Shown piece after piece: positions 1-64,000 of a DNA stretch of 64,000 nt. Positions within the stretch are counted from its first letter, which is position 1. Each line of letters begins with the position of its first letter. The stretch is from Microbacterium sp. VKM Ac-2923 (GTDB lineage: Bacteria; Actinomycetota; Actinomycetes; Actinomycetales; Microbacteriaceae): assembly GCF_022815605.1 (NCBI RefSeq), contig NZ_JALGRP010000005.1, positions 1 through 64,000 of the forward strand, in the 5' to 3' direction. The position numbers were made by a program, and so were the translations under genes. The notes below the pieces were generated by a model. The model was not told the origin of the DNA. It saw only the letters and a list, made by a program, of their open reading frames with translations, and made no database searches.

Positions 1-397
1 GAAACTGACCAAAGAGAAAACATCATTACTGACGATTCCGAATGCCAACCCCCGGAAGGGCTGGTCTTTGATCCAAAATGAATTTCTCGCAATCCAACAA
101 AAATCAGACCGACGAGGAATAAATTGGCATTTGACAAGTGCACGCTGTTGAGTTCTCAAGGAACGGACGCACCCACAGAAACGATCTCTCGACCTACCCG
201 CGAGGCAACTTCACTACCTTATACGATCATTCGACTTGTTTGGTTCTCACCGTGGGACCTACAAGAGATCAGCGTCGTGAGACCCGGTCGAAGACCAGAA
301 CCAAAACCCTACACGATGTGATGAGGTTTTGGGTGGTCCGCTGCTTGAGAGGATGCGGGGCCTTTCGGCCTCTCCGCTCTCCCCTGTGGGGCGAACA
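1..397 (-). promoter_or_regulatory. rRNA operon leader (16S gene lies off the left edge)
   Basis: Read on the minus strand, this AT-richer stretch holds the actinobacterial rRNA-leader signature CGTTCCTTGAGAACTCAACA (complement of about 146-165), followed by GCGTG. That is the boxA-like antitermination region found ahead of 16S genes. Downstream come the processing-stem type sequences expected just before 16S; the 16S gene itself is not in the window. No convincing protein gene lies in 1-531. The open frames on both strands lack ribosome binding sites and fall in the leader. The identification rests on the motif and on knowledge of rrn leaders in Actinobacteria. Confidence 0.8.
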
Positions 398-403
398 AGT
401 AAT

Positions 404-433
404 AAGTTACGCGGATCCTGCCGACTCGTCCAA
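404..433 (-). promoter_or_regulatory. Probable rrn promoter
   Basis: On the minus strand TTGGAC (428-433) and TAACTT (404-409) are separated by 18 bp, a sigma70-type arrangement. It fires toward the rRNA leader. The predicted start is near 397, which gives a leader of more than 390 nt. Further weaker promoters in the leader (for example TATAAG, 218-223 complement) are possible. Confidence 0.55.
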
Positions 434-531
434 TCCTCACCGCACCCCGGGCGTGTCGACAGGCCAAAAGCCCGGATTTCCGGGGAATTCCAGAGATCGA
501 GCCGCAGGGTGGGACCTGGGGCTTCGCAGGG

Positions 532-705
532 CTAGATGAGTGCCGGGGTCGACACCAGTGTCGCGGCGGCATCCGTCAGGCCACCGGTGAACTCGATTCC
601 GCCGAAGAACATCGCCCCCACCACCAGCGCGAAGACGAACAAGATCGACAGGAACAGCACGGCGACGCCGGCGAGGGTGATCAGGAGCGGAAGTCTGTTT
701 GCCAT
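532..705 (-). CDS. Small membrane protein, unknown function
   Basis: 57 residues, not recognised as a named family. It starts MANRLPLL and has one or two closely spaced hydrophobic stretches (about residues 5-36), so it is probably a single-pass or hairpin inner-membrane peptide. The C-terminal tail is short and uncharged. A clear GGGAGGA Shine-Dalgarno sits 7-8 nt before the ATG, and third positions are GC-rich, so the frame looks genuine. It lies between the rpsA terminator and the rRNA promoter and is transcribed alone on the minus strand. Confidence 0.65.
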   Translation of the reverse strand: MANRLPLLITLAGVAVLFLSILFVFALVVGAMFFGGIEFTGGLTDAAATLVSTPALI

Positions 706-757
706 GACCCGATCCTCCCGCAGCCATCGTGTCGAAGAACAGGGCTTGCATGAGAAA

Positions 758-799
758 CACCGAAGGCCGGTACCTCCGAGGAGATACCGGCCTTCGGTG
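758..799 (-). terminator. rpsA terminator hairpin
   Basis: Perfect 15-bp inverted repeat CACCGAAGGCCGGTA / TACCGGCCTTCGGTG with a 12-nt loop, 10 nt after the rpsA stop codon. There is no long U tract, which is usual for high-GC actinobacterial terminators. Confidence 0.75.
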
Positions 800-808
800 T
801 GAGACGGA

Positions 809-2263
809 TCAGCGTCCGGAAAGCTTCTCGCGAAGCGCAGCCAGCGACTCGTCGTCGGCCAGGGTGCCCTGGGCGGGCGACTCCGACGAGAAGGATCCAC
901 CGAACGAACCGGCGTCGGTCGGGTTGGCGGCCTCGGCCTCGAGAGCCTTGGCGACGGCAGCCTTGTGGGCCTCCCAGCGACCCTGGGCAGCGGCGTACTC
1001 CTGCTCCCACTGCTCACGCTGAGCGTCGAAGCCCTCGAGCCAGGCACCCGACTCGGGGTCGAAGCCCTCGGGGTACTTGTACTCGCCACGCTCGTCGTAC
1101 TCCGTAGCCATGCCGTACAGCGCCGGGTCGAACTCGGTGCCGTTGGGGTCGACCGACTCGTTGGCCTGCTTGAGCGACAGCGAGATGCGACGACGCTCGA
1201 GATCGATGTCGATGATCTTGACGAAGACCTCTTCGCCGACCGACACGACCTGCTCGGCGAGCTCCACGTGCTTGCCCGACAGCTCGGAGATGTGCACGAG
1301 GCCCTCGATGCCGTCTGCGACACGGACGAACGCACCGAACGGAACGAGCTTGGTGACCTTGCCCGGGGCGATCTGACCGATCGCGTGCGTACGGGCGAAC
1401 ACCTGCCACGGGTCTTCCTGCGTCGCCTTGAGCGAGAGCGACACGCGCTCGCGATCGAGGTCCACCTCGAGGATCTCGACGGTGACCTCCTGGCCCACCT
1501 CGACGACCTCGGACGCGTGCTCGATGTGCTTCCACGAGAGCTCGGAGACGTGGACGAGACCGTCGACGCCACCCAGGTCGACGAACGCACCGAAGTTGAC
1601 GATCGACGAGACCGTGCCCTTGCGGACCTGACCCTTGTGCAGGTTGTTCAGGAACGTCGTGCGCGACTCGGACTGCGTCTGCTCGAGCAGTGCTCGGCGC
1701 GACAGCACCACATTGTTGCGGTTCTTGTCGAGCTCCAGGATCTTGGCCTCGATCTCCTGGCCGAGGTACGGCGTCAGATCGCGGACGCGGCGCAGCTCGA
1801 TGAGCGAGGCGGGCAGGAAGCCACGGAGACCGATGTCGACGATGAGACCACCCTTGACGACCTCGATCACGGAACCGGTGACCACACCGTCGTTCTCCTT
1901 GATCTTCTCGACGTCGCCCCACGCACGCTCGTACTGCGCACGCTTCTTGGACAGGATGAGGCGGCCTTCCTTGTCCTCCTTCTGGAGAACGAGGGCCTCG
2001 ACGTGATCGCCGACGTTGACGACCTCGTTGGGGTCGACGTCGTGCTTGATCGAGAGCTCGCGGGAGGGGATGACACCCTCGGTCTTGTAACCGACGTCGA
2101 GGAGGACCTCGTCGCGGTCGATCTTCACCACGGTGCCCTCGATGAGGTCGCCGTCGTTGAAGAACTTGAGCGTCTTCTCGACCGCGGCCAGGAAGTCTTC
2201 GGCCGAGCCGATGTCGTTGATCGCGACCTGCTTGGTAGCGGGGGCGGTCGTTGCGGTAGTCAT
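809..2263 (-). CDS. rpsA: 30S ribosomal protein S1
   Basis: 484 residues, close to the usual actinobacterial S1 length. Four S1 (OB-fold) repeats are visible at about residues 36-105, 122-190, 208-278 and 293-363. The last two carry the canonical GAFVDLGGVDGLVHVSEL and GAFVRVADGIEGLVHISEL patterns. An acidic, low-complexity C-terminal tail follows. S1 helps the 30S subunit bind and unfold mRNA. The start is taken at MTTATTAP: the frame is open further upstream, but those residues are not S1-like. The gene is monocistronic, with a strong terminator, close to an rrn operon. It contains none of the GGATGCC heptamers common elsewhere, consistent with strong codon selection. Confidence 0.97.
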   Translation of the reverse strand: MTTATTAPATKQVAINDIGSAEDFLAAVEKTLKFFNDGDLIEGTVVKIDRDEVLLDVGYKTEGVIPSRELSIKHDVDPNEVVNVGDHVEALVLQKEDKEGRLILSKKRAQYERAWGDVEKIKENDGVVTGSVIEVVKGGLIVDIGLRGFLPASLIELRRVRDLTPYLGQEIEAKILELDKNRNNVVLSRRALLEQTQSESRTTFLNNLHKGQVRKGTVSSIVNFGAFVDLGGVDGLVHVSELSWKHIEHASEVVEVGQEVTVEILEVDLDRERVSLSLKATQEDPWQVFARTHAIGQIAPGKVTKLVPFGAFVRVADGIEGLVHISELSGKHVELAEQVVSVGEEVFVKIIDIDLERRRISLSLKQANESVDPNGTEFDPALYGMATEYDERGEYKYPEGFDPESGAWLEGFDAQREQWEQEYAAAQGRWEAHKAAVAKALEAEAANPTDAGSFGGSFSSESPAQGTLADDESLAALREKLSGR

Positions 2264-2688
2264 GTAGTGGGTTGTCCTAGTTGGGTGGGTATCGGGCTCC
2301 GACTCCAGCGCCCTGTGATCCGGCGGACCGGGGCCATCGGGCACAGGTCCGCCCGAGGGCGAACGCGTGCCACGAGTCGAAGCGAAGCGGATTGATCGTG
2401 CGGTGTCACGAGCTCACTCGGAAACGAGCAGAGCCCACGTGTGACACCCCATCCTAACTCACCCGCTCCTTCTCGTGGATCTCCGGAAGGGAGGGGTGTC
2501 ACATGGCGACGTCCGGGGGCGGAAACCGGGAGCGCTATTCGCCTCCGATCGGCGCTTTCTGACGACCGCTCCGCCCCCGCGCGCCCAGGTGGCATCCAGA
2601 ATCCCGTGCCAGGCTCCCCGTTTCGTGCCCGTCGAACGCGGGCCGGACGGTGACACCCGCACCGTCCCCCTCACGCGAAATCGGTTCT
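2264..2688. promoter_or_regulatory. Divergent intergenic region with inverted GTGTCAC repeats
   Basis: 425 bp between divergent rpsA and a secreted hydrolase gene, with no convincing ORF. TGTGACACCCC (2440-2450) and GGGGTGTCACA (2493-2503) form an exact 11-bp inverted repeat 42 bp apart. A further GGTGTCACG lies at about 2402 and a GGTGACACCC at about 2649. The repeats could be operators (CRP/GlxR or MtrA-type sites share GTCACA elements) or an mRNA hairpin. The binding protein cannot be told from sequence. Confidence 0.4.
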
Positions 2689-3681
2689 ATGCGCTCTCCT
2701 TCGACGCCCACCTCCAACCGTCGTGACCGCCGCCTCGCCGCCCGCCGCACCCGTCGCCGCCCCGTGACGACCGCCGGCGTGCTGCTCGTCGGCACGGTCG
2801 CGGCAGCGGCTCTGACCGGCACCGCGCCAGCGGCGATCGCGTCACCCGCCGACCTCTCCGCGGCGACCTTCTCGCTCGCTTCGACAACCACCCCGACTGC
2901 CCTGACCGCGGACCGCGGCCCCGAGGTCGCCCTCGCCCGCGCGGCCGAGACCACCGCGGCCGACTCCCTGAAGGCCGCGGCGGCCGTGCAATCCGACATC
3001 TCGACATCCGGTCTCGACATCGGTCAGCCAGCGACCATCGACACCAGCGCGCTCGAACACGCCACCGATCGCCTGCAGTCGGCCTCGGTGTTGCCCGACA
3101 CGTTCCTCCCCGACCTCGCGGACGACGTGACGGCTGCCACCGCGACGATCGACCAGCGCGTCGCAGAGCTCCGCGGCAGCTTCGACGCCGCCGTGGCGAA
3201 GAAGGTCGAAGAGGAAGCCGCGGAGAAGGCGCGTCAGGAGGCGGAGGCTGCGGCCGCCGCCGCCGCGAAGGCTACTGAGGAAGAAGCCGCCGCGACCACC
3301 ACGTCGTCATCGTCGTCGTCGAGCGGTGGGGGTTCCTCGGCACCGTTCGCCACGGGCGGCGGCTCCGGTGACAACAGCCCCGCCGGCGCCCAGGCCACCG
3401 CGCGCGGGATGCTCTCCGACCGTGGCTGGGGCGACGACCAGTTCTCGTGCCTCGTCTCGCTGTGGAACAAGGAGTCGGGCTGGAATTACCAGGCCTACAA
3501 CTCCAGCAGCGGCGCGTTCGGCATCCCGCAGGCGCTCCCCGGCAGCAAGATGTCGTCGGCCGGCGCCGACTGGCAGACCAATGCGACCACGCAGATCTCG
3601 TGGGGCCTCGGCTACATCTCGGGGCGCTACGGCGACCCGTGCGGTGCGTGGGGTCACTCCCAGTCGACCGGCTGGTACTGA
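2689..3681 (+). CDS. Secreted lytic-transglycosylase-like protein (paralogue 1)
   Basis: 330 residues from the ATG at 2689; a GTG 39 nt upstream is possible. An arginine-rich n-region and hydrophobic core (about residues 26-50) form a signal peptide. A middle part of weak complexity follows, with an Ala/Glu/Lys coiled-coil stretch (about 165-215) and a Ser/Gly linker. The C-terminal 80-90 residues are a lysozyme-fold transglycosylase-like domain: FSCLVSLWNKESGWN contains the likely catalytic Glu, then GIPQALPGSKM, and the end is WGHSQSTGWY. The family cleaves peptidoglycan glycan strands outside the membrane. It is closely related to the gene at 6455-7348. No good ribosome site is visible. 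A 17-bp-stem terminator follows. Confidence 0.85.
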   Translation: MRSPSTPTSNRRDRRLAARRTRRRPVTTAGVLLVGTVAAAALTGTAPAAIASPADLSAATFSLASTTTPTALTADRGPEVALARAAETTAADSLKAAAAVQSDISTSGLDIGQPATIDTSALEHATDRLQSASVLPDTFLPDLADDVTAATATIDQRVAELRGSFDAAVAKKVEEEAAEKARQEAEAAAAAAAKATEEEAAATTTSSSSSSSGGGSSAPFATGGGSGDNSPAGAQATARGMLSDRGWGDDQFSCLVSLWNKESGWNYQAYNSSSGAFGIPQALPGSKMSSAGADWQTNATTQISWGLGYISGRYGDPCGAWGHSQSTGWY

Positions 3682-3720
3682 TCGGACGCCGACCGGCCGC
3701 GGCCGGTCGACACGGCACGA

Positions 3721-3769
3721 ACGACGAGAGCGCCGCCACGGACAGCATCCGGGGCGGCGCTCTCGTCGT
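3721..3769 (+). terminator. Terminator of transglycosylase-like gene 1
   Basis: Exact 17-bp inverted repeat ACGACGAGAGCGCCGCC / GGCGGCGCTCTCGTCGT with a 15-nt loop and T-rich flank (GTTGTGG), 39 nt after the stop codon. Confidence 0.8.
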
Positions 3770-3817
3770 TGTGGACGCCGGGTGGGGGCGGTACCGCGGC
3801 GGGCGATCGACCCTTCG

Positions 3818-3953
3818 ACACACGGCACGTCTCGACACACGGCACGTCTCGGCACACGGCACGTCTCGACACACGGCACGTCTCGGCACACGGCACGTCT
3901 CGGCACACGGCGGGTCGCGGCACACGGCGGGTCTCGGCGCACGGCGCGTCGGG
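3818..3953. repeat. Eight tandem copies of a 17-bp repeat
   Basis: The unit is (A/G)CACACGGCACGTCTCG. Copies begin at 3818, 3835, 3852, 3869, 3886, 3903, 3920 and 3937. The first five differ only at the first base; the last three drift (GGGTCGCG, GGGTCTCG, GCGTCGGG). Because 17 is not a multiple of 3, all six frames are open and encode 17-residue repeats, so the ORFs here are artefacts. The array lies in the 346-bp gap between two convergent genes, which otherwise holds only the terminator. Confidence 0.9.
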
Positions 3954-4027
3954 TGACCGGCAGGACGCGCGTGCCGACCTCGAACTCGGCGTGGCGGTCC
4001 CGACGCTCCCGCGCGGCTTCCCGAGGA

Positions 4028-5734
4028 TCAGGCGCCGTTGCGACGGGCAATCATGCCGGCGAAAAGGGCGTGGGAGAGCGGAGCGAGCGAGACGACCGAG
4101 AGAATGGTGCCGAGCACCGCCTGCTCGGCCTGGAGCAGCACTCCCCCGATGAGCAGCGCCGCGAACAGCACCGACGACACGACTCGGCGGATCATCCGCT
4201 CGAGATCGCGCAACCGGCGCTCGATGCGCGGCGTCTCGACCGACAGGGAGCCCTCCTCCAACCGGGAGATGAGGTTGTCGGCGCGACGGGGCAGTCGCGC
4301 GGTCACGGCCGCGACGGACCCGATCTCGCGCACGAGCGCCTGAGCGGTGTTGCCGCTCTCTTCGCGGATCAGTCGCTGGGCGTAGGGCTCGACGGCATCC
4401 CAGATGTTGAAGGCGGGGTCGAGGGCACTGCACATCCCGCTCGTGAGCGACATCGCGCGGACGATGAGGAGGAAGTTCTCGGGCAGCTGGAACGGCAGTG
4501 CGCGCACCACGTCGCCGAACTCGATGGCGAAGGCGCGGAACTCGCGCGGGTCGACCTCCTGCAACTCTGCGAAGCCCATCCCGCCGAAGCGCGAGAACAG
4601 CTGCGTCATCGCCCGTTCCAGCTGGATCGTGTCGGCCGAGGGCAACAGCACACCCACGTCGCGGATGCCGTCGACCAGCCCCTTGCCGTCGCGCGAGGCC
4701 GCGGCGATCAGCACGCGGCGCAGACCCCGGCGCAGGCCGGGAGGAACGTCGCCCATCATGCCGAAGTCGATGAAGGTGAAGCGCCACGCCGGTGTCCCGG
4801 CATCCGGGGAACCGTCGGGACGTGCCAGGGGTGTGACGAAGACGTTGCCGGGGTGGGGATCGGCGTGGAAGAAGCCGTCGTCGAAGAGCTGGTCGAACAT
4901 CACGGCGGCGAAGCGCGCGGCGACCTCGGACGGATCGATGCCTGCGGCGCGTAGCGCGTCGACGTCGTTGATCTTGATGGCGCTGACGTCTTCAAGCGTC
5001 AGCACGCGGCGGGTCGTTCGCTCCCACACGACGTCGGGGACGGCGACCCCGCCCTCTCCCCCGAATTCGACGGCGAACCGCTCCGAATTCGCGGCCTCGT
5101 GAAGGTAGTCGATCTCCTCCAGGCTCGTGACGGCGAACTCCTCGACGAGCGAGGGCATGTCCACACGGTCGCGGACGAGGGCGACCTTGCTCAGCCACAC
5201 GCCCACCTTGCGGAGGGCACGCAGATCCACCTCGACGATGCGATCGATGTCGGGGCGCTGGATCTTCAGGACGACCGCGCGCAGCCCGGTCTCCTCGGCC
5301 AACTCATCGGCGAGCACGGCGCGGTGCGCCTGCCCCAGGGAGGCCGCGGCGAGGGGCCGGTCGTCGACGCTCGCGAAGGCCCGCTCCAGCGGCATCCCGA
5401 GTTCTTGCTCGGCGCGGGCGCGCATCTGGGCGAACGGGACCGCGGGCACCTCGTCCTGCAGACCCTCGAGCTCTTTGGTGATCACCGGGGGTAGCACGTC
5501 GAGGCGCGACGACATGAATTGCCCGACCTTGATCATGAGGCCGCCGAGGTCGACGGCGAGCACGTGGAAGCGGCGGGCGATCCGCTGCAGCCGCCGGGTG
5601 CGGCCCCGGGCGGAGATCCACCCGAGGCCGAACCGCGGCAGGAACAACTCGTACCACCAGGCCTGCACGAGGTAGCGCGCCGCGAAGCGCGTGATCCGCC
5701 GGTAACGGGCCTTCATGAGGGCGTCGTCGGTCAT
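4028..5734 (-). CDS. ABC1/UbiB (AarF) family atypical kinase
   Basis: 568 residues. The family marks are present in order: KVGQ (about residue 69, the KxGQ motif), the alanine-rich nucleotide loop LAAASLGQAH (about 129), VVLKIQRP with the conserved Lys (about 155), FFHADPHPGN (catalytic loop, about 293) and FIDFGMMG (metal-binding DFG-like, about 325). Two hydrophobic segments near the C-terminus (about 505-550) suggest a membrane anchor. Family members act as small-molecule kinases or ATPases in quinone or lipid metabolism; the substrate here is unknown. The AGGAGA ribosome site is good. It lies 50 bp downstream of the padR gene on the same strand, probably in one operon. Confidence 0.92.
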   Translation of the reverse strand: MTDDALMKARYRRITRFAARYLVQAWWYELFLPRFGLGWISARGRTRRLQRIARRFHVLAVDLGGLMIKVGQFMSSRLDVLPPVITKELEGLQDEVPAVPFAQMRARAEQELGMPLERAFASVDDRPLAAASLGQAHRAVLADELAEETGLRAVVLKIQRPDIDRIVEVDLRALRKVGVWLSKVALVRDRVDMPSLVEEFAVTSLEEIDYLHEAANSERFAVEFGGEGGVAVPDVVWERTTRRVLTLEDVSAIKINDVDALRAAGIDPSEVAARFAAVMFDQLFDDGFFHADPHPGNVFVTPLARPDGSPDAGTPAWRFTFIDFGMMGDVPPGLRRGLRRVLIAAASRDGKGLVDGIRDVGVLLPSADTIQLERAMTQLFSRFGGMGFAELQEVDPREFRAFAIEFGDVVRALPFQLPENFLLIVRAMSLTSGMCSALDPAFNIWDAVEPYAQRLIREESGNTAQALVREIGSVAAVTARLPRRADNLISRLEEGSLSVETPRIERRLRDLERMIRRVVSSVLFAALLIGGVLLQAEQAVLGTILSVVSLAPLSHALFAGMIARRNGA

Positions 5735-5784
5735 CTATTCTCCTGGATGCCGACGGGCGCGAGCCCCGGCCGACGGGGGTGGGT

Positions 5785-6363
5785 TCAGCCCTGGGCGAGG
5801 ATCGAGTAGAGCTTGCGGCGAGCCTCGTCGAGGATCTCCACCGCCTGCTGCACCTGCTCCTTGTCACCCGTGCGTGCGACCTGGGCCGCCGCCTGGGCGA
5901 GCTCGACGCCCGCTTTGGGCAGTGCCGTCATGCGTCCGCTGTCGCGCGAGGTCGCGGACTCCCACGGCGCGCTGCGCTCGGTCGTCTCATCGCCCGCAGC
6001 CGCACGGCCCTCGGCGGTGAGCGAGTAGGTCTTGCGGCCGCCCGACTCCTCGGCCTGCACGAGGCCTTCATCGGTGAGTAGCTGCAGCGTGGGGTAGACG
6101 GAGCCCGGGCTGGGCTTCCACGAGCCGCCACTGCGCTCTTCGATCTCGCGGATGATCTGGTACCCGTGCATCGGCTGCTCGATCAGCAGGGACAGAACCG
6201 CAGAGCGCACGTCGCCCTTGTTCATGCGGGGCGTCGAACCGGTCTTCTGCTCGAACTGGCTGCGCAGCTGCTCGAGCCCCTCAAGGATGTTGGACATCGG
6301 CCAGCCCGGGGTGTTGTTGCCACCGCGTCCGCCGAACGCGTCTCCCAGGAATGAACCACTCAT
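5785..6363 (-). CDS. PadR family transcriptional regulator
   Basis: 192 residues. A Gly-rich, probably disordered N-terminus (1-45) precedes a PadR winged helix (about 48-125: GDVRSAVLSLLIEQPMHGYQ, then GSVYPTLQLLTDEGLV and GGRKTYSLTAEG). A C-terminal helix (about 145-190) should form the dimer. PadR proteins are usually ligand-responsive repressors of their own operon. An excellent GGAGG site precedes the ATG, and an AT-rich palindrome at 6397-6420 overlaps the promoter region, so autorepression is likely. The next gene down is ubiB-like, the presumed co-regulated target. Confidence 0.92.
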   Translation of the reverse strand: MSGSFLGDAFGGRGGNNTPGWPMSNILEGLEQLRSQFEQKTGSTPRMNKGDVRSAVLSLLIEQPMHGYQIIREIEERSGGSWKPSPGSVYPTLQLLTDEGLVQAEESGGRKTYSLTAEGRAAAGDETTERSAPWESATSRDSGRMTALPKAGVELAQAAAQVARTGDKEQVQQAVEILDEARRKLYSILAQG

Positions 6364-6396
6364 GACGACCTCCTTCGCGCGAACCCGATCTGAGTC

Positions 6397-6420
6397 AGCG
6401 ATACATAACGATATATCGCT
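6397..6420. promoter_or_regulatory. Probable PadR operator palindrome
   Basis: AGCGATA (6397-6403) and TATCGCT (6414-6420) form an inverted repeat with an AT-rich centre, 34 bp before the padR start codon. It stands out in GC-rich DNA and is the right size for a dimeric PadR winged-helix protein. That PadR binds it is inferred. Confidence 0.6.
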
Positions 6421-6454
6421 GAGAGGTCGTGCCGGGTCGGCGCGGAGGAGATTC

Positions 6455-7348
6455 TCAGTACCAGTTGACCGACTGCGAGTGACCCCACGCGCTGCAGGGT
6501 GTGCCGTAGCCGCGGGAGATGTAGTCCAGGCCCCAGGCGATCTGCGTCGCCGCGTTGGTCTGCCAGTCGTCGCCGAAACTCGCCATCTTGCTGCCGGGAA
6601 GGGCCTGAGGGATGCCGGTGGCACCGCCGTCGGCGTTGTACGCCTGGTAGTTCCAGCTCGACTCCTTGTTCCACAGGGACGACAGGCAGGAGAACTGGTC
6701 GCTCCCCCACCCGTACTTCTCGGCCGCCAGCTGAGCGGCGTAGGCGCGCGCACCGTCGGGGGTGTTGACGCGCGCAAGAGCCGCGGCGGCGTCGGCCTGA
6801 CGCTGGGCTTCCGCGGCGGCCGCTGCCTCGGCCTGTCGCTGCGCCTCGGCGGCGGCATCCGCCGCGGCCTTCTCGGCCTTTGCCTGGTCGAGACTCACCT
6901 GGACCTCGGCGACGCGGGCGGAGACCCGGGCGACCTCGGTCTGCGCGTTCTGGCTGAGAGCCGGCACGAGCAGCACCGGCAGCAGATCGGTCGACCCGAG
7001 GCGGGCGACGGCGTCTTCGAGGGCCGCCGTGTCGATCGCGGCGTCACCGATCGAGAGCGGCAGGCCGGTGGAGACGACGTCCGCGCGCACCGCGTCGGCA
7101 TTCGAGAGCGCCGACGCGGCGTCGGTCTGCGCCGAGCTCGCACCGGTAGTGACGGCGTCCAGCGTGGGGGCGTTGGTGACAGGCACGGCCGTGCCGGGAG
7201 CGGAGAACGAGGATGCCGACGCATCGGGGATCGAGAGCGGGGCGGCGACGGCCAGACCTGTGGTGGCGACCAAGCCGAACGCGAGGCCGGCGCAGGTCGC
7301 GGCGGTGACGAGCGTGCGGCGGGCGCGGTGGACGTGCCGGAGTTTCAC
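6455..7348 (-). CDS. Secreted lytic-transglycosylase-like protein (paralogue 2)
   Basis: 297 residues from a GTG at 7348; the frame is open to 7432, but the signal peptide starts well at VKLRHVHRARR. The signal sequence spans about 1-34. A linker with an Ala/Gln/Glu coiled coil follows (about 170-205). The C-terminal domain is nearly identical in pattern to the 2689-3681 product: DQFSCLSSLWNKESSWN with the candidate catalytic Glu, then GIPQALPGSKM and WGHSQSVNWY at the end. It is predicted to act on peptidoglycan outside the cell. No Shine-Dalgarno is visible, so it may be leaderless. A direct repeat like an MtrA site lies upstream. Confidence 0.85.
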   Translation of the reverse strand: MKLRHVHRARRTLVTAATCAGLAFGLVATTGLAVAAPLSIPDASASSFSAPGTAVPVTNAPTLDAVTTGASSAQTDAASALSNADAVRADVVSTGLPLSIGDAAIDTAALEDAVARLGSTDLLPVLLVPALSQNAQTEVARVSARVAEVQVSLDQAKAEKAAADAAAEAQRQAEAAAAAEAQRQADAAAALARVNTPDGARAYAAQLAAEKYGWGSDQFSCLSSLWNKESSWNYQAYNADGGATGIPQALPGSKMASFGDDWQTNAATQIAWGLDYISRGYGTPCSAWGHSQSVNWY

Positions 7349-7668
7349 ATCAGAACGGAGCAAGGAGGAATCTTTCGTCGGGGCGCGCTCGTCGGGATCG
7401 AGCGCGGTCTCGTGTCGTTCGGGTCGACACAAGTCCCCGAGTGTGCGGGCCGGTTCTGAGCGTTATCTCTTCGTTACCTGGAAGCGGCGTGTGAGCGCGT
7501 CGGACTGTCGGGCGGGCATGAGTGACGCGATATCGGACGCATCAGCCCATCTCAGACACCCCCGCGCGGGGTCTTTGATTAGACATCTGACCGGGCTTTT
7601 CCCGTCAGTTGGTCAGCGACTCGACGGTGAGGGTGCCTGGAGGGTCGAGACCACTGTCACCGCGCAGA
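7349..7668 (-). promoter_or_regulatory. Upstream region of transglycosylase-like gene 2, with MtrA-like direct repeat
   Basis: No gene is seen here. On the minus strand GTAACG and ATAACG (complements of 7472-7477 and 7461-7466) are separated by 5 bp. Direct repeats of GTAACG-like hexamers resemble the sites of MtrA, the actinobacterial cell-wall response regulator that controls peptidoglycan hydrolase genes. The match is short; the role is inferred from the motif and the target gene. Confidence 0.35.
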
Positions 7669-7713
7669 ACGGGCCGACCCGAGATTCGTGGAGAAACTCT
7701 CGGATCGGCCCGT
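7669..7713 (-). terminator. pgi terminator
   Basis: ACGGGCCGACCCGAGA pairs with TCTCGGATCGGCCCGT (one G-T mismatch) around a 13-nt loop, 28 nt beyond the pgi stop. Confidence 0.75.
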
Positions 7714-7740
7714 CACCGCGGCCTCAGCCGCGCTCCGGAG

Positions 7741-9420
7741 TCAGGAGCGGTGCGCGCGGTAGTAGTCGAGCAGCGATCGGGTCGAGGCATCCTGAGCTGC
7801 GAGCGCGTCGTCGTCGCCCTCGATGGCCGGCGCGATCTGCAGGGCCAACCGCTTGCCGAGCTCCACGCCCCACTGGTCGAAGGAGTTGATGCCCCAGATG
7901 GTGCCCTGCGTGAAGGTGATGTGCTCGTACAGGGCGATGAGCTGGCCGAGCACCGACGGCGTGAGCGACGGCGCGAAGATCGACGTCGTCGGTCGGTTGC
8001 CGGGGAACGTACGCGCGGCCACGAGCGCACCGGTCGTACCCTCGGCTTCGACCTCTTCGGCGGTCTTCCCGAAGGCCAGCGCCTTCGTCTGGGCGAGGAA
8101 GTTCGCCAGGAACAGCCCGTGCACGTCGCGGCCGTCGTCGGCGAGCGGGTACGCGGGATTCACGAACGCGATGAAGTCGGCCGGGATCAGGCGCGTGCCC
8201 TGGTGGATGAGCTGGTAGAAGGCGTGCTGACCGTTGGTGCCCGGCTCACCCCAGAACACCTCGCCGGTGTCGGTCGTGACGGGGGTGCCGTCCCACCGTA
8301 CCGACTTGCCGTTCGACTCCATCGTCAGCTGCTGGAGGTACGCCGCGAAGCGGTGCAGCTGCTGCGCGTAGGGAAGCACCGCGTGCGACTGCGCGCCGAG
8401 GAAGTTCGTGTACCAGACGTTCAGCAGCCCCATCAGGACGGGCACGTTCTGCGCGAGCGGTGTGGATGCCACGTGTTCATCGACCGTGTGGAAGCCGGCG
8501 AGCAGCTGCCGGAACGACTCGGGGCCCAGGGTGATCGCCAACGACAGGCCGATCGCGGAGTCGACCGAGTAGCGACCGCCCACCCAATCCCAGAACCCGA
8601 ACGCGTTGGCGGGGTCGATGCCGAACGCCTCCACCTTGTCGAGCGCCGTCGAGACCGCGACGAAGTGATGGGCGACGGCGTCGGTGCGGGCGGCATCCGA
8701 ATCGTCGATGACGCCTGCGGCGCTGAGCTTCTCCCACAGCCAGTCGCGCGCGAGACGGGCGTTGGTCAGCGTCTCAAGGGTCGTGAACGTCTTGGACGCG
8801 ACGATGAAGAGCGTGGTCTCGGGGTCGAGATCGGCGGTCTTCTGCGCGATGTCGGCGGGGTCGATGTTCGAGACGAACCGCGCCGTGATCCCGGCGTCGG
8901 CATACGGGAGGAGGGCTTCGTAGACCATGACCGGACCGAGGTCGCTGCCGCCGATACCGATGTTGACGACCGTGGTCACCCTCTTGCCGGTGACGCCGCG
9001 CCACTCACCGGAACGCACGCGGTCGGCGAAGGCGTCGAGGCGGTCGAGCACCTCGTGGACGTCGTGATCGACCTGCTGGCCGTCGACGACGAGGGCGGGC
9101 TCGGCGTCCGCGGGGCGGCGGAGGGCCGTGTGCAGCACCGCGCGGTCTTCACTGGTGTTGAGGTGCGCACCCCGCAGCATGTCGGCGTACCGCTCGGCGA
9201 CGCCGGTCTCCGTGGCCAGTGCGACGAGCGCATCGAGCACGTCGGCGGTCACGAGGTTCTTCGACAGGTCGACGTGGAGGTCGCCCACCGTGCGCGTGAG
9301 ATCGCGCGTGCGGTCGGCGTCGGCAGCGAACCAGCCGCGCAGATCGGGCTCGAACGCGTCGCGGAGCGCGGCGAGGCGGGACCAGGCGGGGGTGGTGGTG
9401 GGATCGATAGGCGCAGTCAC
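7741..9420 (-). CDS. pgi: Glucose-6-phosphate isomerase
   Basis: 559 residues, normal length for the long bacterial enzyme. It interconverts glucose-6-phosphate and fructose-6-phosphate in the cytosol. Typical blocks are present: [20 protein letters not shown] (sugar-phosphate binding, about 145), [13 protein letters not shown] (about 205), then [14 protein letters not shown], and near the C-terminus [10 protein letters not shown], which contains the PGI signature 2. The GTG at 9420 is preferred: TAGCGT lies 7 nt upstream, which suggests a leaderless transcript. A longer start at 9453 is possible. Monocistronic with a strong terminator. Confidence 0.97.
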
Positions 9421-9483
9421 GAGACCCACGCTAGCGACCCCGGGGCGCGACACGCGACCGATGACGAAGACGGGGGCGCACGT

Positions 9484-10209
9484 CTAGGGACGGGGCGGCT
9501 CGGGAGGAGCCGCGGCGACGGCGACCACCGGCTCCGGGAGGGGGATCTCGCGCGTCGCATCCCACGTCTCGGTCCAGCCGAGCCGGTCGAACAGGCCGTC
9601 GAGCAGCATCGCCGTGAAGCCCCACACCGTCTGCGGTCCGGGCGCCGCGTCGAGCGTGAAAGCGGGTCCGCGCCATTCCCGGCCATCACGACGGATCACG
9701 GTCACGCCCCGGCGGGCGGGGTCGAGGAGGTCGGCGACCGGCGCACGGAACACCTCGGCCGATTCCGCCGCGTCCACGGCGCGGACCGGCGTCGGGCGCG
9801 TCCACCATCCGACGACCGGAGTCACCTCATGGCGGGAGAACGCCAGCGGAACCGGCTCGAGCGCCCCGAGCACCTCGACGCCGTCGGGGTCGAGACCGGT
9901 CTCCTCCTGGGCCTCGCGAAGAGCGGCGGCCACGGCATCCCGGTCTCCCGGATCAACGCGCCCTCCGGGGAACGCGACCTGTCCGGGGTGGGCGCGCAGC
10001 GTGCTCGCGCGCGCCAGAAGGAGGACGTCGAGATCGCTCGGGACGTGTCGCGCGGCGCGTCCGCTCGGGATGCCGTCGAGCACGCCGAACAGGATGAGCA
10101 CCGCCGCGGCACGCGCCTCACCCTCGACCGGCGCCGCGCGAAGGGACGGAGAGACGTCGCCGAGCCCCCGGGCGAGGAGGTCTTCGAGCTCTGCGCGGGG
10201 AGACGACAT
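9484..10209 (-). CDS. Nudix hydrolase, CoA-pyrophosphatase-like
   Basis: 241 residues. The Nudix box starts at GGRVDPGDRDAVAAALREAQ and continues EETGLDPD (about residues 81-108), with the REAQEETG core that binds Mg2+. A preceding LRAHPGQVAFPGG matches the NudL/CoA diphosphatase subfamily, which hydrolyses CoA or acyl-CoA pyrophosphate. The exact substrate is not certain. TAGCCT lies 6 nt before the ATG with no ribosome site, so the mRNA is probably leaderless. Confidence 0.88.
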   Translation of the reverse strand: MSSPRAELEDLLARGLGDVSPSLRAAPVEGEARAAAVLILFGVLDGIPSGRAARHVPSDLDVLLLARASTLRAHPGQVAFPGGRVDPGDRDAVAAALREAQEETGLDPDGVEVLGALEPVPLAFSRHEVTPVVGWWTRPTPVRAVDAAESAEVFRAPVADLLDPARRGVTVIRRDGREWRGPAFTLDAAPGPQTVWGFTAMLLDGLFDRLGWTETWDATREIPLPEPVVAVAAAPPEPPRP

Positions 10210-10256
10210 GGACCGAGGCTAGCCTCCGCCCCCGACCGTCCGGGCGGCCGGGGGCC

Positions 10257-10910
10257 CTAGCGGGAGCCGTTGCAGGCCAGGCCGTCGCCGTCGCCGTCGA
10301 GTTTGTAGATGTCGGATCCGACCACCCGGGCGACGCCGTCGAAGTAGGACGGGCCGTTGCCCTTCCCACCCGCGCAGTCGACGTCGGAGTCGATCGGCAC
10401 GCACGCGTCGGCGTAGTTCGGGTCGCAGCCATCGCCACTGGACGCCGCTTCGACCGGCGCGGGCGGAGGCGGAGCGACGTACGTCCCCCGGGCGGTGACT
10501 TCGGAGACCGGCGCCCGGCCGACGGATTCGCTGACCAGGACCCGCTCGGACTCGACCCCGTCGATCGTCGTCACCCGGAAGATCGAGACCTTCTCCCCGT
10601 CGACTCCGGCCGTCGACACGAGCGACTGCCCCGACGGCAGTGCCGCGTCATCCACCGTCGTCCGTTCGAACCGCAGGGCGGAGGTGACGGTCTGCTCGGA
10701 CACGACGACGACGGGAGTCGGCGACGCCGACGGCGACGATGCCGCGATACGACGGGCGTCTCCGGTGGCCGCCGCGTCGGCCGATGAGGCAGGCGACGAG
10801 CAGCCCGCCGCGAGCAGCAGCGTCGCGACAGCCGCCGTGAGCCCCAGGACCGGGCGCCCGGGTCGATGGGAGCGCAGGCGCGCCGAAGAGCGATCGTTCG
10901 TCACGGTCAT
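10257..10910 (-). CDS. G5 / Excalibur calcium-binding domain lipoprotein
   Basis: 217 residues. A type II signal peptide ends LLLAAGCSS (Cys about 39), so it is a membrane-anchored lipoprotein. A Ser/Pro linker is followed by a short G5-like domain (about 85-140: TTIDGVESERVLVSESV) and a C-terminal Excalibur domain (about 155-217) with paired cysteines and the DGDGDGLAC calcium loop. Such domains occur in extracellular, cell-wall-associated proteins and nucleases; no catalytic nuclease domain is present here. The GGGGGGAAC ribosome site is good. It lies upstream of nothing on the same strand; tatA ends 167 bp upstream of its start. Confidence 0.85.
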   Translation of the reverse strand: MTVTNDRSSARLRSHRPGRPVLGLTAAVATLLLAAGCSSPASSADAAATGDARRIAASSPSASPTPVVVVSEQTVTSALRFERTTVDDAALPSGQSLVSTAGVDGEKVSIFRVTTIDGVESERVLVSESVGRAPVSEVTARGTYVAPPPPAPVEAASSGDGCDPNYADACVPIDSDVDCAGGKGNGPSYFDGVARVVGSDIYKLDGDGDGLACNGSR

Positions 10911-11076
10911 TGTGGTGTTCCCCCCAGAACAGGAGCGACGCGTCTTCGCCTCGCTGACGCTCAGCAGACCAGATCCCGGTGGCGCGCGCAAATCCGACCG
11001 CCGCAGGCCCCCGGACCAGCGAGGCCCAGCGCCGATCGCGGGGCCCCCAGCGGCGCCCGGGAGGCGGCTGAGGCGC

Positions 11077-11322
11077 TCACGACCTCCCGGTCGGGGCGGA
11101 AACGGACAGGGGCGACACGGACGCGGAGTCCGCGTGCGCGAGGGTGTCGTCGGCCGTGGGCGCCGGCGTCTCATCCGTGGAGGGCTCGGCCGCCTCCGTT
11201 CTCAGGATGCGGACGGACTGGCCGACGCTGCGGGCGAGGGCCGGGAGCTTGGCGGCGCCGAAGACGAGGACGACGATCGCAAGCACGACGAGGGCGTGCC
11301 AGCCGGTGAGGTTCTGCAGCAT
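11077..11322 (-). CDS. tatA: Sec-independent translocase subunit TatA
   Basis: 81 residues with the classic TatA layout. A short periplasmic N-terminus is followed by one transmembrane helix (about 8-24, ALVVLAIVVLVFGA), the FGAAKLPALARSVGQSVRI hinge and amphipathic helix, and a low-complexity tail. TatA oligomers form the twin-arginine translocation pore. The GGAGG ribosome site is good. It starts only 13 nt after the stop of a Tat-signal lipoprotein gene on the same strand, so the two are probably co-transcribed. Confidence 0.88.
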   Translation of the reverse strand: MLQNLTGWHALVVLAIVVLVFGAAKLPALARSVGQSVRILRTEAAEPSTDETPAPTADDTLAHADSASVSPLSVSAPTGRS

Positions 11323-11335
11323 GGGGCCCTCCGTA

Positions 11336-12316
11336 TCAGCCTCGGCCGCCGGGCATCGCGCCCGCGGTCGCCGTGGTGGTGGTGTCGACGCGCGCGGTGA
11401 GCGCGACGGTCCAGCCGGTGGCGTTGCCGCCAGTGGTCGTGGCGAGCTCAAGCACTCCCCCGTCGTCGCCGAAGACGTTGTCGGTCGCGAGCGAGACGCG
11501 GGACATATTGGATGCCGAGGACGAGTAGACCGCATCGGCGTAAACGACGGCGCAGGTCGCCTCGGGCAGGGCCACCTGCGAGGTCGCGATCGCGTTCGAG
11601 GAGTCGGTGATGGCATCCACGTTCGGGTACACCTCGAAGTGGATGTGAGGCCAGCGCCCGTCGTAGCAGGCGGGGAAGATCGAGGTGAACGAGACCACTC
11701 CGTCGGCGCCCACGACCTGCACCCCACGCAGGTAGGTCTCGTTCTCGATGCCGGAGGAGTACATCGAGTACCGCCCTTCGGCGTCGCAGTGCCAGACGTA
11801 GACGGCGGCTCCCGTGAAGGGCACGTCGCCGTTGGCGGTGTCGAGGATCGTGAGGTTCAGCGTCATGGGCACTCCCGCGGCCGTGGCGCCGCCGTCGAGG
11901 CTCGACCGCAGGTCGCTGCGGACCACCCCGGACTGCTCGAGGATGTCGACGCCGTTCGAGCCGTCGCCGGGGTAGGGACCCGCGGTCTCCTGGGGGATCT
12001 CCCCCGCGGGCAGCGCCACCGGCGTGCTCGAGGCCGACGCGGTGGCGGAGGCGGTCGGGGTCGCCGACGCTGTCGCGCGGGGGGTGGTCGTCGCGGTCGG
12101 GGTGGCGGTCGCCCCACCCTCGGACGGGGTGCAGGCCGCCAGCGCGACGGCTCCCGCACCGAGGGTGACGAGGCTCAGGATGCCGCGACGGCTCACGAGG
12201 GTTCGAATGTCGAACGGGGCGCCCTGGTCGACCACGGGCTCGTCGGCTCGATCGAGCAGGCGCCCCTCGTAGGCGGGGCCCTCGGGGGTCATCTGGGCGT
12301 CGGGGATGCGGCTCAT
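11336..12316 (-). CDS. Tat-exported intradiol ring-cleavage dioxygenase-like lipoprotein
   Basis: 326 residues. A twin-arginine signal (SRRGILSLVTLGAGAVALAAC, about 42-62) with a lipobox Cys directs it through Tat to the outer face of the membrane. The mature part starts with a Thr/Pro/Ala linker and has an intradiol dioxygenase fold: the ETAGPYPGDG entry motif (about 110), VYVWHCDAEGRYSMY with a candidate ligand His/Tyr (about 170) and WPHIHFEVY with candidate ligand His (about 221). Related cytosolic enzymes cleave catechols with Fe(III). Extracellular members are poorly characterised, and the substrate is unknown. The GGAGAAGAG ribosome site is good. tatA follows directly. Confidence 0.85.
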   Translation of the reverse strand: MSRIPDAQMTPEGPAYEGRLLDRADEPVVDQGAPFDIRTLVSRRGILSLVTLGAGAVALAACTPSEGGATATPTATTTPRATASATPTASATASASSTPVALPAGEIPQETAGPYPGDGSNGVDILEQSGVVRSDLRSSLDGGATAAGVPMTLNLTILDTANGDVPFTGAAVYVWHCDAEGRYSMYSSGIENETYLRGVQVVGADGVVSFTSIFPACYDGRWPHIHFEVYPNVDAITDSSNAIATSQVALPEATCAVVYADAVYSSSASNMSRVSLATDNVFGDDGGVLELATTTGGNATGWTVALTARVDTTTTATAGAMPGGRG

Positions 12317-12483
12317 GATCTCTTCTCCGGGATCGGGGTTCCGATGGTGCTCCCGACTGTGGCCCGCGCGCCCTGCTCGGAACTTCAGCGAACCTGTGAT
12401 CCGCCTATGAGACGCGACGGCAGGATCCGCGGGACCGCCCCGGCCCCGCGCGCCCGTGCCAGGATCGGGGAAGGAGGTGCACG

Positions 12484-12795
12484 ATGACCGGAGTGCTGCA
12501 CGCGGTGACCCTCGTCGTGAACATGCCGATCACGAAGATCGACGCCCTCGACGCGATCGCCTTCGCCGCCGACACGGGCGTGGAGGATGCCGGGACCGCC
12601 CACCCTCGCGTCTGGCTCGCTCCCCACGCGTGGGCGGAGGTCGAGATCCCGAAGTTCGCCGACCCCCCTCCGTTCGCGATCGACGTCTACTCGGACGTCT
12701 CGGGCGCGGTCGCCTGGGCCCAGGCGCGGAGGCTGCACGACGCCTTGGGGCGATTCGGCTGGACCGTGAGTCCGCCGCGCGCGGGCGTGCGCTGA
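12484..12795 (+). CDS. Hypothetical protein
   Basis: 103 residues, not recognised. No signal or membrane segment. The sequence is mixed alpha/beta with several Trp and aromatic residues (VWLAPHAWAEVEIPKF), so it looks like a small folded cytosolic protein. GGAGG precedes the ATG by 6 nt, and codon use is like its neighbours. It is convergent with the SDR gene, with only 7 bp between stops. Confidence 0.7.
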   Translation: MTGVLHAVTLVVNMPITKIDALDAIAFAADTGVEDAGTAHPRVWLAPHAWAEVEIPKFADPPPFAIDVYSDVSGAVAWAQARRLHDALGRFGWTVSPPRAGVR

Positions 12796-12802
12796 GGCGC
12801 CG

Positions 12803-13627
12803 TCAGTCGAGACCGACCAGCACCTCGCTGCGCTCCCAGAGCTGCCGCGCGGTCACCGGGTCATCGGCGAGCCGGTTGGTCTTGGCCGCCTTGTTGTTCG
12901 AGTAGAAGCCGCCCGGGGCCCAGTCCACTCCGGGCTTGCCGAGCGCGAGCCAGGTCAGTCTCGCACCGCCGACCGAGGTCGAGGTCATGAGGCGCTGCGC
13001 CAGCGGCCCGCCGTAGAGGAACTTCCACGGTCCGCTGCTGGACGCGCCGAAGTTGGAGGCGATCACGCCCGGGTGGAAGGCCACGGCCGACAGCCCCGCG
13101 TCGCCGAAGCGCCGGTGGAGCTCTTTGGTGAACAGCACGTTGGCGAGCTTCGCGTTGCCGTACGCCGCGGTCGAGGAGTAGCGGTGCTCGCCCTGCAGGT
13201 CGTCGATGTCGAAACGCGGGAAGAGCCTCGCGGCGGCGCTCGAGGTCTGGATGACAGAAGCCTGCGACTCGACGAGTCGCTCGCGCAGAAGGTTCGTGAG
13301 GAGGAACGGCGCGAGGTGGTTCACCTGGAACGTCGTCTCGTAGCCGTCCTTCGTCAGAGTGCGCTCCCCGAAGACGCCGCCCGCGTTGTTGGCGAGCACG
13401 TCGATACGGGGGTAGCGCTCCCGCAGGGATGCCGCGAGCTCGCGCACCTGCGAGAGGTCGCTGAAGTCGGCGACGAAGGAGTCCACACCGAGGGAGCGGG
13501 CGACCCGCGCGGTCTTCTCGGGGTTGCGACCGACGACGACGACCTCCTCGCCGACCTGGACGAGCTGCTTGGCGGACGCCGCGCCGATGCCGTCGCTGGC
13601 TCCGGTGATGACGATGGTGCGGGTCAT
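12803..13627 (-). CDS. Short-chain dehydrogenase/reductase
   Basis: 274 residues. The Rossmann NAD(P) motif TGASDGIGAASAK is at about 9-21, NNAGG at about 80, and the catalytic YGNAK at about 153. Together with PFLLTNLL and the C-terminal GGFYSNN region this resembles the retinol-dehydrogenase/protochlorophyllide-reductase-like SDRs. Substrate unknown. The ATG at 13627 follows a GAGGAAGAGG site; the longer open frame upstream is not SDR-like. Confidence 0.9.
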   Translation of the reverse strand: MTRTIVITGASDGIGAASAKQLVQVGEEVVVVGRNPEKTARVARSLGVDSFVADFSDLSQVRELAASLRERYPRIDVLANNAGGVFGERTLTKDGYETTFQVNHLAPFLLTNLLRERLVESQASVIQTSSAAARLFPRFDIDDLQGEHRYSSTAAYGNAKLANVLFTKELHRRFGDAGLSAVAFHPGVIASNFGASSSGPWKFLYGGPLAQRLMTSTSVGGARLTWLALGKPGVDWAPGGFYSNNKAAKTNRLADDPVTARQLWERSEVLVGLD

Positions 13628-13830
13628 GGCATCCTCTTCCTCGTTCGAAGAGGCCACGCTAACCGCGGCAGGTTCATCTCGATCGGGGCTTGCCCTCGGC
13701 ATCCACGGCTCTTACGACGGTGCCCGCGAACTTACAGCGCGCTCCCAGCCCCGCGGGACCAAATCCGGCGGGCGAGGCGTTCGATTGAAGGACGCCCACA
13801 ACCGGACGTCAGGACGAGAGGATGCGAACC

Positions 13831-14289
13831 GTGAGCACGGAGTACCGGAAGACGTCGGAGGCGCTGGGCCGCCTCACCGACCGCCAGTTCGCCGTCACGC
13901 AGGACGACGCCACCGAACCGCCGTTCCGCAACGAGTACTGGGACAACCACGAGGACGGCATATACGTCGATGTCGTATCGGGTCAGCCGCTGTTCTCCTC
14001 GACGGATAAATTCGAGAGCGGCACGGGCTGGCCGAGCTTCACCAAGCCGATCGACGACGCCGCCGTCGTGAACAAGACCGACCGGACGCTGTGGATGACC
14101 CGCACCGAGGTGCGCTCCGCCGGAGCGGACAGCCATCTCGGCCACCTGTTCGATGACGGCCCGCGCGACGCCGGTGGGCTGAGATACTGCATGAACTCGG
14201 CGGCGATGCGCTTCGTGCCCGTCGGCGAGCTCGAAGCCCAGGGCTACGGCGCGTACCTCGCCCTGTTCCGCGAGAGTCGCGCCTCATGA
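13831..14289 (+). CDS. msrB: Peptide-methionine (R)-S-oxide reductase
   Basis: 152 residues. It reduces methionine-R-sulfoxide in proteins. Family blocks: [20 protein letters not shown], then [32 protein letters not shown] and [12 protein letters not shown], whose Cys is catalytic. The two CxxC zinc motifs of many MsrB proteins are missing, so it is a zinc-free type. The GTG at 13831 is chosen because GAGAGG is 9 nt before it; the ATG at 13822 abuts that site. msrA follows. Confidence 0.95.
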
Positions 14290-14327
14290 ACCTCTTTCCC
14301 TTCCGCAAGCGCAAAAGGAGCACCACC

Positions 14328-14882
14328 ATGACCAGCGGACCTTCCGACTCCGGCGAGATCACCCGTCGCCCCGGCACCGAGACGGCCGTCCTCGCGGGCG
14401 GTTGCTTCTGGGGCGTCGAAGACCTCATCCGTCGCCAGCCCGGCGTCCTCGACACCCGCGTCGGCTACACCGGCGGCCAGAACGAGCACGCGACCTACCG
14501 CAACCACCCCGGTCACGCGGAGGCCATCGAGATCGTCTTCGACCCCTCGCAGACGTCGTATCGCGACATCCTGGCGTTCTTCTTCCAGATCCACGACCCC
14601 TCGACCCTGAACCGCCAGGGCAACGACGTGGGCACGAGCTACCGTTCGGCGATCTTCCCGCTCTCGCCCGAGCAGGAGAAGGTCGCGCGCGACACGATCG
14701 CCGACGTCGACGCCTCGGGCATCTGGCCCGCGAAGGCCGTCACCACGATCGAGCCCGAGGCGCCCTTCTGGGAGGCCGAGCCCGAGCACCAGGACTACCT
14801 CGCGCGCATCCCCCACGGCTACACGTGCCACTTCGTGCGCCCAGGCTGGGTGCTGCCCAAGCGCGAGCAAGCCTCGGCGTAA
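14328..14882 (+). CDS. msrA: Peptide-methionine (S)-S-oxide reductase
   Basis: 184 residues. [10 protein letters not shown] (about 25-34) carries the catalytic Cys. RVGYTGG, the [13 protein letters not shown] block and the [11 protein letters not shown] region are typical. It repairs methionine-S-sulfoxide and forms an operon with msrB. An ATG at 14286 overlaps the msrB stop, but AAAAGGAG lies 7 nt before the ATG at 14328, which is therefore preferred. A palindromic terminator follows 10 nt after the stop. Confidence 0.95.
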
Positions 14883-14891
14883 GTCGGAGAA

Positions 14892-14925
14892 GAAGGGCCC
14901 GGATGCCATGGCATCCGGGCCCTTC
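14892..14925 (+). terminator. msrBA terminator, perfect palindrome
   Basis: A 34-bp perfect palindrome (GAAGGGCCCGGATGCCA and its exact complement), just after msrA. It contains GGATGCC and GGCATCC back to back. Confidence 0.8.
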
Positions 14926-15055
14926 GTGTTGCGGCGCCCGTCCGTCCGGCGCGTGACGGGTGCGTCGGCGCTGTATGCGGCACGGGTGGCCTGCCGCTGC
15001 TCGCACCCCGCGCAAGCCCCGCACGCCCCGAGGCCACGCTGCCTAGGCTCGCGGG

Positions 15056-16291
15056 ATGAGCGGATACGACGTGATCGTGGTGGGCGCGGGCCTGGCGGGC
15101 CTGCGCTGTGCGACACGGCTGGCCGAGGCCGGCCGCGACGTCGTCGTGCTCGAAGCGGATGATGCCGTGGGCGGGCGCGAACGCACCGACATCGTCGACG
15201 GGTTCCGCCTCGACCTGGGCTTCCACGTGCTCAACCCCGCCTACCCGGCCGTGCGGCGCTGGGTCGACGTCGACGCGCTCGCGCTCCGGCGGTTCCCGGT
15301 GGCGGTCGGGGTGCGCCTCGACGACCGGCTGGCGCGGCTCGCGCACCCGCTGCGGCATCCGCTGTCCGTCCCCGGGTCGCTGCGGAGCGGGCTCGTCGGG
15401 CCCTCCGATCTCGCGGCGCTGGCACGGTGGGTGGGGCCCGCTGTCGTATCGGCGCGCGCGGCGAAGACCGGGTCCGACCGCACGCTCGACGAGGCGTGGG
15501 ATCGCGCGGGAGTGCGCGGCCCTCTGCGCGAGAGCGTGCTCGAACCGTTCCTTGCCGGGGTCCTGGCCGATGATCGGCAGCAGACCTCCGACGCGTTCGT
15601 CCGGTTGCTCGTCCGCAGCTTCGCGCTCGGGCGACCGGGAGTGCCCGCCGCGGGGATCGGCGCCCTCCCGGCGCAGCTCGCCGACACGGCGCGCCGGGCC
15701 GGCGCCGGCATCCGCCTCTCCCATCGGGTCGTCTCGACCCGGAACAGGGCCCGCGGCTGGCACGTCGGGGTGGAGGGACAGGATGCCCTGACCGCCCGCG
15801 CCGTGGTCGTCGCGACAGGACTCGATCCCTCCCTCGACGTCGCGCTCCCGGCTCCTCGCGGCCTGCAGACGTGGTGGTTCGCCGGCGATCAGGCACCGAC
15901 CGACGACGCCGCGCTCCGCGTGGACGGGCGCCGACGAGGGCCGATCGTGAACACCGCCGTGATGACCAACACCGCGCCCACCTACGCGCCGCGCGGCCGA
16001 CACCTGATCCAAGCGACGTGCGTCCTGCCCTCTGTGGCGTCGGAGGGCGACATCCGTCGCCAGCTCGCGGAGATCTGGGACGCCGACACGCGGCCGTGGC
16101 ACCTGCTGCGCCGCGACGATATCGCCGGCGCCCTCCCCGCGCAGGACCCGCCCCTCCGTCTCCGTCGATCCGTTCGCCTCGGCGACGGTCGGTATCTCGC
16201 CGGCGACCATCGCGACACCGCGTCGATCCAGGGAGCGCTGGTGTCGGGTCAGCGGGCCGCGGCGGCGGTGCTGGCCGACCTCGCGGGGTGA
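15056..16291 (+). CDS. FAD-dependent oxidoreductase (amine/protoporphyrinogen oxidase-like)
   Basis: 411 residues. The N-terminal dinucleotide fold YDVIVVGAGLAGLRCA (about 4-19) is followed by VVLEADDAVGGRERT (about 31-45), the pattern of flavin-containing amine oxidase/phytoene desaturase-type proteins. The C-terminus DGRYLAGDHRDTASIQGALV carries the second FAD-binding motif. The substrate is not predictable. TAGGCT lies 6 nt before the ATG, so it is probably leaderless. Monocistronic. Confidence 0.88.
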   Translation: MSGYDVIVVGAGLAGLRCATRLAEAGRDVVVLEADDAVGGRERTDIVDGFRLDLGFHVLNPAYPAVRRWVDVDALALRRFPVAVGVRLDDRLARLAHPLRHPLSVPGSLRSGLVGPSDLAALARWVGPAVVSARAAKTGSDRTLDEAWDRAGVRGPLRESVLEPFLAGVLADDRQQTSDAFVRLLVRSFALGRPGVPAAGIGALPAQLADTARRAGAGIRLSHRVVSTRNRARGWHVGVEGQDALTARAVVVATGLDPSLDVALPAPRGLQTWWFAGDQAPTDDAALRVDGRRRGPIVNTAVMTNTAPTYAPRGRHLIQATCVLPSVASEGDIRRQLAEIWDADTRPWHLLRRDDIAGALPAQDPPLRLRRSVRLGDGRYLAGDHRDTASIQGALVSGQRAAAAVLADLAG

Positions 16292-16405
16292 GCCCGGCCG
16301 GTCTGCGTCGGAGACCATCTGGTCGGGGCGGAATTGCTCGCTCGGGGCAGGAGATTCCCGCCCCGATGAGCGGAATGCGTCCCGAACCCCGGGCTGGTGA
16401 CCGCG

Positions 16406-16906
16406 CTAGGCCCGAGCTGCCAACGCCTCCAACGCCTCACCGGTGACCCGCCGGGTCGTCCACTCCTCCATCGCCTCCGCGCCCAGCGCTCGGTAGAACC
16501 CGATCGCGGGCTCGTTCCAGTCGAGCACCGTCCACTCGAGGCGGGAGTACCGCCGCTCCACGCACTCCCCGGCGAGCGCGGCCAGCAGGGCGACGCCGTA
16601 GCCCTTCGCGCGGTACTGCTCGTGCACGTAGAGATCCTCGAGCCAGATGCCGTGACGCCCGGTCCACGTCGAGTAGGTGAGGAACCAGATCGCGATCGCA
16701 CGGATACCGCCGTCGGGGCCCTCGACGACGAAGGCGAACGCGCGAGGATCTTCGCCGAAGAGCGTCGCGGCGATCATCTCCGCGGTGTTCTCGACGGCAT
16801 CCGGTTCGCGCTCGTAATCGGCGAGGGCCTGGATGCAGGCGAGGATGCCCGGCTCATCGCCCGCGCGGGCGGGACGCAGGACAGCACCGTCGGTGAGAGT
16901 CGTCAT
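16406..16906 (-). CDS. GNAT family N-acetyltransferase
   Basis: 166 residues. The acetyl-CoA-binding motif is at about 105-125 (YVHEQYRAKGYGVALLAAL). WLEDLYV, LEWTVLDWNEPAIGFYRALGA and the N-terminal region match diamine-acetyltransferase-like GNAT proteins, so a polyamine or small amine acceptor is possible but unproven. TAGCCT lies 6 nt before the ATG with no ribosome site, pointing to a leaderless mRNA. Confidence 0.9.
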   Translation of the reverse strand: MTTLTDGAVLRPARAGDEPGILACIQALADYEREPDAVENTAEMIAATLFGEDPRAFAFVVEGPDGGIRAIAIWFLTYSTWTGRHGIWLEDLYVHEQYRAKGYGVALLAALAGECVERRYSRLEWTVLDWNEPAIGFYRALGAEAMEEWTTRRVTGEALEALAARA

Positions 16907-16925
16907 GGACCGAGGCTACCGAGGC

Positions 16926-17879
16926 TCAGAGCAGCGGATGCCAGCTCTCTCGCGCCACCCGGCGGAAGTTCCCGCCGAGCACCGCGGCGACGTCGCCGTC
17001 ATGCCATCCGCGATCGCGCAGGTGCGCGCCCAGGTCGAGGAAGGTCTCCGGTGGCATCCACTGCACGGGGCCCCAGGCGGTATAGCTGGCGTCGTAAAGC
17101 TCCGGGCTCGTCGCGAGCACCTCGCGGAACGTCTCCCAGTCGAATGAGAAGTCGGTGCTGACGCCCACGTGCTCGATCCCCACCACCTCGACGGCGTGCT
17201 CGAGATGGCGGGACATTGCCGAGAGCGTCGGGGTATTGGGCCCGAGGAAGATCCCGACCCCGGTGATGCCGATCACTCCCCCGGTGTCGGCCGCGGCTCG
17301 GGCCTGGTCGTCGGTGATGTTGCGGGGATGGTCCCATACGGCGCGCACGTTCGAGTGGCTGTAGACCACAGGCCGAGTCGACACCGCGCACATGTCCGTC
17401 GCGGTGCGCGCGCCCACGTGCGAGCCGTCGGGCACCACGCCCCGGCGGTTCAGCTCGCGCACGAGGTCTCGCCCCCACGCGGTGAGGCCGTCGTCGGCGG
17501 TGTCGAGGCAGCCGGATCCGGCGATGTTGGCGTGGTTGTAGGTCGGGGCCAGCGTGCGGACCCCCTGCGCGACGAGCATGCCGACAGCATCCAGGTCTCC
17601 GCCGAGGGGGGCGCAGTCCTCGAGGTCGAAGACCACGGCGGTGTCGCCGGCACCGGCGATCCGGTCGACGTCGTCGACGTCCGCGGCGAGCGCGAGACCG
17701 TCGATGCGCTCCACCTGCGACCGGAAGGCGCGGAGAAGGGATGCCGTGACCGCGGGGCCGTGCGGCGCGTACCCGACATTGACCGAGACGAGGCCGCCCC
17801 CGGCCGGGCGGTAGCGACGCAGGTCGCCCAAGTCCGCGGTCTCGACGAGCTCGACGCAGGCGTGCTGGTCCCAGAGCAC
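16926..17879 (-). CDS. M19-family (membrane dipeptidase-like) peptidase
   Basis: 317 residues starting from a GTG just after the preceding stop. The N-terminus LWDQHACVEL replaces the usual metal motif of renal-dipeptidase-like enzymes, as in many actinobacterial members. VVFDLEDC (metal-bridging acid), PDGSHVG and VVYSHSNVRAVWDHPRN (metal His) and GVSTDFSF (Asp) are present in order. Family members are zinc dipeptidases. Translation is probably coupled to the upstream TrhO-like gene: 2 nt separate the two genes. Confidence 0.88.
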   Translation of the reverse strand: MLWDQHACVELVETADLGDLRRYRPAGGGLVSVNVGYAPHGPAVTASLLRAFRSQVERIDGLALAADVDDVDRIAGAGDTAVVFDLEDCAPLGGDLDAVGMLVAQGVRTLAPTYNHANIAGSGCLDTADDGLTAWGRDLVRELNRRGVVPDGSHVGARTATDMCAVSTRPVVYSHSNVRAVWDHPRNITDDQARAAADTGGVIGITGVGIFLGPNTPTLSAMSRHLEHAVEVVGIEHVGVSTDFSFDWETFREVLATSPELYDASYTAWGPVQWMPPETFLDLGAHLRDRGWHDGDVAAVLGGNFRRVARESWHPLL

Positions 17880-17881
17880 GC

Positions 17882-18655
17882 TCAGACGCCCGCGGACGAA
17901 GTGAGCGGTGCAGACGCCGTCGCCGCACGCGCCGGGGTGAGCTCCGCGTCCAGAGCCTCCCGCTCGTCGAAGACGAAGCACTCCCCGTCCCAGTGCGCAT
18001 CGCCCTGGGCGTCGAACCACCCCAGGATGCCGCCGTCGAGCTGGTAGGCGTCGACTCCCTCGGACCGGAGGTACCACGCCGCCTTCTCGCAGCGGATCCC
18101 GCCCGTGCAGAAGCTCACGACCGTCTTGCCGACGAGCTCGTCGCGGTGGGCGCTCGCAGCATCCGGGAACTGGGTGAACCGCTCGAGCCGCCAATCCCGG
18201 GCGCCGGCGAAGGTGCCGTAGTCGACTTCGAAAGCGTTCCGCGTGTCGACGAGAACGACCTCGCGGCCCTCATCGTCGGCGCCGCGGTCGAGCCACCGCC
18301 GCAGGGTGTCGGGGCTCACCGCGGGTGCGCGGCCGTCCTGCGGGCGCACCTCGGGACGGTCCATGCGGATGATCTCGCGCTTGACCTTCACCAGGAGTTT
18401 TCCGAAGGGGACGGCATCCGACCAGCTGTCCCTCGTCGTCAGTGAGGTGAAGCGCTCGTCGGCGCGGAGGTCGTCGAGAAAACCGCGAACGGAATCGGCG
18501 GGACCCGCGAGGAACAGGTTGATGCCCTCTTCGGCGAGGAGGATCGTGCCGCGCATCCCCGCGACGGTCGCCCGCTCCCGCAGCGTGACCCGGAGGGCGG
18601 CGGGATCGTCGATGCGCGTGAACAGGTACGCCGAGACGTTGAGGACGGATGCCAT
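17882..18655 (-). CDS. Rhodanese-related protein, tRNA uridine hydroxylase TrhO-like
   Basis: 257 residues. The N-terminal acylphosphatase-like domain (about 1-95, with GTILLAEEGINLFL) and a rhodanese domain (about 125-225) with the active-site loop VSFCTGGIRCEKAA match TrhO/YceA, which makes 5-hydroxyuridine at tRNA position 34. MASVLNVSAY is the natural start. TAGGGT lies 7 nt upstream, so the transcript is probably leaderless. It forms a two-gene unit with the dipeptidase. Confidence 0.9.
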   Translation of the reverse strand: MASVLNVSAYLFTRIDDPAALRVTLRERATVAGMRGTILLAEEGINLFLAGPADSVRGFLDDLRADERFTSLTTRDSWSDAVPFGKLLVKVKREIIRMDRPEVRPQDGRAPAVSPDTLRRWLDRGADDEGREVVLVDTRNAFEVDYGTFAGARDWRLERFTQFPDAASAHRDELVGKTVVSFCTGGIRCEKAAWYLRSEGVDAYQLDGGILGWFDAQGDAHWDGECFVFDEREALDAELTPARAATASAPLTSSAGV

Positions 18656-18772
18656 GGCATCCACCCTACGAAAGCGCACACGGGCGCGTGTCATCGCCGG
18701 ACGCGGGCGTCAAGCCGGAAAACTCGCGCGGCGGATCGCCTAGCGTGAGAGGACTCGTCCCCGGGAGGAAGC

Positions 18773-19579
18773 GTGCCCCAAGGCTCCGCGCCGTCGACCC
18801 CGACCGTCTCGGTCGTGATCCCCGTCCGCGACGACGGTCCGCAGTTGCGTCAGTGCCTGCGGGCGCTGTCGGCACAGACCGTCGCCCCCGACGAGATCGT
18901 CGTCGTCGACAACGGCTCCGTCGACGACAGCGCCGCGATCGCCCGGTCCGCGGGGGCGCGGGTCGTCTTCTGCGGAGCCCGTGGCATCCCCGCCGCGGCT
19001 GCCACCGGATACGACGCCGCACGCGGCGACCTCGTTCTGCGGCTCGACGCCGACAGCCTGCCCGCACCGACGTGGGTTGAGAGCATGGTCGATGCCCTCG
19101 CCGACCCGACAGTGGATGCCGTCACCGGCGGCGCCGTGTTCCATGACGGGCCCGCGTCGCGACGCGTGACGATGGCCCGGGCCTTCCTCGGCACGTACGC
19201 CGCCTTCGCGTTCCCCGCTCTCGGCCACACGCCGCTGTGGGGGTCGAACATGGCGTTCCGGCGACAGGCGTGGTTGGACGTGCGCGACGAGGTGCACCTC
19301 GACCCCGAACTGCACGACGACTTGGATCTCGCGTACCACCTCGGCGTTCGCCACCGCATCCGCTACGTGTCCGGCCGACACATGCGGGTGTCGTCGCGCA
19401 CGGTACGCCCGGGGAGGTTCGCGGTGTGCTTCCGTCGCGGGGCGGGCACGGTGTTCGCGCATTGGCCGGCGGATCTGCCGCCCACGCGATGGATGCGGGT
19501 GGCGCGGGCCCGTCGACGGCCCGCCGGGGTCGCCGCCCAGGGGAGCGCCGCCCGTTCCGACGAGAGGGCGCGCTCATGA
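18773..19579 (+). CDS. Family 2 glycosyltransferase
   Basis: 268 residues. The GT-A fold starts VSVVIPVRDDGPQLRQCL, with DEIVVVDNGSVDDS (about 45) and the DXD-like LRLDADS (about 85). LWGSNMAFRR and ELHDDLDL are acceptor/catalytic region motifs. There is no clear transmembrane helix. The acceptor is unknown. GGGAGGAA precedes the GTG start. It overlaps the next gene (ATGA) in a three-gene operon. Confidence 0.88.
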   Translation: MPQGSAPSTPTVSVVIPVRDDGPQLRQCLRALSAQTVAPDEIVVVDNGSVDDSAAIARSAGARVVFCGARGIPAAAATGYDAARGDLVLRLDADSLPAPTWVESMVDALADPTVDAVTGGAVFHDGPASRRVTMARAFLGTYAAFAFPALGHTPLWGSNMAFRRQAWLDVRDEVHLDPELHDDLDLAYHLGVRHRIRYVSGRHMRVSSRTVRPGRFAVCFRRGAGTVFAHWPADLPPTRWMRVARARRRPAGVAAQGSAARSDERARS

Positions 19580-20412
19580 CCGGCATCCTGTTCCCGAACG
19601 TGGAGGCGCCCGACCTGCACGTGATGAGCTTCAACATCCGTCGACGCTTCGAGAGGATCACGTGGCCTCCGGCCGACCGCTGGCCCATGCGCAAGCAGCG
19701 TCTGCGCACGTTCCTCAGCGCGAACCGCCCCCATCTGCTCGGCTCGCAAGAGGCGATGCCCGACCAGGCTCGATGGGTGCAGGAGTCGTTGGGCTCGCAG
19801 TACGGGCACATCGGTCTCGGGCGGGGAAAGGACCGCGGGGGCGAGGGGACGCCCGTGTTCTATGACCGCGACCGCATCGAGGTGCAGGAGTGGGAGCAGG
19901 TCATGCTCTCCGACACTCCGGAGGTTCCGGGATCGACCGGCTGGGGCAACACGATCCCTCGCGTCGCCGTGATCGCCCGGCTGTGCGACCGTACCACCGG
20001 CGCCCACTTCACCATGGTGAACACGCACTTCGACGCGTTCTCGCACCGGGCGCGCCGACGCTCGGCGACCTGGTTGCACGATCTCGTCGACTCGCGCGAG
20101 GGTCCGCTGCTGTTCACCGCCGACGTGAATGCGCACGTGCGGTCGACCGAGTTGGCGGAGATCTTCGCCGGCGGCCTGCTCGTCGACACCTGGTCGTATG
20201 CGCCGGTGCGGCGCACGGCCGAATGGGGCACCTTCAACAACTATCGGCGCCCCAAGCTGGGCGCGCGGCGCATCGACGCCCTGTTGGTCACCCCCGATGT
20301 GGGGGTGCGGGCCGTCGGCATCGATCCCCGGCCGACCGGCACCCAGTGGCCGAGCGATCACCTGCCTGTCCAAGCCGTGGTGCGCATCCCCACGGGGGTG
20401 GCGTCGTCATGA
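19576..20412 (+). CDS. Endonuclease/exonuclease/phosphatase family protein
   Basis: 278 residues. The EEP fold is recognised from LHVMSFNIRRR (N-terminal metal Asn), LLGSQEAMPDQ (metal Glu), MVNTHFDAFS (catalytic His), LFTADVNAH (Asp/Asn) and WPSDHLPVQAVV (C-terminal His). No signal peptide. It could be a nuclease, a phosphodiesterase or a lipid phosphatase. Its operon with a glycosyltransferase and a membrane protein suggests envelope or glycolipid work. Its ATG overlaps the upstream stop. Confidence 0.88.
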   Translation: MTGILFPNVEAPDLHVMSFNIRRRFERITWPPADRWPMRKQRLRTFLSANRPHLLGSQEAMPDQARWVQESLGSQYGHIGLGRGKDRGGEGTPVFYDRDRIEVQEWEQVMLSDTPEVPGSTGWGNTIPRVAVIARLCDRTTGAHFTMVNTHFDAFSHRARRRSATWLHDLVDSREGPLLFTADVNAHVRSTELAEIFAGGLLVDTWSYAPVRRTAEWGTFNNYRRPKLGARRIDALLVTPDVGVRAVGIDPRPTGTQWPSDHLPVQAVVRIPTGVASS

Positions 20413-20449
20413 CCGTTCGCACCGGTTCCCATCGAACGGAGGGATGCCG

Positions 20450-21037
20450 ATGATCCGCGCCATGTACGCCAACCTCAAGCGTCCGCCCCGCAGCGTGACC
20501 GACTGGCTCGCCGACGCGGTCCGTGCGACCGCGATCGTGCTCGTCATCGTGTCGCTGTTCACGCTGCCGTTCACGGATTTCGCGGTGCTGTCGATGTCGC
20601 TGCCGGCGGTGATGCTCTCGCGCATGATCGGCCTGCGCTCGGGCCTCGACCTCGTCACCTGCGTCACCGTGTTCGTCGCCGCGGGCAGCAACGTGCTCGA
20701 GCTCTACCGGGCGTGGACGGGGTGGGACCTTGCGGTACACCTCGTGTGCACCGGTGTCCTCGCCGCGGTGGCGCTGGTGCTGCTCGACGACGGAGGCGTG
20801 GTCGCGCCTACCGGGCGTCGACGCACCCCGATCGTGGTCGCCACCCTCGCGGGTCTGGCCCTGTCGGCCGTGTGGGAGATGATTGAGTGGTTCGGCTACC
20901 GGTTCATCACCGATGCGATCTTCGTGACGTACGACGACACGATCGGCGACATGATCGCGGGCGGGCTGGGGGCGTTGCTCGCAGGCCTGCTGGCATCACG
21001 CTGGAGACTGACGCGCCAGGACCGCGCGAGGCTCTGA
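20450..21037 (+). CDS. Multi-pass membrane protein, DUF2238/YjdF-like
   Basis: 195 residues with about five hydrophobic segments (roughly 24-48, 52-66, 70-90, 98-115 and 128-145, then 170-188). WEMIEWFGYRFI followed by DDTIGDMIAGGLGALLAGLL resembles the WEIFEW...DTxGDM signature of the DUF2238/YjdF family, whose function is unknown. GGAGG lies 8 nt before the ATG at 20450. Third gene of the 18773 operon. Confidence 0.8.
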   Translation: MIRAMYANLKRPPRSVTDWLADAVRATAIVLVIVSLFTLPFTDFAVLSMSLPAVMLSRMIGLRSGLDLVTCVTVFVAAGSNVLELYRAWTGWDLAVHLVCTGVLAAVALVLLDDGGVVAPTGRRRTPIVVATLAGLALSAVWEMIEWFGYRFITDAIFVTYDDTIGDMIAGGLGALLAGLLASRWRLTRQDRARL

Positions 21038-21155
21038 CGCGCAAAGCGCTGCCGAGCCGGGCTCCGTCGTCGGACTCCCGCCAAACTGTTCGGTCACCTC
21101 GGCGGCACGCGCCGCAACCGGCGGCACCCCGTGAGGCGCCGCCGGTCGCCCGGTT

Positions 21156-22685
21156 TCAGATCCTGCCCGCCACGTCGGTTCCGACGAGGTCGCCGTCGGG
21201 GCTCGGCTCGCTGAGCTGTTCGCCCGGGGCCGTCGATCCCTCGAGAGGCGGGAGCGCCTGTTCGACGCGGGAGCCGATCTCGGCATCCACGTTCTTCCAG
21301 TACTGCACGGCCCGGTCGCGCACCTCTGCCCGAGTCACCCCGCCCACGTGCCCGGTGATCGTCTCGACGAGCCGGTCCCGTTCGTCGGCCGACATCACCT
21401 CGCGCACGAGGGTTCCGGCCTGACCCCAGTCGTCGTCTTCGGGGTGCAGGGTGGCGGCGCTGCGCACGAGCTCGCCGTCGCTGTGCCAGCCACCGTCGCC
21501 GGCGCGGCGCGGATCGGCCGCGGGACCGCCGACGGAGTTCGGGGCGTACACCGGCACCTCGGGCGGGTTGTACTCGTGGCGCATCGCGCCCTCTTTCGAA
21601 TACGAGTGCACCTCGGTGTGCGGACGGTTGACGGGCAGCTGCTGGTAATTCGTACCCACGCGGTAACGGTGGGCGTCGGCGTAGCTGAAGATGCGCGCCT
21701 GCAGCATCTTGTCGGGACTGCCGTCGATACCGGGGACGAAGTTCGACGGTTCGAAGGCGGCTTGCTCGATCTCGGCGAAGTAGTTGCCCGGGTTGCGGTT
21801 GAGCTCCATCGTGCCCACCTCGATCTCGGGGTAGTCGCTGTGGGGCCACACCTTCGTGAGGTCGAAGGGGTTGAACCGGTAGGTCTTGGCATCCTCGTAG
21901 GCCATGATCTGCACCTTGAGCGTCCACGTCGGGAACTCGCTCCGCTCGATCGCGGCGTAGAGGTCGCGGATGTGGAAGTCGGCGTCTTGCCCTGCGATCT
22001 GGTCGGCTTCGTCCTGCGTGAGCGTCTTGTGTCCGAGGTCGGTGTGGAAGTGGTACTTCACCCAGAACCGCTCTCCCTCGGCGTTGATCCACTGATAGGT
22101 GTGCGAGCCGTACCCGTTCATGTGCCGCCAGGATGCCGGGATGCCACGGTCGCCCATGAGCCAGGTGACCTGGTGGGCGCTCTCGGGCGACAGCGTCCAG
22201 AAGTCCCACTGCATGGTGTTGTCGCGCAGGTGGCTGCCCGGCAGCCGCTTCTGCGAGCGGATGAAGTCGGGGAACTTGATGCCGTCCTTGACGAAGAAGA
22301 CGGGGGTGTTGTTGCCGACGAGGTCGTAGTTGCCTTCTGTCGTGTAGAACTTCAACGAGAAGCCGCGCGGGTCGCGCCACGTGTCGGGGCTGCCCTGCTC
22401 GCCCGCGACCGAGGAGAAGCGCGCGAGCATCTCGGTCTCGACGCCGGGCTGGAACAGCGCCGCGCGGGTGTAGGCCGACACGTCGCCGGTCGTGCGGAAC
22501 GTGCCGAACGCCCCACCGCCCTTGGCGTGCACGACGCGCTCCGGCACCCGCTCGCGGTTGAACTGCGCGAGTTTCTCGATCAGGTAGTGGTCGGTCAGCG
22601 CGATCGAGCCGTCGGCTCCGATGCTCTGCGAGTGCTCGTCACTGGCGACGGGCGCGCCGCCGTTCGTGGTGGTCGGCTCGGTCAT
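21156..22685 (-). CDS. katA: Catalase (monofunctional, haem)
   Basis: 509 residues, small-subunit size. The distal His lies in [13 protein letters not shown] (about 50), the Asn in [12 protein letters not shown] (about 123), and the proximal haem-ligand Tyr in [15 protein letters not shown] (about 330). It converts hydrogen peroxide to water and oxygen. The ATG at 22685 follows GAGGAGAG. Monocistronic on the minus strand; a DUF2945 stress-type gene is divergent 181 bp away. Confidence 0.96.
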
Positions 22686-22866
22686 GGCTCTCCTCACGTC
22701 GTGGGCCGGCGAACGACTGGCCCTCGTCCACGGTACGCAGCCCCTCCGACATCGCGGCGGTATTGCGGTGACGACGCCGACCACGTAGGGGCCGGGGCCT
22801 GTCAATCCCCGCATCCGCTCCCGCTGCGGTCGAGAGCATGGGCGCACCTACACCGAAGGAGACGTC

Positions 22867-23082
22867 ATGTCGAAGGATCTGTCGAAGGGCGACCGCGTCA
22901 GCTGGGACACCCCTCAGGGCCGCACCCAGGGCGAGGTCGTGGAGAAGAAGACGAAGGACTTCCAGCACGACGGCCAGAAGTTCACCGCGTCGGACGACGA
23001 CCCGGCCTACATCGTGGAGTCCGAGAAGTCGGGGGCGAAGGCCGCTCATAAGGGATCGGCGTTGAACAAGCTGAAGAGCTGA
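22867..23082 (+). CDS. DUF2945 (hypervirulence-associated TUDOR domain) protein
   Basis: 71 residues. KGDRVSWDTPQGRTQGEVVE and DDPAYIVESEKSGAKAAHKG are the hallmarks of this small beta-barrel family of unknown function, often near stress genes. AAGGAGA precedes the ATG. It is divergent from the catalase gene and may share its regulation; this is inferred from position only. Confidence 0.88.
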   Translation: MSKDLSKGDRVSWDTPQGRTQGEVVEKKTKDFQHDGQKFTASDDDPAYIVESEKSGAKAAHKGSALNKLKS

Positions 23083-23095
23083 GGTTCGGCGGACG

Positions 23096-23140
23096 CTTCG
23101 ACGGGCTCGACGACCGCCCAGGTCCCTGAGCCCGTCGAAG
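23096..23140. terminator. Hairpin between convergent genes (CTTCGACGGGCTC repeat)
   Basis: CTTCGACGGGCTC (23096-23108) and GAGCCCGTCGAAG (23128-23140) form an exact 13-bp inverted repeat. A degenerate third copy lies near 23168. It could end transcription from both sides, and it resembles dispersed intergenic repeats of actinobacteria. Confidence 0.65.
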
Positions 23141-23198
23141 GGATCGGAAGCCCCGCACCCCGGGGGGGCTTCGACGGCCTCAGCCACCTCCCACCTCT

Positions 23199-24638
23199 CT
23201 ACCCCCTCGCTTCCCGCCGCTTGCGCATCTGCGCCAGCGCCAGCGAAAGCCGGTGGTTGCCGGCCAGCACGTCCTCGTGCCGTTCGAGGAACTCCCAGTA
23301 CGCGTCCGTGAAGACGGAGTCCTTGGCGGCCTGGGACGAGGGGAACCACGAGCCCATCTTCTGCAGGTACGCCCCGCCCGAGACGTAGGGCTTGGTCGCG
23401 ACGAAGCCGCCGTCGGCGAACTGGCTCATCCCCATGACGTTGGGCACCATGACCCAGTCGTACGCGTCGACGAACAGGGCGAGGAACCACGCGTTCACCT
23501 GGCGCGGGGCGTAGCCCTGCAGCAGGAACCAGTTGCCCAGCACCATCAACCGCTCGATGTGATGCGCGTACCCCCAGCGGTGCACCCGCTCCAGGACCGT
23601 GCGCACGGGGACCGGGAGGTCGCTCGGCATCCGGTTCCCCGAGTACCAGTACTTCTCGATGCGCCTGTCCTGGTGCAGGGCGTTGACGTGCTCGAGCTCG
23701 GGATGCGCGCGGTACATGCCGCGCATGTACTCCCTCCACCCGATGACCTGCCGGATGAACCCTTCGACGGATGCCAGGGGCGCATCGGTGCGGGTGGCCG
23801 CGGCCACCACTTCCTCGACGGTCAGCAGACCGATGTTCAGCATCGGCGAGATGATCGAGTGGAAGAGGAAGGGCTCGTCGGCTTTCATGGCGTCTTCGTA
23901 TCGACCGAAGTCGTCCAGCCGCTCCGCGACGAAGACGTCGAGCCAGTCGCGCGCGTCGTCGGGGGTCACCGGAAGCCAGAACTCCTCCGCCGCGCCCGGG
24001 TGCTCGGGGAACAACTCGTCGACCTCGGCGATGACGGCGCGGGTGATGTCGTCGTGCTCCGCCTTCGGCAACGGCGGGATCGTGACCCCCTTCTTCGGTA
24101 GCGCCTTGCGGTTGTCGGCGTCGAAGTTCCAGCGGCGGCCCGTGGGCTTGCCGCCGTCCATCAGGATGCCGGTGCGTCGGCGCTGCCAGTGGTAGAAGTC
24201 CTCCATGAGCGGGGTCGGGTGCTCGGCGAACCAGCCGTCGACGTCCTCCTCGGGCGTGAGGAACAGTGCGTCGGGCAGGACATCGGTGGCGACGTCGTGG
24301 TCGGTGCAGATGGCCGCGATGCGATCGTCGACCGGTCGGTTCGGATCGCTCATCCAGGTCAGCTCGGTGACCCTGTGCGAGCTCAGCAGACGCTCCAGGC
24401 CCGCCCTGAACGTGAGGTCGTCACCGAGGGTGACCCGGCGAACCGTTCTCCCCTCGGCTTCGAGCCGAGCCGCGGTGTGCCGCATCGCGGAGATAAGCAG
24501 AACGATCTTGTGCCGGTGGTACGGGAGCGTGCGAAACCGCGGTGCCGACTCGATGAAGAAGAACTCGTCGACCTGGTCGTCGGTGAAGGAGGGATGCTCG
24601 GCGAACTGCTGCGTCGCCAGGATCAGAGCGGCCCTCAC
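23199..24638 (-). CDS. Photolyase/cryptochrome of the Fe-S (PhrB) lineage, lacking the cluster cysteines
   Basis: 479 residues from a GTG that overlaps the preceding stop. The C-terminal FAD domain is diagnostic of prokaryotic (6-4) photolyases/FeS-BCP proteins: IGWREYMRGMY, HHIERLMVLGNWFLLQGYAP, DAYDWVMVPNVMGMSQFADG and TKPYVSGGAYLQKM. In PhrB four cysteines in this part hold a [4Fe-4S] cluster. Here the whole protein has a single Cys (in AAICTDH, N-terminal domain), and the segment after YLQKM reads GSWFPSSQAAKDSVFTDAYW with none. It is probably a flavin-dependent repair enzyme without the cluster. It is coupled to DUF2256. Confidence 0.9.
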   Translation of the reverse strand: MRAALILATQQFAEHPSFTDDQVDEFFFIESAPRFRTLPYHRHKIVLLISAMRHTAARLEAEGRTVRRVTLGDDLTFRAGLERLLSSHRVTELTWMSDPNRPVDDRIAAICTDHDVATDVLPDALFLTPEEDVDGWFAEHPTPLMEDFYHWQRRRTGILMDGGKPTGRRWNFDADNRKALPKKGVTIPPLPKAEHDDITRAVIAEVDELFPEHPGAAEEFWLPVTPDDARDWLDVFVAERLDDFGRYEDAMKADEPFLFHSIISPMLNIGLLTVEEVVAAATRTDAPLASVEGFIRQVIGWREYMRGMYRAHPELEHVNALHQDRRIEKYWYSGNRMPSDLPVPVRTVLERVHRWGYAHHIERLMVLGNWFLLQGYAPRQVNAWFLALFVDAYDWVMVPNVMGMSQFADGGFVATKPYVSGGAYLQKMGSWFPSSQAAKDSVFTDAYWEFLERHEDVLAGNHRLSLALAQMRKRREARG

Positions 24639-24790
24639 GCGTGCCGCCTCTGCTTCGCCGCATTCGCCCGGCATCCGCGCGAGCAGTAGAGCACCTGGTC
24701 CCATTGATCCCGGCCGCTCCAGCGTTTGCGGTCGGTGAACGGGCGACCGCAGAATGCACAGGGCTTGGAGCGCACCTCAGCTCGTGACAT
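24635..24790 (-). CDS. DUF2256 small zinc-ribbon protein
   Basis: 51 residues. KPCAFCGRPFTDRKRWSGRD and VLYCSRGCRANA give a CxxC...CxxxC zinc-binding pattern with the KRW core of DUF2256, a family often next to or fused with photolyases and cryptochromes. Its stop overlaps the photolyase GTG (GTGA), so the pair is translationally coupled. It is too short for many gene callers, but it is clearly conserved in pattern. Confidence 0.85.
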   Translation of the reverse strand: MSRAEVRSKPCAFCGRPFTDRKRWSGRDQWDQVLYCSRGCRANAAKQRRHA

Positions 24791-24902
24791 GCCGTCATCG
24801 TCGCAAGAGGACGCTTCGTCCCGCGGGGGCTTGCGCTGGCACGGAGATCGGGTGCGCGCAAGGCCCATGTGCGATCCACCACCATCGTGGTCGAGTCGGA
24901 CC

Positions 24903-25031
24903 ATGGACACCACACCCGAACGCCCTCGTGACGACGCCGACAGCCCCGACGAGCTCGAGACCGCCGACGGTGCGCGCATGCCCGACTTCACCGACGACGA
25001 TGGCACGCCGGTCGAGAACCCGTCCGGCTGA
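24903..25031 (+). CDS. Small acidic protein, hypothetical
   Basis: 42 residues, very rich in Asp and Glu (MDTTPERPRDDADSPDELET), no membrane segment, probably disordered. No Shine-Dalgarno is visible. It is divergent from the DUF2256 gene. Coding status is supported mainly by GC-rich third positions and a hairpin after the stop; it could be spurious. Confidence 0.4.
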   Translation: MDTTPERPRDDADSPDELETADGARMPDFTDDDGTPVENPSG

Positions 25032-25036
25032 GGGTG

Positions 25037-25075
25037 GACCCGGCCGGGCCCTCGGAATCGGGGCCCGGGCCGGTC
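25037..25075. terminator. Hairpin between convergent genes
   Basis: GACC-c-GGCCGGGCCC pairs with GGGCCC-g-GGCCGGTC around TCGGAATCG. It sits immediately after the PPOX gene stop on the minus strand and after the small ORF on the plus strand. Confidence 0.55.
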
Positions 25076-25077
25076 TG

Positions 25078-25569
25078 TCACTCCGGCAGGTCGAACTTCT
25101 CGTTCTCGCCGCCCTGAGGGCGCTCCCCCGTGACCTTGGATGTCACGAGCGCGATGGCCGTAGCGATCCGCCCGCCAGCGCTGCCCCAGTACTCGCCACT
25201 GAGGGTGTTCACGCGCACCAGGGTCACGCCGGGCGATTCGGGGCCGTCGGGGAACCACGCCTCGACGCTCGTCGACCACAGCTCTTTGAGCTTCGCGAGG
25301 TCGTCGACCACCTCGGCCTCGCCCGCGAGCGAGAGCCACGTACCGTCGGTACTGAAGGAGAGACCGACCTTCGGATCGCGCCGCACGTGTTCGACGGCCG
25401 AGGCGTGGGAGCCGACGATGAACCACAGGTCGCCGTCGCTCTCGGTCTCCTGCACCGTCAGGGGGTGGGCGTGCAGCGCGCCGTCCTGCGCGCGGGTGGT
25501 GACCATGGCGAAACGGAATTTCTTGAGCAGCTCGTTGAGTTTGTCGAGTTCCGGTCCCGTGGATGACAT
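25078..25569 (-). CDS. Pyridoxamine 5'-phosphate oxidase-like (general stress protein 26 type)
   Basis: 163 residues. The split-barrel flavin-binding fold is indicated by FRFAMVTTRAQDGALHAHPL, GDLWFIVGSHASAVEHVRRD and VGLSFSTDGTWLSLAGEAEV. It resembles GSP26-type proteins, which bind FMN or FAD rather than making PLP. Role unknown. A GAGAGG site precedes the ATG. Neighbouring photolyase and catalase genes suggest a stress setting. Confidence 0.88.
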   Translation of the reverse strand: MSSTGPELDKLNELLKKFRFAMVTTRAQDGALHAHPLTVQETESDGDLWFIVGSHASAVEHVRRDPKVGLSFSTDGTWLSLAGEAEVVDDLAKLKELWSTSVEAWFPDGPESPGVTLVRVNTLSGEYWGSAGGRIATAIALVTSKVTGERPQGGENEKFDLPE

Positions 25570-25620
25570 GTCGTTCCTCTCGTCGAAGAGTTCAGCCCAC
25601 CGCCTCGACCTCCGCCGTCG

Positions 25621-25995
25621 CTACGTGTTGACGTCGGCGTCGGAGTCTGCTCTCGGCTCCTTGTGGGCTCCGGTCGGCCCGACGAGGCGGTCGAGTTCCG
25701 CCAGAGCGTCCCGGGCTCGCTGCACACGCGCCGGCTCCTCGTCATCCCACCACCGCGGTCCACGTTCCCCGAGGCCCGACTTGGCCAGACCCACGCGGTG
25801 TCGGACATCGGCAATCGCCTCGTCGTCGCCGGAGCGCTTCGCCGAGCGCACGGCGGCGCGGGCACGGCCGAGGTGCGAGCGCAGACCATCAGCGACGTCC
25901 TCGGGGAGGACGGGGTCGGTCCGCCTCCAGCGCCGCCCGTCGATGACCAGCCAGCGTTCGTCGTCTGTGGAGTCGTCCGCGTTTCCCGATGCCAT
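25621..25995 (-). CDS. Hypothetical protein ('biopolymer transporter Tol'-annotated type)
   Basis: 124 residues, soluble and highly charged. ERWLVIDGRRWRRTDPVLPE, followed by an Arg/Ala-rich helical region and GERGPRWWDDEE, is a pattern I know from small actinobacterial proteins that databases label 'biopolymer transporter Tol' without evidence. No membrane segment is seen, so a transporter role is doubtful. The start ATG at 25995 follows GGGGGG. Confidence 0.65.
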   Translation of the reverse strand: MASGNADDSTDDERWLVIDGRRWRRTDPVLPEDVADGLRSHLGRARAAVRSAKRSGDDEAIADVRHRVGLAKSGLGERGPRWWDDEEPARVQRARDALAELDRLVGPTGAHKEPRADSDADVNT

Positions 25996-26223
25996 CCCCC
26001 CAGTGCACCTTCCAAACGGACCGGGGGAAACTCTCCGGCACCGTCCAGACTTCCGTGCTACGTTGATCTCATTCGTTCTGGGACTTGCTTCATTGACGCC
26101 CGCCTCATCGCTGAGATGCCGGGCGCACGGCGCCGAGCCGTTTCGGTCAGCTCTCCCACCCCAAACCATCGCGTGCCTCGCTCGACGACTCCGGTCCTCG
26201 CGTCGCACACGCGGAAAGTTCTT

Positions 26224-26508
26224 GTGTCTCTGCTTCACCTCTCGCCACTGTCGTGGCGTCAGGCCGATCTCGACGTCTTCGTCGCGACGGCCGGATCCGA
26301 CTACGCCGGTTTCGTCGGCGCGGCCATCGTGGGCTTCGAAGCCCACGGTCCGCTCGGCGAGAATCTCGGCGTCCACACGTCCGTCGACGCGGCTCAGGCC
26401 GCCGTCGACGGGCATCGCGTCCGCGGTACCGACTCGGTACCGCGGCGTCCCCGTCCGCTCCGCACGCGTCGGAGCGGCGCCCACGGTCGCGTCTGCGGCC
26501 CAACATGA
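26224..26508 (+). CDS. Hypothetical protein upstream of cspA
   Basis: 94 residues, not recognised. From a GTG preceded by GGAAAG (5 nt) it reads VSLLHLSPLSWRQADLDVFV and continues with ATAGSDYAGFVGAAIVGFEA and GENLGVHTSVDAAQAAVDGH. Third positions are almost all G or C, and the frame ends 16 bp before cspA. The last 25 residues are Arg/Pro-rich and encode a perfect DNA inverted repeat (26421-26445), so the end may be less constrained. The frame is open far upstream, but that part looks non-coding. Confidence 0.6.
   Translation: MSLLHLSPLSWRQADLDVFVATAGSDYAGFVGAAIVGFEAHGPLGENLGVHTSVDAAQAAVDGHRVRGTDSVPRRPRPLRTRRSGAHGRVCGPT
26421..26445. repeat. Perfect 12-bp inverted repeat ahead of cspA
   Basis: CCGCGGTACCGA and TCGGTACCGCGG separated by one base. 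It ends 79 bp before the cspA ATG, inside the 3' part of the upstream ORF. It could be an operator, a DNA-processing site or a hairpin in the csp mRNA leader. Confidence 0.5.
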
Positions 26509-26524
26509 ATAAAGGAAGAACACG

Positions 26525-26728
26525 ATGGCCACTGGCACCGTGAAATGGTTCAACTCCGAAAAGGGCTACGGCTTCATCGCTCCCGATGACGGCTCCGCCG
26601 ACCTGTTCGCGCACTTCAGCGCGATCCAGGGCAACGGCTTCAAGGAGCTGACGGAAGCGCAGAAGGTCGAGTTCGACGCCGAGCAGGGCCCCAAGGGCAT
26701 GCAGGCGGCGAACATCCGCCCCCTCTAA
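26525..26728 (+). CDS. cspA: Cold shock protein
   Basis: 67 residues. The RNP1 (KGYGFIAP) and RNP2 (DLFAHFSAI) motifs of the five-stranded cold-shock barrel are intact, and the protein starts [14 protein letters not shown]. It is an RNA chaperone that melts mRNA structure. AAAGGAAGAA precedes the ATG. A strong terminator follows. Confidence 0.97.
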
Positions 26729-26741
26729 GCTCCGCTGAAAC

Positions 26742-26784
26742 CCGGACGCCGGGCTCGTCGCTGTCGCGACGGGTCCGGCGTCCG
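26742..26784 (+). terminator. cspA terminator
   Basis: CGGACGCCGG pairs with CCGGCGTCCG, with an inner GTCGC/GCGAC step, followed by GCGTTTTC. Confidence 0.75.
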
Positions 26785-26966
26785 GCGTTTTCGGGGGTGC
26801 CCCGAACGGGCACCGACGAGGTCAACGGCGTTACCGTTTGCCGTGAGCCTTCTGCACATGTGGATGTATTCCCAGGAGTCCATACGTCGGCACGTAGTCT
26901 GGGCCTCAGCCCGGGTAGTCGCCTCGGCTCCCGACTCCGGTCACCCCCGATCCGAGGAGAAGTTTC

Positions 26967-28082
26967 ATCGCCTCCACCATCGTCGAGTCCCGCCTCGGCC
27001 CCGTTCGACAGACGTACTCCGGCACCACGGAATTCCCCCCCATCGCCAAGGCCTACACAGAGTTGTCTCAGGTCGTTCGCGAGAGTGGACTGCTGGCCCG
27101 CACCGGCCGCTTCTACCTCGTCGTCGCGATCGCGATCGCGCTCGGCTTCGCCGGCGCCATCACCGGCTTCGTCCTGCTCGGCGACAGCTGGTACCAACTG
27201 CTGATCGCCGCCGCTCTCGGCATCCTGTTCACCCAGGTCGCCTTCCTGGCCCACGAAGCCAATCACCGCCAGATCCTGGCGTCGGGTCCGGCCAACGACC
27301 GTCTCGCCCTGCTGATCGGCAACGGCATCGTCGGCATGAGCCAGTCGTGGTGGGCGTCGAAGCACACCCGCCACCACGCGAACCCGAACCGCGTCGGCAA
27401 AGACCCCGACATCGAGATCGACACGATCTCCTTCCTCGACGAAGACGCCGCCAAGGCGCGCGGCATCCAGCGCTGGATCACCCGCCGACAGGGCTGGCTC
27501 TTCTTCCCCCTGCTCACGCTCGAGGGGCTCAACCTTCATGTCTTGGCCCTGCGCCACCTGACCTCCCGCGAAGAGATCAAGGGTCGCTGGCGCGAACTGG
27601 GCCTGCTGGCGTTGCGTCACGCTCTCGTGCTCACCCCGATCTTCGTGTTCCTGCCGATCGGCATGGCGTTCGCGTTCCTCGGTGTGCAGCTTGCCGTCTT
27701 CGGTGTCTACATGGGCGCGTCGTTCGCGCCGAACCACAAGGGCATGGCCGTCATCGCCCCCGGTGCGAAGCTGGACTTCTTCAGCAAGCAGGTGCGCACC
27801 TCGCGCAACATCTCGGGCGGCTGGTGGGCGACGTGGCTCATGGGCGGTCTGAACTACCAGATCGAGCACCACCTGTTCCCGAACATGGCGCGCCCGCACC
27901 TCAGCCGTGCTCGCGTCATCGTGCGGGAGCACTGCGAGACGCTCGGCGTCCCCTACGTCGAGACGACCCTGCTGCAGTCGTACGGGATCGTCATCCGCTA
28001 CCTCAACGAGGTCGGTCTCGCTGCTCGCGACCCCTTCGACTGCCCGCTGACCGGGTCGTCGCGTCATCTCGCGGTGAAGTGA
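26967..28082 (+). CDS. Fatty acid desaturase, apparent AUC start codon
   Basis: 371 residues if started at the ATC at 26967. Three histidine boxes are clear: HEANH (about 100), HTRHH (about 134) and YQIEHH (about 296), with four hydrophobic segments, so it is a membrane di-iron acyl desaturase. The N-terminus IASTIVESRLGPVRQTYSGT is in frame and conserved-looking. AGGAG ends 7-8 nt before the ATC. There is no ATG, GTG or TTG between the upstream in-frame stop (26916) and the ATC. The first canonical start, TTG at 27063, would lose 32 residues and has no ribosome site. Confidence 0.9.
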   Translation: MASTIVESRLGPVRQTYSGTTEFPPIAKAYTELSQVVRESGLLARTGRFYLVVAIAIALGFAGAITGFVLLGDSWYQLLIAAALGILFTQVAFLAHEANHRQILASGPANDRLALLIGNGIVGMSQSWWASKHTRHHANPNRVGKDPDIEIDTISFLDEDAAKARGIQRWITRRQGWLFFPLLTLEGLNLHVLALRHLTSREEIKGRWRELGLLALRHALVLTPIFVFLPIGMAFAFLGVQLAVFGVYMGASFAPNHKGMAVIAPGAKLDFFSKQVRTSRNISGGWWATWLMGGLNYQIEHHLFPNMARPHLSRARVIVREHCETLGVPYVETTLLQSYGIVIRYLNEVGLAARDPFDCPLTGSSRHLAVK

Positions 28083-28097
28083 TCCGACGCACAATGT

Positions 28098-28129
28098 GAC
28101 GGCGCCCCCTCTTCGGAGGGGGCGCCGTC
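28098..28129 (+). terminator. Desaturase terminator
   Basis: GACGGCGCCCCCTC-TTCG-GAGGGGGCGCCGTC, a perfect 14-bp stem with a UUCG tetraloop, followed by TTCGTTC. Confidence 0.85.
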
Positions 28130-28171
28130 TTCGTTCGCGGACCGTTCGACCAACCGCGCGGCACCGTCCCT

Positions 28172-28675
28172 TCACTCACGCGGCACCGCGTGCAGCTGCA
28201 CATCGCACACCCGTCCGCCCGCGAGGGTCAGCGTCATCACCGTGCACTCGGGCTGCCGACGCCGGTCGGTGGGAGACCCGGGGTTCAGCAGTCGGAGACC
28301 CGCCGGGCTGAGCGTGTCCCACGGGATGTGGCTGTGGCCGAACACGAGCAGGTCGGTGTCGGGGAACGCGGCATCCATCCGCTTCTCCCTGCCGGTCGCC
28401 GGCCCGGTCTCGTGCACGACTGCCAGGCGTACTCCGTCGAGCTCGGCACGCGCCACCTCGGGGAGCCGGGCGCGCAAGTCCTCGCCGTCGTTGTTCCCCC
28501 AGACCCCCAGAACCGGCCGCCGCGTGCTCAGGTCATCGAGGACGGCGGCGTCGACCCAGTCGCCGGCGTGCACGATCAAGTCGACCTCGGATGCCATGCG
28601 CCCCACCGCCGCGGGGAGCCGGCGTGCCCGCTTCGGAACGTGAGTGTCGGCGAGAAGCAACAGGCGGGTCGGCAT
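28172..28675 (-). CDS. YfcE/MJ0936-type metallophosphoesterase
   Basis: 167 residues. The calcineurin-like metal motifs are complete: LLADTHVPK, VHAGDWVD, GVWGNND, VVHETG and FGHSHIPW. It hydrolyses phosphodiesters in vitro in this family; the physiological substrate is unknown. TAGCGT lies 6 nt before the ATG, so the mRNA is probably leaderless. Confidence 0.92.
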   Translation of the reverse strand: MPTRLLLLADTHVPKRARRLPAAVGRMASEVDLIVHAGDWVDAAVLDDLSTRRPVLGVWGNNDGEDLRARLPEVARAELDGVRLAVVHETGPATGREKRMDAAFPDTDLLVFGHSHIPWDTLSPAGLRLLNPGSPTDRRRQPECTVMTLTLAGGRVCDVQLHAVPRE

Positions 28676-28728
28676 GCGATAACGCTACCGACGCGTGAGC
28701 GGGTCCGTCGGGCCGCGAGAATGGTGAA

Positions 28729-29103
28729 GTGACGATCTCCCGCCGCTCCCCCGCCCTCGCCCTCCTCACCGATGTCGTGATGGTCGTCGTGTTCGCGGCG
28801 ATCGGACGTGCGACCCATGACGGCGATGTTCTCGGACCGTTCGGTGCCGGTCTGGCCACGACCGCCTGGCCCTTCGTGGCCGCGCTGCTCGCGGGGTGGC
28901 TCGTCGCGCGAGCGTGGCGACGGCCGACGTCCGTGGTGCGCTCGGGGTTGCCGGTGTGGGTCGTGACGGTCGTGCTCGGCATGCTGCTGCGAACGCTGAG
29001 CGGCCAGGGGGTCGCTGTGGCCTTCGTGATCGTCGCGACGGTGACCCTCGCGCTGCTGCTGCTGGGGTGGCGCGGTGTCGCCCGCCTGGTGGCGCGCCGA
29101 TGA
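28729..29103 (+). CDS. DUF3054 membrane protein
   Basis: 124 residues, four hydrophobic segments (about 11-27, 40-60, 72-89 and 95-117). The DVVMVVVFAAIGRATHDGD start and the W-rich second helix fit DUF3054, a small actinobacterial membrane family of unknown role. It starts at a GTG with GAGAAT 6 nt upstream (possible leaderless -10). It is divergent from the phosphoesterase. Confidence 0.82.
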   Translation: MTISRRSPALALLTDVVMVVVFAAIGRATHDGDVLGPFGAGLATTAWPFVAALLAGWLVARAWRRPTSVVRSGLPVWVVTVVLGMLLRTLSGQGVAVAFVIVATVTLALLLLGWRGVARLVARR

Positions 29104-29154
29104 GAAGCGGACGCCGCGGTATCGAGCCCGCGTCCGCCGCGACTCAGCGAGCGT

Positions 29155-29667
29155 TCAGTCCGCGAGGGTGACGTCGACCTGGATCTCGGCGGCGAGACGT
29201 TCCAGGTCGGTGACGAGGTCGTCGACGGCGACGTCGGCACCGATCACCGCGGTGATCGACGCCTCGAACAAGCGCCCGCCCGCCATCGCGGCATCCGTGG
29301 TCTGCGTCGACATCCGCTCGATGCTCGCGCCGCGGGCACTCAGCGCGGCCGACACCTCGCGAACGATGCCCGGCCGATCGTTGCCGACGACATCGAACGT
29401 CACGCTGCGCACAGCGGCAGCGGCGGCGGTCGGCGCCCCGGTGTGGACCGTGACGGCGAGTGTTCCCGCCAGACCCTCCAGGGCGGCGCGCAACGCCTCG
29501 GCACGGTCGGGCACGGCCGAGACCTCGATGATCCCGGCGAAAGCGCCGGCCAGCTCGGCCAATTCGCTGTTCTCCCAGTTGCCGCCGTGAGCCTGGACGA
29601 TGTCGGCGACCGCGGAGACGAGACCGGAACGGTCGTCGCCGACGACGGTGAGAACGAGGGTGACCAT
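29155..29667 (-). CDS. ACT-domain protein (GcvR-like)
   Basis: 170 residues made of two ACT domains (about 1-75 and 85-165), each starting with the same pattern: LTVVGDDRSGLVSAVADIVQ and FDVVGNDRPGIVREVSAALS. This two-domain form resembles glycine-cleavage regulator-type proteins; it has no DNA-binding domain. It probably senses an amino acid. TACGCT lies 6 nt before the ATG, so it is probably leaderless. Confidence 0.88.
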   Translation of the reverse strand: MVTLVLTVVGDDRSGLVSAVADIVQAHGGNWENSELAELAGAFAGIIEVSAVPDRAEALRAALEGLAGTLAVTVHTGAPTAAAAAVRSVTFDVVGNDRPGIVREVSAALSARGASIERMSTQTTDAAMAGGRLFEASITAVIGADVAVDDLVTDLERLAAEIQVDVTLAD

Positions 29668-29729
29668 TCCGACAGCGTAGCGAGCACGGCGCTGATACCC
29701 TGATGATTCCCGCCGGAGGGGGTGAGCCC

Positions 29730-30008
29730 ATGATCGCATCGGTCATCGCCGTGCTGAACCTGCTGCTCGCCTCGGCCGAGTCGACGCTCACGCCTGGCCA
29801 CGGCGCTCCCCTCCTCGCCGTCGTGCTGGCGGCGGCAGTCCTGGTGACTGCCTCGATCGTCATCGTGGTGCTGCCGGCGCTGACCGCCAGCGCTCCCCCG
29901 CCGTCCGCACGGCCCATCGATCCGTCGGCTCCCCTCGCCCAGAGCGATCCCGACGCCGCCGGGCATCCACGTCCACGCGCCCCGGGAAGCGTCGTCCGCG
30001 CCGCGTAA
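29730..30008 (+). CDS. Small membrane protein (DUF6412-like)
   Basis: 92 residues. Two hydrophobic segments (about 3-15 and 28-52) and a Pro-rich tail. GGAGGGGG precedes the ATG at 29730; a start at 29703 is weaker. It lies just before a short YidC gene, the usual place for actinobacterial DUF6412 proteins, but I assign that family only from context and size. Confidence 0.55.
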   Translation: MIASVIAVLNLLLASAESTLTPGHGAPLLAVVLAAAVLVTASIVIVVLPALTASAPPPSARPIDPSAPLAQSDPDAAGHPRPRAPGSVVRAA

Positions 30009-30168
30009 TCCCGCACGTTCCCGCCTCGCTCGGAGGCGATCGTGGCATCCGGGGTCCGCGGTGCCGGTCACCCGCGCAACAGCGGCCCCCTCCTCGCTTC
30101 CGACAGGGGAGCACGCTCGCGCCCTGTGACCGATCCGCCCTGTGATCGCCTCACTCGAATGGACGCCC

Positions 30169-30900
30169 ATGGACCTCTTCGCCCTGCCCCCTCTCGCTCA
30201 CCTGCTCGATCTCGCCACACGAGCGCTGCTCGCCCTGACGGCCCTCCTCGATCCCCTCGCCGGCCCGGCGGCCGCCGCGCTGGCCGTCGTCGTCGTCACT
30301 CTGATGGTTCGTCTCGCACTTATCCCGGTCGGGGTGTCGCAGGCGCGCGCCGAACAATCTCGTGCCCGTCTCGCGCCCCGCCTGCGTGCGCTTCGAGAGC
30401 GATGGGGGCACAGCCCCGAGCGCTTGCAGCGCGAGACGATGCACCTCTACCGCGACGAGGGAGCCTCGCCGCTCGCGGGCTGTGCGCCGGTCCTGGCTCA
30501 GGCTCCCGTGGTCGGTCTGCTGTACGCCGTCTTCCTGCACCCCACCGTCGACGGACACACGAATGAGCTGCTCGCGCACGAGCTCTTCGGCGTCCCTCTC
30601 GGTCGGAGCCTCGCCGGCGCGCTGTCGACGGGGACGATGGATGCCGCGACCCTCGCCGTCATCGGCACGCTCGTCGCCGTGATCGCGTTCGCGGCCGAGA
30701 TGACGCGGCGCGTGCTGCGTCCGCCCGTCGACCCGGCCGCACCGACCTGGACGGCGGGACTGGTCGGGGTGTTGCAGTTCACCACCGCGGCGGTGGCCGC
30801 GTTCGTGCCGGTGGCGGCCGGTCTCTACCTCGCCGTGACGACGGTGTGGACCGTCGCCCAACGCCGGCTGCTTCGGCGGCGCTACCCCCTGCCGTCGTGA
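30169..30900 (+). CDS. YidC/Oxa1-family membrane insertase (short paralogue)
   Basis: 243 residues. The 60KD_IMP core is recognisable: MVRLALIPVGVSQARAEQSR (first core helix and cytosolic hairpin), LRERWGHSPERLQRETMHLY, then CAPVLAQAPVVGLLYAVFLH and three further helices. The conserved basic residue of the hydrophilic groove is likely the Arg of VRLALIPV. It is shorter than housekeeping YidC and lacks the extracellular domain and long tail, so it is probably a second, specialised insertase. A GTG at 30142 is an alternative start. No good ribosome site is present. Confidence 0.85.
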   Translation: MDLFALPPLAHLLDLATRALLALTALLDPLAGPAAAALAVVVVTLMVRLALIPVGVSQARAEQSRARLAPRLRALRERWGHSPERLQRETMHLYRDEGASPLAGCAPVLAQAPVVGLLYAVFLHPTVDGHTNELLAHELFGVPLGRSLAGALSTGTMDAATLAVIGTLVAVIAFAAEMTRRVLRPPVDPAAPTWTAGLVGVLQFTTAAVAAFVPVAAGLYLAVTTVWTVAQRRLLRRRYPLPS

Positions 30901-30976
30901 CGGTGAAAGCTGCGCGTGGCCGGTGCGTGTGGAAAGGCCGGCTCGCGACCTCGTCGTGCGGCAGAGGTCTGCTCAG

Positions 30977-32224
30977 TCAGACCGCTCGCGTCGCGGCATC
31001 CCACCGCGGCGCCGCGGAGGCGTTGAGGGCGGCCATCGCGAGCACGAGCAGTGCCGCGGCGGCGGGGAACAGCATCGCCGTCGCCACGGACACGCTCTCG
31101 GCGACGGCGCCGGTGACCGCTGATGACAGCGCTTGGGCGAGTGTCAGTGCCGAGGCGAGGAGCGTCATGGTCGACGCGGTGCGTCCCCGGGGGGCACGGG
31201 CGCCGGCGAGGCTGAAGAGCGTCACGAGGGAGGGCCCGACGCCGATGCCCATCAGGCAGAGCACGGCGGTCACCGTCGCGACCGATCCGCCCACGGTGTA
31301 GGCACCGGTCGACGCCGTCAGGATCACGGCGAAGATCACGAGCCGCCACCGCAGGGCGAAGCGCGGGGGCAACGCCGCCACGGCCAAGGCCAGCACCGCG
31401 GAGCCCACGCCCATCACGCCGTACAGCAGTGCCCCCGCCTCGGGTGCACCCTGGGCCTCCATGAAGGCGGTGAGCGAGGTGAGGGTCGACCCGAAGAACA
31501 GTCCCACACCGAAGACCGCCGCCAACAGGACAAGCATGCGGGGGTGGAGGAGTTCGCGGAAGGGGGCCATCTCGGCGCGCTCGGACCGCTCGGGGACCGC
31601 GCGACCGGTGGGGTGCAGGGCGAAGGCGGTGACGAAGACTAAGCTCAATACCGCGGCGCCGGCGATCGGCGCCCACGGCGCGATGAGGGCGGCCAACACG
31701 CCCACGACGAACGGACCGATGACGAAAGCGGTCTCGTCGGCGGCCGACTCGTACGCCATCGCTCGGGAGAACGTGCGCTCACGGCGATCGGGGTGCACGC
31801 GCTCGCCGATCAGAGCCATCACGCGGGTGCGCGACATCGCCGCCGTCTGCGGACCGGTCAGGCCGATGGCCGCGGCGGCCGCGAGCAGGACGCCGTCGAC
31901 CGTCGTCGTCGCCACGATCAGGGGAAAAGCCGCGAGCAGGATGCCGTTGGCGATCCCGACGGGCATGAGCACACGCCTCTGCCCGTAGCGATCGGCCAGG
32001 TCGCCGAGCACGGGGCCGGCCACGACGACGCCCAGGCCGACCGCGGCGGAGGTGAGACCTCCAAGCGCGACGGACCCGCGCGCCGCCACGACCAAGGCCA
32101 GGACGCCCACGGTCATCATGGCGAACGGCAAGCGCGCGACGAACGCGACCGGGAAATACCACGGGCCGGTGTGGTGGATCAGGGGGCGATGGGCGACGGC
32201 GCGTCGTGACGCGGTCGATGTCAT
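30977..32224 (-). CDS. MFS transporter
   Basis: 415 residues with about 12 hydrophobic segments. The cytoplasmic loop 2-3 signature is GPVLGDLADRYGQRRVLMPV (about 71-90). It is of the drug/metabolite exporter type; no substrate can be inferred. GGAG lies about 11 nt before the ATG at 32224. Monocistronic and convergent with the yidC-like gene. Confidence 0.9.
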   Translation of the reverse strand: MTSTASRRAVAHRPLIHHTGPWYFPVAFVARLPFAMMTVGVLALVVAARGSVALGGLTSAAVGLGVVVAGPVLGDLADRYGQRRVLMPVGIANGILLAAFPLIVATTTVDGVLLAAAAAIGLTGPQTAAMSRTRVMALIGERVHPDRRERTFSRAMAYESAADETAFVIGPFVVGVLAALIAPWAPIAGAAVLSLVFVTAFALHPTGRAVPERSERAEMAPFRELLHPRMLVLLAAVFGVGLFFGSTLTSLTAFMEAQGAPEAGALLYGVMGVGSAVLALAVAALPPRFALRWRLVIFAVILTASTGAYTVGGSVATVTAVLCLMGIGVGPSLVTLFSLAGARAPRGRTASTMTLLASALTLAQALSSAVTGAVAESVSVATAMLFPAAAALLVLAMAALNASAAPRWDAATRAV

Positions 32225-32343
32225 GGATCGGTCTCCGGGGGCGGGGGAACGTGCCGCCTTGCCGGACCGGGCAGGTAGATACACCGTACGGCGGGACCAT
32301 CCCGCGCCCTCATTCTACCCGCGGCGATGCACGGGGGTCCGGA

Positions 32344-32559
32344 TCAGCCCACGAGAGCGGCGATCGCGGCGATGAGGGAGGCGAGGGCGAGCGCGAGCGC
32401 CAGGGCGATGAGCACCGTGTGCACGATGAGGAACGGCGTGGCTTTGCCGGCGGCGTTCTTGGCGCGCGGGTCCTTCGCGACCCGCACGTAGAAGCGCGGC
32501 CAGACGACGATGTTGAAGACGGCGTTGGCGAACAACAGGGCGATGAGAATGGGTTCCAC
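32344..32559 (-). CDS. SCO4848-like small membrane protein
   Basis: 71 residues with two transmembrane helices (about 4-22 and 43-68) joined by a basic loop (RFYVRVAKDPRAKNAAGKAT). The layout fits the SCO4848 family of small actinobacterial membrane proteins of unknown role. Confidence 0.7.
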   Translation of the reverse strand: MEPILIALLFANAVFNIVVWPRFYVRVAKDPRAKNAAGKATPFLIVHTVLIALALALALASLIAAIAALVG

Positions 32560-32621
32560 GACTCGAGCCTAAACGCGTACGACCGCCTCGCTCACGCGTC
32601 GCGGTGCCCGTACCGCCCGTG

Positions 32622-32963
32622 TCATCTCGCGCAGGCGATGCAGTGCCGAGCGAAGGGCCGCGCCTCGAGCCGGGCATCGGCGATACGGCATCCGCACGTC
32701 TCGCAGACGCCGAAGGTGCCGGATGCCACGCGTTCCCGCGCCGCGCGGATCTCCGCGCGCTCGGACTCGGCGCCCCGACGGAGGGCGTCGACCTGCGCCC
32801 ACTCCCCCGACAGCGTGGAGCCCTCGGGGTCGTGCTCGTCGTCCGCCGTCGAGTCGGCACGATCGTGACGCAGGCTGTCATCGTCTTCGCGGAGGCGCCT
32901 GAGGCGGTGCTCGACCTCACGTTCGCGGTCATCGAGCATGCGCGCGGCGGTGACGGCATCCAT
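32622..32963 (-). CDS. TraR/DksA-type zinc-finger protein
   Basis: 113 residues. A long charged coiled coil (about 8-85) is followed by the four-cysteine finger FGVCETCGCRI and RHCIACAR at the C-terminus. DksA/TraR proteins bind the RNA polymerase secondary channel. Actinobacterial members are often RsmA/CarD-independent and poorly known. TAGCGT lies 6 nt before the ATG, so it is probably leaderless. Confidence 0.88.
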   Translation of the reverse strand: MDAVTAARMLDDREREVEHRLRRLREDDDSLRHDRADSTADDEHDPEGSTLSGEWAQVDALRRGAESERAEIRAARERVASGTFGVCETCGCRIADARLEARPFARHCIACAR

Positions 32964-33015
32964 GCTTCGACGCTAGCCCCCACCTCCGACATCGAGACTG
33001 CGGCAGGATCGGGCC

Positions 33016-33396
33016 ATGAGCGAACTGCGCCGCCACTGGACCCCGACCGCCGCGGTCTTTCTCGCGCTGGCCGTCGCCGGTCTCGCGGGAACCTCGGTCT
33101 TCAACGCCTTCGCCATCGTGCAGATGCGCGACTTCATCGGAGACCTCGTCTCCAGCGGCCCCGCGGTGTCGTCGATCACGGTCGATCTCCTCGTCGTCGC
33201 GATCGCGGGGAGCATCTTCATCCTCGTCGAGGCCCGTCGACTGGGCATGCGCTTCGCCTGGGTGTACATCGTGCTGTCGGGGATCACCGCGTTCGCGTTC
33301 ACGTTCCCGCTGTTCCTGGCGATGCGCCAGCGCCGCCTCACCGCTCGCGCGCACGCGGACGCGGACGCGGACGCGGACGCCCGGGATTCTCGCTGA
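33016..33396 (+). CDS. DUF2834 membrane protein
   Basis: 126 residues. Three transmembrane segments (about 12-30, 52-70 and 80-103), with FNAFAIVQM and the EARRLGMRFAW...AFAFTFPLFL pattern of DUF2834. The tail is an Ala-Asp repeat (HADADADADA) encoded by four perfect GCGGAC units (33355-33378), a likely slippage site. CAGGAT lies 6 nt before the ATG. Divergent from the dksA-like gene. Confidence 0.82.
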   Translation: MSELRRHWTPTAAVFLALAVAGLAGTSVFNAFAIVQMRDFIGDLVSSGPAVSSITVDLLVVAIAGSIFILVEARRLGMRFAWVYIVLSGITAFAFTFPLFLAMRQRRLTARAHADADADADARDSR

Positions 33397-33519
33397 TGCC
33401 GCGCCCCCGATGAAGCCCGGCGCCCTCGCCGACCCGCGTCGTTGACGTCGCGCCCCCGGCTTCACCCGGGTGCCTCGCCGACTCCGCGCCCCCGGATGAC
33501 GCCCGGGGTCTTCGCCGAC
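33394..33519. repeat. Three degenerate intergenic repeats
   Basis: CGCGCCCCCG-(10-14 nt)-CCCGG-(4-6)-CTCGCCGAC recurs at about 33394, 33449 and 33485, with spacings of 55 and 36 bp. It is non-coding and lies between the DUF2834 stop and the NmrA terminator. Confidence 0.45.
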
Positions 33520-33577
33520 ATCCATCGCCGATGTCGCGAACGCCGCCGAGGCCTGCGCCCCTCGCTGGGCGGGGAAG

Positions 33578-33616
33578 GTCGGGTCCCGCGTCCCGCGTGC
33601 GGGAACCGGACCCGAC
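33578..33616 (-). terminator. Terminator of NmrA-family gene
   Basis: GTCGGGTCC (33578-33586) pairs with GGACCCGAC (33608-33616); an inner TCCCGC/GCGGGA step extends it. It lies 34 nt beyond the stop. Confidence 0.65.
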
Positions 33617-33649
33617 TCTCCCCGCTCAGCACACGGGCGCAGCCGCCGA

Positions 33650-34510
33650 TCAGCGCGCGGCGAGACCCGCGCGCAACCCCTCGACGAGCGGGGTCGTCGG
33701 CCGGCCGATGATGCGCGCCAGCGTGCCGTCGGTCTGCGACAGCGCACCTCGCGCGATCGCGTCGTCGATACCGGCGACGAACGCGGCCGTAGCCGCGTCG
33801 AGGCCGGCGGTCTCCAGTCCTGCCGTGAGCTGCTCCACCGTCACGGCGGTGTAAGCCACCGGGCGCCCGAGCACCTCGCTCGCGGCTCGCGCGAGCTCGT
33901 CGTAATCCCACGCGACATCTCCCCCGAGCTCGACGGTCTGCCCCGCCAGCTCGTCGGTGATCAGTGCGACGGCGGCTGCCTCGGCGTAATCGCGGCGGCT
34001 CGCGCTGGCGACCCGGGCGTCGCCGACGGCGGCGACGATCTCACCGGTCTCTCCCGCACGGGCGACGGCGTCGAGGTAGTTCTCGGTGTACCAGTTGTTG
34101 CGCAGGACGGTGGCATCCAGTCCGGAGGCCGCGATGGCCTGCTCTGTCGCCCTGTGGTCCGCGCCGAGCGCGTAATCGATCTCGTCGTTGCGCGGGGAGC
34201 TGGTGTACACGAGCCGACCGACGCCGGCCGCCGCGGCCGCGTCGATGACGTTGCGATGACCTGTGACGCGATCGGGGTCGGTTCCCGAGATCAGCAGGAC
34301 GCGCGTGACGCCGTCGAGCGCCGAGGCGAGCGTCTCGGTGCGGGCGTAGTCGACCTCGACGACGACGACCCCGCGGGCGGCGAGGTCCTCCGCCTTGGAG
34401 GGCGTGCGCACGCCGGCGATGATGTCGGATGCCTCGATGCCGCGAGCGAGCAGGGCGTCGATGACGAGACGGCCGAGGTTGCCGGAGGCGGCGGTGACGA
34501 GGAGAGTCAT
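33650..34510 (-). CDS. NmrA-family NAD(P)-binding protein (QorB-like)
   Basis: 286 residues. The Rossmann start LLVTAASGNLGRLVIDALLA is followed by IIAGVRTPSKAEDL, VLLISGTDPDRVTGHRNVID and LRNNWYTENYL, typical of the NmrA/QorB atypical SDR group (NADPH sensors or quinone oxidoreductases). AAAGGAC precedes the ATG at 34510. It is divergent from an HxlR regulator, the usual partner and probable controller. Confidence 0.9.
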   Translation of the reverse strand: MTLLVTAASGNLGRLVIDALLARGIEASDIIAGVRTPSKAEDLAARGVVVVEVDYARTETLASALDGVTRVLLISGTDPDRVTGHRNVIDAAAAAGVGRLVYTSSPRNDEIDYALGADHRATEQAIAASGLDATVLRNNWYTENYLDAVARAGETGEIVAAVGDARVASASRRDYAEAAAVALITDELAGQTVELGGDVAWDYDELARAASEVLGRPVAYTAVTVEQLTAGLETAGLDAATAAFVAGIDDAIARGALSQTDGTLARIIGRPTTPLVEGLRAGLAAR

Positions 34511-34524
34511 GGGGTGTCCTTTCG

Positions 34525-34602
34525 GTGGGTACGCGGAGTGAAACCGCGCGGCACCGAGCACATTCCGGAATGCCGGTACCCACTTTCTGGTTAGGTACTC
34601 AC
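34525..34602. promoter_or_regulatory. Divergent promoter region with candidate HxlR operators
   Basis: GTACCCAC (34576-34583) and GTACTCAC (34595-34602) are direct repeats 19 bp apart, and GTGGGTAC (34525-34532) is the inverse of the first. They flank the start regions of both the NmrA and HxlR genes. HxlR proteins bind direct repeats near the genes they control. Binding here is inferred. Confidence 0.45.
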
Positions 34603-34971
34603 ATGAGCGTCAGTCTTGCCGATCTGCGCGGGAAGAACCCCGCGATCTTCACGGACGGGTGTCCCACCCGAACGGTTCTCGACCACGTGATGGGCAAGTG
34701 GGGAGTTCTCGTCCTCCTCGCGTTGTCCGATGGCACGCAACGCTGGGGCGTCCTGCGTCGCAACGTCGCCGGCATCAGCGAGAAGATGCTCGCCAGCACG
34801 CTCAAGACGCTCGAGGGCGACGGCCTCGTGGCGCGCACGGCCTATCCCGAGGTGCCGCCGCGCGTGGAGTACGCGCTCACCGACCGTGGTCGCGACCTGA
34901 TGACACGCGTCATCCCGCTCATGGAGTGGGTGGCCGACAACGCTGACGCCATCGTCGCGCGGGAGGGCTGA
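34603..34971 (+). CDS. HxlR family transcriptional regulator
   Basis: 122 residues. DGCPTRTVLDHVMGKWGVLV is the HxlR signature, with the redox-capable Cys before a winged helix (GISEKMLASTLKTLEGDGLV). YALTDRGRDL closes the wing. In this family the Cys often senses quinones, aldehydes or diamide. It is divergent from the NmrA/QorB-like oxidoreductase, so regulation of that gene is likely. The FUSC gene starts 3 nt after the stop. Confidence 0.92.
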   Translation: MSVSLADLRGKNPAIFTDGCPTRTVLDHVMGKWGVLVLLALSDGTQRWGVLRRNVAGISEKMLASTLKTLEGDGLVARTAYPEVPPRVEYALTDRGRDLMTRVIPLMEWVADNADAIVAREG

Positions 34972-34974
34972 GCC

Positions 34975-36042
34975 ATGCGCGTTCCCGATCTGCGCGCCGT
35001 GCGCGGCAGCCTCAACGTCCGCGCGCCGCGCCGCATCCCCCTCCTCCAGGTCGCGAAGTCGGCTCTGGCGATTGTCGCCGCGTGGCTGATCGCGGGGTGG
35101 CTCGTGCAGGGTCCGCCCCCGATCTTCGCCGCGATCGCGGCACTGCTGGTCGTCCAACCGAGCGTCAACCAGTCCTTCACGCGCGCCGTCGAGCGCAGCG
35201 TGGGTGTAATTCTCGGTGTGGTCATCGCTTCCCTGCTCGGGCTCGCGTTCGGTTCGCAACCGTGGGTCGCCCTCCTCTCGGCCGTCGTGGCGCTCGTCGT
35301 GGCGTGGGCCGCGAGGATCTCCCCCGGCGCGACCAATCAGATCGCGATCAGCGCCCTGCTCGTGCTCGCGTTGGGCACCGCCACACCCAACTACGCCCTC
35401 GACCGCGTCCTCGAGACACTCATCGGTGCCGCGATCGGCATCGTCGTCAACGCGGTCCTGGTGCCGCCGGTCCTGGTGCCGCCGGCCCGCGAGAAGATCG
35501 ACACGCTGGGGCGCGAACTCGCCGCCGCCCTCGAACGTCTCGCCGACGCCCTCGAGACCCCGCAGACGCCGGCCTCGCTGGAGGGGCTGTTGCTGGAGGC
35601 GCGGCTCCTCCGACCGGTCCGGGATGCCGCGGCGGACGCCCTGCGCGACGGGGAGGACTCGCTGGCCCTGAACCCCCGCAGCGGTCGCCACCGCGCCGAC
35701 CTCGCTGAGATGGGCGATCTGCTCGACCGCTTCACCCCCGTCGTCACGCAGACCGTCGGCATGACCCGCGCCGTCTACGACGGATACGACACCTCTATTG
35801 CGGCGGAACCCGCGGTCCGCGCCATCGCGGAGCAACTGCACCGCGCGGCCCACGACGTCCGTCTGGCGTTCAGCCTCGACGCCGGCGCCGGACGCGGCCC
35901 CGAACCTGCGGCCGCGGAGGAGCCCGCGCTGACCCGCCCCTTGCAGATCCAGACACCGTCACCCGCGCACTGGGTCCTCGTGGGCTCGATGCTGACCGAT
36001 CTGCACCGCGTTCACGAGACCCTCCGCGACGACGGGTTCTGA
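34975..36042 (+). CDS. FUSC-family aromatic-acid-exporter-like membrane protein
   Basis: 355 residues. An N-terminal half with about six hydrophobic segments (25-165), containing VQPSVNQSFTRAVERSVGVI (the FUSC signature), is followed by a helical cytosolic domain. Family members export aromatic acids or other toxic organic compounds. It starts 3 nt after the HxlR stop, so the regulator and pump are probably one operon, possibly answering quinone-type stress. Confidence 0.85.
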   Translation: MRVPDLRAVRGSLNVRAPRRIPLLQVAKSALAIVAAWLIAGWLVQGPPPIFAAIAALLVVQPSVNQSFTRAVERSVGVILGVVIASLLGLAFGSQPWVALLSAVVALVVAWAARISPGATNQIAISALLVLALGTATPNYALDRVLETLIGAAIGIVVNAVLVPPVLVPPAREKIDTLGRELAAALERLADALETPQTPASLEGLLLEARLLRPVRDAAADALRDGEDSLALNPRSGRHRADLAEMGDLLDRFTPVVTQTVGMTRAVYDGYDTSIAAEPAVRAIAEQLHRAAHDVRLAFSLDAGAGRGPEPAAAEEPALTRPLQIQTPSPAHWVLVGSMLTDLHRVHETLRDDGF

Positions 36043-36198
36043 CCCGAGCGCGGCGCGCCGGTCCGTCGACCACGTGTGCACCGTACGTCGCCGGAACGCG
36101 CCGCGCGCGCTGCGGCTCCCGCGCGTCCCCCTCGGGTCGCGGCTGCGAATCTCCCCCACCCGCGCCCCCGTCGGATCGTGCGCTGGTTGACTGGGCGC

Positions 36199-36849
36199 AT
36201 GGGTACCGCGATGTTCCCCCTCGGAGCCGTCCTGTTCCCGCATACGCCCGTGGCGCTGCGGATCTTCGAAGAGCGCTATCTCGTCATGCTCGGACGGCTG
36301 CTGGACGAGGCCGACCCGGCCTTCGGAGTGGTGCTGATCGAGCGCGGGTCCGAAACCGGCGGCGGCGATCAGCGCTTCGCCCTCGGCACGATGGCCCAGC
36401 TCAGCCACGTCGTTCCCCAGGCGGGCCAGATGCAGATCGTCGCGCGCGGCGCGGAGCGCTTCGAGATCGTCGAGTGGCTCGACGACGACCCCTACCCCCG
36501 CGCCGAGGTCCGCGTTCTGCCGGATCTGGAGTGGAACGACGCCCTGATGCCGTTGCTCGAGGAGGCCGACAGGATCGTGCGGCGCGTGCTCGCCCGCGCA
36601 CAGCAGTTCGGCGGCACGCGGTGGGATCCCGAAGTCGAGTTGTCGGACGAACCGCTCGCGCGCGCCTGGCAGCTCGCGGCGATCGCACCGCTGGGCGAAC
36701 TCGATCAGATGGAACTCCTGCGCTCGGCGACCCTGGGGGGACTTCTGCGCGCAACCATCGATCTGACGCTCGCAGCGGAACCGCTCCTGGCCGACCCCGT
36801 CCCCGACGGCGTCATCGTCGTAGACGAAAACCCCGGCGACGGCGACTAA
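36199..36849 (+). CDS. Lon N-terminal-domain (substrate-binding) protein
   Basis: 216 residues. FPLGAVLFPHTPVALRIFEE and FGVVLIERGSE are the LAN domain pattern of Lon's N-terminus, followed by a helical part (to about 195). There is no AAA+ or protease domain, so it is a stand-alone member of unknown role. The start at 36199 is preferred on homology; the open frame upstream is Arg/Pro-rich and unlike protein. Confidence 0.85.
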   Translation: MGTAMFPLGAVLFPHTPVALRIFEERYLVMLGRLLDEADPAFGVVLIERGSETGGGDQRFALGTMAQLSHVVPQAGQMQIVARGAERFEIVEWLDDDPYPRAEVRVLPDLEWNDALMPLLEEADRIVRRVLARAQQFGGTRWDPEVELSDEPLARAWQLAAIAPLGELDQMELLRSATLGGLLRATIDLTLAAEPLLADPVPDGVIVVDENPGDGD

Positions 36850-36913
36850 CGCGTCGGGTCGCAGCCCGCATCGCCCGCTCCATCGGCGCAGAGCCCGGAC
36901 GCCGACACCGAAA

Positions 36914-36957
36914 ACACGGCCCGGGCACGCCGCGGTGGCGGTGCGCCCGGGCCGTGT
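36914..36957. terminator. Bidirectional terminator
   Basis: ACACGGCCCGGGC pairs with GCCCGGGCCGTGT (13 bp) between the convergent Lon-N-like and PEP-mutase-like genes. Confidence 0.75.
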
Positions 36958-36964
36958 GTTCGGG

Positions 36965-37741
36965 TCAGTTCAGTTCGCGCACCGTCAGCGGGATGACGCC
37001 GTCGCCGTAGAGGTCGATCGCGAGGTCCTGGAGGGCGGTGAGCGCGACGCGCTGCGTCTGCGGACCGTACGAGATTCGGGCGACGCCCAGGGCCTCGTAC
37101 TCGGCGGCGGTGAGCGCCCCCGGTACGCCGATGACGCTGAGCTTCCGATCACCGAGGCCGTCGACGAGGCGTCGGGTCGTCTCCGCGTCCAGCTTGCCGG
37201 GCACGAACACCGATGTGGCACCGGCGGCGAGGAAAGCGCGACCGCGCTCGATGGCATCGGCTACCTTGTCGTCGAGCGGGCGGTCCCCGCCCTTCAGGAA
37301 GACATCGGTGCGGGCGTTCAGGACGAACGGCACCCCCTCGGCCTCGCCTGCCGCGATGACGGCCTCGACGGCGGCGACCGCGTCGGACAACGGCTTGACC
37401 CGGTCCTCGACGTTCGCGCCGACGACGCCCACACCGATCGCCCGGCGGGTCGTCTCGCCGGGGTCGCCGAAGCCCGCGTCGAGATCCGCCGTGACCGGCA
37501 CATCGACGGAAGCCACGATGCGTCCGACCATGTCGAGCATGAGCTCGACGGGGATGTTCTCGCCGTCTTCATATCCGAAGGTCGCAGCGATCGAGTGCCC
37601 GGCCGTCGCCAGGGCCTTCGTCTCGGGGAGGGATGCGACGGCCTGCGCCGACACCACGTCCCATACATTCACGACCCGCAGGATCTCGGGCGCGGTGTGC
37701 AGGCGGGCGAATGACTGTGCCGTGTCACGGAGAGAGATCAT
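36965..37741 (-). CDS. Isocitrate lyase/PEP mutase family protein
   Basis: 258 residues. VNVWDVVSAQAVASLPETKA, then VTADLDAGFGDP (metal Asp), GANVEDRV and LNARTDVFL are the family motifs. The isocitrate-lyase KKCGH motif is absent, so it is of the oxaloacetate-decarboxylase or carboxyphosphonoenolpyruvate-mutase-like type; the reaction is not certain. Its ATG overlaps the TGA-end of its downstream neighbour (ATGA), so the two are translationally coupled; this gene is the downstream member of the pair. Confidence 0.88.
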   Translation of the reverse strand: MISLRDTAQSFARLHTAPEILRVVNVWDVVSAQAVASLPETKALATAGHSIAATFGYEDGENIPVELMLDMVGRIVASVDVPVTADLDAGFGDPGETTRRAIGVGVVGANVEDRVKPLSDAVAAVEAVIAAGEAEGVPFVLNARTDVFLKGGDRPLDDKVADAIERGRAFLAAGATSVFVPGKLDAETTRRLVDGLGDRKLSVIGVPGALTAAEYEALGVARISYGPQTQRVALTALQDLAIDLYGDGVIPLTVRELN

Positions 37742-38409
37742 GCGCTCGCACCCTCACGTCCGGACTCGTCCGCGAGGGCTTCGGCGATCAGCGTTCCGCC
37801 CGCACCGAACCGGATGAACCGGCCGATCGTGGCGGGCTGCACGAGGGCAGCCGCCGCCACCGAGGCGACGTCGGCGCGGCCGACCTCGCCCTTGCCCTGC
37901 GGCGCGGTCGTGATGCGACCGGTGGCGGACTCGGTGGTGAGCGTGCCGGGGCCGAGGATCGTCCAGTCGAGATCGCTGGCACGCAGGTGGTCGTCGGCGG
38001 CGAGCTTCGCGTCGGCGTACGCGAAGAACGAATCGTCCGGGTCGATGCCGTGGTCGGGAGTGGAGCCGATCCACGACACCATCACGAACCGCCGCACGCC
38101 CGCTTTCGACGCGGCGTCCACCGCACGCTGAGCGGCGTCTCGGTCGACGGCGTAGGTGCGCTCGGCTTCCCCGCCGCCCGCACCCGCCGACCAGACGATC
38201 GCATCCGCACCGGTGAACGCCGTCGCCATCTCCTCGACGTCGGCCTTCTCGACGTCGAGCACGAGGGGGGTACCGCCCGCCTGCTCGATATCACCGCCTT
38301 GATCCGCGGAGCGGATGACGGATGTGGCTCCGTCTCCGCGATCGGCGAGCAGAGCCGCCAGGTGCAGGGCCACTTTGCCGTGGCCTCCGATGATCACGAC
38401 ACGTTCCAT
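37738..38409 (-). CDS. NAD(P)H-binding atypical SDR
   Basis: 223 residues. The Rossmann start VVIIGGHGKVALHLAALLAD, with DAIVWSAGAGGG and VSWIGS/YADAKLAADDHLR, fits the NAD(P)-binding (YwnB/CT2-like) family. The substrate is unknown. GAGAGG lies 8-9 nt before the ATG. It is the first gene of a coupled pair with the PEP-mutase-like gene. Confidence 0.88.
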   Translation of the reverse strand: MERVVIIGGHGKVALHLAALLADRGDGATSVIRSADQGGDIEQAGGTPLVLDVEKADVEEMATAFTGADAIVWSAGAGGGEAERTYAVDRDAAQRAVDAASKAGVRRFVMVSWIGSTPDHGIDPDDSFFAYADAKLAADDHLRASDLDWTILGPGTLTTESATGRITTAPQGKGEVGRADVASVAAAALVQPATIGRFIRFGAGGTLIAEALADESGREGASA

Positions 38410-38496
38410 ATCGTCGTCCTCTCGCGTAGTCGATGGGGGTTCCGCGCGATCGACCCTACGCACCACGTCCGACATCGACCGGCGGGGTTGACGCCC

Positions 38497-38895
38497 TCAG
38501 TCCACGTCGCCGTCCACGTAGACCCACCGGCCGCCGCGGCGGACGAACCGGCTGCGCTCGTGCAGCTCCCCGTCGATCCCGTGCTGGCGCCAGGCCGCGC
38601 GGAACGACACGACTCCCGCATCGCCGTCCTCCTCAGCCCCGTCGATCACCAGACCACGCCACGTCGTCCCGTCGTCGACGACGATCTCGTCGGGCCGGGT
38701 CCTCGGATGCCACGATCGCAGCAGGTGGGCGGCGTCACCCACGACGAAGGCGGTGTATCGCGAACGCATCAGTCGTTCAGCACTGGGGGCGGGCACTCCC
38801 TCGAGGATCGGGCCGCAGCAGTGGCCGAACGCTCCGCCCCCGCATGGGCACGTCGCGTGCGGGGAGGGACGGGCGGATGCCAGGCCGAAGGACAT
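38497..38895 (-). CDS. YchJ/UPF0225 family protein
   Basis: 132 residues. The N-terminal SEC-C-like zinc motif CPCGGGAFGHCCGP is followed by the YchJ core (AERLMRSRYTAFVVGDAAHL, then SWHPRTRP and a C-terminal beta sheet). Function unknown. TAGAGT lies 6 nt before the ATG, so it is probably leaderless. Confidence 0.9.
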   Translation of the reverse strand: MSFGLASARPSPHATCPCGGGAFGHCCGPILEGVPAPSAERLMRSRYTAFVVGDAAHLLRSWHPRTRPDEIVVDDGTTWRGLVIDGAEEDGDAGVVSFRAAWRQHGIDGELHERSRFVRRGGRWVYVDGDVD

Positions 38896-38918
38896 TGCGC
38901 CACTCTAGGACGGGCAGA

Positions 38919-39464
38919 TTAGGGCAGATCCCGAACGTGCAGGAGGGAGTGGAGCCTCAGGCGCCGCCGGAGAGTTGGTCGTTGGAGGGCATCGACCACG
39001 ACCGACGCCCCGGCCCACGACGCGCCGCTCAGCTCGACGAGCCGGTGACACGCCTCCATCTGCGCTCCGGTATCGACCCAGTCGTCGACGAAGAGCACCC
39101 GGTCCCCCGACCGCAGAAGCCCCCGTCGCACGCCGAGGCGCAGGTGCCGGTCGCGGTAGTCCGGTCCCGTTGTCGTCTCCCACCACGCGTCGCTGTCGAC
39201 GGGGCGCGACGGATCCTTGCGGACCTCGGCGAAACCGACGCCGAGGGCATGGGCCACCAGAACCCCGAGCAGGCTGCCCCGCGACGACGGCCCCATTACG
39301 ACCGTCGGCGCGTCGCCGGCGAAGGGCGCTGCGAGGCTTGGACCGATCCGATCGATGATCGCCGGATCACGCCACCACCCGGTGACGTCCGCGCTGAGCG
39401 TCGGGTCGGTTCGGTCGCTGAGCCACCGAAAGTTCTCGCGCAGACGCTCACGAAGATCGGACAC
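38919..39464 (-). CDS. Phosphoribosyltransferase-fold protein
   Basis: 181 residues. The PRPP-binding motif VLFVDDWVDTGAQM (about 118-131) and an upstream TVVMGPSSRGSLLG loop are typical of type I phosphoribosyltransferases. The purine or other base specificity is unclear. It starts at a GTG with GACAAT about 5 nt upstream. It is the last chromosomal gene before the integrated element and points away from it. Confidence 0.82.
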   Translation of the reverse strand: MSDLRERLRENFRWLSDRTDPTLSADVTGWWRDPAIIDRIGPSLAAPFAGDAPTVVMGPSSRGSLLGVLVAHALGVGFAEVRKDPSRPVDSDAWWETTTGPDYRDRHLRLGVRRGLLRSGDRVLFVDDWVDTGAQMEACHRLVELSGASWAGASVVVDALQRPTLRRRLRLHSLLHVRDLP

Positions 39465-39586
39465 GCTCCATTGTCGTCACGGTCGCGGCGCACATCCGCC
39501 ACGCCGACCGATCTCACCCGGCATTCCTCGGACGTGGCGCACCCGAGCGGGAGCGCCGCCGGAGCGCGCGTGACAGGATCGCATCC

Positions 39587-39688
39587 GTGACCGACCGCAT
39601 CATGCTCCTCGATACCGCTTCGGTATACTTCACCTATGGCACCTACTCGCGTCGTCGGCTATGTTCGGCTCTCTCGGGAGAGCGCTGA
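39587..39688 (+). pseudogene. Stranded 5' end of the exonuclease gene (target of integration)
   Basis: From GTG 39587 the frame reads VTDRIMLLDTASVYFTYGTY and ends at TGA 39686. The first 15 residues match the LLLDTASLYF start of the exonuclease at 48712; the rest comes from the element. CAGGAT lies 7 nt before the GTG, so the chromosomal gene's own leaderless promoter probably remains here. This is the left remnant created by insertion. Confidence 0.75.
39608..39618 (+). other. attL core (CTCGATACCGC)
   Basis: The exact 11-mer CTCGATACCGC recurs at 48754-48764. Both copies sit in the same place of the same codon context (Leu-Asp-Thr-Ala) of the exonuclease gene. Similarity continues to the right (TATACTTC versus TTTACTTC). 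It lies 18 bp before the recombinase ATG. Confidence 0.8.
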
Positions 39689-41162
39689 CTCGACCTCAGT
39701 CGCCCGCCAACGCCAAATCATTGAGGCCCACGCCAAGGGCCGGGGATGGGAGCTTGTCGACACAATTGACGATGTCGACGTCAGCGCATCCAAGCGACGC
39801 CTTGACCGTCCGGGGCTCACTCGCGTCCGTGCCCTCATCGCGGGGGGTAAGGCGGAGGCGGTTCTCGTCTGGCGCCTCGACCGCCTAGCCCGCTCGGTCG
39901 TCGACTTCGGCACCCTCCTCGACGACGGGCTCAACGTAGTTTCGTGCACCGAGCCCCTCGATACGACCACAGCGATGGGCCGCGCCATGGCCGAGGTGCT
40001 CCAGGTATTCGCGGCGCTGGAATCGCGCACAATCGGCGACCGGCTCCGCTCGACAATCGCCTACCGCGTAGGCCAAGGCGACCGCTGGCGGGGCGGACCG
40101 ACCCCGTACGGCTACAAGTCAGTGCCCCACCCCTCAGGGGACGGTAAAACGCTCGCCATCGACGCCACTGAGGCGGCCTACGTCCGCCAGGCGGCGGAGA
40201 TTGTGCTCTCGGGCGGCTCCCTGTACAAGGCAATGACAACTCTGACGTCGAACGGATCGACCCCTCGGCGGGCGACAGCTTGGTCGCTGTCAAGCCTGCG
40301 CGTTGTACTTACGGGTGACTCGGTCCTCGGGCGCCAATCTCGTCACGGCGCGCCTCTGCGCGACGACACCGGAGTCATCGCGACACCCTGGGAGCCCATC
40401 CTCACCGTTTCGGACGCTGAGCGCCTCCGTGCCGTGCTCCAAGCCCGACCTCTTGCGACGACACGCCGCAAGGCTTCCCGGCTCCTGTCGGGGCTCCTGA
40501 CGTGCGAGTCCTGTGGGAGCCGCCTCCGTGTCAACTCTCGGCGCGCGCAAGGGGCACAGGTCGAGTCGTATGGATGCCGAGCCAATGGCGACGGCAAGGT
40601 CTGTCCGCGCCCTGCGAGCATCAACGCCGATCAGGTCGAGGCGTTCCTAGTGGGCGAGTTTCTATCGGTCGCTGGGCGGCTCACGGTTGTTGAGAGGCGC
40701 GCCGTCGTCCGCGACGTCATCGGATTGGCCGAGGTGGAGGAGGCAATCCGCCACACTACCGACGCCATGCGTGAGCCGGGTGCGGACATCCCCGCGCTCG
40801 TCGAACGCCTAAGCGCTCTCACCGGATCGCGAAACGAGCTCGCGGCGCGGCCTGTCGAACCTGTCATCGAGACCGTCGAGACGGGCGAGACCTACGGCGA
40901 GCGGTGGGAGCGGTCTGACACTAACGAACGCCGCGCGGCGCTGGAAAGTGTGCTCATGGGCCCCGTCCCCGTTGTCGCAATCGGGCGGGGTTACAGGCGG
41001 GTCGATGCTGACCGAGTATTGGCGCCGTGGCCCTGGCTCGACGAATATGCCGCACAGTACGTCGACCCCGGCTGGACTGACGCGCGACCGCTCGTCGCGC
41101 CCTGGGCGCCGCTGGACCCCTCTGGCGTGGGCCCTGAAATCGACCCGGACTGGTCCGGCTAA
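39636..41162 (+). CDS. Large serine recombinase (integrase)
   Basis: 508 residues. The N-terminal resolvase domain carries the nucleophile Ser in GYVRLSRESADSTSVARQRQ, then VDVSASKRRLDRPGL and VWRLDRLARS. The recombinase domain (about 160-280: YGYKSVPHPSGD to RRATAWSLSSLRVVLT) and a zinc-ribbon domain (LTCESCGSRLRV ... YGCRANGDGKVCPRP, about 290-330) follow, then a coiled-coil region. The layout is that of phage serine integrases, which join attP and attB without a long homologous core. TATACT lies 6 nt before the ATG, next to attL, so the transcript is probably leaderless. Confidence 0.95.
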   Translation: MAPTRVVGYVRLSRESADSTSVARQRQIIEAHAKGRGWELVDTIDDVDVSASKRRLDRPGLTRVRALIAGGKAEAVLVWRLDRLARSVVDFGTLLDDGLNVVSCTEPLDTTTAMGRAMAEVLQVFAALESRTIGDRLRSTIAYRVGQGDRWRGGPTPYGYKSVPHPSGDGKTLAIDATEAAYVRQAAEIVLSGGSLYKAMTTLTSNGSTPRRATAWSLSSLRVVLTGDSVLGRQSRHGAPLRDDTGVIATPWEPILTVSDAERLRAVLQARPLATTRRKASRLLSGLLTCESCGSRLRVNSRRAQGAQVESYGCRANGDGKVCPRPASINADQVEAFLVGEFLSVAGRLTVVERRAVVRDVIGLAEVEEAIRHTTDAMREPGADIPALVERLSALTGSRNELAARPVEPVIETVETGETYGERWERSDTNERRAALESVLMGPVPVVAIGRGYRRVDADRVLAPWPWLDEYAAQYVDPGWTDARPLVAPWAPLDPSGVGPEIDPDWSG

Positions 41163-41658
41163 CCACCTACGGCGCCGCGCGGGTCCGGTGCGCCGCATCG
41201 CTGAGGCACGCTACACCCCGGCGCCAGGCCCCCTAGCGTGGTGACGCGCGTTATGCACCTAGTCTGCACCGACCGATTCGTCGACCAAATAACCACACCG
41301 CACGCCGCGTTGTACACCTACTGACACCCCAAGGGACGATGCTGAAAAGGCATCGTCCCTGGCATCGTCCCTGACCAGCGCCACTCCTACAACCGCGGAA
41401 TCATGCGGTGAAATCGCCCACAGGGACGCTGGTCGATGCCCCCACACCACTAACCTCTAATGAGGTGAGTCGAAACGGTCACCGCCGCCCCGTGTCGTCG
41501 ACCTAAGTGCACAACGTGCCATTGCGCGCGTCGCCGAGACCGCATGAGGTGCCCCGCGTGGCCCCCTCCGCCTCGGCCCCACTCGCGGGCATCCCGGCGG
41601 TATATCCAAGGGTAAAGAGGCTCACACACTTCTCGCCCCGGAAAGGTGCAACTTCGCA
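41163..41658. other. Gene-poor stretch of the element
   Basis: 496 bp with no frame I can support. The two short minus-strand ORFs here have no ribosome site and unlikely composition. The stretch contains a hairpin with a tandem repeat (41333-41372) and otherwise nothing recognisable. It may hold regulatory signals for the rightward gene block. Confidence 0.5.
41333..41372 (+). terminator. Hairpin with duplicated 3' arm
   Basis: GGGACGATGC (41333-41342) pairs with GCATCGTCCC (41350-41359). The 12-mer GGCATCGTCCCT then occurs twice in tandem (41349-41360 and 41361-41372), so the left arm can pair with either copy. It probably ends recombinase transcription. Confidence 0.55.
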
Positions 41659-41835
41659 ATGACGCACACTCTCACGTGTCACGCCTGCGGTGCCACGTTC
41701 ACCGCCTCCCGTCGGCACGCCCTCACATGCTCCAATGCATGCCGCCAGCGCCGCCAGGCCCGACGCCGCGACGCCCTCATCGCCGACCTCTCCGCATTCG
41801 CGCGCGAGGCCGCCGCGGTCAAGCTAGCCGCCTGA
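41659..41835 (+). CDS. Small zinc-finger protein of the element
   Basis: 58 residues. LTCHACGATFTAS and LTCSNACRQRRQARRRDAL give a CxxC...CxxxC finger with a basic helix, then an Ala-rich helix. It is similar in style to small phage zinc-finger proteins; function unknown. GGAAAGG precedes the ATG by about 11 nt, and codon use is normal for the window. A long ORF in another frame over the same bases is a shadow. Confidence 0.7.
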   Translation: MTHTLTCHACGATFTASRRHALTCSNACRQRRQARRRDALIADLSAFAREAAAVKLAA

Positions 41836-41962
41836 CCCGCCCTCACCTTCCCCCGTCGCCACCGTGCGACGCGTTCCGCCCGTCCGCCTCGCCGCCGTTC
41901 GCGACGGCATCGAGGGACAGCGGGCCACGCCCTGACCGGTCGCTCCGGCACGGCACACCTTC

Positions 41963-42008
41963 GACGCCCCCGGGCGTGGCCCCAAGTGGGCGCCACACCG
42001 GGGGCGTC
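41963..42008 (+). terminator. Hairpin before the coat gene
   Basis: GACGCCCCCGG-gc-GTGGC pairs with GCCAC-a-CCGGGGGCGTC. It lies about 130 bp after the zinc-finger gene and about 120 bp before the coat gene. The rest of 41836-42131 shows no gene. Confidence 0.65.
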
Positions 42009-42131
42009 GCCGTTTCACCCGACGACGCCGCCAAGGTGCGGCCCGTCACCGACCGCTAGACGCGGTTCTCCACCTCATCCACTCCAGGCGCACACCCTCG
42101 CGCCGCACATCTCCTAGGAGAACCCGCCACC

Positions 42132-43103
42132 ATGGCAAACATCTTCCAAACCGACCCCACCGCCGTCGGCGACGTCGCCACTCTCCTCGCGCTCGCAAGT
42201 CTGCGCCTCGGCAACGTCGCTCAGCGTTTCGATTCGTCCGACTTCATCGCGGGCCGTGGCGACACCGTCTACCTGACAGTCTCAGGCGCCCTGGCCGCTC
42301 ACGGGCGAGCGCTCGACGACGTCACCAACGCCATCATCAGCGAACGACTGTCGGAACTGCGCGAGCCGGTGAAGCTCTCGACTCACGCCTACTCCAGCGT
42401 CGTCCTTTCCGACGCCGAGCTCAGCCTCGACATCAAGGACTTCGGCAAGCAAGTACTCGACCCTCAGGCCACCGCCGTCGCGGCCAAGATCGAGCGCGCA
42501 CTCGCCGACGTCATCGACGGTATTGACGTCGCCCCCGATGTGACGTTCATGCGCTCCAACCCGGTCTCGTTCTTCACCCAGGGCCGCGCCGCGCTCCGCG
42601 CCAAGGGCATCGACGTCGCGGGCGAGCCTCTCGTCGCGCTCGTCGGATCGGCGCTCTACGACATCCTCCTCGACTCCGGCGCGCTCGACGCGGACAAGCT
42701 CGGCGGCGACGCCTCGGCCCTCACCAAGGGCGCCGTGGGCAGTCTCCGCGGCTTCGAGGTCGTCGAGGCCACCTCGGGAGACCCGGGGGACGTCGTGTTC
42801 ATGACGAAGCGCGGCTCGCTCTACCTCGCCAACCGCGCCCCCGAGGTCCCGACCGACGTGACCGGCAACAAATCCACGCACGAGGGATTCGAGCTCCGCG
42901 CCATCCAGGACTATGACGCCACCGTCACCGCTCAGCGGTCGGTCCTTTCGACCTTCGTGGGTGCGGGCATCCTCCCCGCCTACAAGGCCACCCGCACAGA
43001 GGATGTCGCCATCCAAGGCGAGGCGGACTTCGTCGCCGGTTCTGTGACGCTGTCCCCCATCCCCGGGGGCGCGACCGTCAAGGCCAACATCAGCAACGTC
43101 TAA
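42132..43103 (+). CDS. Phage major capsid (P22 coat-type) protein
   Basis: 323 residues. The protein starts MANIFQTDPTAVGDVATLLA and has VTFMRSNPVSFFTQGRAALR, GLRGFEVVE-like and FELRAIQDYDATVTAQRSVL blocks, the pattern of P22-coat-like HK97-fold major capsid proteins of actinophages. CTAGGAGAA precedes the ATG. The C-terminal part (FVAGSVTLSPIPGGATVKAN) may be a short Ig-like or decorating tail. No scaffold or protease gene lies before it. Confidence 0.8.
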   Translation: MANIFQTDPTAVGDVATLLALASLRLGNVAQRFDSSDFIAGRGDTVYLTVSGALAAHGRALDDVTNAIISERLSELREPVKLSTHAYSSVVLSDAELSLDIKDFGKQVLDPQATAVAAKIERALADVIDGIDVAPDVTFMRSNPVSFFTQGRAALRAKGIDVAGEPLVALVGSALYDILLDSGALDADKLGGDASALTKGAVGSLRGFEVVEATSGDPGDVVFMTKRGSLYLANRAPEVPTDVTGNKSTHEGFELRAIQDYDATVTAQRSVLSTFVGAGILPAYKATRTEDVAIQGEADFVAGSVTLSPIPGGATVKANISNV

Positions 43104-43135
43104 CCGACATACACCCGGCGCCACCAGCGCCACCG

Positions 43136-43170
43136 CGAGCCCGCCCGACCTCACCCCGGGCGGGCTCGCC
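43136..43170 (+). terminator. Terminator after the coat gene
   Basis: GCGAGCCCGCCCG pairs exactly with CGGGCGGGCTCGC (13 bp), 32 nt past the stop. Confidence 0.75.
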
Positions 43171-43193
43171 CCGCACACGACAGGACACCTCGC

Positions 43194-43586
43194 ATGACCG
43201 ACACCACGCTCCCGCTCACCGACCCGACCGGCACTCGCCGCGAGGCGTTTCTCGCTCTCGTGCGGGACGAGGACATCATGCACAGCCTCGACAACGTCCC
43301 CGATGACACCCTCGTCAACATCGGTCTTGGGCTCGCTGTCGAGGCGTACGAGAACCGATGGGAGGGAACCCGAGGTCTCGCCGTCACCCGCTTCGGCGTC
43401 CCCTCCGACGTCATCGAGCTCCTCGCCGCCGCCGCCCTTGCGGCGCTGTTGCCGACCATGGGCGCCGTCATCCTCGCACGCCCGAACGAGGCCACGCTCG
43501 CCAACCTCCGCGCATGGCTGGCATCGCACGGTTTCCGCGCCACGCCGACACGCCGCTCGGGAAGCGTCAAGGGACGCCGCCGATGA
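43194..43586 (+). CDS. Phage protein in the tail-assembly-chaperone position
   Basis: 130 residues, not recognised from sequence alone. An acidic N-terminal half (DTTLPLTDPTGTRREAFLAL) is followed by a hydrophobic middle (ELLAAAALAALLPTMGAVIL) and a basic end. It and the next ORF precede the tape measure gene, where tail phages carry the chaperone pair. The next ORF is in the -1 frame and overlaps the stop (ATGA). I saw no convincing slippery heptamer, so reinitiation rather than frameshifting is more likely. Confidence 0.65.
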   Translation: MTDTTLPLTDPTGTRREAFLALVRDEDIMHSLDNVPDDTLVNIGLGLAVEAYENRWEGTRGLAVTRFGVPSDVIELLAAAALAALLPTMGAVILARPNEATLANLRAWLASHGFRATPTRRSGSVKGRRR

Positions 43587-43852
43587 ACGCCTTACACCGC
43601 GTCACCGCCGACGACCTCGACGCCATCGCGCCTCTCGTTCCTCGTCGCGAACGCCACCGCCTCGCCCATCACCTCAACCGGCGCATCCACTACGCGATCG
43701 ACTCGCCCCGGCGTGCCCCTTCGGGGTACCGGCGCCCCTACTCGCTCCGCCAATGGGAGGCCCTGCCCGAGGTCAAACGGGTCGAGGTGCTCACCGGCCA
43801 CCTCGTGGCTCAATGGCTGAAGGACGGCCACGCACGGCACCGCGAGGACTGA
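43583..43852 (+). CDS. Small phage protein, overlaps the preceding gene
   Basis: 89 residues, mostly helical and basic (RHRLAHHLNRRIHYAIDSPR, then SLRQWEALPEVKRVEVLTGH). It could be the second chaperone-type product. The ATG overlaps the previous TGA, and the same frame is open upstream to 43358. Function is inferred from position only. Confidence 0.6.
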   Translation: MNALHRVTADDLDAIAPLVPRRERHRLAHHLNRRIHYAIDSPRRAPSGYRRPYSLRQWEALPEVKRVEVLTGHLVAQWLKDGHARHRED

Positions 43853-43989
43853 CAGGCCCCAAGGCATCCACCCGCGTGTCATCGCCGACAACCCTCCGTG
43901 CAGGGTGGGCGTGTAAACGCGCATTCCCCCGAGCCCCTCCCCTCACAATGAGCCTCCGCTCGCCTGATACGCCCATAAGGAGGCGCCGA

Positions 43990-44265
43990 ATGAATACTCC
44001 TGCTCCTGCCCCCTCGCCTCCCGACCGCGCGCTCCTCCTCGACCCGCTCGTCATAGTCGAGGACGGCGACGACGGTTCCTCCCTAACGCCTCTGGCCTCC
44101 CTCGGGCACACGAGGGCGACCGCGACACCGGACATTCCTCGGGCCGCCGGTTCCCCCTGGCCGTTTGCTGGACGGGGGCGACTTCTGGACCCGCTCGTCA
44201 CCGTTCGGGACGGTTCACGCGGCCCCACCCTCGTCCCACTCGCCGGGCTCGCCCTCGTCCGCTAG
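43990..44265 (+). CDS. Small element protein with an internal duplication
   Basis: 91 residues, not recognised. Two copies of a repeat are visible: LLLDPLVIVEDGDDGSSLTP (about 16-35) and RLLDPLVTVRDGSRGPTLVP (about 65-84), each followed by LA-L. AAGGAGG sits 7 nt before the ATG, so it is well expressed. It could be a small structural or decoration protein. A hairpin follows. Confidence 0.65.
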   Translation: MNTPAPAPSPPDRALLLDPLVIVEDGDDGSSLTPLASLGHTRATATPDIPRAAGSPWPFAGRGRLLDPLVTVRDGSRGPTLVPLAGLALVR

Positions 44266-44276
44266 TTCTCCTCACC

Positions 44277-44318
44277 AAGGCCCCCGCTCCCGTCATTTGG
44301 CGCGCGAGCGGGGGCCTT
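44277..44318 (+). terminator. Terminator before the tape measure gene
   Basis: AAGGCCCCCGCTC pairs with GAGCGGGGGCCTT (13 bp), followed by CTGCGTG. Confidence 0.75.
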
Positions 44319-44371
44319 CTGCGTGCACCGGTCCCGACGGGTCGCCGCGCCCGACCCCGCCTAGGAGCCCC

Positions 44372-46633
44372 ATGTCCGCAAGCGTCATTGGACACGCCAC
44401 CCTCGATATCGTCCCCTCGTCCAAGGGTTTCGGCTTCGCCCTCTCGGGCGACCTCGCACCCATCGGGGACGCGGGGGGCAAGAAGCTGGCCGACGGCGTC
44501 GGAGGTTTGCTGAAACGTGCCGTCTTGCCCCTTGCTGTCGCCGCGGGTGTCGCCGCGGGTGTCGCCGCGGTCGGCGGGTTCGTCGGCTCATCTGTCAAAG
44601 CGGCGGGCTCTCTGGAGCAATCCCTAAGCGCCATCGGCGCCGTGTTCAAGGGCAACGCCGGGCAAATGCACGCGTGGGCTCGCGGCGCGGCCATGGACGT
44701 CGGCCTTACCGCCAACGAGTTCAATGAGCTCGGCACCCTCCTCGGCTCGCAACTCAAGAACGCCGGGACGGCCATGTCCGACCTCGCGCCGCGCACCAAT
44801 GAGCTCATCGGCCTCGGTGCCGACCTGGCCTCCATGTTCGGCGGCACCTCGAAAGAGGCCGTCGAGGCAATCTCCTCCGCCCTTAAGGGCGAGCGCGACC
44901 CCATCGAGCGCTACGGCGTGAGCCTCAAGCAAGCGACCATCGACGCCAAGGCCGCCGAGCTCGGGTTCGTCAAGGTCGGCGGCGCACTCTCCGCCGAGGC
45001 CACCACCGCCGCCACGCTCGCGCTCATCATGGAGCAAACCGCCGACGCACACGGCAACTTCGCCCGCGAGTCCGCCACCTACGAGGGCACCATGCAACGC
45101 CTCTCGGCGTCCTGGGGCAACATCACCGCGACCATCGGCCAAGGGTTCCTCCCCATCGCCACCGCGGCGCGCACCGTCCTCCTCGGCATGATGCCCGGCG
45201 TGCAAAGCGCCGCCGACTGGTTCGCCGGTCTCGCGCCCGCCGTCCAAGGCGTCACCGAGCTCCTCCTCTTCGGCAACTACGACGCGGGCCTCTTCACAGC
45301 GCTCGGAGGCATCACCGAGGACTCCGCCATCGTCGACATCCTGCTCGACGTGCGCGAGGCCATCCTCGCCCTGTCCACCTCCGCCGACCCCGCCCCGCTC
45401 GCCGACCTCGCCGTCGGCATCATCACGAGCGGCGCGGGAGCTCTCGCCGGTCTCCTCACGAGCCTCGCGACGATCCTGCCGGGCATCATCGCCACCGTCG
45501 TCGCCATGGCGCCCTCAATCCTCTCCGCCGCCACCGGGGCATTCACCGCGCTCGTCACCGCGCTCCTCACGGTCCTCCCGGCGCTCCTCGCCGCCGTCCT
45601 CGGGATGCTCCCGGCGATCTACACCGCCATCCTGAGCATGGGCGTGCTGTACCTGGACGCGGGCGTCCAGCTATTCGGCGGCCTCGTCACGGCGCTCGTG
45701 GGGGTGTTCCCTCCGTGGGTCGCCGCGCTCGTCGAGCTCTACCCGGCCCTCGCGGAGGCCATCCTCGGCATGCTCCCCAGCGTCGTCGAGGCGGGAATCT
45801 CGTTGTTCAACGGGCTCCTGCAAGCCCTCATCGAGCTCCAACCCGTGCTCCTCACGACGGTCTTGGGGCTCCTCCCGGTGCTGATCACGACCCTCGTGAG
45901 CATGCTCCCCGGCCTCGTCACCGCGGGCATCGAGCTCTTCCTCGGGCTCGTCGTGGCGATCCTCCGGGCGCTCCCTGCGACCATCACCACGCTCGTCGGC
46001 ATCCTGCCCGCGCTCGTCTCGACGCTCATGGGCATAGTCCCCACCCTCATCGCCACGGGCATCGAGCTCTTCCTCTCCCTCGTCAAGGCCGTCGTCACCG
46101 TCGTCCCTGAGCTCGTCGGCACCATCGTCACCAAGGTCGTCCCGACCGTTGCGGGCGCCGCCCTGGACGCTGTCCCGCGACTCCTCCAAGCGGGCGCCGA
46201 CCTCATCGCGGGACTCGTGCAAGGACTATGGGACGCCGCGGGACAGGTCAGCGCCATGCTCATCGACCTCATCGGCGGCGCCGTCGACGGCTTCCTCGAC
46301 TTCCTCGGCATCCACTCGCCCTCGCGCCTGTTCCGCTCATTCGGCGCGCACATCGGCGACGACCTCGCGCTGAGCATCGGTCACATGGAGGACGACGTCA
46401 CCGCCGATGCGCTCGCCCTCGCCGCCTCGGACTACGAGGCCGCCGAGGTCGCCGTCGGCGCGGGCTGGGCCGCGGGCACCGCGGCTGCGCTCGCCGAGCT
46501 CCGCAACGGCAACGCCGCACACCACGCCACGACGTTCGCGGACTACTCCACGTCACGCGAGGACAAGCAAGCCAAGCTCCAGCGCGCCCATCTCAACCTA
46601 GAGCGCATGATCGGCACCATGCCCGGGCTGTAG
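44372..46633 (+). CDS. Phage tail tape measure protein
   Basis: 753 residues. An Ala/Gly-rich start with a hydrophobic segment (about 50-70) precedes the TMP core (AAGSLEQSLSAIGAVFKGNA ... GLTANEFNELGTLLGSQLKN ... ERYGVSLKQATIDAKAAELG). A long region (about 350-600) is built of hydrophobic Leu/Val/Ala-rich repeats, roughly 20-40 residues each (for example GIELFLGLVVAILRALPATI). The C-terminus has GGAVDGFLDFLGIHSPSRLF, typical of tape measure ends. CTAGGAG precedes the ATG. It is short for siphophage TMPs, implying a short tail of about 110 nm at 1.5 angstrom per residue, if made. Confidence 0.88.
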   Translation: MSASVIGHATLDIVPSSKGFGFALSGDLAPIGDAGGKKLADGVGGLLKRAVLPLAVAAGVAAGVAAVGGFVGSSVKAAGSLEQSLSAIGAVFKGNAGQMHAWARGAAMDVGLTANEFNELGTLLGSQLKNAGTAMSDLAPRTNELIGLGADLASMFGGTSKEAVEAISSALKGERDPIERYGVSLKQATIDAKAAELGFVKVGGALSAEATTAATLALIMEQTADAHGNFARESATYEGTMQRLSASWGNITATIGQGFLPIATAARTVLLGMMPGVQSAADWFAGLAPAVQGVTELLLFGNYDAGLFTALGGITEDSAIVDILLDVREAILALSTSADPAPLADLAVGIITSGAGALAGLLTSLATILPGIIATVVAMAPSILSAATGAFTALVTALLTVLPALLAAVLGMLPAIYTAILSMGVLYLDAGVQLFGGLVTALVGVFPPWVAALVELYPALAEAILGMLPSVVEAGISLFNGLLQALIELQPVLLTTVLGLLPVLITTLVSMLPGLVTAGIELFLGLVVAILRALPATITTLVGILPALVSTLMGIVPTLIATGIELFLSLVKAVVTVVPELVGTIVTKVVPTVAGAALDAVPRLLQAGADLIAGLVQGLWDAAGQVSAMLIDLIGGAVDGFLDFLGIHSPSRLFRSFGAHIGDDLALSIGHMEDDVTADALALAASDYEAAEVAVGAGWAAGTAAALAELRNGNAAHHATTFADYSTSREDKQAKLQRAHLNLERMIGTMPGL

Positions 46634-46635
46634 GG

Positions 46636-46995
46636 CTACCGTCGCTTACCGCCCCCGGGTGACCCACCGTGCACGATCCCGGGGCGGCCCGTGACGTAGA
46701 TGCCCCGGTCTCGCCCCCGCGGGGGCCGGTCGTCGACCTTGCGCCGCCTGTCGTTCGCGACGCCGAAAGCCTCGTCAAGCTCGCTCGGTTCCTCGGTCTC
46801 CGGCGCACGCCTCGGCGTGAAGAGACCGGCGCCTCGCCTCGCCTCGAACCGCTCAGCCCGCGCCCGCTCGACGGGCGCACTCGTCCCCGGCTCCTCGCAC
46901 CGCGCGCCGCGAGCATCCGTGTGGATCGACATGCGCCCGTCGGGCCTGAGCGCGTGCGACTCGTGGCACATGAGGCACTCGCGGAACCTGAGCAT
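46636..46995 (-). CDS. Small Cys-containing element protein (minus strand)
   Basis: 119 residues, not recognised. FRECLMCHESHALRPDGRMS and GARCEEPGTS could bind a metal with Cys/His. The rest is Arg/Glu-rich and probably disordered. TAGCGT lies 6 nt before the ATG, so it would be a leaderless transcript against the structural block. It might be a regulator or a late gene of the element. Confidence 0.5.
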   Translation of the reverse strand: MLRFRECLMCHESHALRPDGRMSIHTDARGARCEEPGTSAPVERARAERFEARRGAGLFTPRRAPETEEPSELDEAFGVANDRRRKVDDRPPRGRDRGIYVTGRPGIVHGGSPGGGKRR

Positions 46996-47056
46996 ATGCC
47001 GACGCTACCGGCTCCCCCGGGCGTCGTGTAAACGCATGTGCCCGATTGAGCCGTCA

Positions 47057-47082
47057 GGGGTGGGGGGTGACTCCCCCACCCC
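47057..47082. terminator. GC-rich hairpin
   Basis: GGGGTGGGGG pairs with CCCCCACCCC around a 6-nt loop, between the minus-strand gene and the next plus-strand gene. Confidence 0.55.
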
Positions 47083-47190
47083 CCCTCCCTTCCCTCCCGG
47101 TGCGGCATAGCGTCCGCCTGTGGCTACGTATCGCTCGTTTGTTTTTCGTAGACCCCGTCTGTTTCCTCAACCCCGCCCATGGAGGCGATC

Positions 47191-47331
47191 ATGCAACGAT
47201 GCACCGGCCCCTGTGGGCGCCTCATGCTCGTAACCGACTTCCCGCGCCGCGCCTCCGGCCAGTGCTGGGACTGTCACACCCGACGCCAGCCCGACCACCT
47301 GGGCTACGACCTCAACTCCGACCGGCGATAG
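47191..47331 (+). CDS. Small zinc-finger protein of the element
   Basis: 46 residues. MQRCTGPCGRLMLVTDFPRR and SGQCWDCHTRRQP make a CxxxC...CxxC finger. The frame is short and not found by length-based callers. GGAGG lies 5 nt before the ATG, and third positions are GC-rich. It resembles small phage zinc-ribbon proteins next to head-tail genes; function unknown. Confidence 0.6.
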   Translation: MQRCTGPCGRLMLVTDFPRRASGQCWDCHTRRQPDHLGYDLNSDRR

Positions 47332-47359
47332 CTCGCCCGGGAGAGATTGGACCCCCCGA

Positions 47360-47764
47360 ATGCCTAGCCCGCTCCCCCCTGCCCTGTCCAAGCTGGAGAG
47401 CCGCCTCGGACTCCCCGAGGGCTCGCTCGTCGACGCCGACAAGGCACGCGCCGAGGACGCCATCGACGACGCCACGACTCTCGTTCTCGCCGAGGTCGCC
47501 GCTACCACCGCTGACCGCTGGGGCGTTGCGGCGCCCGCCGTTGTGGAGCTCATCGTCCTCAAGGCCGCACGCCGCGAGTACGAAAACCCCCGCGGATTCG
47601 CTCAAGAGACCCGTGGCGAGCACTCCGCCACGCTCGCTGAGTCCTCCGGCGTCTACCTCACGGGCCGCGAGGTGGCGCAAGTACGCCGCGCCGCGACGGG
47701 GCGCCGCGGTTTCGTCGGCTCCATTCGCACCCCCTCGGCCTACGAGACGACGGCGACGGCATGA
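47360..47764 (+). CDS. Probable head-tail adaptor/connector protein
   Basis: 134 residues. VVELIVLKAARREYENPRGF, then QETRGEHSATLAESSGVYLT and the end RRGFVGSIRTPSAYE resemble the helical gp6-like adaptors of actinophages. It lies after the tape measure gene, which is unlike the usual order (adaptors before tape measure). GGAGAG lies about 13 nt before the ATG. Overlaps the next gene (ATGA). Confidence 0.65.
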   Translation: MPSPLPPALSKLESRLGLPEGSLVDADKARAEDAIDDATTLVLAEVAATTADRWGVAAPAVVELIVLKAARREYENPRGFAQETRGEHSATLAESSGVYLTGREVAQVRRAATGRRGFVGSIRTPSAYETTATA

Positions 47765-48084
47765 CCCCAAGGGCCTACATCGTCGGCACCTTTATCACCC
47801 CCGACGGCAAGACACGCGCTACCGGCACCATCATCGTCGAGCCGCACGGGCCCACCTTCCTCCCCGACACCACCCCACCGCTTATTGTTCTCCCGCGCCC
47901 CATCCGCGTCGAGCTCGTCGACGGCGCGTTCCCCCTCCTCGGTCTCGTCCCCGCGCGCTACCGCGTCAGGTTCCGCCTCCAAGGCGCCGCCATGCCCGCT
48001 CGCGACATCGAGCTCACCGCCGCGCACACCGAGGTCAACCCCCTCGACCTCGCCCTCGCAACCAACGCACCTCGCACCGCATGA
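47761..48084 (+). CDS. Phage protein with beta-rich predicted fold, unknown
   Basis: 107 residues. GTFITPDGKTRATGTIIVEP and PARYRVRFRLQGAAMPARDI suggest a beta-sandwich as in small phage structural or carbohydrate-binding-like proteins. It is translationally coupled to the adaptor-like gene (ATGA overlap). No family assigned. Confidence 0.6.
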   Translation: MTPRAYIVGTFITPDGKTRATGTIIVEPHGPTFLPDTTPPLIVLPRPIRVELVDGAFPLLGLVPARYRVRFRLQGAAMPARDIELTAAHTEVNPLDLALATNAPRTA

Positions 48085-48086
48085 CC

Positions 48087-48126
48087 AACGCCCCCGGCCC
48101 GCTCTCACGAGCGCGCCGGGGGCGTT
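48087..48126 (+). terminator. Terminator of the element's right block
   Basis: AACGCCCCCGGC pairs with GCCGGGGGCGTT (12 bp), then TCGTCGTTTCC, 2 nt after the stop. Confidence 0.8.
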
Positions 48127-48145
48127 TCGTCGTTTCCGAGTCCCG

Positions 48146-48688
48146 CTACGCCGCGAGCTCGTGCTCCACGCGCACCGTTCCCTCATCCGTGGTGCGCCCG
48201 CCCCCGAACCGCTCCTCGGCCACGCCCGCGATGGCCGCCAGGTCGCTCGCCGACAGCACCGTCAGCGGGAAGGACGACGGCGCGCCGCTGTGAACGTCCA
48301 ACGCTCGCACGAGCCGCGACCACCGTGCGACGGCATCGTCGAGCGCATTGGCCCGCGGCTCAGGAGCCTCAACCCCTATGACCACGCGAGAACGGAGCTC
48401 AAAGACACCGTCAACACCGCCCGCCGCGACGAAATCGTCGACCACATCGGCTAGCGCGCGGCGCCACGCGGCCACAAGAGACGGGCACCCGTCCTCTCGC
48501 CCCCGCATCCGGCCCGCCCAGGTGTAGGCCGCCGCCTCCATGTTGCGCCATCCGAAACGCGAGACCGCTAGCTCAAACTCATGCACTTTCGTAACCCCAT
48601 TCAAGTGCCGTCCATCGGCGCCAAGACTGAACGTAGCATCGGTTTTTTCCCGATCAGACCACGTAAAGTGACTCACGCAAGTCGTCAC
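48146..48688 (-). CDS. Hypothetical protein at the right end of the element
   Basis: 180 residues if started at the GTG at 48688; an internal GTG (VHEFELAVSRFG) is also possible. Not recognised. It is mixed and soluble: HEFELAVSRFGWRNMEAAAY, later AWRRALADVVDDFVAAGGVD and a C-terminal helix ending AAIAGVAEERFG. The start region is less GC-rich than the rest. It faces away from the exonuclease gene and is 23 bp from its ATG, so both promoters overlap attR-proximal DNA. It could be the element's regulator. Confidence 0.55.
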   Translation of the reverse strand: MTTCVSHFTWSDREKTDATFSLGADGRHLNGVTKVHEFELAVSRFGWRNMEAAAYTWAGRMRGREDGCPSLVAAWRRALADVVDDFVAAGGVDGVFELRSRVVIGVEAPEPRANALDDAVARWSRLVRALDVHSGAPSSFPLTVLSASDLAAIAGVAEERFGGGRTTDEGTVRVEHELAA

Positions 48689-48711
48689 AGTTGGCGTGGG
48701 ACACTAGGTGA

Positions 48712-49644
48712 ATGAGCCCCAGGGATACGACCCGACCCGAAAAGTTGCTTTTACTCGATACCGCGTCCCTTTACTTCCGCGCGTTCTACGGCGTTCCCGA
48801 CAAGGTGAAGGCGCCTGACGGCACGTCGGTCAACGCGGTGCGGGGTCTGCTCGACATGATCGCCAAACTCGTCACCACCTACGAACCGACGCGGCTGGTG
48901 GCGTGTTGGGACGACGACTGGCGCCCCGCGTGGCGCGTCGACCTGTTGCCGAGCTACAAGGCCCACCGCGTCGTGGAAGCGATCCCGGCCGGCACCGATG
49001 TCGAGGAGGTCCCCGACCCGCTCGAGGCGCAGATCCCCGTCATCCGCGAGGTGCTCGCCGCGCTCGGCATCCCCGTCGTGGGGGCGGCCGAGCACGAGGC
49101 CGACGATGTGATCGGCACCCTCGCCACGCGCGCCGACGCGCCTGTCGACATCGTCACCGGTGACCGCGACCTCTTCCAATTGGTCGACGACGCCCGCGGA
49201 ATCCGGGTCGTCTACACGGCGCGAGGGATGAGCAACCTCGAGATCGTCGACGATGCAACCGTCGTGTCCAAGTACGGCGTGCACGCCGAGCAGTACGCCG
49301 ACTTCGCCGCGCTGCGCGGGGATCCCTCCGACGGGCTCCCCGGCGTCCCGGGCATCGGGGAGAAGTCGGCGGCGACGCTTCTCGGCGCGCACGGGTCGCT
49401 GGACGGCATCCGCTCCGCCGTCGCGGACTCCACCGGGGGCACGCCGGCCCAGCGCGCGAAAATCGCCGGGGCCTCCGACTACCTCGACGTCGCCCCCACC
49501 GTCGTCCGCGTCGCCCGCGACCTCACCCTCGCACCCTTCGACGACCGTCTGGGCTCGGTCGATCAGGCGGCCGCGCTCGCCCTCGCCGAGACGTGGAACC
49601 TGGGCACGGCGATGACCAGGGCCCTCGCCGCGGTTTCGCGCTGA
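48712..49644 (+). CDS. 5'-3' exonuclease (PolA N-terminal-type), 5' end supplied by the element
   Basis: 310 residues. The FEN-like metal residues are present: LLLDTASLYFRAFYG (first Asp), ACWDDDWRPAWR, EHEADDVIGTLA, DIVTGDRDLFQLV and GLPGVPGIGEKSA (helix-hairpin-helix). It degrades 5' flaps and RNA primers. The first 14 codons (MSPRDTTRPEKLLL) lie left of the attR core and so come from the element. The core codes for LDT, and from there on the gene is chromosomal. The frame is intact, so the host gene is restored with a new start and promoter (GACACT lies 6 nt before the ATG). Confidence 0.9.
   Translation: MSPRDTTRPEKLLLLDTASLYFRAFYGVPDKVKAPDGTSVNAVRGLLDMIAKLVTTYEPTRLVACWDDDWRPAWRVDLLPSYKAHRVVEAIPAGTDVEEVPDPLEAQIPVIREVLAALGIPVVGAAEHEADDVIGTLATRADAPVDIVTGDRDLFQLVDDARGIRVVYTARGMSNLEIVDDATVVSKYGVHAEQYADFAALRGDPSDGLPGVPGIGEKSAATLLGAHGSLDGIRSAVADSTGGTPAQRAKIAGASDYLDVAPTVVRVARDLTLAPFDDRLGSVDQAAALALAETWNLGTAMTRALAAVSR
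48754..48764 (+). other. attR core (CTCGATACCGC)
   Basis: Second copy of the 11-mer found at 39608-39618. It codes for part of LDTA in the exonuclease, at residue 15 onward. Confidence 0.8.
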
Positions 49645-49647
49645 AGC

Positions 49648-50640
49648 TCACCGCGGGCGTTCGAGCCATTCGCGCAGACGGTCGAGCGGCCACGTGGTCA
49701 CGATGCGATCGACCGGCACACCCGCGGCCTCCGCCCGCGCGGCGCCGTAGTCGAGCAACGACAGCTGCCCGGGCGCGTGCGCGTCGGAGTCGATCGAGAA
49801 GAGGCACCCCGCATCGATCGCGAGGGCGAGCAGGTCGTCGGGCGGGTCCTGCCGCTCGGGCCGCGAATTGATCTCCACCGCCACCCCCGACTCCGCACAC
49901 GCGGAGAAGACGGCAGCGGCATCGAAATCGGACGGCGGACGCGTCCCTCGCGCCCCCTCCACCAGCCGGCCCGTCACGTGCCCGAGCACATCGACACGCG
50001 GATCGCTCGCCGCGGCGACCAGACGCCGGGTCATCGGCCCTCGCTCCATGCGGAGCTTCGAGTGAGCGGATGCCACGACGACATCGAGCTCGCGCAGCAG
50101 CTCGTCCTGTTGGTCGAGGTCGCCTTCATCGAGGATGTCGACCTCGATCCCGGTGAGAAGGGTGAACCCCTCACTACGATGGCCGCGGACGATCTCCATC
50201 TGCTCCCGCAGGCGCTCCGGGGACAGCCCGTTGGCGACCGTGAGACGCGGGGAGTGATCCGTCAGTGCCAGGTACTCGTGCCCGAGGCCGCGAGCGGCAT
50301 CCACCATCGCCTCGATCGGGGTGAGCCCGTCGGACCACTCACTGTGGCTGTGCAGGTCACCGCGCAGCCGAGCGCGCAACTCCTCCCCGCCCGTCGGCGC
50401 CGTCTCGGCGCGCAGTGTCGCCAGCCGTTCCGGCACCTGGCCGGCCAGCGCCTGCTGAATGACGGTGAAGGTCGATTCGCCGATGCCCGCACGACGACGC
50501 AGAGCCGGGTCGTGGAGCTCCTCGGGCGTCAGCCCCGCGATCGCCGCTGCCGCGGTGCGGAACGCCTTGGACTTGTAGCGCGAAGACCTCTCCCGCTCGA
50601 GCAGGTACGCGATCTCGGTCAGCGCCTCGAGCGGGTCCAC
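49648..50640 (-). CDS. PHP-domain protein (PolX C-terminal-like phosphoesterase)
   Basis: 330 residues. An N-terminal helix-hairpin-helix-like part (1-85, LLERERSSRYKSKAFRTAAA) is followed by a PHP domain: GDLHSHSEWSDG (metal His), ALTDHS, GIEVDIL, VVASAHSK, VLGHVTGR and SIDSDAHAP. It is like the PHP part of DNA polymerase X or histidinol-phosphatase-type enzymes, without a polymerase domain. It starts at a GTG 3 nt after the trpD stop, so it is in the trpD operon. It ends 3 bp from the convergent exonuclease stop. Confidence 0.88.
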   Translation of the reverse strand: MDPLEALTEIAYLLERERSSRYKSKAFRTAAAAIAGLTPEELHDPALRRRAGIGESTFTVIQQALAGQVPERLATLRAETAPTGGEELRARLRGDLHSHSEWSDGLTPIEAMVDAARGLGHEYLALTDHSPRLTVANGLSPERLREQMEIVRGHRSEGFTLLTGIEVDILDEGDLDQQDELLRELDVVVASAHSKLRMERGPMTRRLVAAASDPRVDVLGHVTGRLVEGARGTRPPSDFDAAAVFSACAESGVAVEINSRPERQDPPDDLLALAIDAGCLFSIDSDAHAPGQLSLLDYGAARAEAAGVPVDRIVTTWPLDRLREWLERPR

Positions 50641-50643
50641 GGA

Positions 50644-51705
50644 CTACTCGGCCAGTTCTTTCGAGGTCTGCACCCAATCGTCGAGCTTCGCCGCTGCACG
50701 CCCGTCATCGATGGCCGCGACTGCGTCGGTCATCGCTTCGGCGAGACGCTCGAGGATCGGACGCTGCACCTCGGCCGCGTCTTGGAAGAGCCGGTAGGAG
50801 ACCAGGCCGGCGGCGGCGTTCAGAAGCACGATGTCGCGGACGGGGCCTGCCTGACCGGCGAGCACGCGTCGAACGACGTCGGCGTTGTGGTCCGGTGACC
50901 CGCCGAGCAGGTCGTCGATGTCGGCGAGAGGGATGCCGAGATCCCGCGGATCCAGATCATGCTCGTGCACGTCGCCGCGGCTGATCTCCCACACGCGGCT
51001 GTGCCCGGTCGTGGTCAGCTCGTCGAGTCCGTCATCACCGCGGAACACCAGGGCGGTTGCCCCGCGTGTCCGGAAGACGCCCGTGATCAGCGGCACCCGA
51101 TCGAGGTGCGCGACGCCCACGGCGTTAGCCTCGGCGCGGGCGGGGTTGCACAGGGGGCCCAGGAAGTTGAAGACCGTCGGAACGCCAAGCTCGGCCCGCG
51201 TGGGGCCGGCGTGGCGGAACCCGGGGTGGAACGCGGACGCGAAGGCGAACGTGATGCCCGTGCGATCGAGCGTCTCGGCCACCTTCTCGGGCGTGAGGGT
51301 CAACGCGATCCCCAGCGACGACAACACGTCCGACGATCCCGACGCGGAACTGGCGGCGCGGTTGCCGTGCTTGACGACCGGGACTCCGGATGCCGCCGCC
51401 ACGATGGCCGCCATGGTCGACACGTTCACCGTGCCGAATCGGTCGCCGCCGGTTCCGACGATGTCGAGTACCTCGGCCCGGACCGGGAGCGGAACCGCCG
51501 CCTCGAGGATCGCGTCGCGGAAGCCGACGATCTCTTCGACGGTCTCCCCTTTGGCGCGCAGCGCGACCAGGAATCCGGCGAGCTGCGAGGGCGTCGCCTC
51601 GCCGGCCATGACCTGCCTCATCGCCCAGGTCGATTCGGAGACGCTGAGGTCGTCGCCGGCCAGCAGCGACGAGAGCAGATCGGGCCAGGTGAAGCGTTCC
51701 GCCAT
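50644..51705 (-). CDS. trpD: Anthranilate phosphoribosyltransferase
   Basis: 353 residues. VLDIVGTGGDRFGTVNVSTM (PRPP binding, about 80) and KHGNRAASSASGSSDVL (about 111) are diagnostic, with FAFASAFHPGFRHAGPTRAE. It joins PRPP and anthranilate in tryptophan synthesis. No other trp gene is nearby. GGATC lies 4-5 nt before the ATG, a weak site. The PHP gene is co-transcribed downstream. Confidence 0.96.
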   Translation of the reverse strand: MAERFTWPDLLSSLLAGDDLSVSESTWAMRQVMAGEATPSQLAGFLVALRAKGETVEEIVGFRDAILEAAVPLPVRAEVLDIVGTGGDRFGTVNVSTMAAIVAAASGVPVVKHGNRAASSASGSSDVLSSLGIALTLTPEKVAETLDRTGITFAFASAFHPGFRHAGPTRAELGVPTVFNFLGPLCNPARAEANAVGVAHLDRVPLITGVFRTRGATALVFRGDDGLDELTTTGHSRVWEISRGDVHEHDLDPRDLGIPLADIDDLLGGSPDHNADVVRRVLAGQAGPVRDIVLLNAAAGLVSYRLFQDAAEVQRPILERLAEAMTDAVAAIDDGRAAAKLDDWVQTSKELAE

Positions 51706-51889
51706 GCGATGATCCTTTCACACGCGTGTCGTCCTGCCGCATCGGCGTCCATGCCGTCGCGGATGCCGATAGATCTTGCTCCGTACCGGGGATTCCTTGC
51801 TAATTCTGAGGCTTCCCTAAGTCTCGACGATGGAATATCTCATGTTCGGGATGGGATGATCGGGCCGCCGGATCGCGCATAATGGAACG

Positions 51890-52522
51890 GTGACGACCTC
51901 AGCGACGTATTCCCAGGCCGTGCGTGCCGTGAAGCGACCCGACCCGGTCGCCGTTGGCACCATCGTGTGGCTGGGCAGCGAGGTCATGTTCTTCGCCGGC
52001 CTGTTCGCGATCTACTTCACCTTGCGCAGCACCTCCGCGTCCCTGTGGGCCGAAGAGACCCAGCTGCTCAACGTCCCCTTCGCCCTGGTCAACACGCTCA
52101 TCCTCGTGCTGTCCTCGGTCACCTGCCAGATGGGCGTGTTCGCCGCCGAGCGGTACCAGCCGTACCGCACCGGCAAGGCCACCGGCTTCAAGCAGTGGGG
52201 AATGGTGGAGTGGTTCTACCTCACCTTCATCCTCGGCGCGGTCTTCGTGTCGGGTCAGGTGTGGGAGTACGCGACGCTGGTAGCCGAAGGCATGCCCATC
52301 AGCGCCAACCCCTACGCCTCGGCCTTCTATCTCACCACCGGCTTCCACGCCCTGCACGTGACGGGTGGCCTCATCGCCTTCTTGCTCGTGATCGGTCGCG
52401 CGTACGCCGTGAAGAACTTCGGGCGCAAAGAGATGACGACCTCGATCGTCGTGTCGTATTACTGGCACTTCGTCGACGTCGTCTGGATCGCCCTGTTCTT
52501 CGTCATCTACTTCCTCAAATAA
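51890..52522 (+). CDS. ctaE: Cytochrome c oxidase subunit III
   Basis: 210 residues with five hydrophobic segments. [20 protein letters not shown] and the C-terminal [16 protein letters not shown] and [20 protein letters not shown] are the COX3 marks. It is part of the aa3 oxidase that joins the bc1 complex in actinobacteria. CATAAT lies 6 nt before the GTG start, so it is probably leaderless. It heads the ctaE-qcrCAB operon. Confidence 0.96.
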
Positions 52523-52538
52523 GAGAGCTGCACTTCAC

Positions 52539-53351
52539 ATGGCACGCGAGAAGAAAACTCGTCGGGCGTCCGGGCGCCGTAGCCCCTTGGCCGCCGCTGC
52601 GCTGATCGGTATCGGACTCCTCCTCACCGGAGGCGTCTACGCCGGTGCATCGGCCGCGATGGCCGCGACCTCCACCACGCCCGTGAGCGAGGCGAACTCC
52701 GCCAGCGCGGTCGAGGAGGGCGAGAAGCTGTTCCAGGCCAACTGCGCCACGTGCCACGGCCTGAACCTCGAAGGCAGCCAGCAGGGGCCGTCGCTGTTCG
52801 GTGTCGGCGAGTTGTCGGTGCATTTCCAGGTGTCGACCGGCCGCATGCCGCTGCAGGCCCAGGGCCCGCAGGCGCCGGTCAAGCCCGTCCAGTTCACCGA
52901 CGAGCAGATCAACGCGATCGCGGCCTACGTGCAGTCGTCCGCCCCCGGCCCGCAGTACCCGACCGAAGATCTGGTCGACGGCGAAGGCGATCTGTCGCAC
53001 GGTGCGGAGCTCTTCCGTATCAACTGCGCGATGTGCCACAACGTCGCCGGCGCCGGTGGCGCGCTGACCGAGGGCAAGTGGGCACCGGACCTCCACACCG
53101 TCAGCCCCGTGAACATGTACGCGGCGATGGTCACCGGACCGCAGAACATGCCGGTCTTCAACGACCTCAACCTCACCCCCGAAGACAAGCGCGACGTCAT
53201 CTCCTACCTGATGTACCTGCAGAAGACCGACTCCCCCGGTGGTTACGCCCTCGGGTCGCTGGGCCCGGTCTCCGAGGGTCTGTTCATCTGGATCTTCGGT
53301 ATCGGGGCGCTCATCGCCCTGACCGTGTGGATCACGGCGAAGTCCAACTGA
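52539..53351 (+). CDS. qcrC: Cytochrome bc1 complex dihaem cytochrome c subunit
   Basis: 270 residues. An N-terminal membrane helix (about 19-45), two c-type haem domains with CATCH (about 69) and CAMCH (about 166), and a C-terminal helix (about 242-264) are visible. It replaces soluble cytochrome c and passes electrons from the Rieske protein to oxidase in the supercomplex. Follows ctaE by 16 bp. Confidence 0.97.
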   Translation: MAREKKTRRASGRRSPLAAAALIGIGLLLTGGVYAGASAAMAATSTTPVSEANSASAVEEGEKLFQANCATCHGLNLEGSQQGPSLFGVGELSVHFQVSTGRMPLQAQGPQAPVKPVQFTDEQINAIAAYVQSSAPGPQYPTEDLVDGEGDLSHGAELFRINCAMCHNVAGAGGALTEGKWAPDLHTVSPVNMYAAMVTGPQNMPVFNDLNLTPEDKRDVISYLMYLQKTDSPGGYALGSLGPVSEGLFIWIFGIGALIALTVWITAKSN

Positions 53352-53390
53352 CCGTCGTCTTCGACATTACGTAAACGCACGAGGAGCACC

Positions 53391-54449
53391 ATGGCACACG
53401 AGGACGACGCACTCGAGCACGAGAGGGCTTCCTGGAAGCCCGGCTCGGGGCTCGCCGTCGCGGTTCCCGACGCCGCCAGCAACCCGGGACTGCCCGGTCA
53501 CCGTCAGCGGATGACCGACAAAGACCCGCAGGAGATGAAGCGTGCGGTCCGCACGGTCTACACCCTGTTCTACGTCTCGGTCGCGGCGAGCATCTGGGCG
53601 AGCATCGCCTACATGATCTTCCCGATCGAGTCCGGCGCGATGATCGACATCCGCTACAACAACCTCTTCATCGGGCTCGGCATCGCTTTCGCGCTGCTCG
53701 CGATCGGCATCGGCACCATTCACTGGGGCAAGTCGGTCATGTCCGACAAGGAGTACATCGAAGACCGGCATGCCACGCGCGGACGCGACGAGGTTCGCGA
53801 AGGTGCGATCAACGTCTTCGTCGAGGCCAATAAGGATTCGGGATTCGGTCGTCGCGAGATCATCCGCAACTCGATGTTCGCCGCCCTGGCCGCCTCCATC
53901 ATCCCGGGAATCACCCTGTTCCGCGGTCTGGCACCTCAGGATCAGGACCCCGTGAAGCTGCTGAGCCACACGATGTGGAAAGAGGGCATGCGCCTGTCGC
54001 ACGACCCCTCCGGTCGTCCGATCCGCGCGGCCGACGTCACGCTCGGTTCCGCGTTCCACGTCATCCCCGAAGAACTCGCCGGCCTCGGTCACGACGAGGG
54101 CTACCTGGAAGAAAAGGCGAAGGCGATCGTCCTGCTCATGCGCATGCAGCCGGAGCAGCTCAACCCCGAGACCAACAACCTGGACTGGTCGTACGACGGC
54201 ATCATCGCGTACTCGAAGGTCTGCACGCACGTCGGCTGCCCCGTGGCGCTGTACGAGCAGCAGACCCACCACCTCCTGTGCCCCTGCCACCAGTCGCAGT
54301 TCGACGTCGCCAACGGTGCGGCCGTCATCTTCGGCCCGGCCGCCCGTCCCCTGCCGCAGCTCCCCATCACCGTCGACGCCGAGGGCTACCTCGTCGCGCA
54401 GAGTGACTTCCACGAGCCCGTCGGCCCCAGCTTCTGGGAGCGCTCATGA
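53391..54449 (+). CDS. qcrA: Cytochrome bc1 complex Rieske iron-sulfur subunit
   Basis: 352 residues. Three membrane helices in the first half (about 55-75, 85-105 and 165-180) are followed by the Rieske domain with CTHVGCPVALYEQ and LLCPCHQSQFD, which give two Cys and two His for [2Fe-2S]. The N-terminal extension is typical of actinobacteria. GAGGAG precedes the ATG. Overlaps qcrB (ATGA). Confidence 0.97.
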   Translation: MAHEDDALEHERASWKPGSGLAVAVPDAASNPGLPGHRQRMTDKDPQEMKRAVRTVYTLFYVSVAASIWASIAYMIFPIESGAMIDIRYNNLFIGLGIAFALLAIGIGTIHWGKSVMSDKEYIEDRHATRGRDEVREGAINVFVEANKDSGFGRREIIRNSMFAALAASIIPGITLFRGLAPQDQDPVKLLSHTMWKEGMRLSHDPSGRPIRAADVTLGSAFHVIPEELAGLGHDEGYLEEKAKAIVLLMRMQPEQLNPETNNLDWSYDGIIAYSKVCTHVGCPVALYEQQTHHLLCPCHQSQFDVANGAAVIFGPAARPLPQLPITVDAEGYLVAQSDFHEPVGPSFWERS

Positions 54450-56281
54450 GTACCGGTACTCACCCCACCGAGAACGTCACCACCGAACCGGCGGTCTACT
54501 CCGGTCCGCCGAAGGCGCCTGCGGGTCGTGACGGCAAGCCGCTCGGCGGCCGCTTCGTCGGCGCTACGGCGAACTACCTCGACGAGCGCACGAGCATGTC
54601 GGGGCTGGTCAAGGAGCTCGGCCGCAAGGTCTTCCCGGACCACTGGTCGTTCATGCTCGGCGAGATCGCGCTGTGGAGCTTCGTGGTGGTGCTGCTGTCC
54701 GGCACGTTCCTGACGTTCTTCTTCCAGGCATCGATGGTCGAGACGCACTACAACGGTGCGTACGAGCCCATGCGCGGCATCGCCATGTCGGCCGCCATGG
54801 AATCCGCCCTGCACATCTCGTTCGACCTGCGCGGTGGCCTCCTGGTCCGCCAGATCCACCACTGGGCCGCGCTCGTGTTCGTCGCCGGCATCGGTGTGCA
54901 CATGCTCCGCGTGTTCTTCACCGGTGCGTTCCGCAAGCCCCGCGAGCTCAACTGGGTCGTCGGCTTCATCCTCTTCATCCTCGCGATGGCCGAGGGCTTC
55001 ACCGGCTACTCGCTCCCCGACGACCTGCTGTCGGGCAACGGTCTGCGCATCATCGACGGCATGATCAAGGGCCTGCCGATCATCGGCACGTGGACGTCGT
55101 TCCTGCTCTTCGGCGGCGAGTTCCCGGGCACCGCGATCGTCGGCCGCCTGTATACGCTGCACATCCTGCTTCTGCCGGCGATCCTCGTCGCGCTGCTCGC
55201 CGTGCACCTCATGCTCATGATCATCAACAAGCACACACAGTTCGCCGGCCCCGCCCGCACGAACAGCAACGTCGTGGGCTACCCGATCATGCCGGTGTAC
55301 GCCTCCAAGATGGGTGGCTTCTTCTTCATCACCTTCGGTGTGATCGTCTTGATCGCCGCCTTGGTGACGATCAACCCCATCTGGAACTACGGTCCCTACG
55401 ACCCGTCGCCCGTCTCCGCCGGTACACAGCCCGACTGGTACATCGGCTTCGCCGACGGCATGCTGCGCCTCATCCCGCCGCACCTCGAGTTCGTGCTGTT
55501 CGACCACACGTTCTCGTGGAACATCATCATCCCCGTCGGCGTGCTGGGCTTGTTCATCGTCCTCGTGCTGATCTACCCCTTCATCGAGGCGTGGGTCACC
55601 GGCGACAAGCGCGAGCACCACATCGCCCAGCGTCCGCGCAACGCGGCGACCCGCACCGCGATCGGTGCGGCGGGTGTGACGTTCTATGCGGTCATGTGGG
55701 CGGCGGCCTCGTCGGACATCATCGCGACGCATTTCCACCTCACGATGGAAGGCGTCATCCACGTCCTTCAGGCTCTGCTGATCGTCGGCCCGATCCTCGC
55801 GTACTTCGTCACGAAGCGCGTCTGCATCGCACTGCAGAAGAAGGACCGCGAGATCGCTCTGCACGGATACGAGTCGGGCCGTATCGTCCGTCTCCCGGGC
55901 GGAGAGTACATCGAGGTCCATCAGCCGGTGGACGAGTTCGAGCGCTGGAAGCTCGTCGACAACGAGACGTACGAGCCCCTCGTCGTCCGCCCGAACGACA
56001 AGGGCCAGATCCCTTGGCACGAGAACATCCGTGCGTCGGTGTCGCGCTGGTTCTTCGAGGACCGCCTCGCCCCGCTCACGCAAGCGGAGATCGATGCGGC
56101 CGTCGCTCACCAGCACCACGAGCTGGATCACATCTCGCACGAGGAGACCGACGAGATCGCCGGCGCCAACGCTCGCGCCGACGAGGACGGCCGCCCGCGG
56201 AACGCTGTAGGCGAGCGCGTGGAGGTCGAGATTCCCGCTCCGAAGGGTCTGGGCGAGCCCAAGCACGACAAGGGCGAGTAA
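54446..56281 (+). CDS. qcrB: Cytochrome bc1 complex cytochrome b subunit
   Basis: 611 residues with about eight hydrophobic segments. The haem-ligating His pairs lie in the GGLLVRQIHHWAALVFVAGI region and in LLLPAILVALLAVHLMLMII. ISTLHILLLP-type and GTWTSFLLFGGEFPG motifs are Q-site parts. An extended cytosolic C-terminus (after about 440) is typical of actinobacterial QcrB. It oxidises menaquinol. Terminator follows. Confidence 0.97.
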   Translation: MSTGTHPTENVTTEPAVYSGPPKAPAGRDGKPLGGRFVGATANYLDERTSMSGLVKELGRKVFPDHWSFMLGEIALWSFVVVLLSGTFLTFFFQASMVETHYNGAYEPMRGIAMSAAMESALHISFDLRGGLLVRQIHHWAALVFVAGIGVHMLRVFFTGAFRKPRELNWVVGFILFILAMAEGFTGYSLPDDLLSGNGLRIIDGMIKGLPIIGTWTSFLLFGGEFPGTAIVGRLYTLHILLLPAILVALLAVHLMLMIINKHTQFAGPARTNSNVVGYPIMPVYASKMGGFFFITFGVIVLIAALVTINPIWNYGPYDPSPVSAGTQPDWYIGFADGMLRLIPPHLEFVLFDHTFSWNIIIPVGVLGLFIVLVLIYPFIEAWVTGDKREHHIAQRPRNAATRTAIGAAGVTFYAVMWAAASSDIIATHFHLTMEGVIHVLQALLIVGPILAYFVTKRVCIALQKKDREIALHGYESGRIVRLPGGEYIEVHQPVDEFERWKLVDNETYEPLVVRPNDKGQIPWHENIRASVSRWFFEDRLAPLTQAEIDAAVAHQHHELDHISHEETDEIAGANARADEDGRPRNAVGERVEVEIPAPKGLGEPKHDKGE

Positions 56282-56295
56282 CACACTCCTCAATG

Positions 56296-56330
56296 AAGAA
56301 GCCCCGGTGCCGACGGCACCGGGGCTTCTT
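56296..56330 (+). terminator. qcrB operon terminator
   Basis: AAGAAGCCCCGGTGCC-gac-GGCACCGGGGCTTCTT, a perfect 16-bp stem with a 3-nt loop followed by CGTGTCC. Confidence 0.9.
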
Positions 56331-56477
56331 CGTGTCCCCCGACCTCAGAAGGAGCTGCTGGCTGACAGAGCCAGCCGGGCCTGCCCACCGGGCCCGCCCG
56401 ACCGCTCTGGCAGGATCCCGCAGGACCATGGCATCCGGAGCCCTCCCTCCCCCACCTGCGTTCCCTAGCGTGGAACC

Positions 56478-56888
56478 ATGACGGACGCCCTCACCTACTT
56501 CCAGAATCGCCTCTCCTTCGAGACCGATCCGTCCGACGTCTACGCCGCGCAGAGGGCGGGTTCGCACTTCGTGCTCGTCGACGTCCGCAGTGACGAGGCG
56601 TGGGCGCAAGGGCGGATCGTCGGCGCCGTACACCTGCCGTACCGCCAGATCGCGGAGCGTGCACCCCGAGAGATCAGGCCCGACACCGCCGTGGTCGTGT
56701 ACTGCTGGAGTCCGGGTTGCAATGCCGGACAGAAAGCCGCCCTCGCCTTCGCGGAGCTGGGCTACTCGGTGAAAGAGATGATCGGCGGTTACGAGTACTG
56801 GGTCCGCGAGGGTCAGCCTTGCGAGAACGACGAAGGACCGGCTGAGCGAGTGTACGACCCGACCGTGATGGTCTTCCCCCGCCGCTGA
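56478..56888 (+). CDS. Rhodanese-domain protein
   Basis: 136 residues, one rhodanese domain: SHFVLVDVRSDEAWAQGRIV and VVVYCWSPGCNAGQKAAL, where the Cys of YCWSPGC is the likely active-site residue. Probably a sulfurtransferase or a thiol carrier; the partner is unknown. TAGCGT lies 6 nt before the ATG, so it is probably leaderless. Between the qcr and cta operons. Confidence 0.9.
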   Translation: MTDALTYFQNRLSFETDPSDVYAAQRAGSHFVLVDVRSDEAWAQGRIVGAVHLPYRQIAERAPREIRPDTAVVVYCWSPGCNAGQKAALAFAELGYSVKEMIGGYEYWVREGQPCENDEGPAERVYDPTVMVFPRR

Positions 56889-56982
56889 CGAGCTCGGACT
56901 CGTCCGCCCTGGGAGCCGGATGAGCTGATGAGGGAGCCGCCGGGAAGGCGCGCTCAGGCGCCTCCTGTCATAAGCTGCCGAG

Positions 56983-57948
56983 ATGCCGCACCCTCCCCTG
57001 GAGCCGTTCGCGACGGGCTTCCTCGACCGCCCGGACGGCGCACGCCTGTACTTCGAGACGTCGGGCAACCCCGCCGGCCGACCGGCGGTGTACCTCCACG
57101 GCGGCCCGGGTGGCGGTCTCGGTCAGGGAGGGTATCGTCGACGGTTCGATCCCGACCTTCACCTCATCATCGGCCTGGATCAGCGCGGCTGCGGACGGAG
57201 CACCCCGTGGGCATGCGACGACCTCGGAAGTATGAAGGATCAGACCACGGATCACCTGGTGGACGATCTGGAGGCTCTCCGTGACCACCTCCAGATCGAA
57301 GCGTGGCTCGTCCATGGTGTCTCCTGGGGCACGACCCTCGCTCTGGCCTACGCCTTGGCCCACCCGCACCGTGTGTCGGCGATCGTCTGCTTCGCCGTCA
57401 CCACAGGGAGCCGCTGGGAGATCGACTGGATCACCGACGGCGTTGCGGCGCTTTTCCCTGAGGCGCACGAGAAGCTGCGCGAGCCACTTCGATCCAACGA
57501 GCGGACGGTGGAGGGGTACGCACGCCTGCTCCGTGACCCGGACCCGCGGGTGCGCATCGACGCGGGCGACCGATGGGACGCCTGGGAAGCGACACACGTC
57601 TCTCTCGACCCATTCGCGACGCCCGCTCCGTTGCACGATGATGATCGACAACGTCTCACCTTTGCGACGCTCGTGACGCACTACTGGTCTCACGATTGCT
57701 TCCTGTCGGGCGACCGAGCTGTCCTTCGACGTGCACACCAACTCGCGGGCATTCCCGGCGTGCTCATCCACGGACGTCGCGACATCAGCGGCCCGTCGTT
57801 GACCGCATGGCAGCTGCACCGAGCGTGGCCCGGAAGTCGTCTCGAGATCGTCGAACAGGAGGGTCACGGAGGGCCGCGCAGCGCGGAGCTCGCCACGCAC
57901 GCCATCGACGCCTTCGCCCGAGCAGCAGGGCCAGTCGGCTCTGCGTGA
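56983..57948 (+). CDS. pip: Proline iminopeptidase (S33 alpha/beta hydrolase)
   Basis: 321 residues. VYLHGGPGGGL (oxyanion loop, about 36), GLDQRGCGRSTP (about 63) and the nucleophile elbow VHGVSWGTTLALAYA (Ser about 113) are hallmarks of prolyl aminopeptidase. The acid is in HGRRDISGP and the His in EQEGHGG. It releases N-terminal proline. TAAGCT lies 6 nt before the ATG, so it is probably leaderless. Confidence 0.93.
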   Translation: MPHPPLEPFATGFLDRPDGARLYFETSGNPAGRPAVYLHGGPGGGLGQGGYRRRFDPDLHLIIGLDQRGCGRSTPWACDDLGSMKDQTTDHLVDDLEALRDHLQIEAWLVHGVSWGTTLALAYALAHPHRVSAIVCFAVTTGSRWEIDWITDGVAALFPEAHEKLREPLRSNERTVEGYARLLRDPDPRVRIDAGDRWDAWEATHVSLDPFATPAPLHDDDRQRLTFATLVTHYWSHDCFLSGDRAVLRRAHQLAGIPGVLIHGRRDISGPSLTAWQLHRAWPGSRLEIVEQEGHGGPRSAELATHAIDAFARAAGPVGSA

Positions 57949-58059
57949 GTCGTCGGTGTCGGAGTCGCCTCCCCGGCAGACCCGCGGTCCGTCACGCCAC
58001 GCGAACGGTCGACCTCCGCGCTCCCTGCGACTGCGTCGTGCGCAGCCAGCGAAGACCGC

Positions 58060-58851
58060 TCAGGCGGTCTCGACGTCCTCTGCGAACCACCGGGCCGCCG
58101 AACCGAAGAAGACCGGATCGACCGTGGAACTGTCCTCGTCGTCCACGACATCGCAGACCACGACCGTGACGTTGTCGCGCGTGCCCGCCTCGAGGGCCAG
58201 GGCCACCGCGGAAACCGCAGCCGCCCGCGGGCCCGGGGCCTCGGCGATGAGGCGAGCGACATCGACCTCGGGTACGTAGTCGGTGAGCCCGTCGCTGCAG
58301 AGCACCCACCGGTCACCGATACGCGGCGGACGCGTGGCCACAGAAACGACGTCGCCCTCGGCACCACCCAGAGAGGCGGTGATGATGTTGCGGCGAGGGT
58401 GGGCCGCGGCGGCCTCGGGCGGAATGATCCCATGGTCGACCAACGCCTGGACGTACGAATCATCACGCGTCTCGCGCGAGAACTCGCCGTCGCGCAGCAG
58501 ATAAGCCCGCGAGTCTCCCGTGTGGGCCAGCAGGAGTTCGCCGGTCGTGCTCAGAAAGATCCCGGTGAACGTCGTCGCCATGCCTTCGAGCGCAGGATCG
58601 CGCTTCACGTGCGCCCGGATGTCCCAGTTCGCCTCGCGGATGCGCACGAGCAGGCCGTCGGCGTCGAGGCCTCCCCCTCGCGTCGCGACGAGGCGATGCA
58701 GCAATGCGGCTGAGGCCAGGTCACCCGACGGTCCGCCACCCACACCGTCGGCGACCGCCGCACCCCAGGACGCCGCGAACGCAGCGTCCTGGTTGGTGGG
58801 ACGGTGGGCGCCGGCATCAGAAACGGCGGCCGTGATAAGCCGAACGGGCAC
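58060..58851 (-). CDS. PP2C-family protein phosphatase
   Basis: 263 residues, one PPM domain. SDAGAHRPTNQDAAF, then AVADGVGGGPSGDLAS (metal Asp), LLLAHTGDSRAYLL, LCSDGLTDYV and TRDNVTVVVCDVV are in order. It removes phosphate from Ser/Thr of target proteins. The GTG start is 4 nt after the ctaF stop, so it belongs to the ctaCDF operon, which suggests phospho-control linked to respiration (inferred). Confidence 0.92.
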   Translation of the reverse strand: MPVRLITAAVSDAGAHRPTNQDAAFAASWGAAVADGVGGGPSGDLASAALLHRLVATRGGGLDADGLLVRIREANWDIRAHVKRDPALEGMATTFTGIFLSTTGELLLAHTGDSRAYLLRDGEFSRETRDDSYVQALVDHGIIPPEAAAAHPRRNIITASLGGAEGDVVSVATRPPRIGDRWVLCSDGLTDYVPEVDVARLIAEAPGPRAAAVSAVALALEAGTRDNVTVVVCDVVDDEDSSTVDPVFFGSAARWFAEDVETA

Positions 58852-58855
58852 AGGA

Positions 58856-59272
58856 TCAGCGCGCGAAGTACCCGCGGTAGTACTCGTACACCCAACCGAC
58901 AATCGCGACGACGAACACCGCGAATCCAACGGGGACGAGCCAGCTGCCCACGGCAAGACCGATCACGGCGATCGCCGCCGACGCAGCGAGCACGATGGGC
59001 CACCACGACCACGGGCTGAACTCGCCCATCTCGGGGTCGCCGTCGTCGATATCGGCCGTCAAAGTGTCTTCGGGCAGTTCACCGCGCTGCGCCTTGAGGA
59101 CACGGCCGATGTAGAACGCGATCATCGTCGACATGAGGCCGAGGAATGACAGCGCGACAGTCCCGACCCACTCGACGCCGCCGTGCTGGATGAGGCTCCA
59201 GACGGTGTAGATCGCCGCGATGAGGAATGAGAAGACCGCGAGGATCCACCAGAGGTTGACATTGGTACGCAT
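58856..59272 (-). CDS. ctaF: Cytochrome c oxidase subunit IV (actinobacterial type)
   Basis: 138 residues with four membrane segments (about 7-24, 31-50, 85-103 and 107-128). NVNLWWILAVFSFLIAAIYT and WPIVLAASAAIAVIGLAVGS, ending EYYRGYFAR, fit actinobacterial CtaF. It stabilises the aa3 oxidase in the supercomplex. Between ctaD (4 bp) and the PP2C gene. Confidence 0.94.
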   Translation of the reverse strand: MRTNVNLWWILAVFSFLIAAIYTVWSLIQHGGVEWVGTVALSFLGLMSTMIAFYIGRVLKAQRGELPEDTLTADIDDGDPEMGEFSPWSWWPIVLAASAAIAVIGLAVGSWLVPVGFAVFVVAIVGWVYEYYRGYFAR

Positions 59273-59276
59273 CGGA

Positions 59277-61040
59277 TTACTTGACCTCTCCGGCCGCAGC
59301 GTCGACAACAGGTGCGTCGGGTGCGTCCTTGGCCGGACCCACGCCGACCGGGATGCCGGCCTCGGGGTGGTTCAGGTCGAACGCGGGACGTTCACTGCGG
59401 ATGCGCGGAATAGAGGTGAAGTTGTGACGCGGCGGCGGGCACGACGTGGCCCATTCGAGCGACGCGCCGTAGCCCCACGGGTCGTCCACCGTCACGCGCG
59501 GCGCCTTGCGCGCCGTGATCCAGACGTTCAGCAGGAACGGGATCATCGAGGCGCCGAGGATCATCGAGCCCACGGTGGAGAGCTGGTTCTCCCACGCCCA
59601 TCCGTCGGCCGCCGCGTAGTCGGCGTAGCGGCGGACCATACCGTCGACGCCGAGCCAGTGCTGGATGAGGAAGGTCATGTGGAAGCCGACGAACAGCATC
59701 CAGAAGTGCACCATTCCGAGACGCTCATTGAGCATCTTCCCGGTCCACTTGGGCCACCAGAAGTAGAAGCCGGCGAACATCGCGAACACCACGGTGCCGA
59801 ACACGACGTAGTGGAAGTGCGCCACGACGAAGTACGAGTCGGACAGGTGGAAGTCCAGCGGGGGCGAGGCGAGGATGACACCGGTCAGACCGCCGAAGAC
59901 GAACGACACGAGGAACCCGAGAGCGAAGACCATGGGCGTCTCGAAAGTGACCGATCCTCGCCACAGCGTGCCTATCCAGTTGAAGATCTTCACGCCCGTC
60001 GGGACGGCGATGAGCATCGTCATGAGCGCGAAGAAGGGCAGCAGCACCCCGCCGGTGACGTACATGTGGTGCGCCCACACGGCCACCGAGAGCGCCGCGA
60101 TCGCGATCGTCGCGTAGACGAGGGTCTTGTATCCGAAGATCGGTTTGCGGCTGAACACCGGGAAGATCTCGGACACGATGCCGAAGAACGGCAGCGCGAT
60201 GATGTACACCTCGGGGTGGCCGAAGAACCAGAACAGATGCTGCCAGAGCAGGACGCCGCCGTTCTCGGGGCTGTAGATGTGCGAGCCGAGCACGCGGTCG
60301 GCGGCAGCGGCGAAGATGGCTGCCGCGAGCACGGGGAATGCCAGCAGGATCAGGATGCTCGTGATGAGGGTGTTCCACGAGAAGATCGGCATGCGCCACA
60401 TGGTCATGCCGGGGGCGCGCATCGTCAGCACGGTGGTGATGAAGTTCACCGCACCGAGGATCGTGCCGAAACCGCTGATGCCGAGACCGAGCATCCACAG
60501 GTTTCCACCGACGCCCGGCGAGAAGCTCGCATTCGCCAGCGGCTGATAGGCGAACCACCCGAAGCCGGCCGCACCCTGAGGGGTGAGGAAGCCGGACACG
60601 GCGATAGTCGAGCCGAAGAGGAAGAGCCAGAACGCGAAGGCATTCAGACGCGGGAACGCCACGTCAGGGGCACCGATCTGCAGCGGCAGCAGCGCGTTGG
60701 CGAAACCGGCGAAGAGCGGAGTCGCGAACATCAGCAGCATGATCGTGCCGTGCATGGTGAAGAGCTGGTTGTACTGCTCTTTCGTCGGGATGATCTGCAT
60801 GCCCGGCTCGAAGAGCTCAGCACGGATGATCAGAGCCATCACGCCACCGAGCATGAAGAACAGGACGGACGCGATCAGGTACATGTACCCGATGGTCTTG
60901 TGGTCGGTGGACGTGATCCACTTGACGACCAGGTTGCCCTTCTGCTCGACACGCGTGGTGCTCAGCAGTGCGGCTTGACGCGGCGGGAGAGTCGTCGGCC
61001 GCGAAGGGCCCGTCCCCTGGAGCGGAAGCGTCGTGGCCAT
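59277..61040 (-). CDS. ctaD: Cytochrome c oxidase subunit I
   Basis: 587 residues, twelve hydrophobic segments. [20 protein letters not shown] (haem a His), [19 protein letters not shown] (CuB His and Tyr), [11 protein letters not shown] (two CuB His) and [12 protein letters not shown] (haem His pair) are all present. It reduces oxygen and pumps protons. An ATG at 61040 or a GTG at 61046 that overlaps the ctaC stop are both possible starts. Confidence 0.97.
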
Positions 61041-61042
61041 GA

Positions 61043-61924
61043 TCACTCGTTCCCTTCGGTACCGGTCGTCGTCAGGTTCTGCAGACGCGACAGGTCGCTG
61101 ATGTCGCCCACGTCGCCGGCGCGGCGCAGCGAGTCGAGATAGTCGTCGTACTCGGCTTCGCTGACGACCTTGACGTTGAAGAGCATCGCGGAGTGGGACT
61201 CACCGCAGAGCTCGGCGCACTTGCCCTCGTACGTGCCCTCGCGAGTGGGGGTGAACGACCACTCGTTGTCGCGGCCGATGTACATGTCTTTTTTGTAGAG
61301 GAAGTCGATGATCCAGAACGAGTGGATGACGTCGCGCGAGCGGAGGTCGATCTTGACCGTCTTGTTCACCGGAAGATAGAGGGTCGGCACGTCGTCGAGG
61401 TCGTAACCATCGGACGTCGCCTTGGCCTGGACTCCCATCGAGTAAACGGCGTCGGAGTTGTCTTCTTCCTCGCCGTTGTACTGGAAGTCCCACGCCCACT
61501 GCTTGCCGTACGCGGTGATCGACACATCCGGGTCGTCGTACTGCGTCTCGAGGGTGTTCTGATCGCGAGCCGTGAATGCGAAGAAACCCACGACGAGGAT
61601 GAGCGGGACGATCGTGTAGAAGATCTCGACCGGCATGTTGTACCGCAGCTGGACCGGGAGGCCCGACTGACCCTTGCGACGGCGGTAGGCGATGACCGAC
61701 CACAGCATGAGGCCCCAGGTGACGACACCCACGGCGAGGAGCACGATCCACGAGTTGACCCACAGACCGGCGACCATGTCGGTGTGGTTCGTCGCGGGCG
61801 TTCCGTCATCGACGAAGCCGGGCAGGAATCCGTGCAGCTGGGTCGTGGTGCAGCCCGAGAGGACAGCGACCGACGCGATCCCGAGAGGGAGGGCGGCCCA
61901 GCGAAGGCGACGTTTGGAGGGCAC
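61043..61924 (-). CDS. ctaC: Cytochrome c oxidase subunit II
   Basis: 293 residues. A lipoprotein signal ([10 protein letters not shown], Cys about 25), two membrane helices (about 55-78 and 98-120) and the cupredoxin domain with the CuA site [16 protein letters not shown] (two Cys, His, Met) are seen. It accepts electrons from QcrC. The GTG start follows GGAAAGGTG. First gene of ctaC-ctaD-ctaF-PP2C. Confidence 0.96.
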
Positions 61925-62012
61925 AATGCACCTTTCCGGGTCGTGGATGAAGCTTTGACAGTCTACGGCAACCTCTCACCGTTCTCAGGCCATTCGTCCA
62001 GTGCCGAGACAT

Positions 62013-62060
62013 CGAGAACCCCCGGATTCCACGGTCTGATCCGTGGTCCAGGGGTTCTCG
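62013..62060 (-). terminator. Terminator of the erpA-like gene
   Basis: CGAGAACCCC (62013-62022) pairs with GGGGTTCTCG (62051-62060); CCACGG/CCGTGG pairs inside. It separates the Fe-S carrier gene from ctaC. Confidence 0.75.
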
Positions 62061-62089
62061 GAAACGACGCCACCGAACGGTGGCCGAGC

Positions 62090-62452
62090 TCAGTGGAAGC
62101 TGTCGCCGCAGGCGCAGGAACCCTGCGCGTTCGGGTTGTCGATCGTGAAGCCCTGCTCCGCGATCGTGTCCTTGAAGTCGATGCTCGCACCATCGAGGTA
62201 CGGCACGCTCATGTCGTCGACGATGACTTCGACGCCGTCGAAGTCGACGACCTTGTCGCCGTCGAGGTGGCGCTCGTCGAAGTAGAGCTGGTAGATGAGT
62301 CCGGAGCATCCGCCGGGCTGGACGGCCACGCGCAGACGCAGGTCGTCGCGACCCTCCTGCGAGAGGAGGCTCTTCACCTTGTCGGAGGCGGCGGCGGTCA
62401 GGCCCACGCCGTGCTCACGGGTGTCGGCGGGCGACAGAGTGGTGTCGGTCAT
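62090..62452 (-). CDS. erpA: HesB/IscA/ErpA-type Fe-S carrier
   Basis: 120 residues. VAVQPGGCSGLIYQLYFDE holds the first conserved Cys, and the C-terminal GSCACGDSF the other two. A-type carriers deliver Fe-S clusters to apoproteins, which fits a location beside the respiratory genes that include the Rieske protein. The ATG at 62452 is preferred over long upstream frames. ErpA versus IscA cannot be decided from sequence alone. Confidence 0.9.
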   Translation of the reverse strand: MTDTTLSPADTREHGVGLTAAASDKVKSLLSQEGRDDLRLRVAVQPGGCSGLIYQLYFDERHLDGDKVVDFDGVEVIVDDMSVPYLDGASIDFKDTIAEQGFTIDNPNAQGSCACGDSFH

Positions 62453-62523
62453 GGCGATGCCCTTCAGGTTGGTCGGTCGCGGGGACGAGACGAGTCTACG
62501 CCGATCCCACCCCCGCGGTCCCG

Positions 62524-63918
62524 TCAGACCGTGCGTTCGTTCATGCGCGCGAGAAGCAGGGCCTCGGACACGAGGGCGTTGCGGAAGGTCTGAAGGTGCA
62601 GCGACTCGTTGGGGCTGTGTGCGCGCGCGTGCGGGTCCTCTACCCCCGTCACCAGGATCTGCGCCGCAGGGAATTCGCGCACGAGGTCGGCGATGAAGGG
62701 GATGGAACCGCCGATGCCGACGTCGACGGACGCGACGCCGTACCCGTCGGCGAACGCTGCGCGCGCCTCCCCGACGGCCCAGCCGCTCGTGTCCACGAGG
62801 AAGGAATTGCCGCAGTCCACGTCGCGGAACTCCAGCCGCGCGCCGAACGGGGCGTGGGCGCGCAGGTGCTTCTCGATCGCGACGAACGCCTCCTCGGCAT
62901 CCTGTCCGGGGGCGACGCGTGCGCTGATGACCACGCTCGTCTCGGGGGCGAGGGTGTTGGATGCCGACGCCACGGGCGTGGCATCCCATCCGGTGATGGT
63001 GAGGGAGGGCTTGTTCCAGATGCGACTGAGGATGGAGTCACGGCCGATCGGGCTGACCCCCTCGAGCAGTCCCGACTCCTCGCGGAGGGTGGCCTCGTCG
63101 TAATCCGGGGTGGCGGCGTCGCGCACCGCGAGGCCGTCGACGGCCACGGCGCCGTCGTCGTCCCACAGGGTCGCGAGCAGCTTGACCGTGGCGAGCATGG
63201 CATCCGGGACCGCGCCGCCCATCATACCCGAGTGCGAGGCGTGCTCCAGGGTGCGCACCGTGAGCGTGAATCGGGCGTTCCCGCGCAGCGACACCGTGAG
63301 CCCGGGGGTGCGTTCGTCCCAATTGCCGGAGTCGGCGACGACGATCACGTCGGAGCGCAGCGCGTCGGCGTTGTCGGCGAGGAACTGCGCGAACGACCGG
63401 GAGCCGTACTCCTCTTCACCCTCGACGAAGACGGCGAGGCCCAGGTCGAGGTCGTCGCCCAGCACGTCGGCGACCGCACGGACGGCCCCGACGTGGACCA
63501 TGACACCGGCCTTGTCGTCGGCGGCACCTCGGCCGTAGAGACGACCGTCGCGAACCGTCGGCTGGAACGGCGGGGAGTCCCACAAGGCGTCATCGCCGGG
63601 GGGCTGCACGTCGTGATGCGCGTACAGCAGCACCGTCGGGCGACCGTTGCGGGCGGCGCGCGAGGCCAGCACCGCCGGCTGGCCCATCTCCTCGGTGCCG
63701 GGGATGGCGGCGCGCGTCACCGTCACCGAGTCGAAGACACCGGTGCCCTCGAGGAGGGCGGCGACGGCGTCGGCGCTTCGCACCAGGGCGGACTGATCGA
63801 AGGCCGGCCAGGCAATTGAGGGGATGCGCACGAGGGAGCCGAGATCGGCGAGGGCTGCGGGGATGCCGGCGTCCGCTGCATTTTGCACAGCGTCCTGCCG
63901 GGACAGGTCGAGGGTCAT
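62524..63918 (-). CDS. M20-family dipeptidase
   Basis: 464 residues. VLLYAHHDVQPPGD and YGRGAADDKAGVMVHVGAVR (metal His/Asp), then FVEGEEEYGS (catalytic and metal Glu), VADSGNWD and the lid domain HASHSGMMGGAVPD are complete. It hydrolyses di- or oligopeptides (ArgE/DapE/carnosinase-like). TAAGAT lies 7 nt before the ATG, so it is probably leaderless; the longer frame upstream is not homologous-looking. Confidence 0.93.
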   Translation of the reverse strand: MTLDLSRQDAVQNAADAGIPAALADLGSLVRIPSIAWPAFDQSALVRSADAVAALLEGTGVFDSVTVTRAAIPGTEEMGQPAVLASRAARNGRPTVLLYAHHDVQPPGDDALWDSPPFQPTVRDGRLYGRGAADDKAGVMVHVGAVRAVADVLGDDLDLGLAVFVEGEEEYGSRSFAQFLADNADALRSDVIVVADSGNWDERTPGLTVSLRGNARFTLTVRTLEHASHSGMMGGAVPDAMLATVKLLATLWDDDGAVAVDGLAVRDAATPDYDEATLREESGLLEGVSPIGRDSILSRIWNKPSLTITGWDATPVASASNTLAPETSVVISARVAPGQDAEEAFVAIEKHLRAHAPFGARLEFRDVDCGNSFLVDTSGWAVGEARAAFADGYGVASVDVGIGGSIPFIADLVREFPAAQILVTGVEDPHARAHSPNESLHLQTFRNALVSEALLLARMNERTV

Positions 63919-63964
63919 GCGGGTAATCTTAAATCTCCCGATCAACGAAGCACCGAGGTTTCCC

Positions 63965-64000
63965 GTGGCCAAGTCCCCTGCCCCCGCCCCCAACGACACC
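63965..64000 (+). CDS. Start of a gene cut by the window edge (possibly DUF3043)
   Basis: Twelve codons from a GTG: VAKSPAPAPNDT. ACCGAGG precedes it by 6 nt. The Pro/Ala start and the neighbouring dipeptidase recall actinobacterial DUF3043 membrane proteins, but too little is present to be sure. It is divergent from the M20 gene. Confidence 0.4.
   Translation, partial: MAKSPAPAPNDT

Follow-up and report, generated by a model that had tools for sequence, protein, structure and literature searches.

What has entered the 5′ end of a 5′-3′ exonuclease gene in Microbacterium sp. VKM Ac-2923, how did it leave the gene with two starts, and what kind of element is it? The window that we analyzed is a 64,000-nucleotide stretch of contig NZ_JALGRP010000005.1, in which positions 39608-48753 form a 9,146-bp insert in the 5′ end of that gene.

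Two starts of one exonuclease gene

The 11-bp core CTCGATACCGC occurs on the plus strand on both sides of the element, in the identical codon frame in VTDRIMLLDTASVYF and ...PEKLLLLDTASLYF, where the strong conservation of the exonuclease codons begins (LLDTASLYF). Three copies were observed in the window, against 0.06 expected from shuffling; the third (29116, minus strand) has no evident link to the insert. The features at the two junctions are as follows.

39574-39579, plus: CAGGAT, the −10-like hexamer of the native exonuclease, 7 nt upstream of its old GTG and now before the integrase gene
39587-39618, plus: stranded native exonuclease start (GTG; VTDRIMLLDT), equal to the uninterrupted genes of G257 and G081 through CTCGA
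39608-39618, plus: attL, left attachment core CTCGATACCGC (repeat)
39636-41162, plus: large serine integrase, 508 amino acids (PF00239, 1.3e-30; PF07508; PF13408; phrog_95 integrase, 5.1e-86)
48700-48705, plus: putative supplied −10-like box GACACT (A at position 2, T at 6), 6 nt upstream of the new ATG
48712-48753, plus: 14 replacement codons MSPRDTTRPEKLLL, from the element
48754-48764, plus: attR, right attachment core (repeat)
48712-49644, plus: rebuilt 5′-3′ exonuclease, 310 amino acids (PF02739, 2e-47; PF01367, 3.1e-18)

From GTG 39587, the left frame follows the exonuclease through TACTTC and then departs from it. The right end of the element gives the gene its start codon and, in frame, 14 codons. 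A sequence-only reading of this DNA had described just this arrangement: a repeat at 39608 and 48754 at matching codon positions, with its left copy in a short frame, its right copy in the full exonuclease, and the first 14 exonuclease codons taken from the element. Strand, positions, and reading frames bear out each of these points, the 14 codons lying immediately left of the right repeat.

Relatives carry the empty site. The exonuclease is present in 276 of 295 genomes of the genus (E ≤ 1e-60), and in two of them, G257 and G081, the gene is uninterrupted and its protein is 87-88% identical to that of the window. Window positions 38451-39631 align to 3712-4866 of the G257 locus (L172) and 48754-48902 to 4843-4991; the two pieces are contiguous there, their alignments overlapping by 24 bases, and are likewise contiguous in G081 (L173). 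G257 and the left junction have 43 bases in common, GTGACAGGATCGCATCC-GTGACCGACCGCATCATGCTCCTCGA, after which G257 reads cACCGC and the window tACCGC; the native start of G081 is the same as that of G257. The native start predicted earlier was thus correct, and the proposal that native start and promoter were displaced, with element sequence in their place, gains support: the uninterrupted relatives carry the promoter and GTG start that are now stranded at the left junction.

We read the exonuclease start in 96 genomes of the genus; upstream DNA was covered over 10 kb or more in 6 of them, 4 kb in another 43, and 1.4 kb in the other 47. A second start copy lies upstream in at least 4 of the 96, namely, the window, G007, G008, and G304; the window is counted even though the scan for second copies covered 1.5 kb of its locus (L001) and did not reach its left copy. 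No second copy was seen in 80 named loci, 79 of which gave the exonuclease motif (all but L104; the genomes partly overlap), and comparison by eye of exonuclease and start positions in the remaining genomes revealed no further offset among the matches listed. G007 and G008 have one-gene inserts at the same exonuclease codons, and a single 30-bp stretch of the gene holds their left junctions and that of the window. Inserts occupy the codons of this site in two or more further species. G304 is ambiguous: the phosphoribosyltransferase-like gene between its two starts is 67% identical to one left of the window's site, and this case may be a rearrangement instead of an insertion. For the G008 cargo we rejected a HEPN identity, for which an RNSFAH motif was noted by eye; the protein lacks a Pfam match, and its best PDB relative has an E value of 0.17.

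The earlier reading had also held that the new N-terminus should be absent from strains lacking the element. This stands for the exact MSPRDTTRPEKLLLLD start, found in none of the 96 genomes, but not for the broader EKLLLLD type, found in 9 of 96; in 6 of these 9 (G009, G031, G073, G093, G221, and G259) the DNA read contains no second start copy, and such an N-terminus is therefore not peculiar to elements. If the two starts had arisen by recombination, homologous or illegitimate, between the gene and a foreign exonuclease allele of EKLLLLD type, one would expect such alleles, in which no insert was detected; one would also expect the likeness between DNA upstream of EKLLLLD-type alleles and the right ends of the inserts in G007 and G304, and the possible rearrangement in G304. 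We nevertheless regard that origin as very improbable for the window, whose left core and integrase gene are 17 nt apart, whose flanks are colinear with the empty site, and whose left junction coincides so closely with those of G007 and G008. Because of its integrase and flanks we take the window's own case to be an insert, and its entry into the 5′ end of the exonuclease gene looks site-specific.

Exchange of start and probable exchange of promoter

Of 66 distinct native upstream sequences fitting the start pattern, 56 have a [TC]ANNNT hexamer 6 or 7 nt before the start; the control stretch gives a background of 0.4% per position. The displaced native box ends 56 nt 5′ of the integrase ATG. 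At the right junction, GACACT sits at leaderless spacing and is a weak −10-like match; no σ70 promoter pair was found at either junction. Besides a new start, the element gives the exonuclease a putative new promoter on the evidence of these motifs, and the event may be an exchange between two promoters, not the simple replacement of one. In the circular form, the GACACT-ATG segment would end ∼76 nt before the ATG of the integrase gene, as measured from the −10-like box. The integrase would recombine this form into the core by a single attP × attB event, whereupon the segment would pass to the exonuclease and the leaderless promoter of the exonuclease to the integrase; one recombination would swap both promoters and rebuild the host gene.

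The element has two traits of serine-integrase integrative elements, a large serine recombinase gene adjoining the attachment site and a target that is uninterrupted in relatives. Homologous integrases occur in AZ-cluster actinophages, and identity to Arthrobacter phage integrases, the best among the matches listed, is 51-53%. Seven genomes besides the window, of 295, have integrase relatives at E ≤ 1e-40, and no exonuclease start occurs in the 14 kb read around these seven genes. No relatives were found in viral contigs, and no close one on plasmids (all 774 records below 60% identity). A search with the 48-nt reconstructed attP gave nothing relevant to an exonuclease-site attP in phages; the sequences upstream of int are different, and palindromic, in Zeta1847 and the four AZ-type Arthrobacter phages examined.

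The sequence-only reading had called both the exchange and its target unusual. The exchange is not: according to excerpts of PMC8409611, swapping of start and promoter is a known strategy, used by IMEVchUSA3 in dusA and by SXT/R391 ICEs in prfC. The dusA-specific islands are described there as inserting into the 5′ end of the host gene, providing a new promoter and an altered N-terminus, and restoring the frame. The window element resembles them in 5′-end entry and frame restoration, supplying start codon and N-terminal codons in frame, but differs in target, host phylum, and element type (theirs being SGI1-like and mobilized by IncC plasmids), and in having the displaced host promoter directly 5′ of its integrase gene. 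SXT/R391 ICEs are conjugative and ∼100 kb long, whereas the window element is satellite-like, 9 kb in size, and equipped with a serine integrase. In the literature searched, neither the exonuclease target nor an actinobacterial serine-integrase setting for start exchange was found. The locus offers a sequence-level actinobacterial case of integration at a gene start that exchanges the start and probably the promoter, with empty sites for comparison.

Phage-type genes and a cos site

Between integrase and rebuilt exonuclease lie the following features.

41659-41835, plus: 58-amino-acid Cys-rich protein, zinc-finger/HNH-like (phrog_1271, 4e-6)
42132-43103, plus: major capsid protein (MCP) homologue, 323 amino acids (phrog_283 major head protein, 5e-24)
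43194-43586, plus: gp130, 130 amino acids, mostly helical in a low-confidence model (mean pLDDT 59.9)
43583-43852, plus: gp87, 89-amino-acid protein of the capsid module, 85% identical in G315
44369-46633, plus: tail tape measure protein (TMP), 754 amino acids (phrog_58, 2.5e-37)
47058-47114, plus: cos region, 88% identical to the last 51 bases of linear Microbacterium phage Zeta1847
47191-47331, plus: 46-amino-acid Cys-rich protein adjoining cos (49% over 43 amino acids to phiMiGM15; 56% over 41 to the G075 element)
47360-47764, plus: head-tail adaptor Ad1, 134 amino acids (phrog_137, 1.5e-13)
47761-48084, plus: gp107, 107 amino acids, 29% identical over 89 amino acids to its counterpart in the G075 element
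48146-48688, minus: 180-amino-acid protein, divergent from the exonuclease, with no Pfam, PHROGs, or PADLOC family at the thresholds used

The TMP is 57% identical to that of Zeta1847 (753 amino acids) over 746 aligned residues, and Ad1 is 63% identical to its Zeta1847 counterpart and 78% to that of IMG/VR phage L240. The MCP is 33% identical to that of Zeta1847, 37% to that of G183, and 83% to that of G315. None of the Zeta1847 TerS, TerL, portal, protease, scaffold, major tail protein, and minor tail protein 15 is matched at E ≤ 0.01 in the window element or in those of G315 and G183, and we recognized no replication or excision gene in the window element. The cos core, CCCGGTGCGGCAT/AGCGTC, lies at 47096-47114, with the Zeta1847 match ending at 47108; the same 19-mer spans the joined Zeta1847 ends, recurs in G315 and G183, and adjoins TerS in 3 of the 5 IMG/VR stretches that match it exactly. 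A helper-type cos is thus present. As a control, a prophage region of G021 matches all 10 Zeta1847 proteins tested, beside a similar cos.

MCP relatives occur in 7 of 295 genomes besides the window (G315, G183, G021, G173, G277, G091, and G086): those of G315 and G183 are islands, and that of G021, and by its TerL that of G173, a prophage. Window, G315, and G183, from three species, have the order int-MCP-gp130-cos in common, in elements of ∼8.6, 9.1, and 9.4 kb; two of the three carry gp87, and integrases and targets differ. The block at 41580-43848, including the 58-amino-acid Cys-rich gene, is 81% identical in DNA to G315. gp130 is found in 7 of 295 genomes at E ≤ 0.01, strongly in these three and at 0.004 to 0.007 in the other four; the family search (378 genomes) gave the window and one match at 9.5e-4, and no viral contig encodes it. 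The G315 and G183 elements have Type III or Type IIG/ISP restriction-modification cargo beside cos, integrases 31-32% identical, and as target a TadA/CpaF-family ATPase gene, which is split and not rebuilt.

The G075 element (integrase, TMP, small-terminase-like gene, and cos) has metX (NCBIfam MetX) as its target; it occupies the 5′ end of the gene, shows a 17-bp repeat, and has altered the metX start from ATG, found in all 16 genus relatives compared, to TTG; metX is a second independent example of gene-start integration with a start swap. TerS alone matched among the Zeta1847 packaging and virion proteins tested against this element (E ≤ 0.01). It also encodes a 92-amino-acid scaffold-like protein (E = 0.018), a lead only.

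Satellite-like island or prophage remnant

In our view the 9.15-kb element is probably a phage-satellite-like island of cos type in its integrated form, an apparent parasite of tailed phages, and not a decayed prophage. The other possibility of some weight, though an unlikely one, is a deletion remnant of an ordinary EH/AZ-type prophage in the exonuclease start, with capsid, tape measure, adaptor, and cos as leftovers. Such a remnant would account for virion genes with homologues in one phage type, for a gene order that departs from that of Zeta1847, and for stretches of the element without a clear codon-phase signal; it would also fit with the fact that no resident helper was seen in the four island genomes (TerL is unmatched in G315, G183, and G075 at E ≤ 1e-5; G000 has one TerL match at 37% and one cos match, the island's own). 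Yet chance decay sits poorly with a common gene order and size class in three species with different integrases and targets, with gp130 and gp87, which lack a PHROGs match, and with restriction-modification cargo adjoining cos. It also sits poorly with dN/dS values, in the closest pair (window versus G315), of 0.26 for the MCP, 0.29 for gp130, and 0.17 for gp87; values for distant pairs (gp130 and MCP versus G183, Ad1 versus Zeta1847, and TMP versus Zeta1847 and G075) are 0.43-0.77 and little informative. A small self-sufficient temperate phage with unrecognized packaging and tail genes, which capsid, adaptor, tape measure, and cos might bring to mind, is scarcely credible at 9.15 kb and with no match to Zeta1847 terminase, portal, or major tail protein.

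We read the window, G315, G183, and G075 elements as a family of cos-type phage satellites whose packaging and mobility we infer. Upon helper infection or induction the island would be excised, its cos would let the helper terminase package its DNA, and its capsid protein, adaptor, and tape measure would join or replace helper parts, like Ccm in SaPIbov5. Because the MCP is so distant from that of Zeta1847, co-assembly is not obvious. Other points that count against this reading are that no resident helper was seen, that few genomes match gp130 strongly, that no replication or excision gene was recognized, that the supplied promoter is a weak match, and that the target gene in G315 and G183 is left split. 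A broader scheme, to which we give somewhat less than even credence, is that Microbacterium satellites mix single virion parts (capsid, tape measure, adaptor, and small terminase) to refit a helper, two of the four carrying restriction-modification genes and two swapping promoters at gene starts in a single recombination, which would preserve the host gene and make integrase expression differ between circle and chromosome.

Cos-type satellites are among the closest known systems; like them, the window element lacks a complete packaging and virion gene set. SaPIbov5, a cos-type SaPI whose capsid homologue Ccm works with the helper's capsid, is likewise a chromosomal island with a phage capsid-protein homologue (excerpts of PMC8569155). 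The window element differs in its actinobacterial host and helper type, serine integrase, and own tape measure and adaptor; its MCP homologue is a candidate for capsid redirection. Streptomyces satellites MulchRoom and MiniFlayer, compared by their description, are, like the proposed island, satellites of actinophages, but encode terminases, portal, capsid, and scaffold (excerpts of PMC10690885). Capsid-forming PICIs, which the same excerpts describe as having their own portal, protease, and terminases, were rejected as a class, since the window element matches none of these Zeta1847 proteins.

PICIs in the strict sense have PICI regulators, replication genes, and a tyrosine integrase. This class was rejected also: the integrase is of the serine type, and no regulator or replication family appeared in the genes scanned, barring weak matches of the 58-amino-acid Cys-rich protein. 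The findings point to an actinobacterial group of cos-type satellites with a capsid homologue, distinguished from the literature satellites compared by a full-length tape measure protein.

Microbacterium EH phages such as Zeta1847 and Arthrobacter AZ phages are complete and ∼43-48 kb long (excerpts of PMC8758107). They have integrase, capsid, adaptor, and tape measure homologous to those of the window element, which has cos in common with Zeta1847, and are possibly the helper type rather than the element's own class. Capsid or tail remodelling, if real, would be testable with isolated temperate AZ phages and predicted-temperate EH phages.

Insertion into the exonuclease gene

The 5'-3' exonuclease gene, detected in 276 of the 295 genomes of the genus (E ≤ 1e-60), is intact in the window at 48712-49644. 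The sequence-only reading had proposed that an element entered the 5' end of this gene and rebuilt it. Rereading the window sequence placed the 11-mer (39608 and 48754), the putative attachment core, and its two reading frames where that reading had put them. In two uninterrupted relatives, G257 and G081 (exonuclease proteins 88% and 87% identical to that of the window), the left flank is contiguous with the exonuclease gene, and their native start region equals the window's left junction as far as CTCGA. Thus, the insertion of 9,146 bp (39608-48753) is confirmed, and insertion with rebuilding of the gene is well supported. A phosphoribosyltransferase-like gene lies in the left flank, in minus orientation.

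The native exonuclease mRNA is probably leaderless: among 66 distinct native sequences upstream of the gene, 56 have a [TC]ANNNT hexamer at 6 or 7 nt from the start codon (control rate, 0.4% per position). One such hexamer, CAGGAT, is retained at the left junction (spacing 7), and a weaker match, GACACT, precedes the ATG at the right end (spacing 6). No sigma-70 promoter pair was found at either junction. Since the integrase ATG (39636) lies 49 bp past the first base of the old exonuclease start codon, it follows from the sequence that the putative host promoter now faces the integrase, with element sequence facing the exonuclease; in the circular form, the element's own segment would face the integrase.

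The right end of the element supplies an EKLLLLD-type exonuclease start, a type present in 9 of the 96 genus genomes read. In six of these nine, the DNA read showed no second start copy, which argues that the supplied N-terminus is of a naturally occurring type; it was probably captured from another exonuclease gene.

Other inserts at the same codons

Two start copies were seen in at least 4 of the 96 genomes. The same exonuclease codons are interrupted by 690 bp in G007 (L039, 18294-18984) and by 804 bp in G008 (L044, minus strand), with flanking repeats of 30 bp (one mismatch) and 21 bp, respectively. Each insert holds one gene, encoding 183 aa on the minus strand in G007 and 251 aa on the plus strand in G008, and no integrase was found within either. 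In both cases, an EKLLLLD start comes from the right end of the insert, and in G008 the last part of the 251-aa gene overlaps with the new ATG of the exonuclease. G304 (L192, minus strand) has a second, stranded start 1,128 bp upstream of its exonuclease gene. The gene between the two starts is phosphoribosyltransferase-like, with 67% identity to the one in the window's left flank; the 5 kb read showed no second copy of it. As mobile-element evidence, these small cases are weaker than the window's element, because G304 may be a rearrangement and the exonuclease upstream DNA of G007 and G304 resembles that of insert-free alleles.

Integrase, virion genes, and cos

The best phage integrases among the matches listed are 51-53% identical to that of the element; all are from Arthrobacter phages, several of cluster AZ. 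A serine integrase is described as common to all AZ and EH phages but one, and the AZ phage Powerpuff as shown to be temperate (PMC8758107). The element also encodes a major capsid protein (MCP; phrog_283), a 754-aa tape measure protein (TMP), and a head-tail adaptor (Ad1).

Zeta1847, a Microbacterium EH phage with a linear genome, ends in 51 bases that are 88% identical to window 47058-47108. The joined ends of that genome, CCCGGTGCGGCAT/AGCGTC, are present in the element and in related islands of G315 and G183, and adjoin terminase genes in three of the five IMG/VR stretches containing the sequence. Two IMG/VR contigs (L242 and L243) carry the exact cos 19-mer with different flanks, which are identical between the two; neither matched the phage genes tested.

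Ten Zeta1847 proteins served as queries: TerS, TerL, portal, protease, scaffold, MCP, Ad1, major tail protein, TMP, and minor tail protein 15. The element matched MCP, Ad1, and TMP and, at E ≤ 0.01, none of the other seven. MCP was the sole match in the G315 and G183 islands, and an element in G075 matched TMP and, at 5e-7, TerS. All ten matched a prophage region of G021, next to a similar cos. The four genomes with islands (the window's, G315, G183, and G075) showed no helper of the Zeta1847 type. In a related prophage (L253/L255, G173:C11), the TerL match falls into two parts, covering query 5-341 and 350-565, each part lying in a 602-aa open frame.

Related islands and the phage-satellite reading

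The order integrase, MCP, gp130 (a 130-aa protein), cos is common to the element and the islands of G315 (L055; ~9.4 kb from its junction sequences) and G183 (L056; ~8.6 kb). After cos, the latter two carry a restriction-modification system, either Type III (restriction enzyme plus methyltransferase) or a Type ISP/IIG enzyme. Their integrases are 80% identical to each other and 31-32% identical to the window's, and their junctions lie within a TadA/CpaF-family ATPase gene, which stays split. Outside the window, the 89-aa protein gp87 was found only in G315. Among the 295 genus genomes, gp130 had three strong matches and four more at E 0.004-0.007; among 378 genomes of the family, it had one weak match besides the window. 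Between the window and G315, dN/dS was 0.26 for MCP, 0.29 for gp130, and 0.17 for gp87; values for more distant pairs (0.43-0.77) are uninformative.

The G075 element (L057/L251; 11.6 kb) comprises an integrase, TMP, a DUF6338 gene, cos, and a TerS-like gene (phrog_1496, 3e-4). It sits in the 5' end of metX, flanked by the 17-bp repeat TGGACTGGCAGACCTCC; the native ATG lies in the left copy, and the right copy starts with TTG behind foreign upstream DNA, so that this satellite-like element turns the metX start codon from ATG into TTG. All 16 genus relatives compared start metX with ATG.

Anatomy and conservation point to a phage satellite as the best account of the element. In SaPIbov5, described as a satellite of cos type, the capsids of the helper are redirected by Ccm, a capsid homologue (PMC8569155); Streptomyces satellites are described as encoding terminases, portal, capsid, and scaffold (PMC10690885). 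Judged by titles and abstract openings, the element was unreported in the open-licence literature listed on Microbacterium phage satellites, on satellites carrying capsid and tape measure genes, on actinobacterial satellites with serine integrases and cos sites, and on an exonuclease attB.

At four further loci (L051-L054, in G303, G253, G172, and G276), integrases with 38-40% identity to that of the window adjoin what by eye is an MFS-transporter-like gene, preceded by a short frame that resembles that gene's start; this is possibly another gene-rebuilding insertion.
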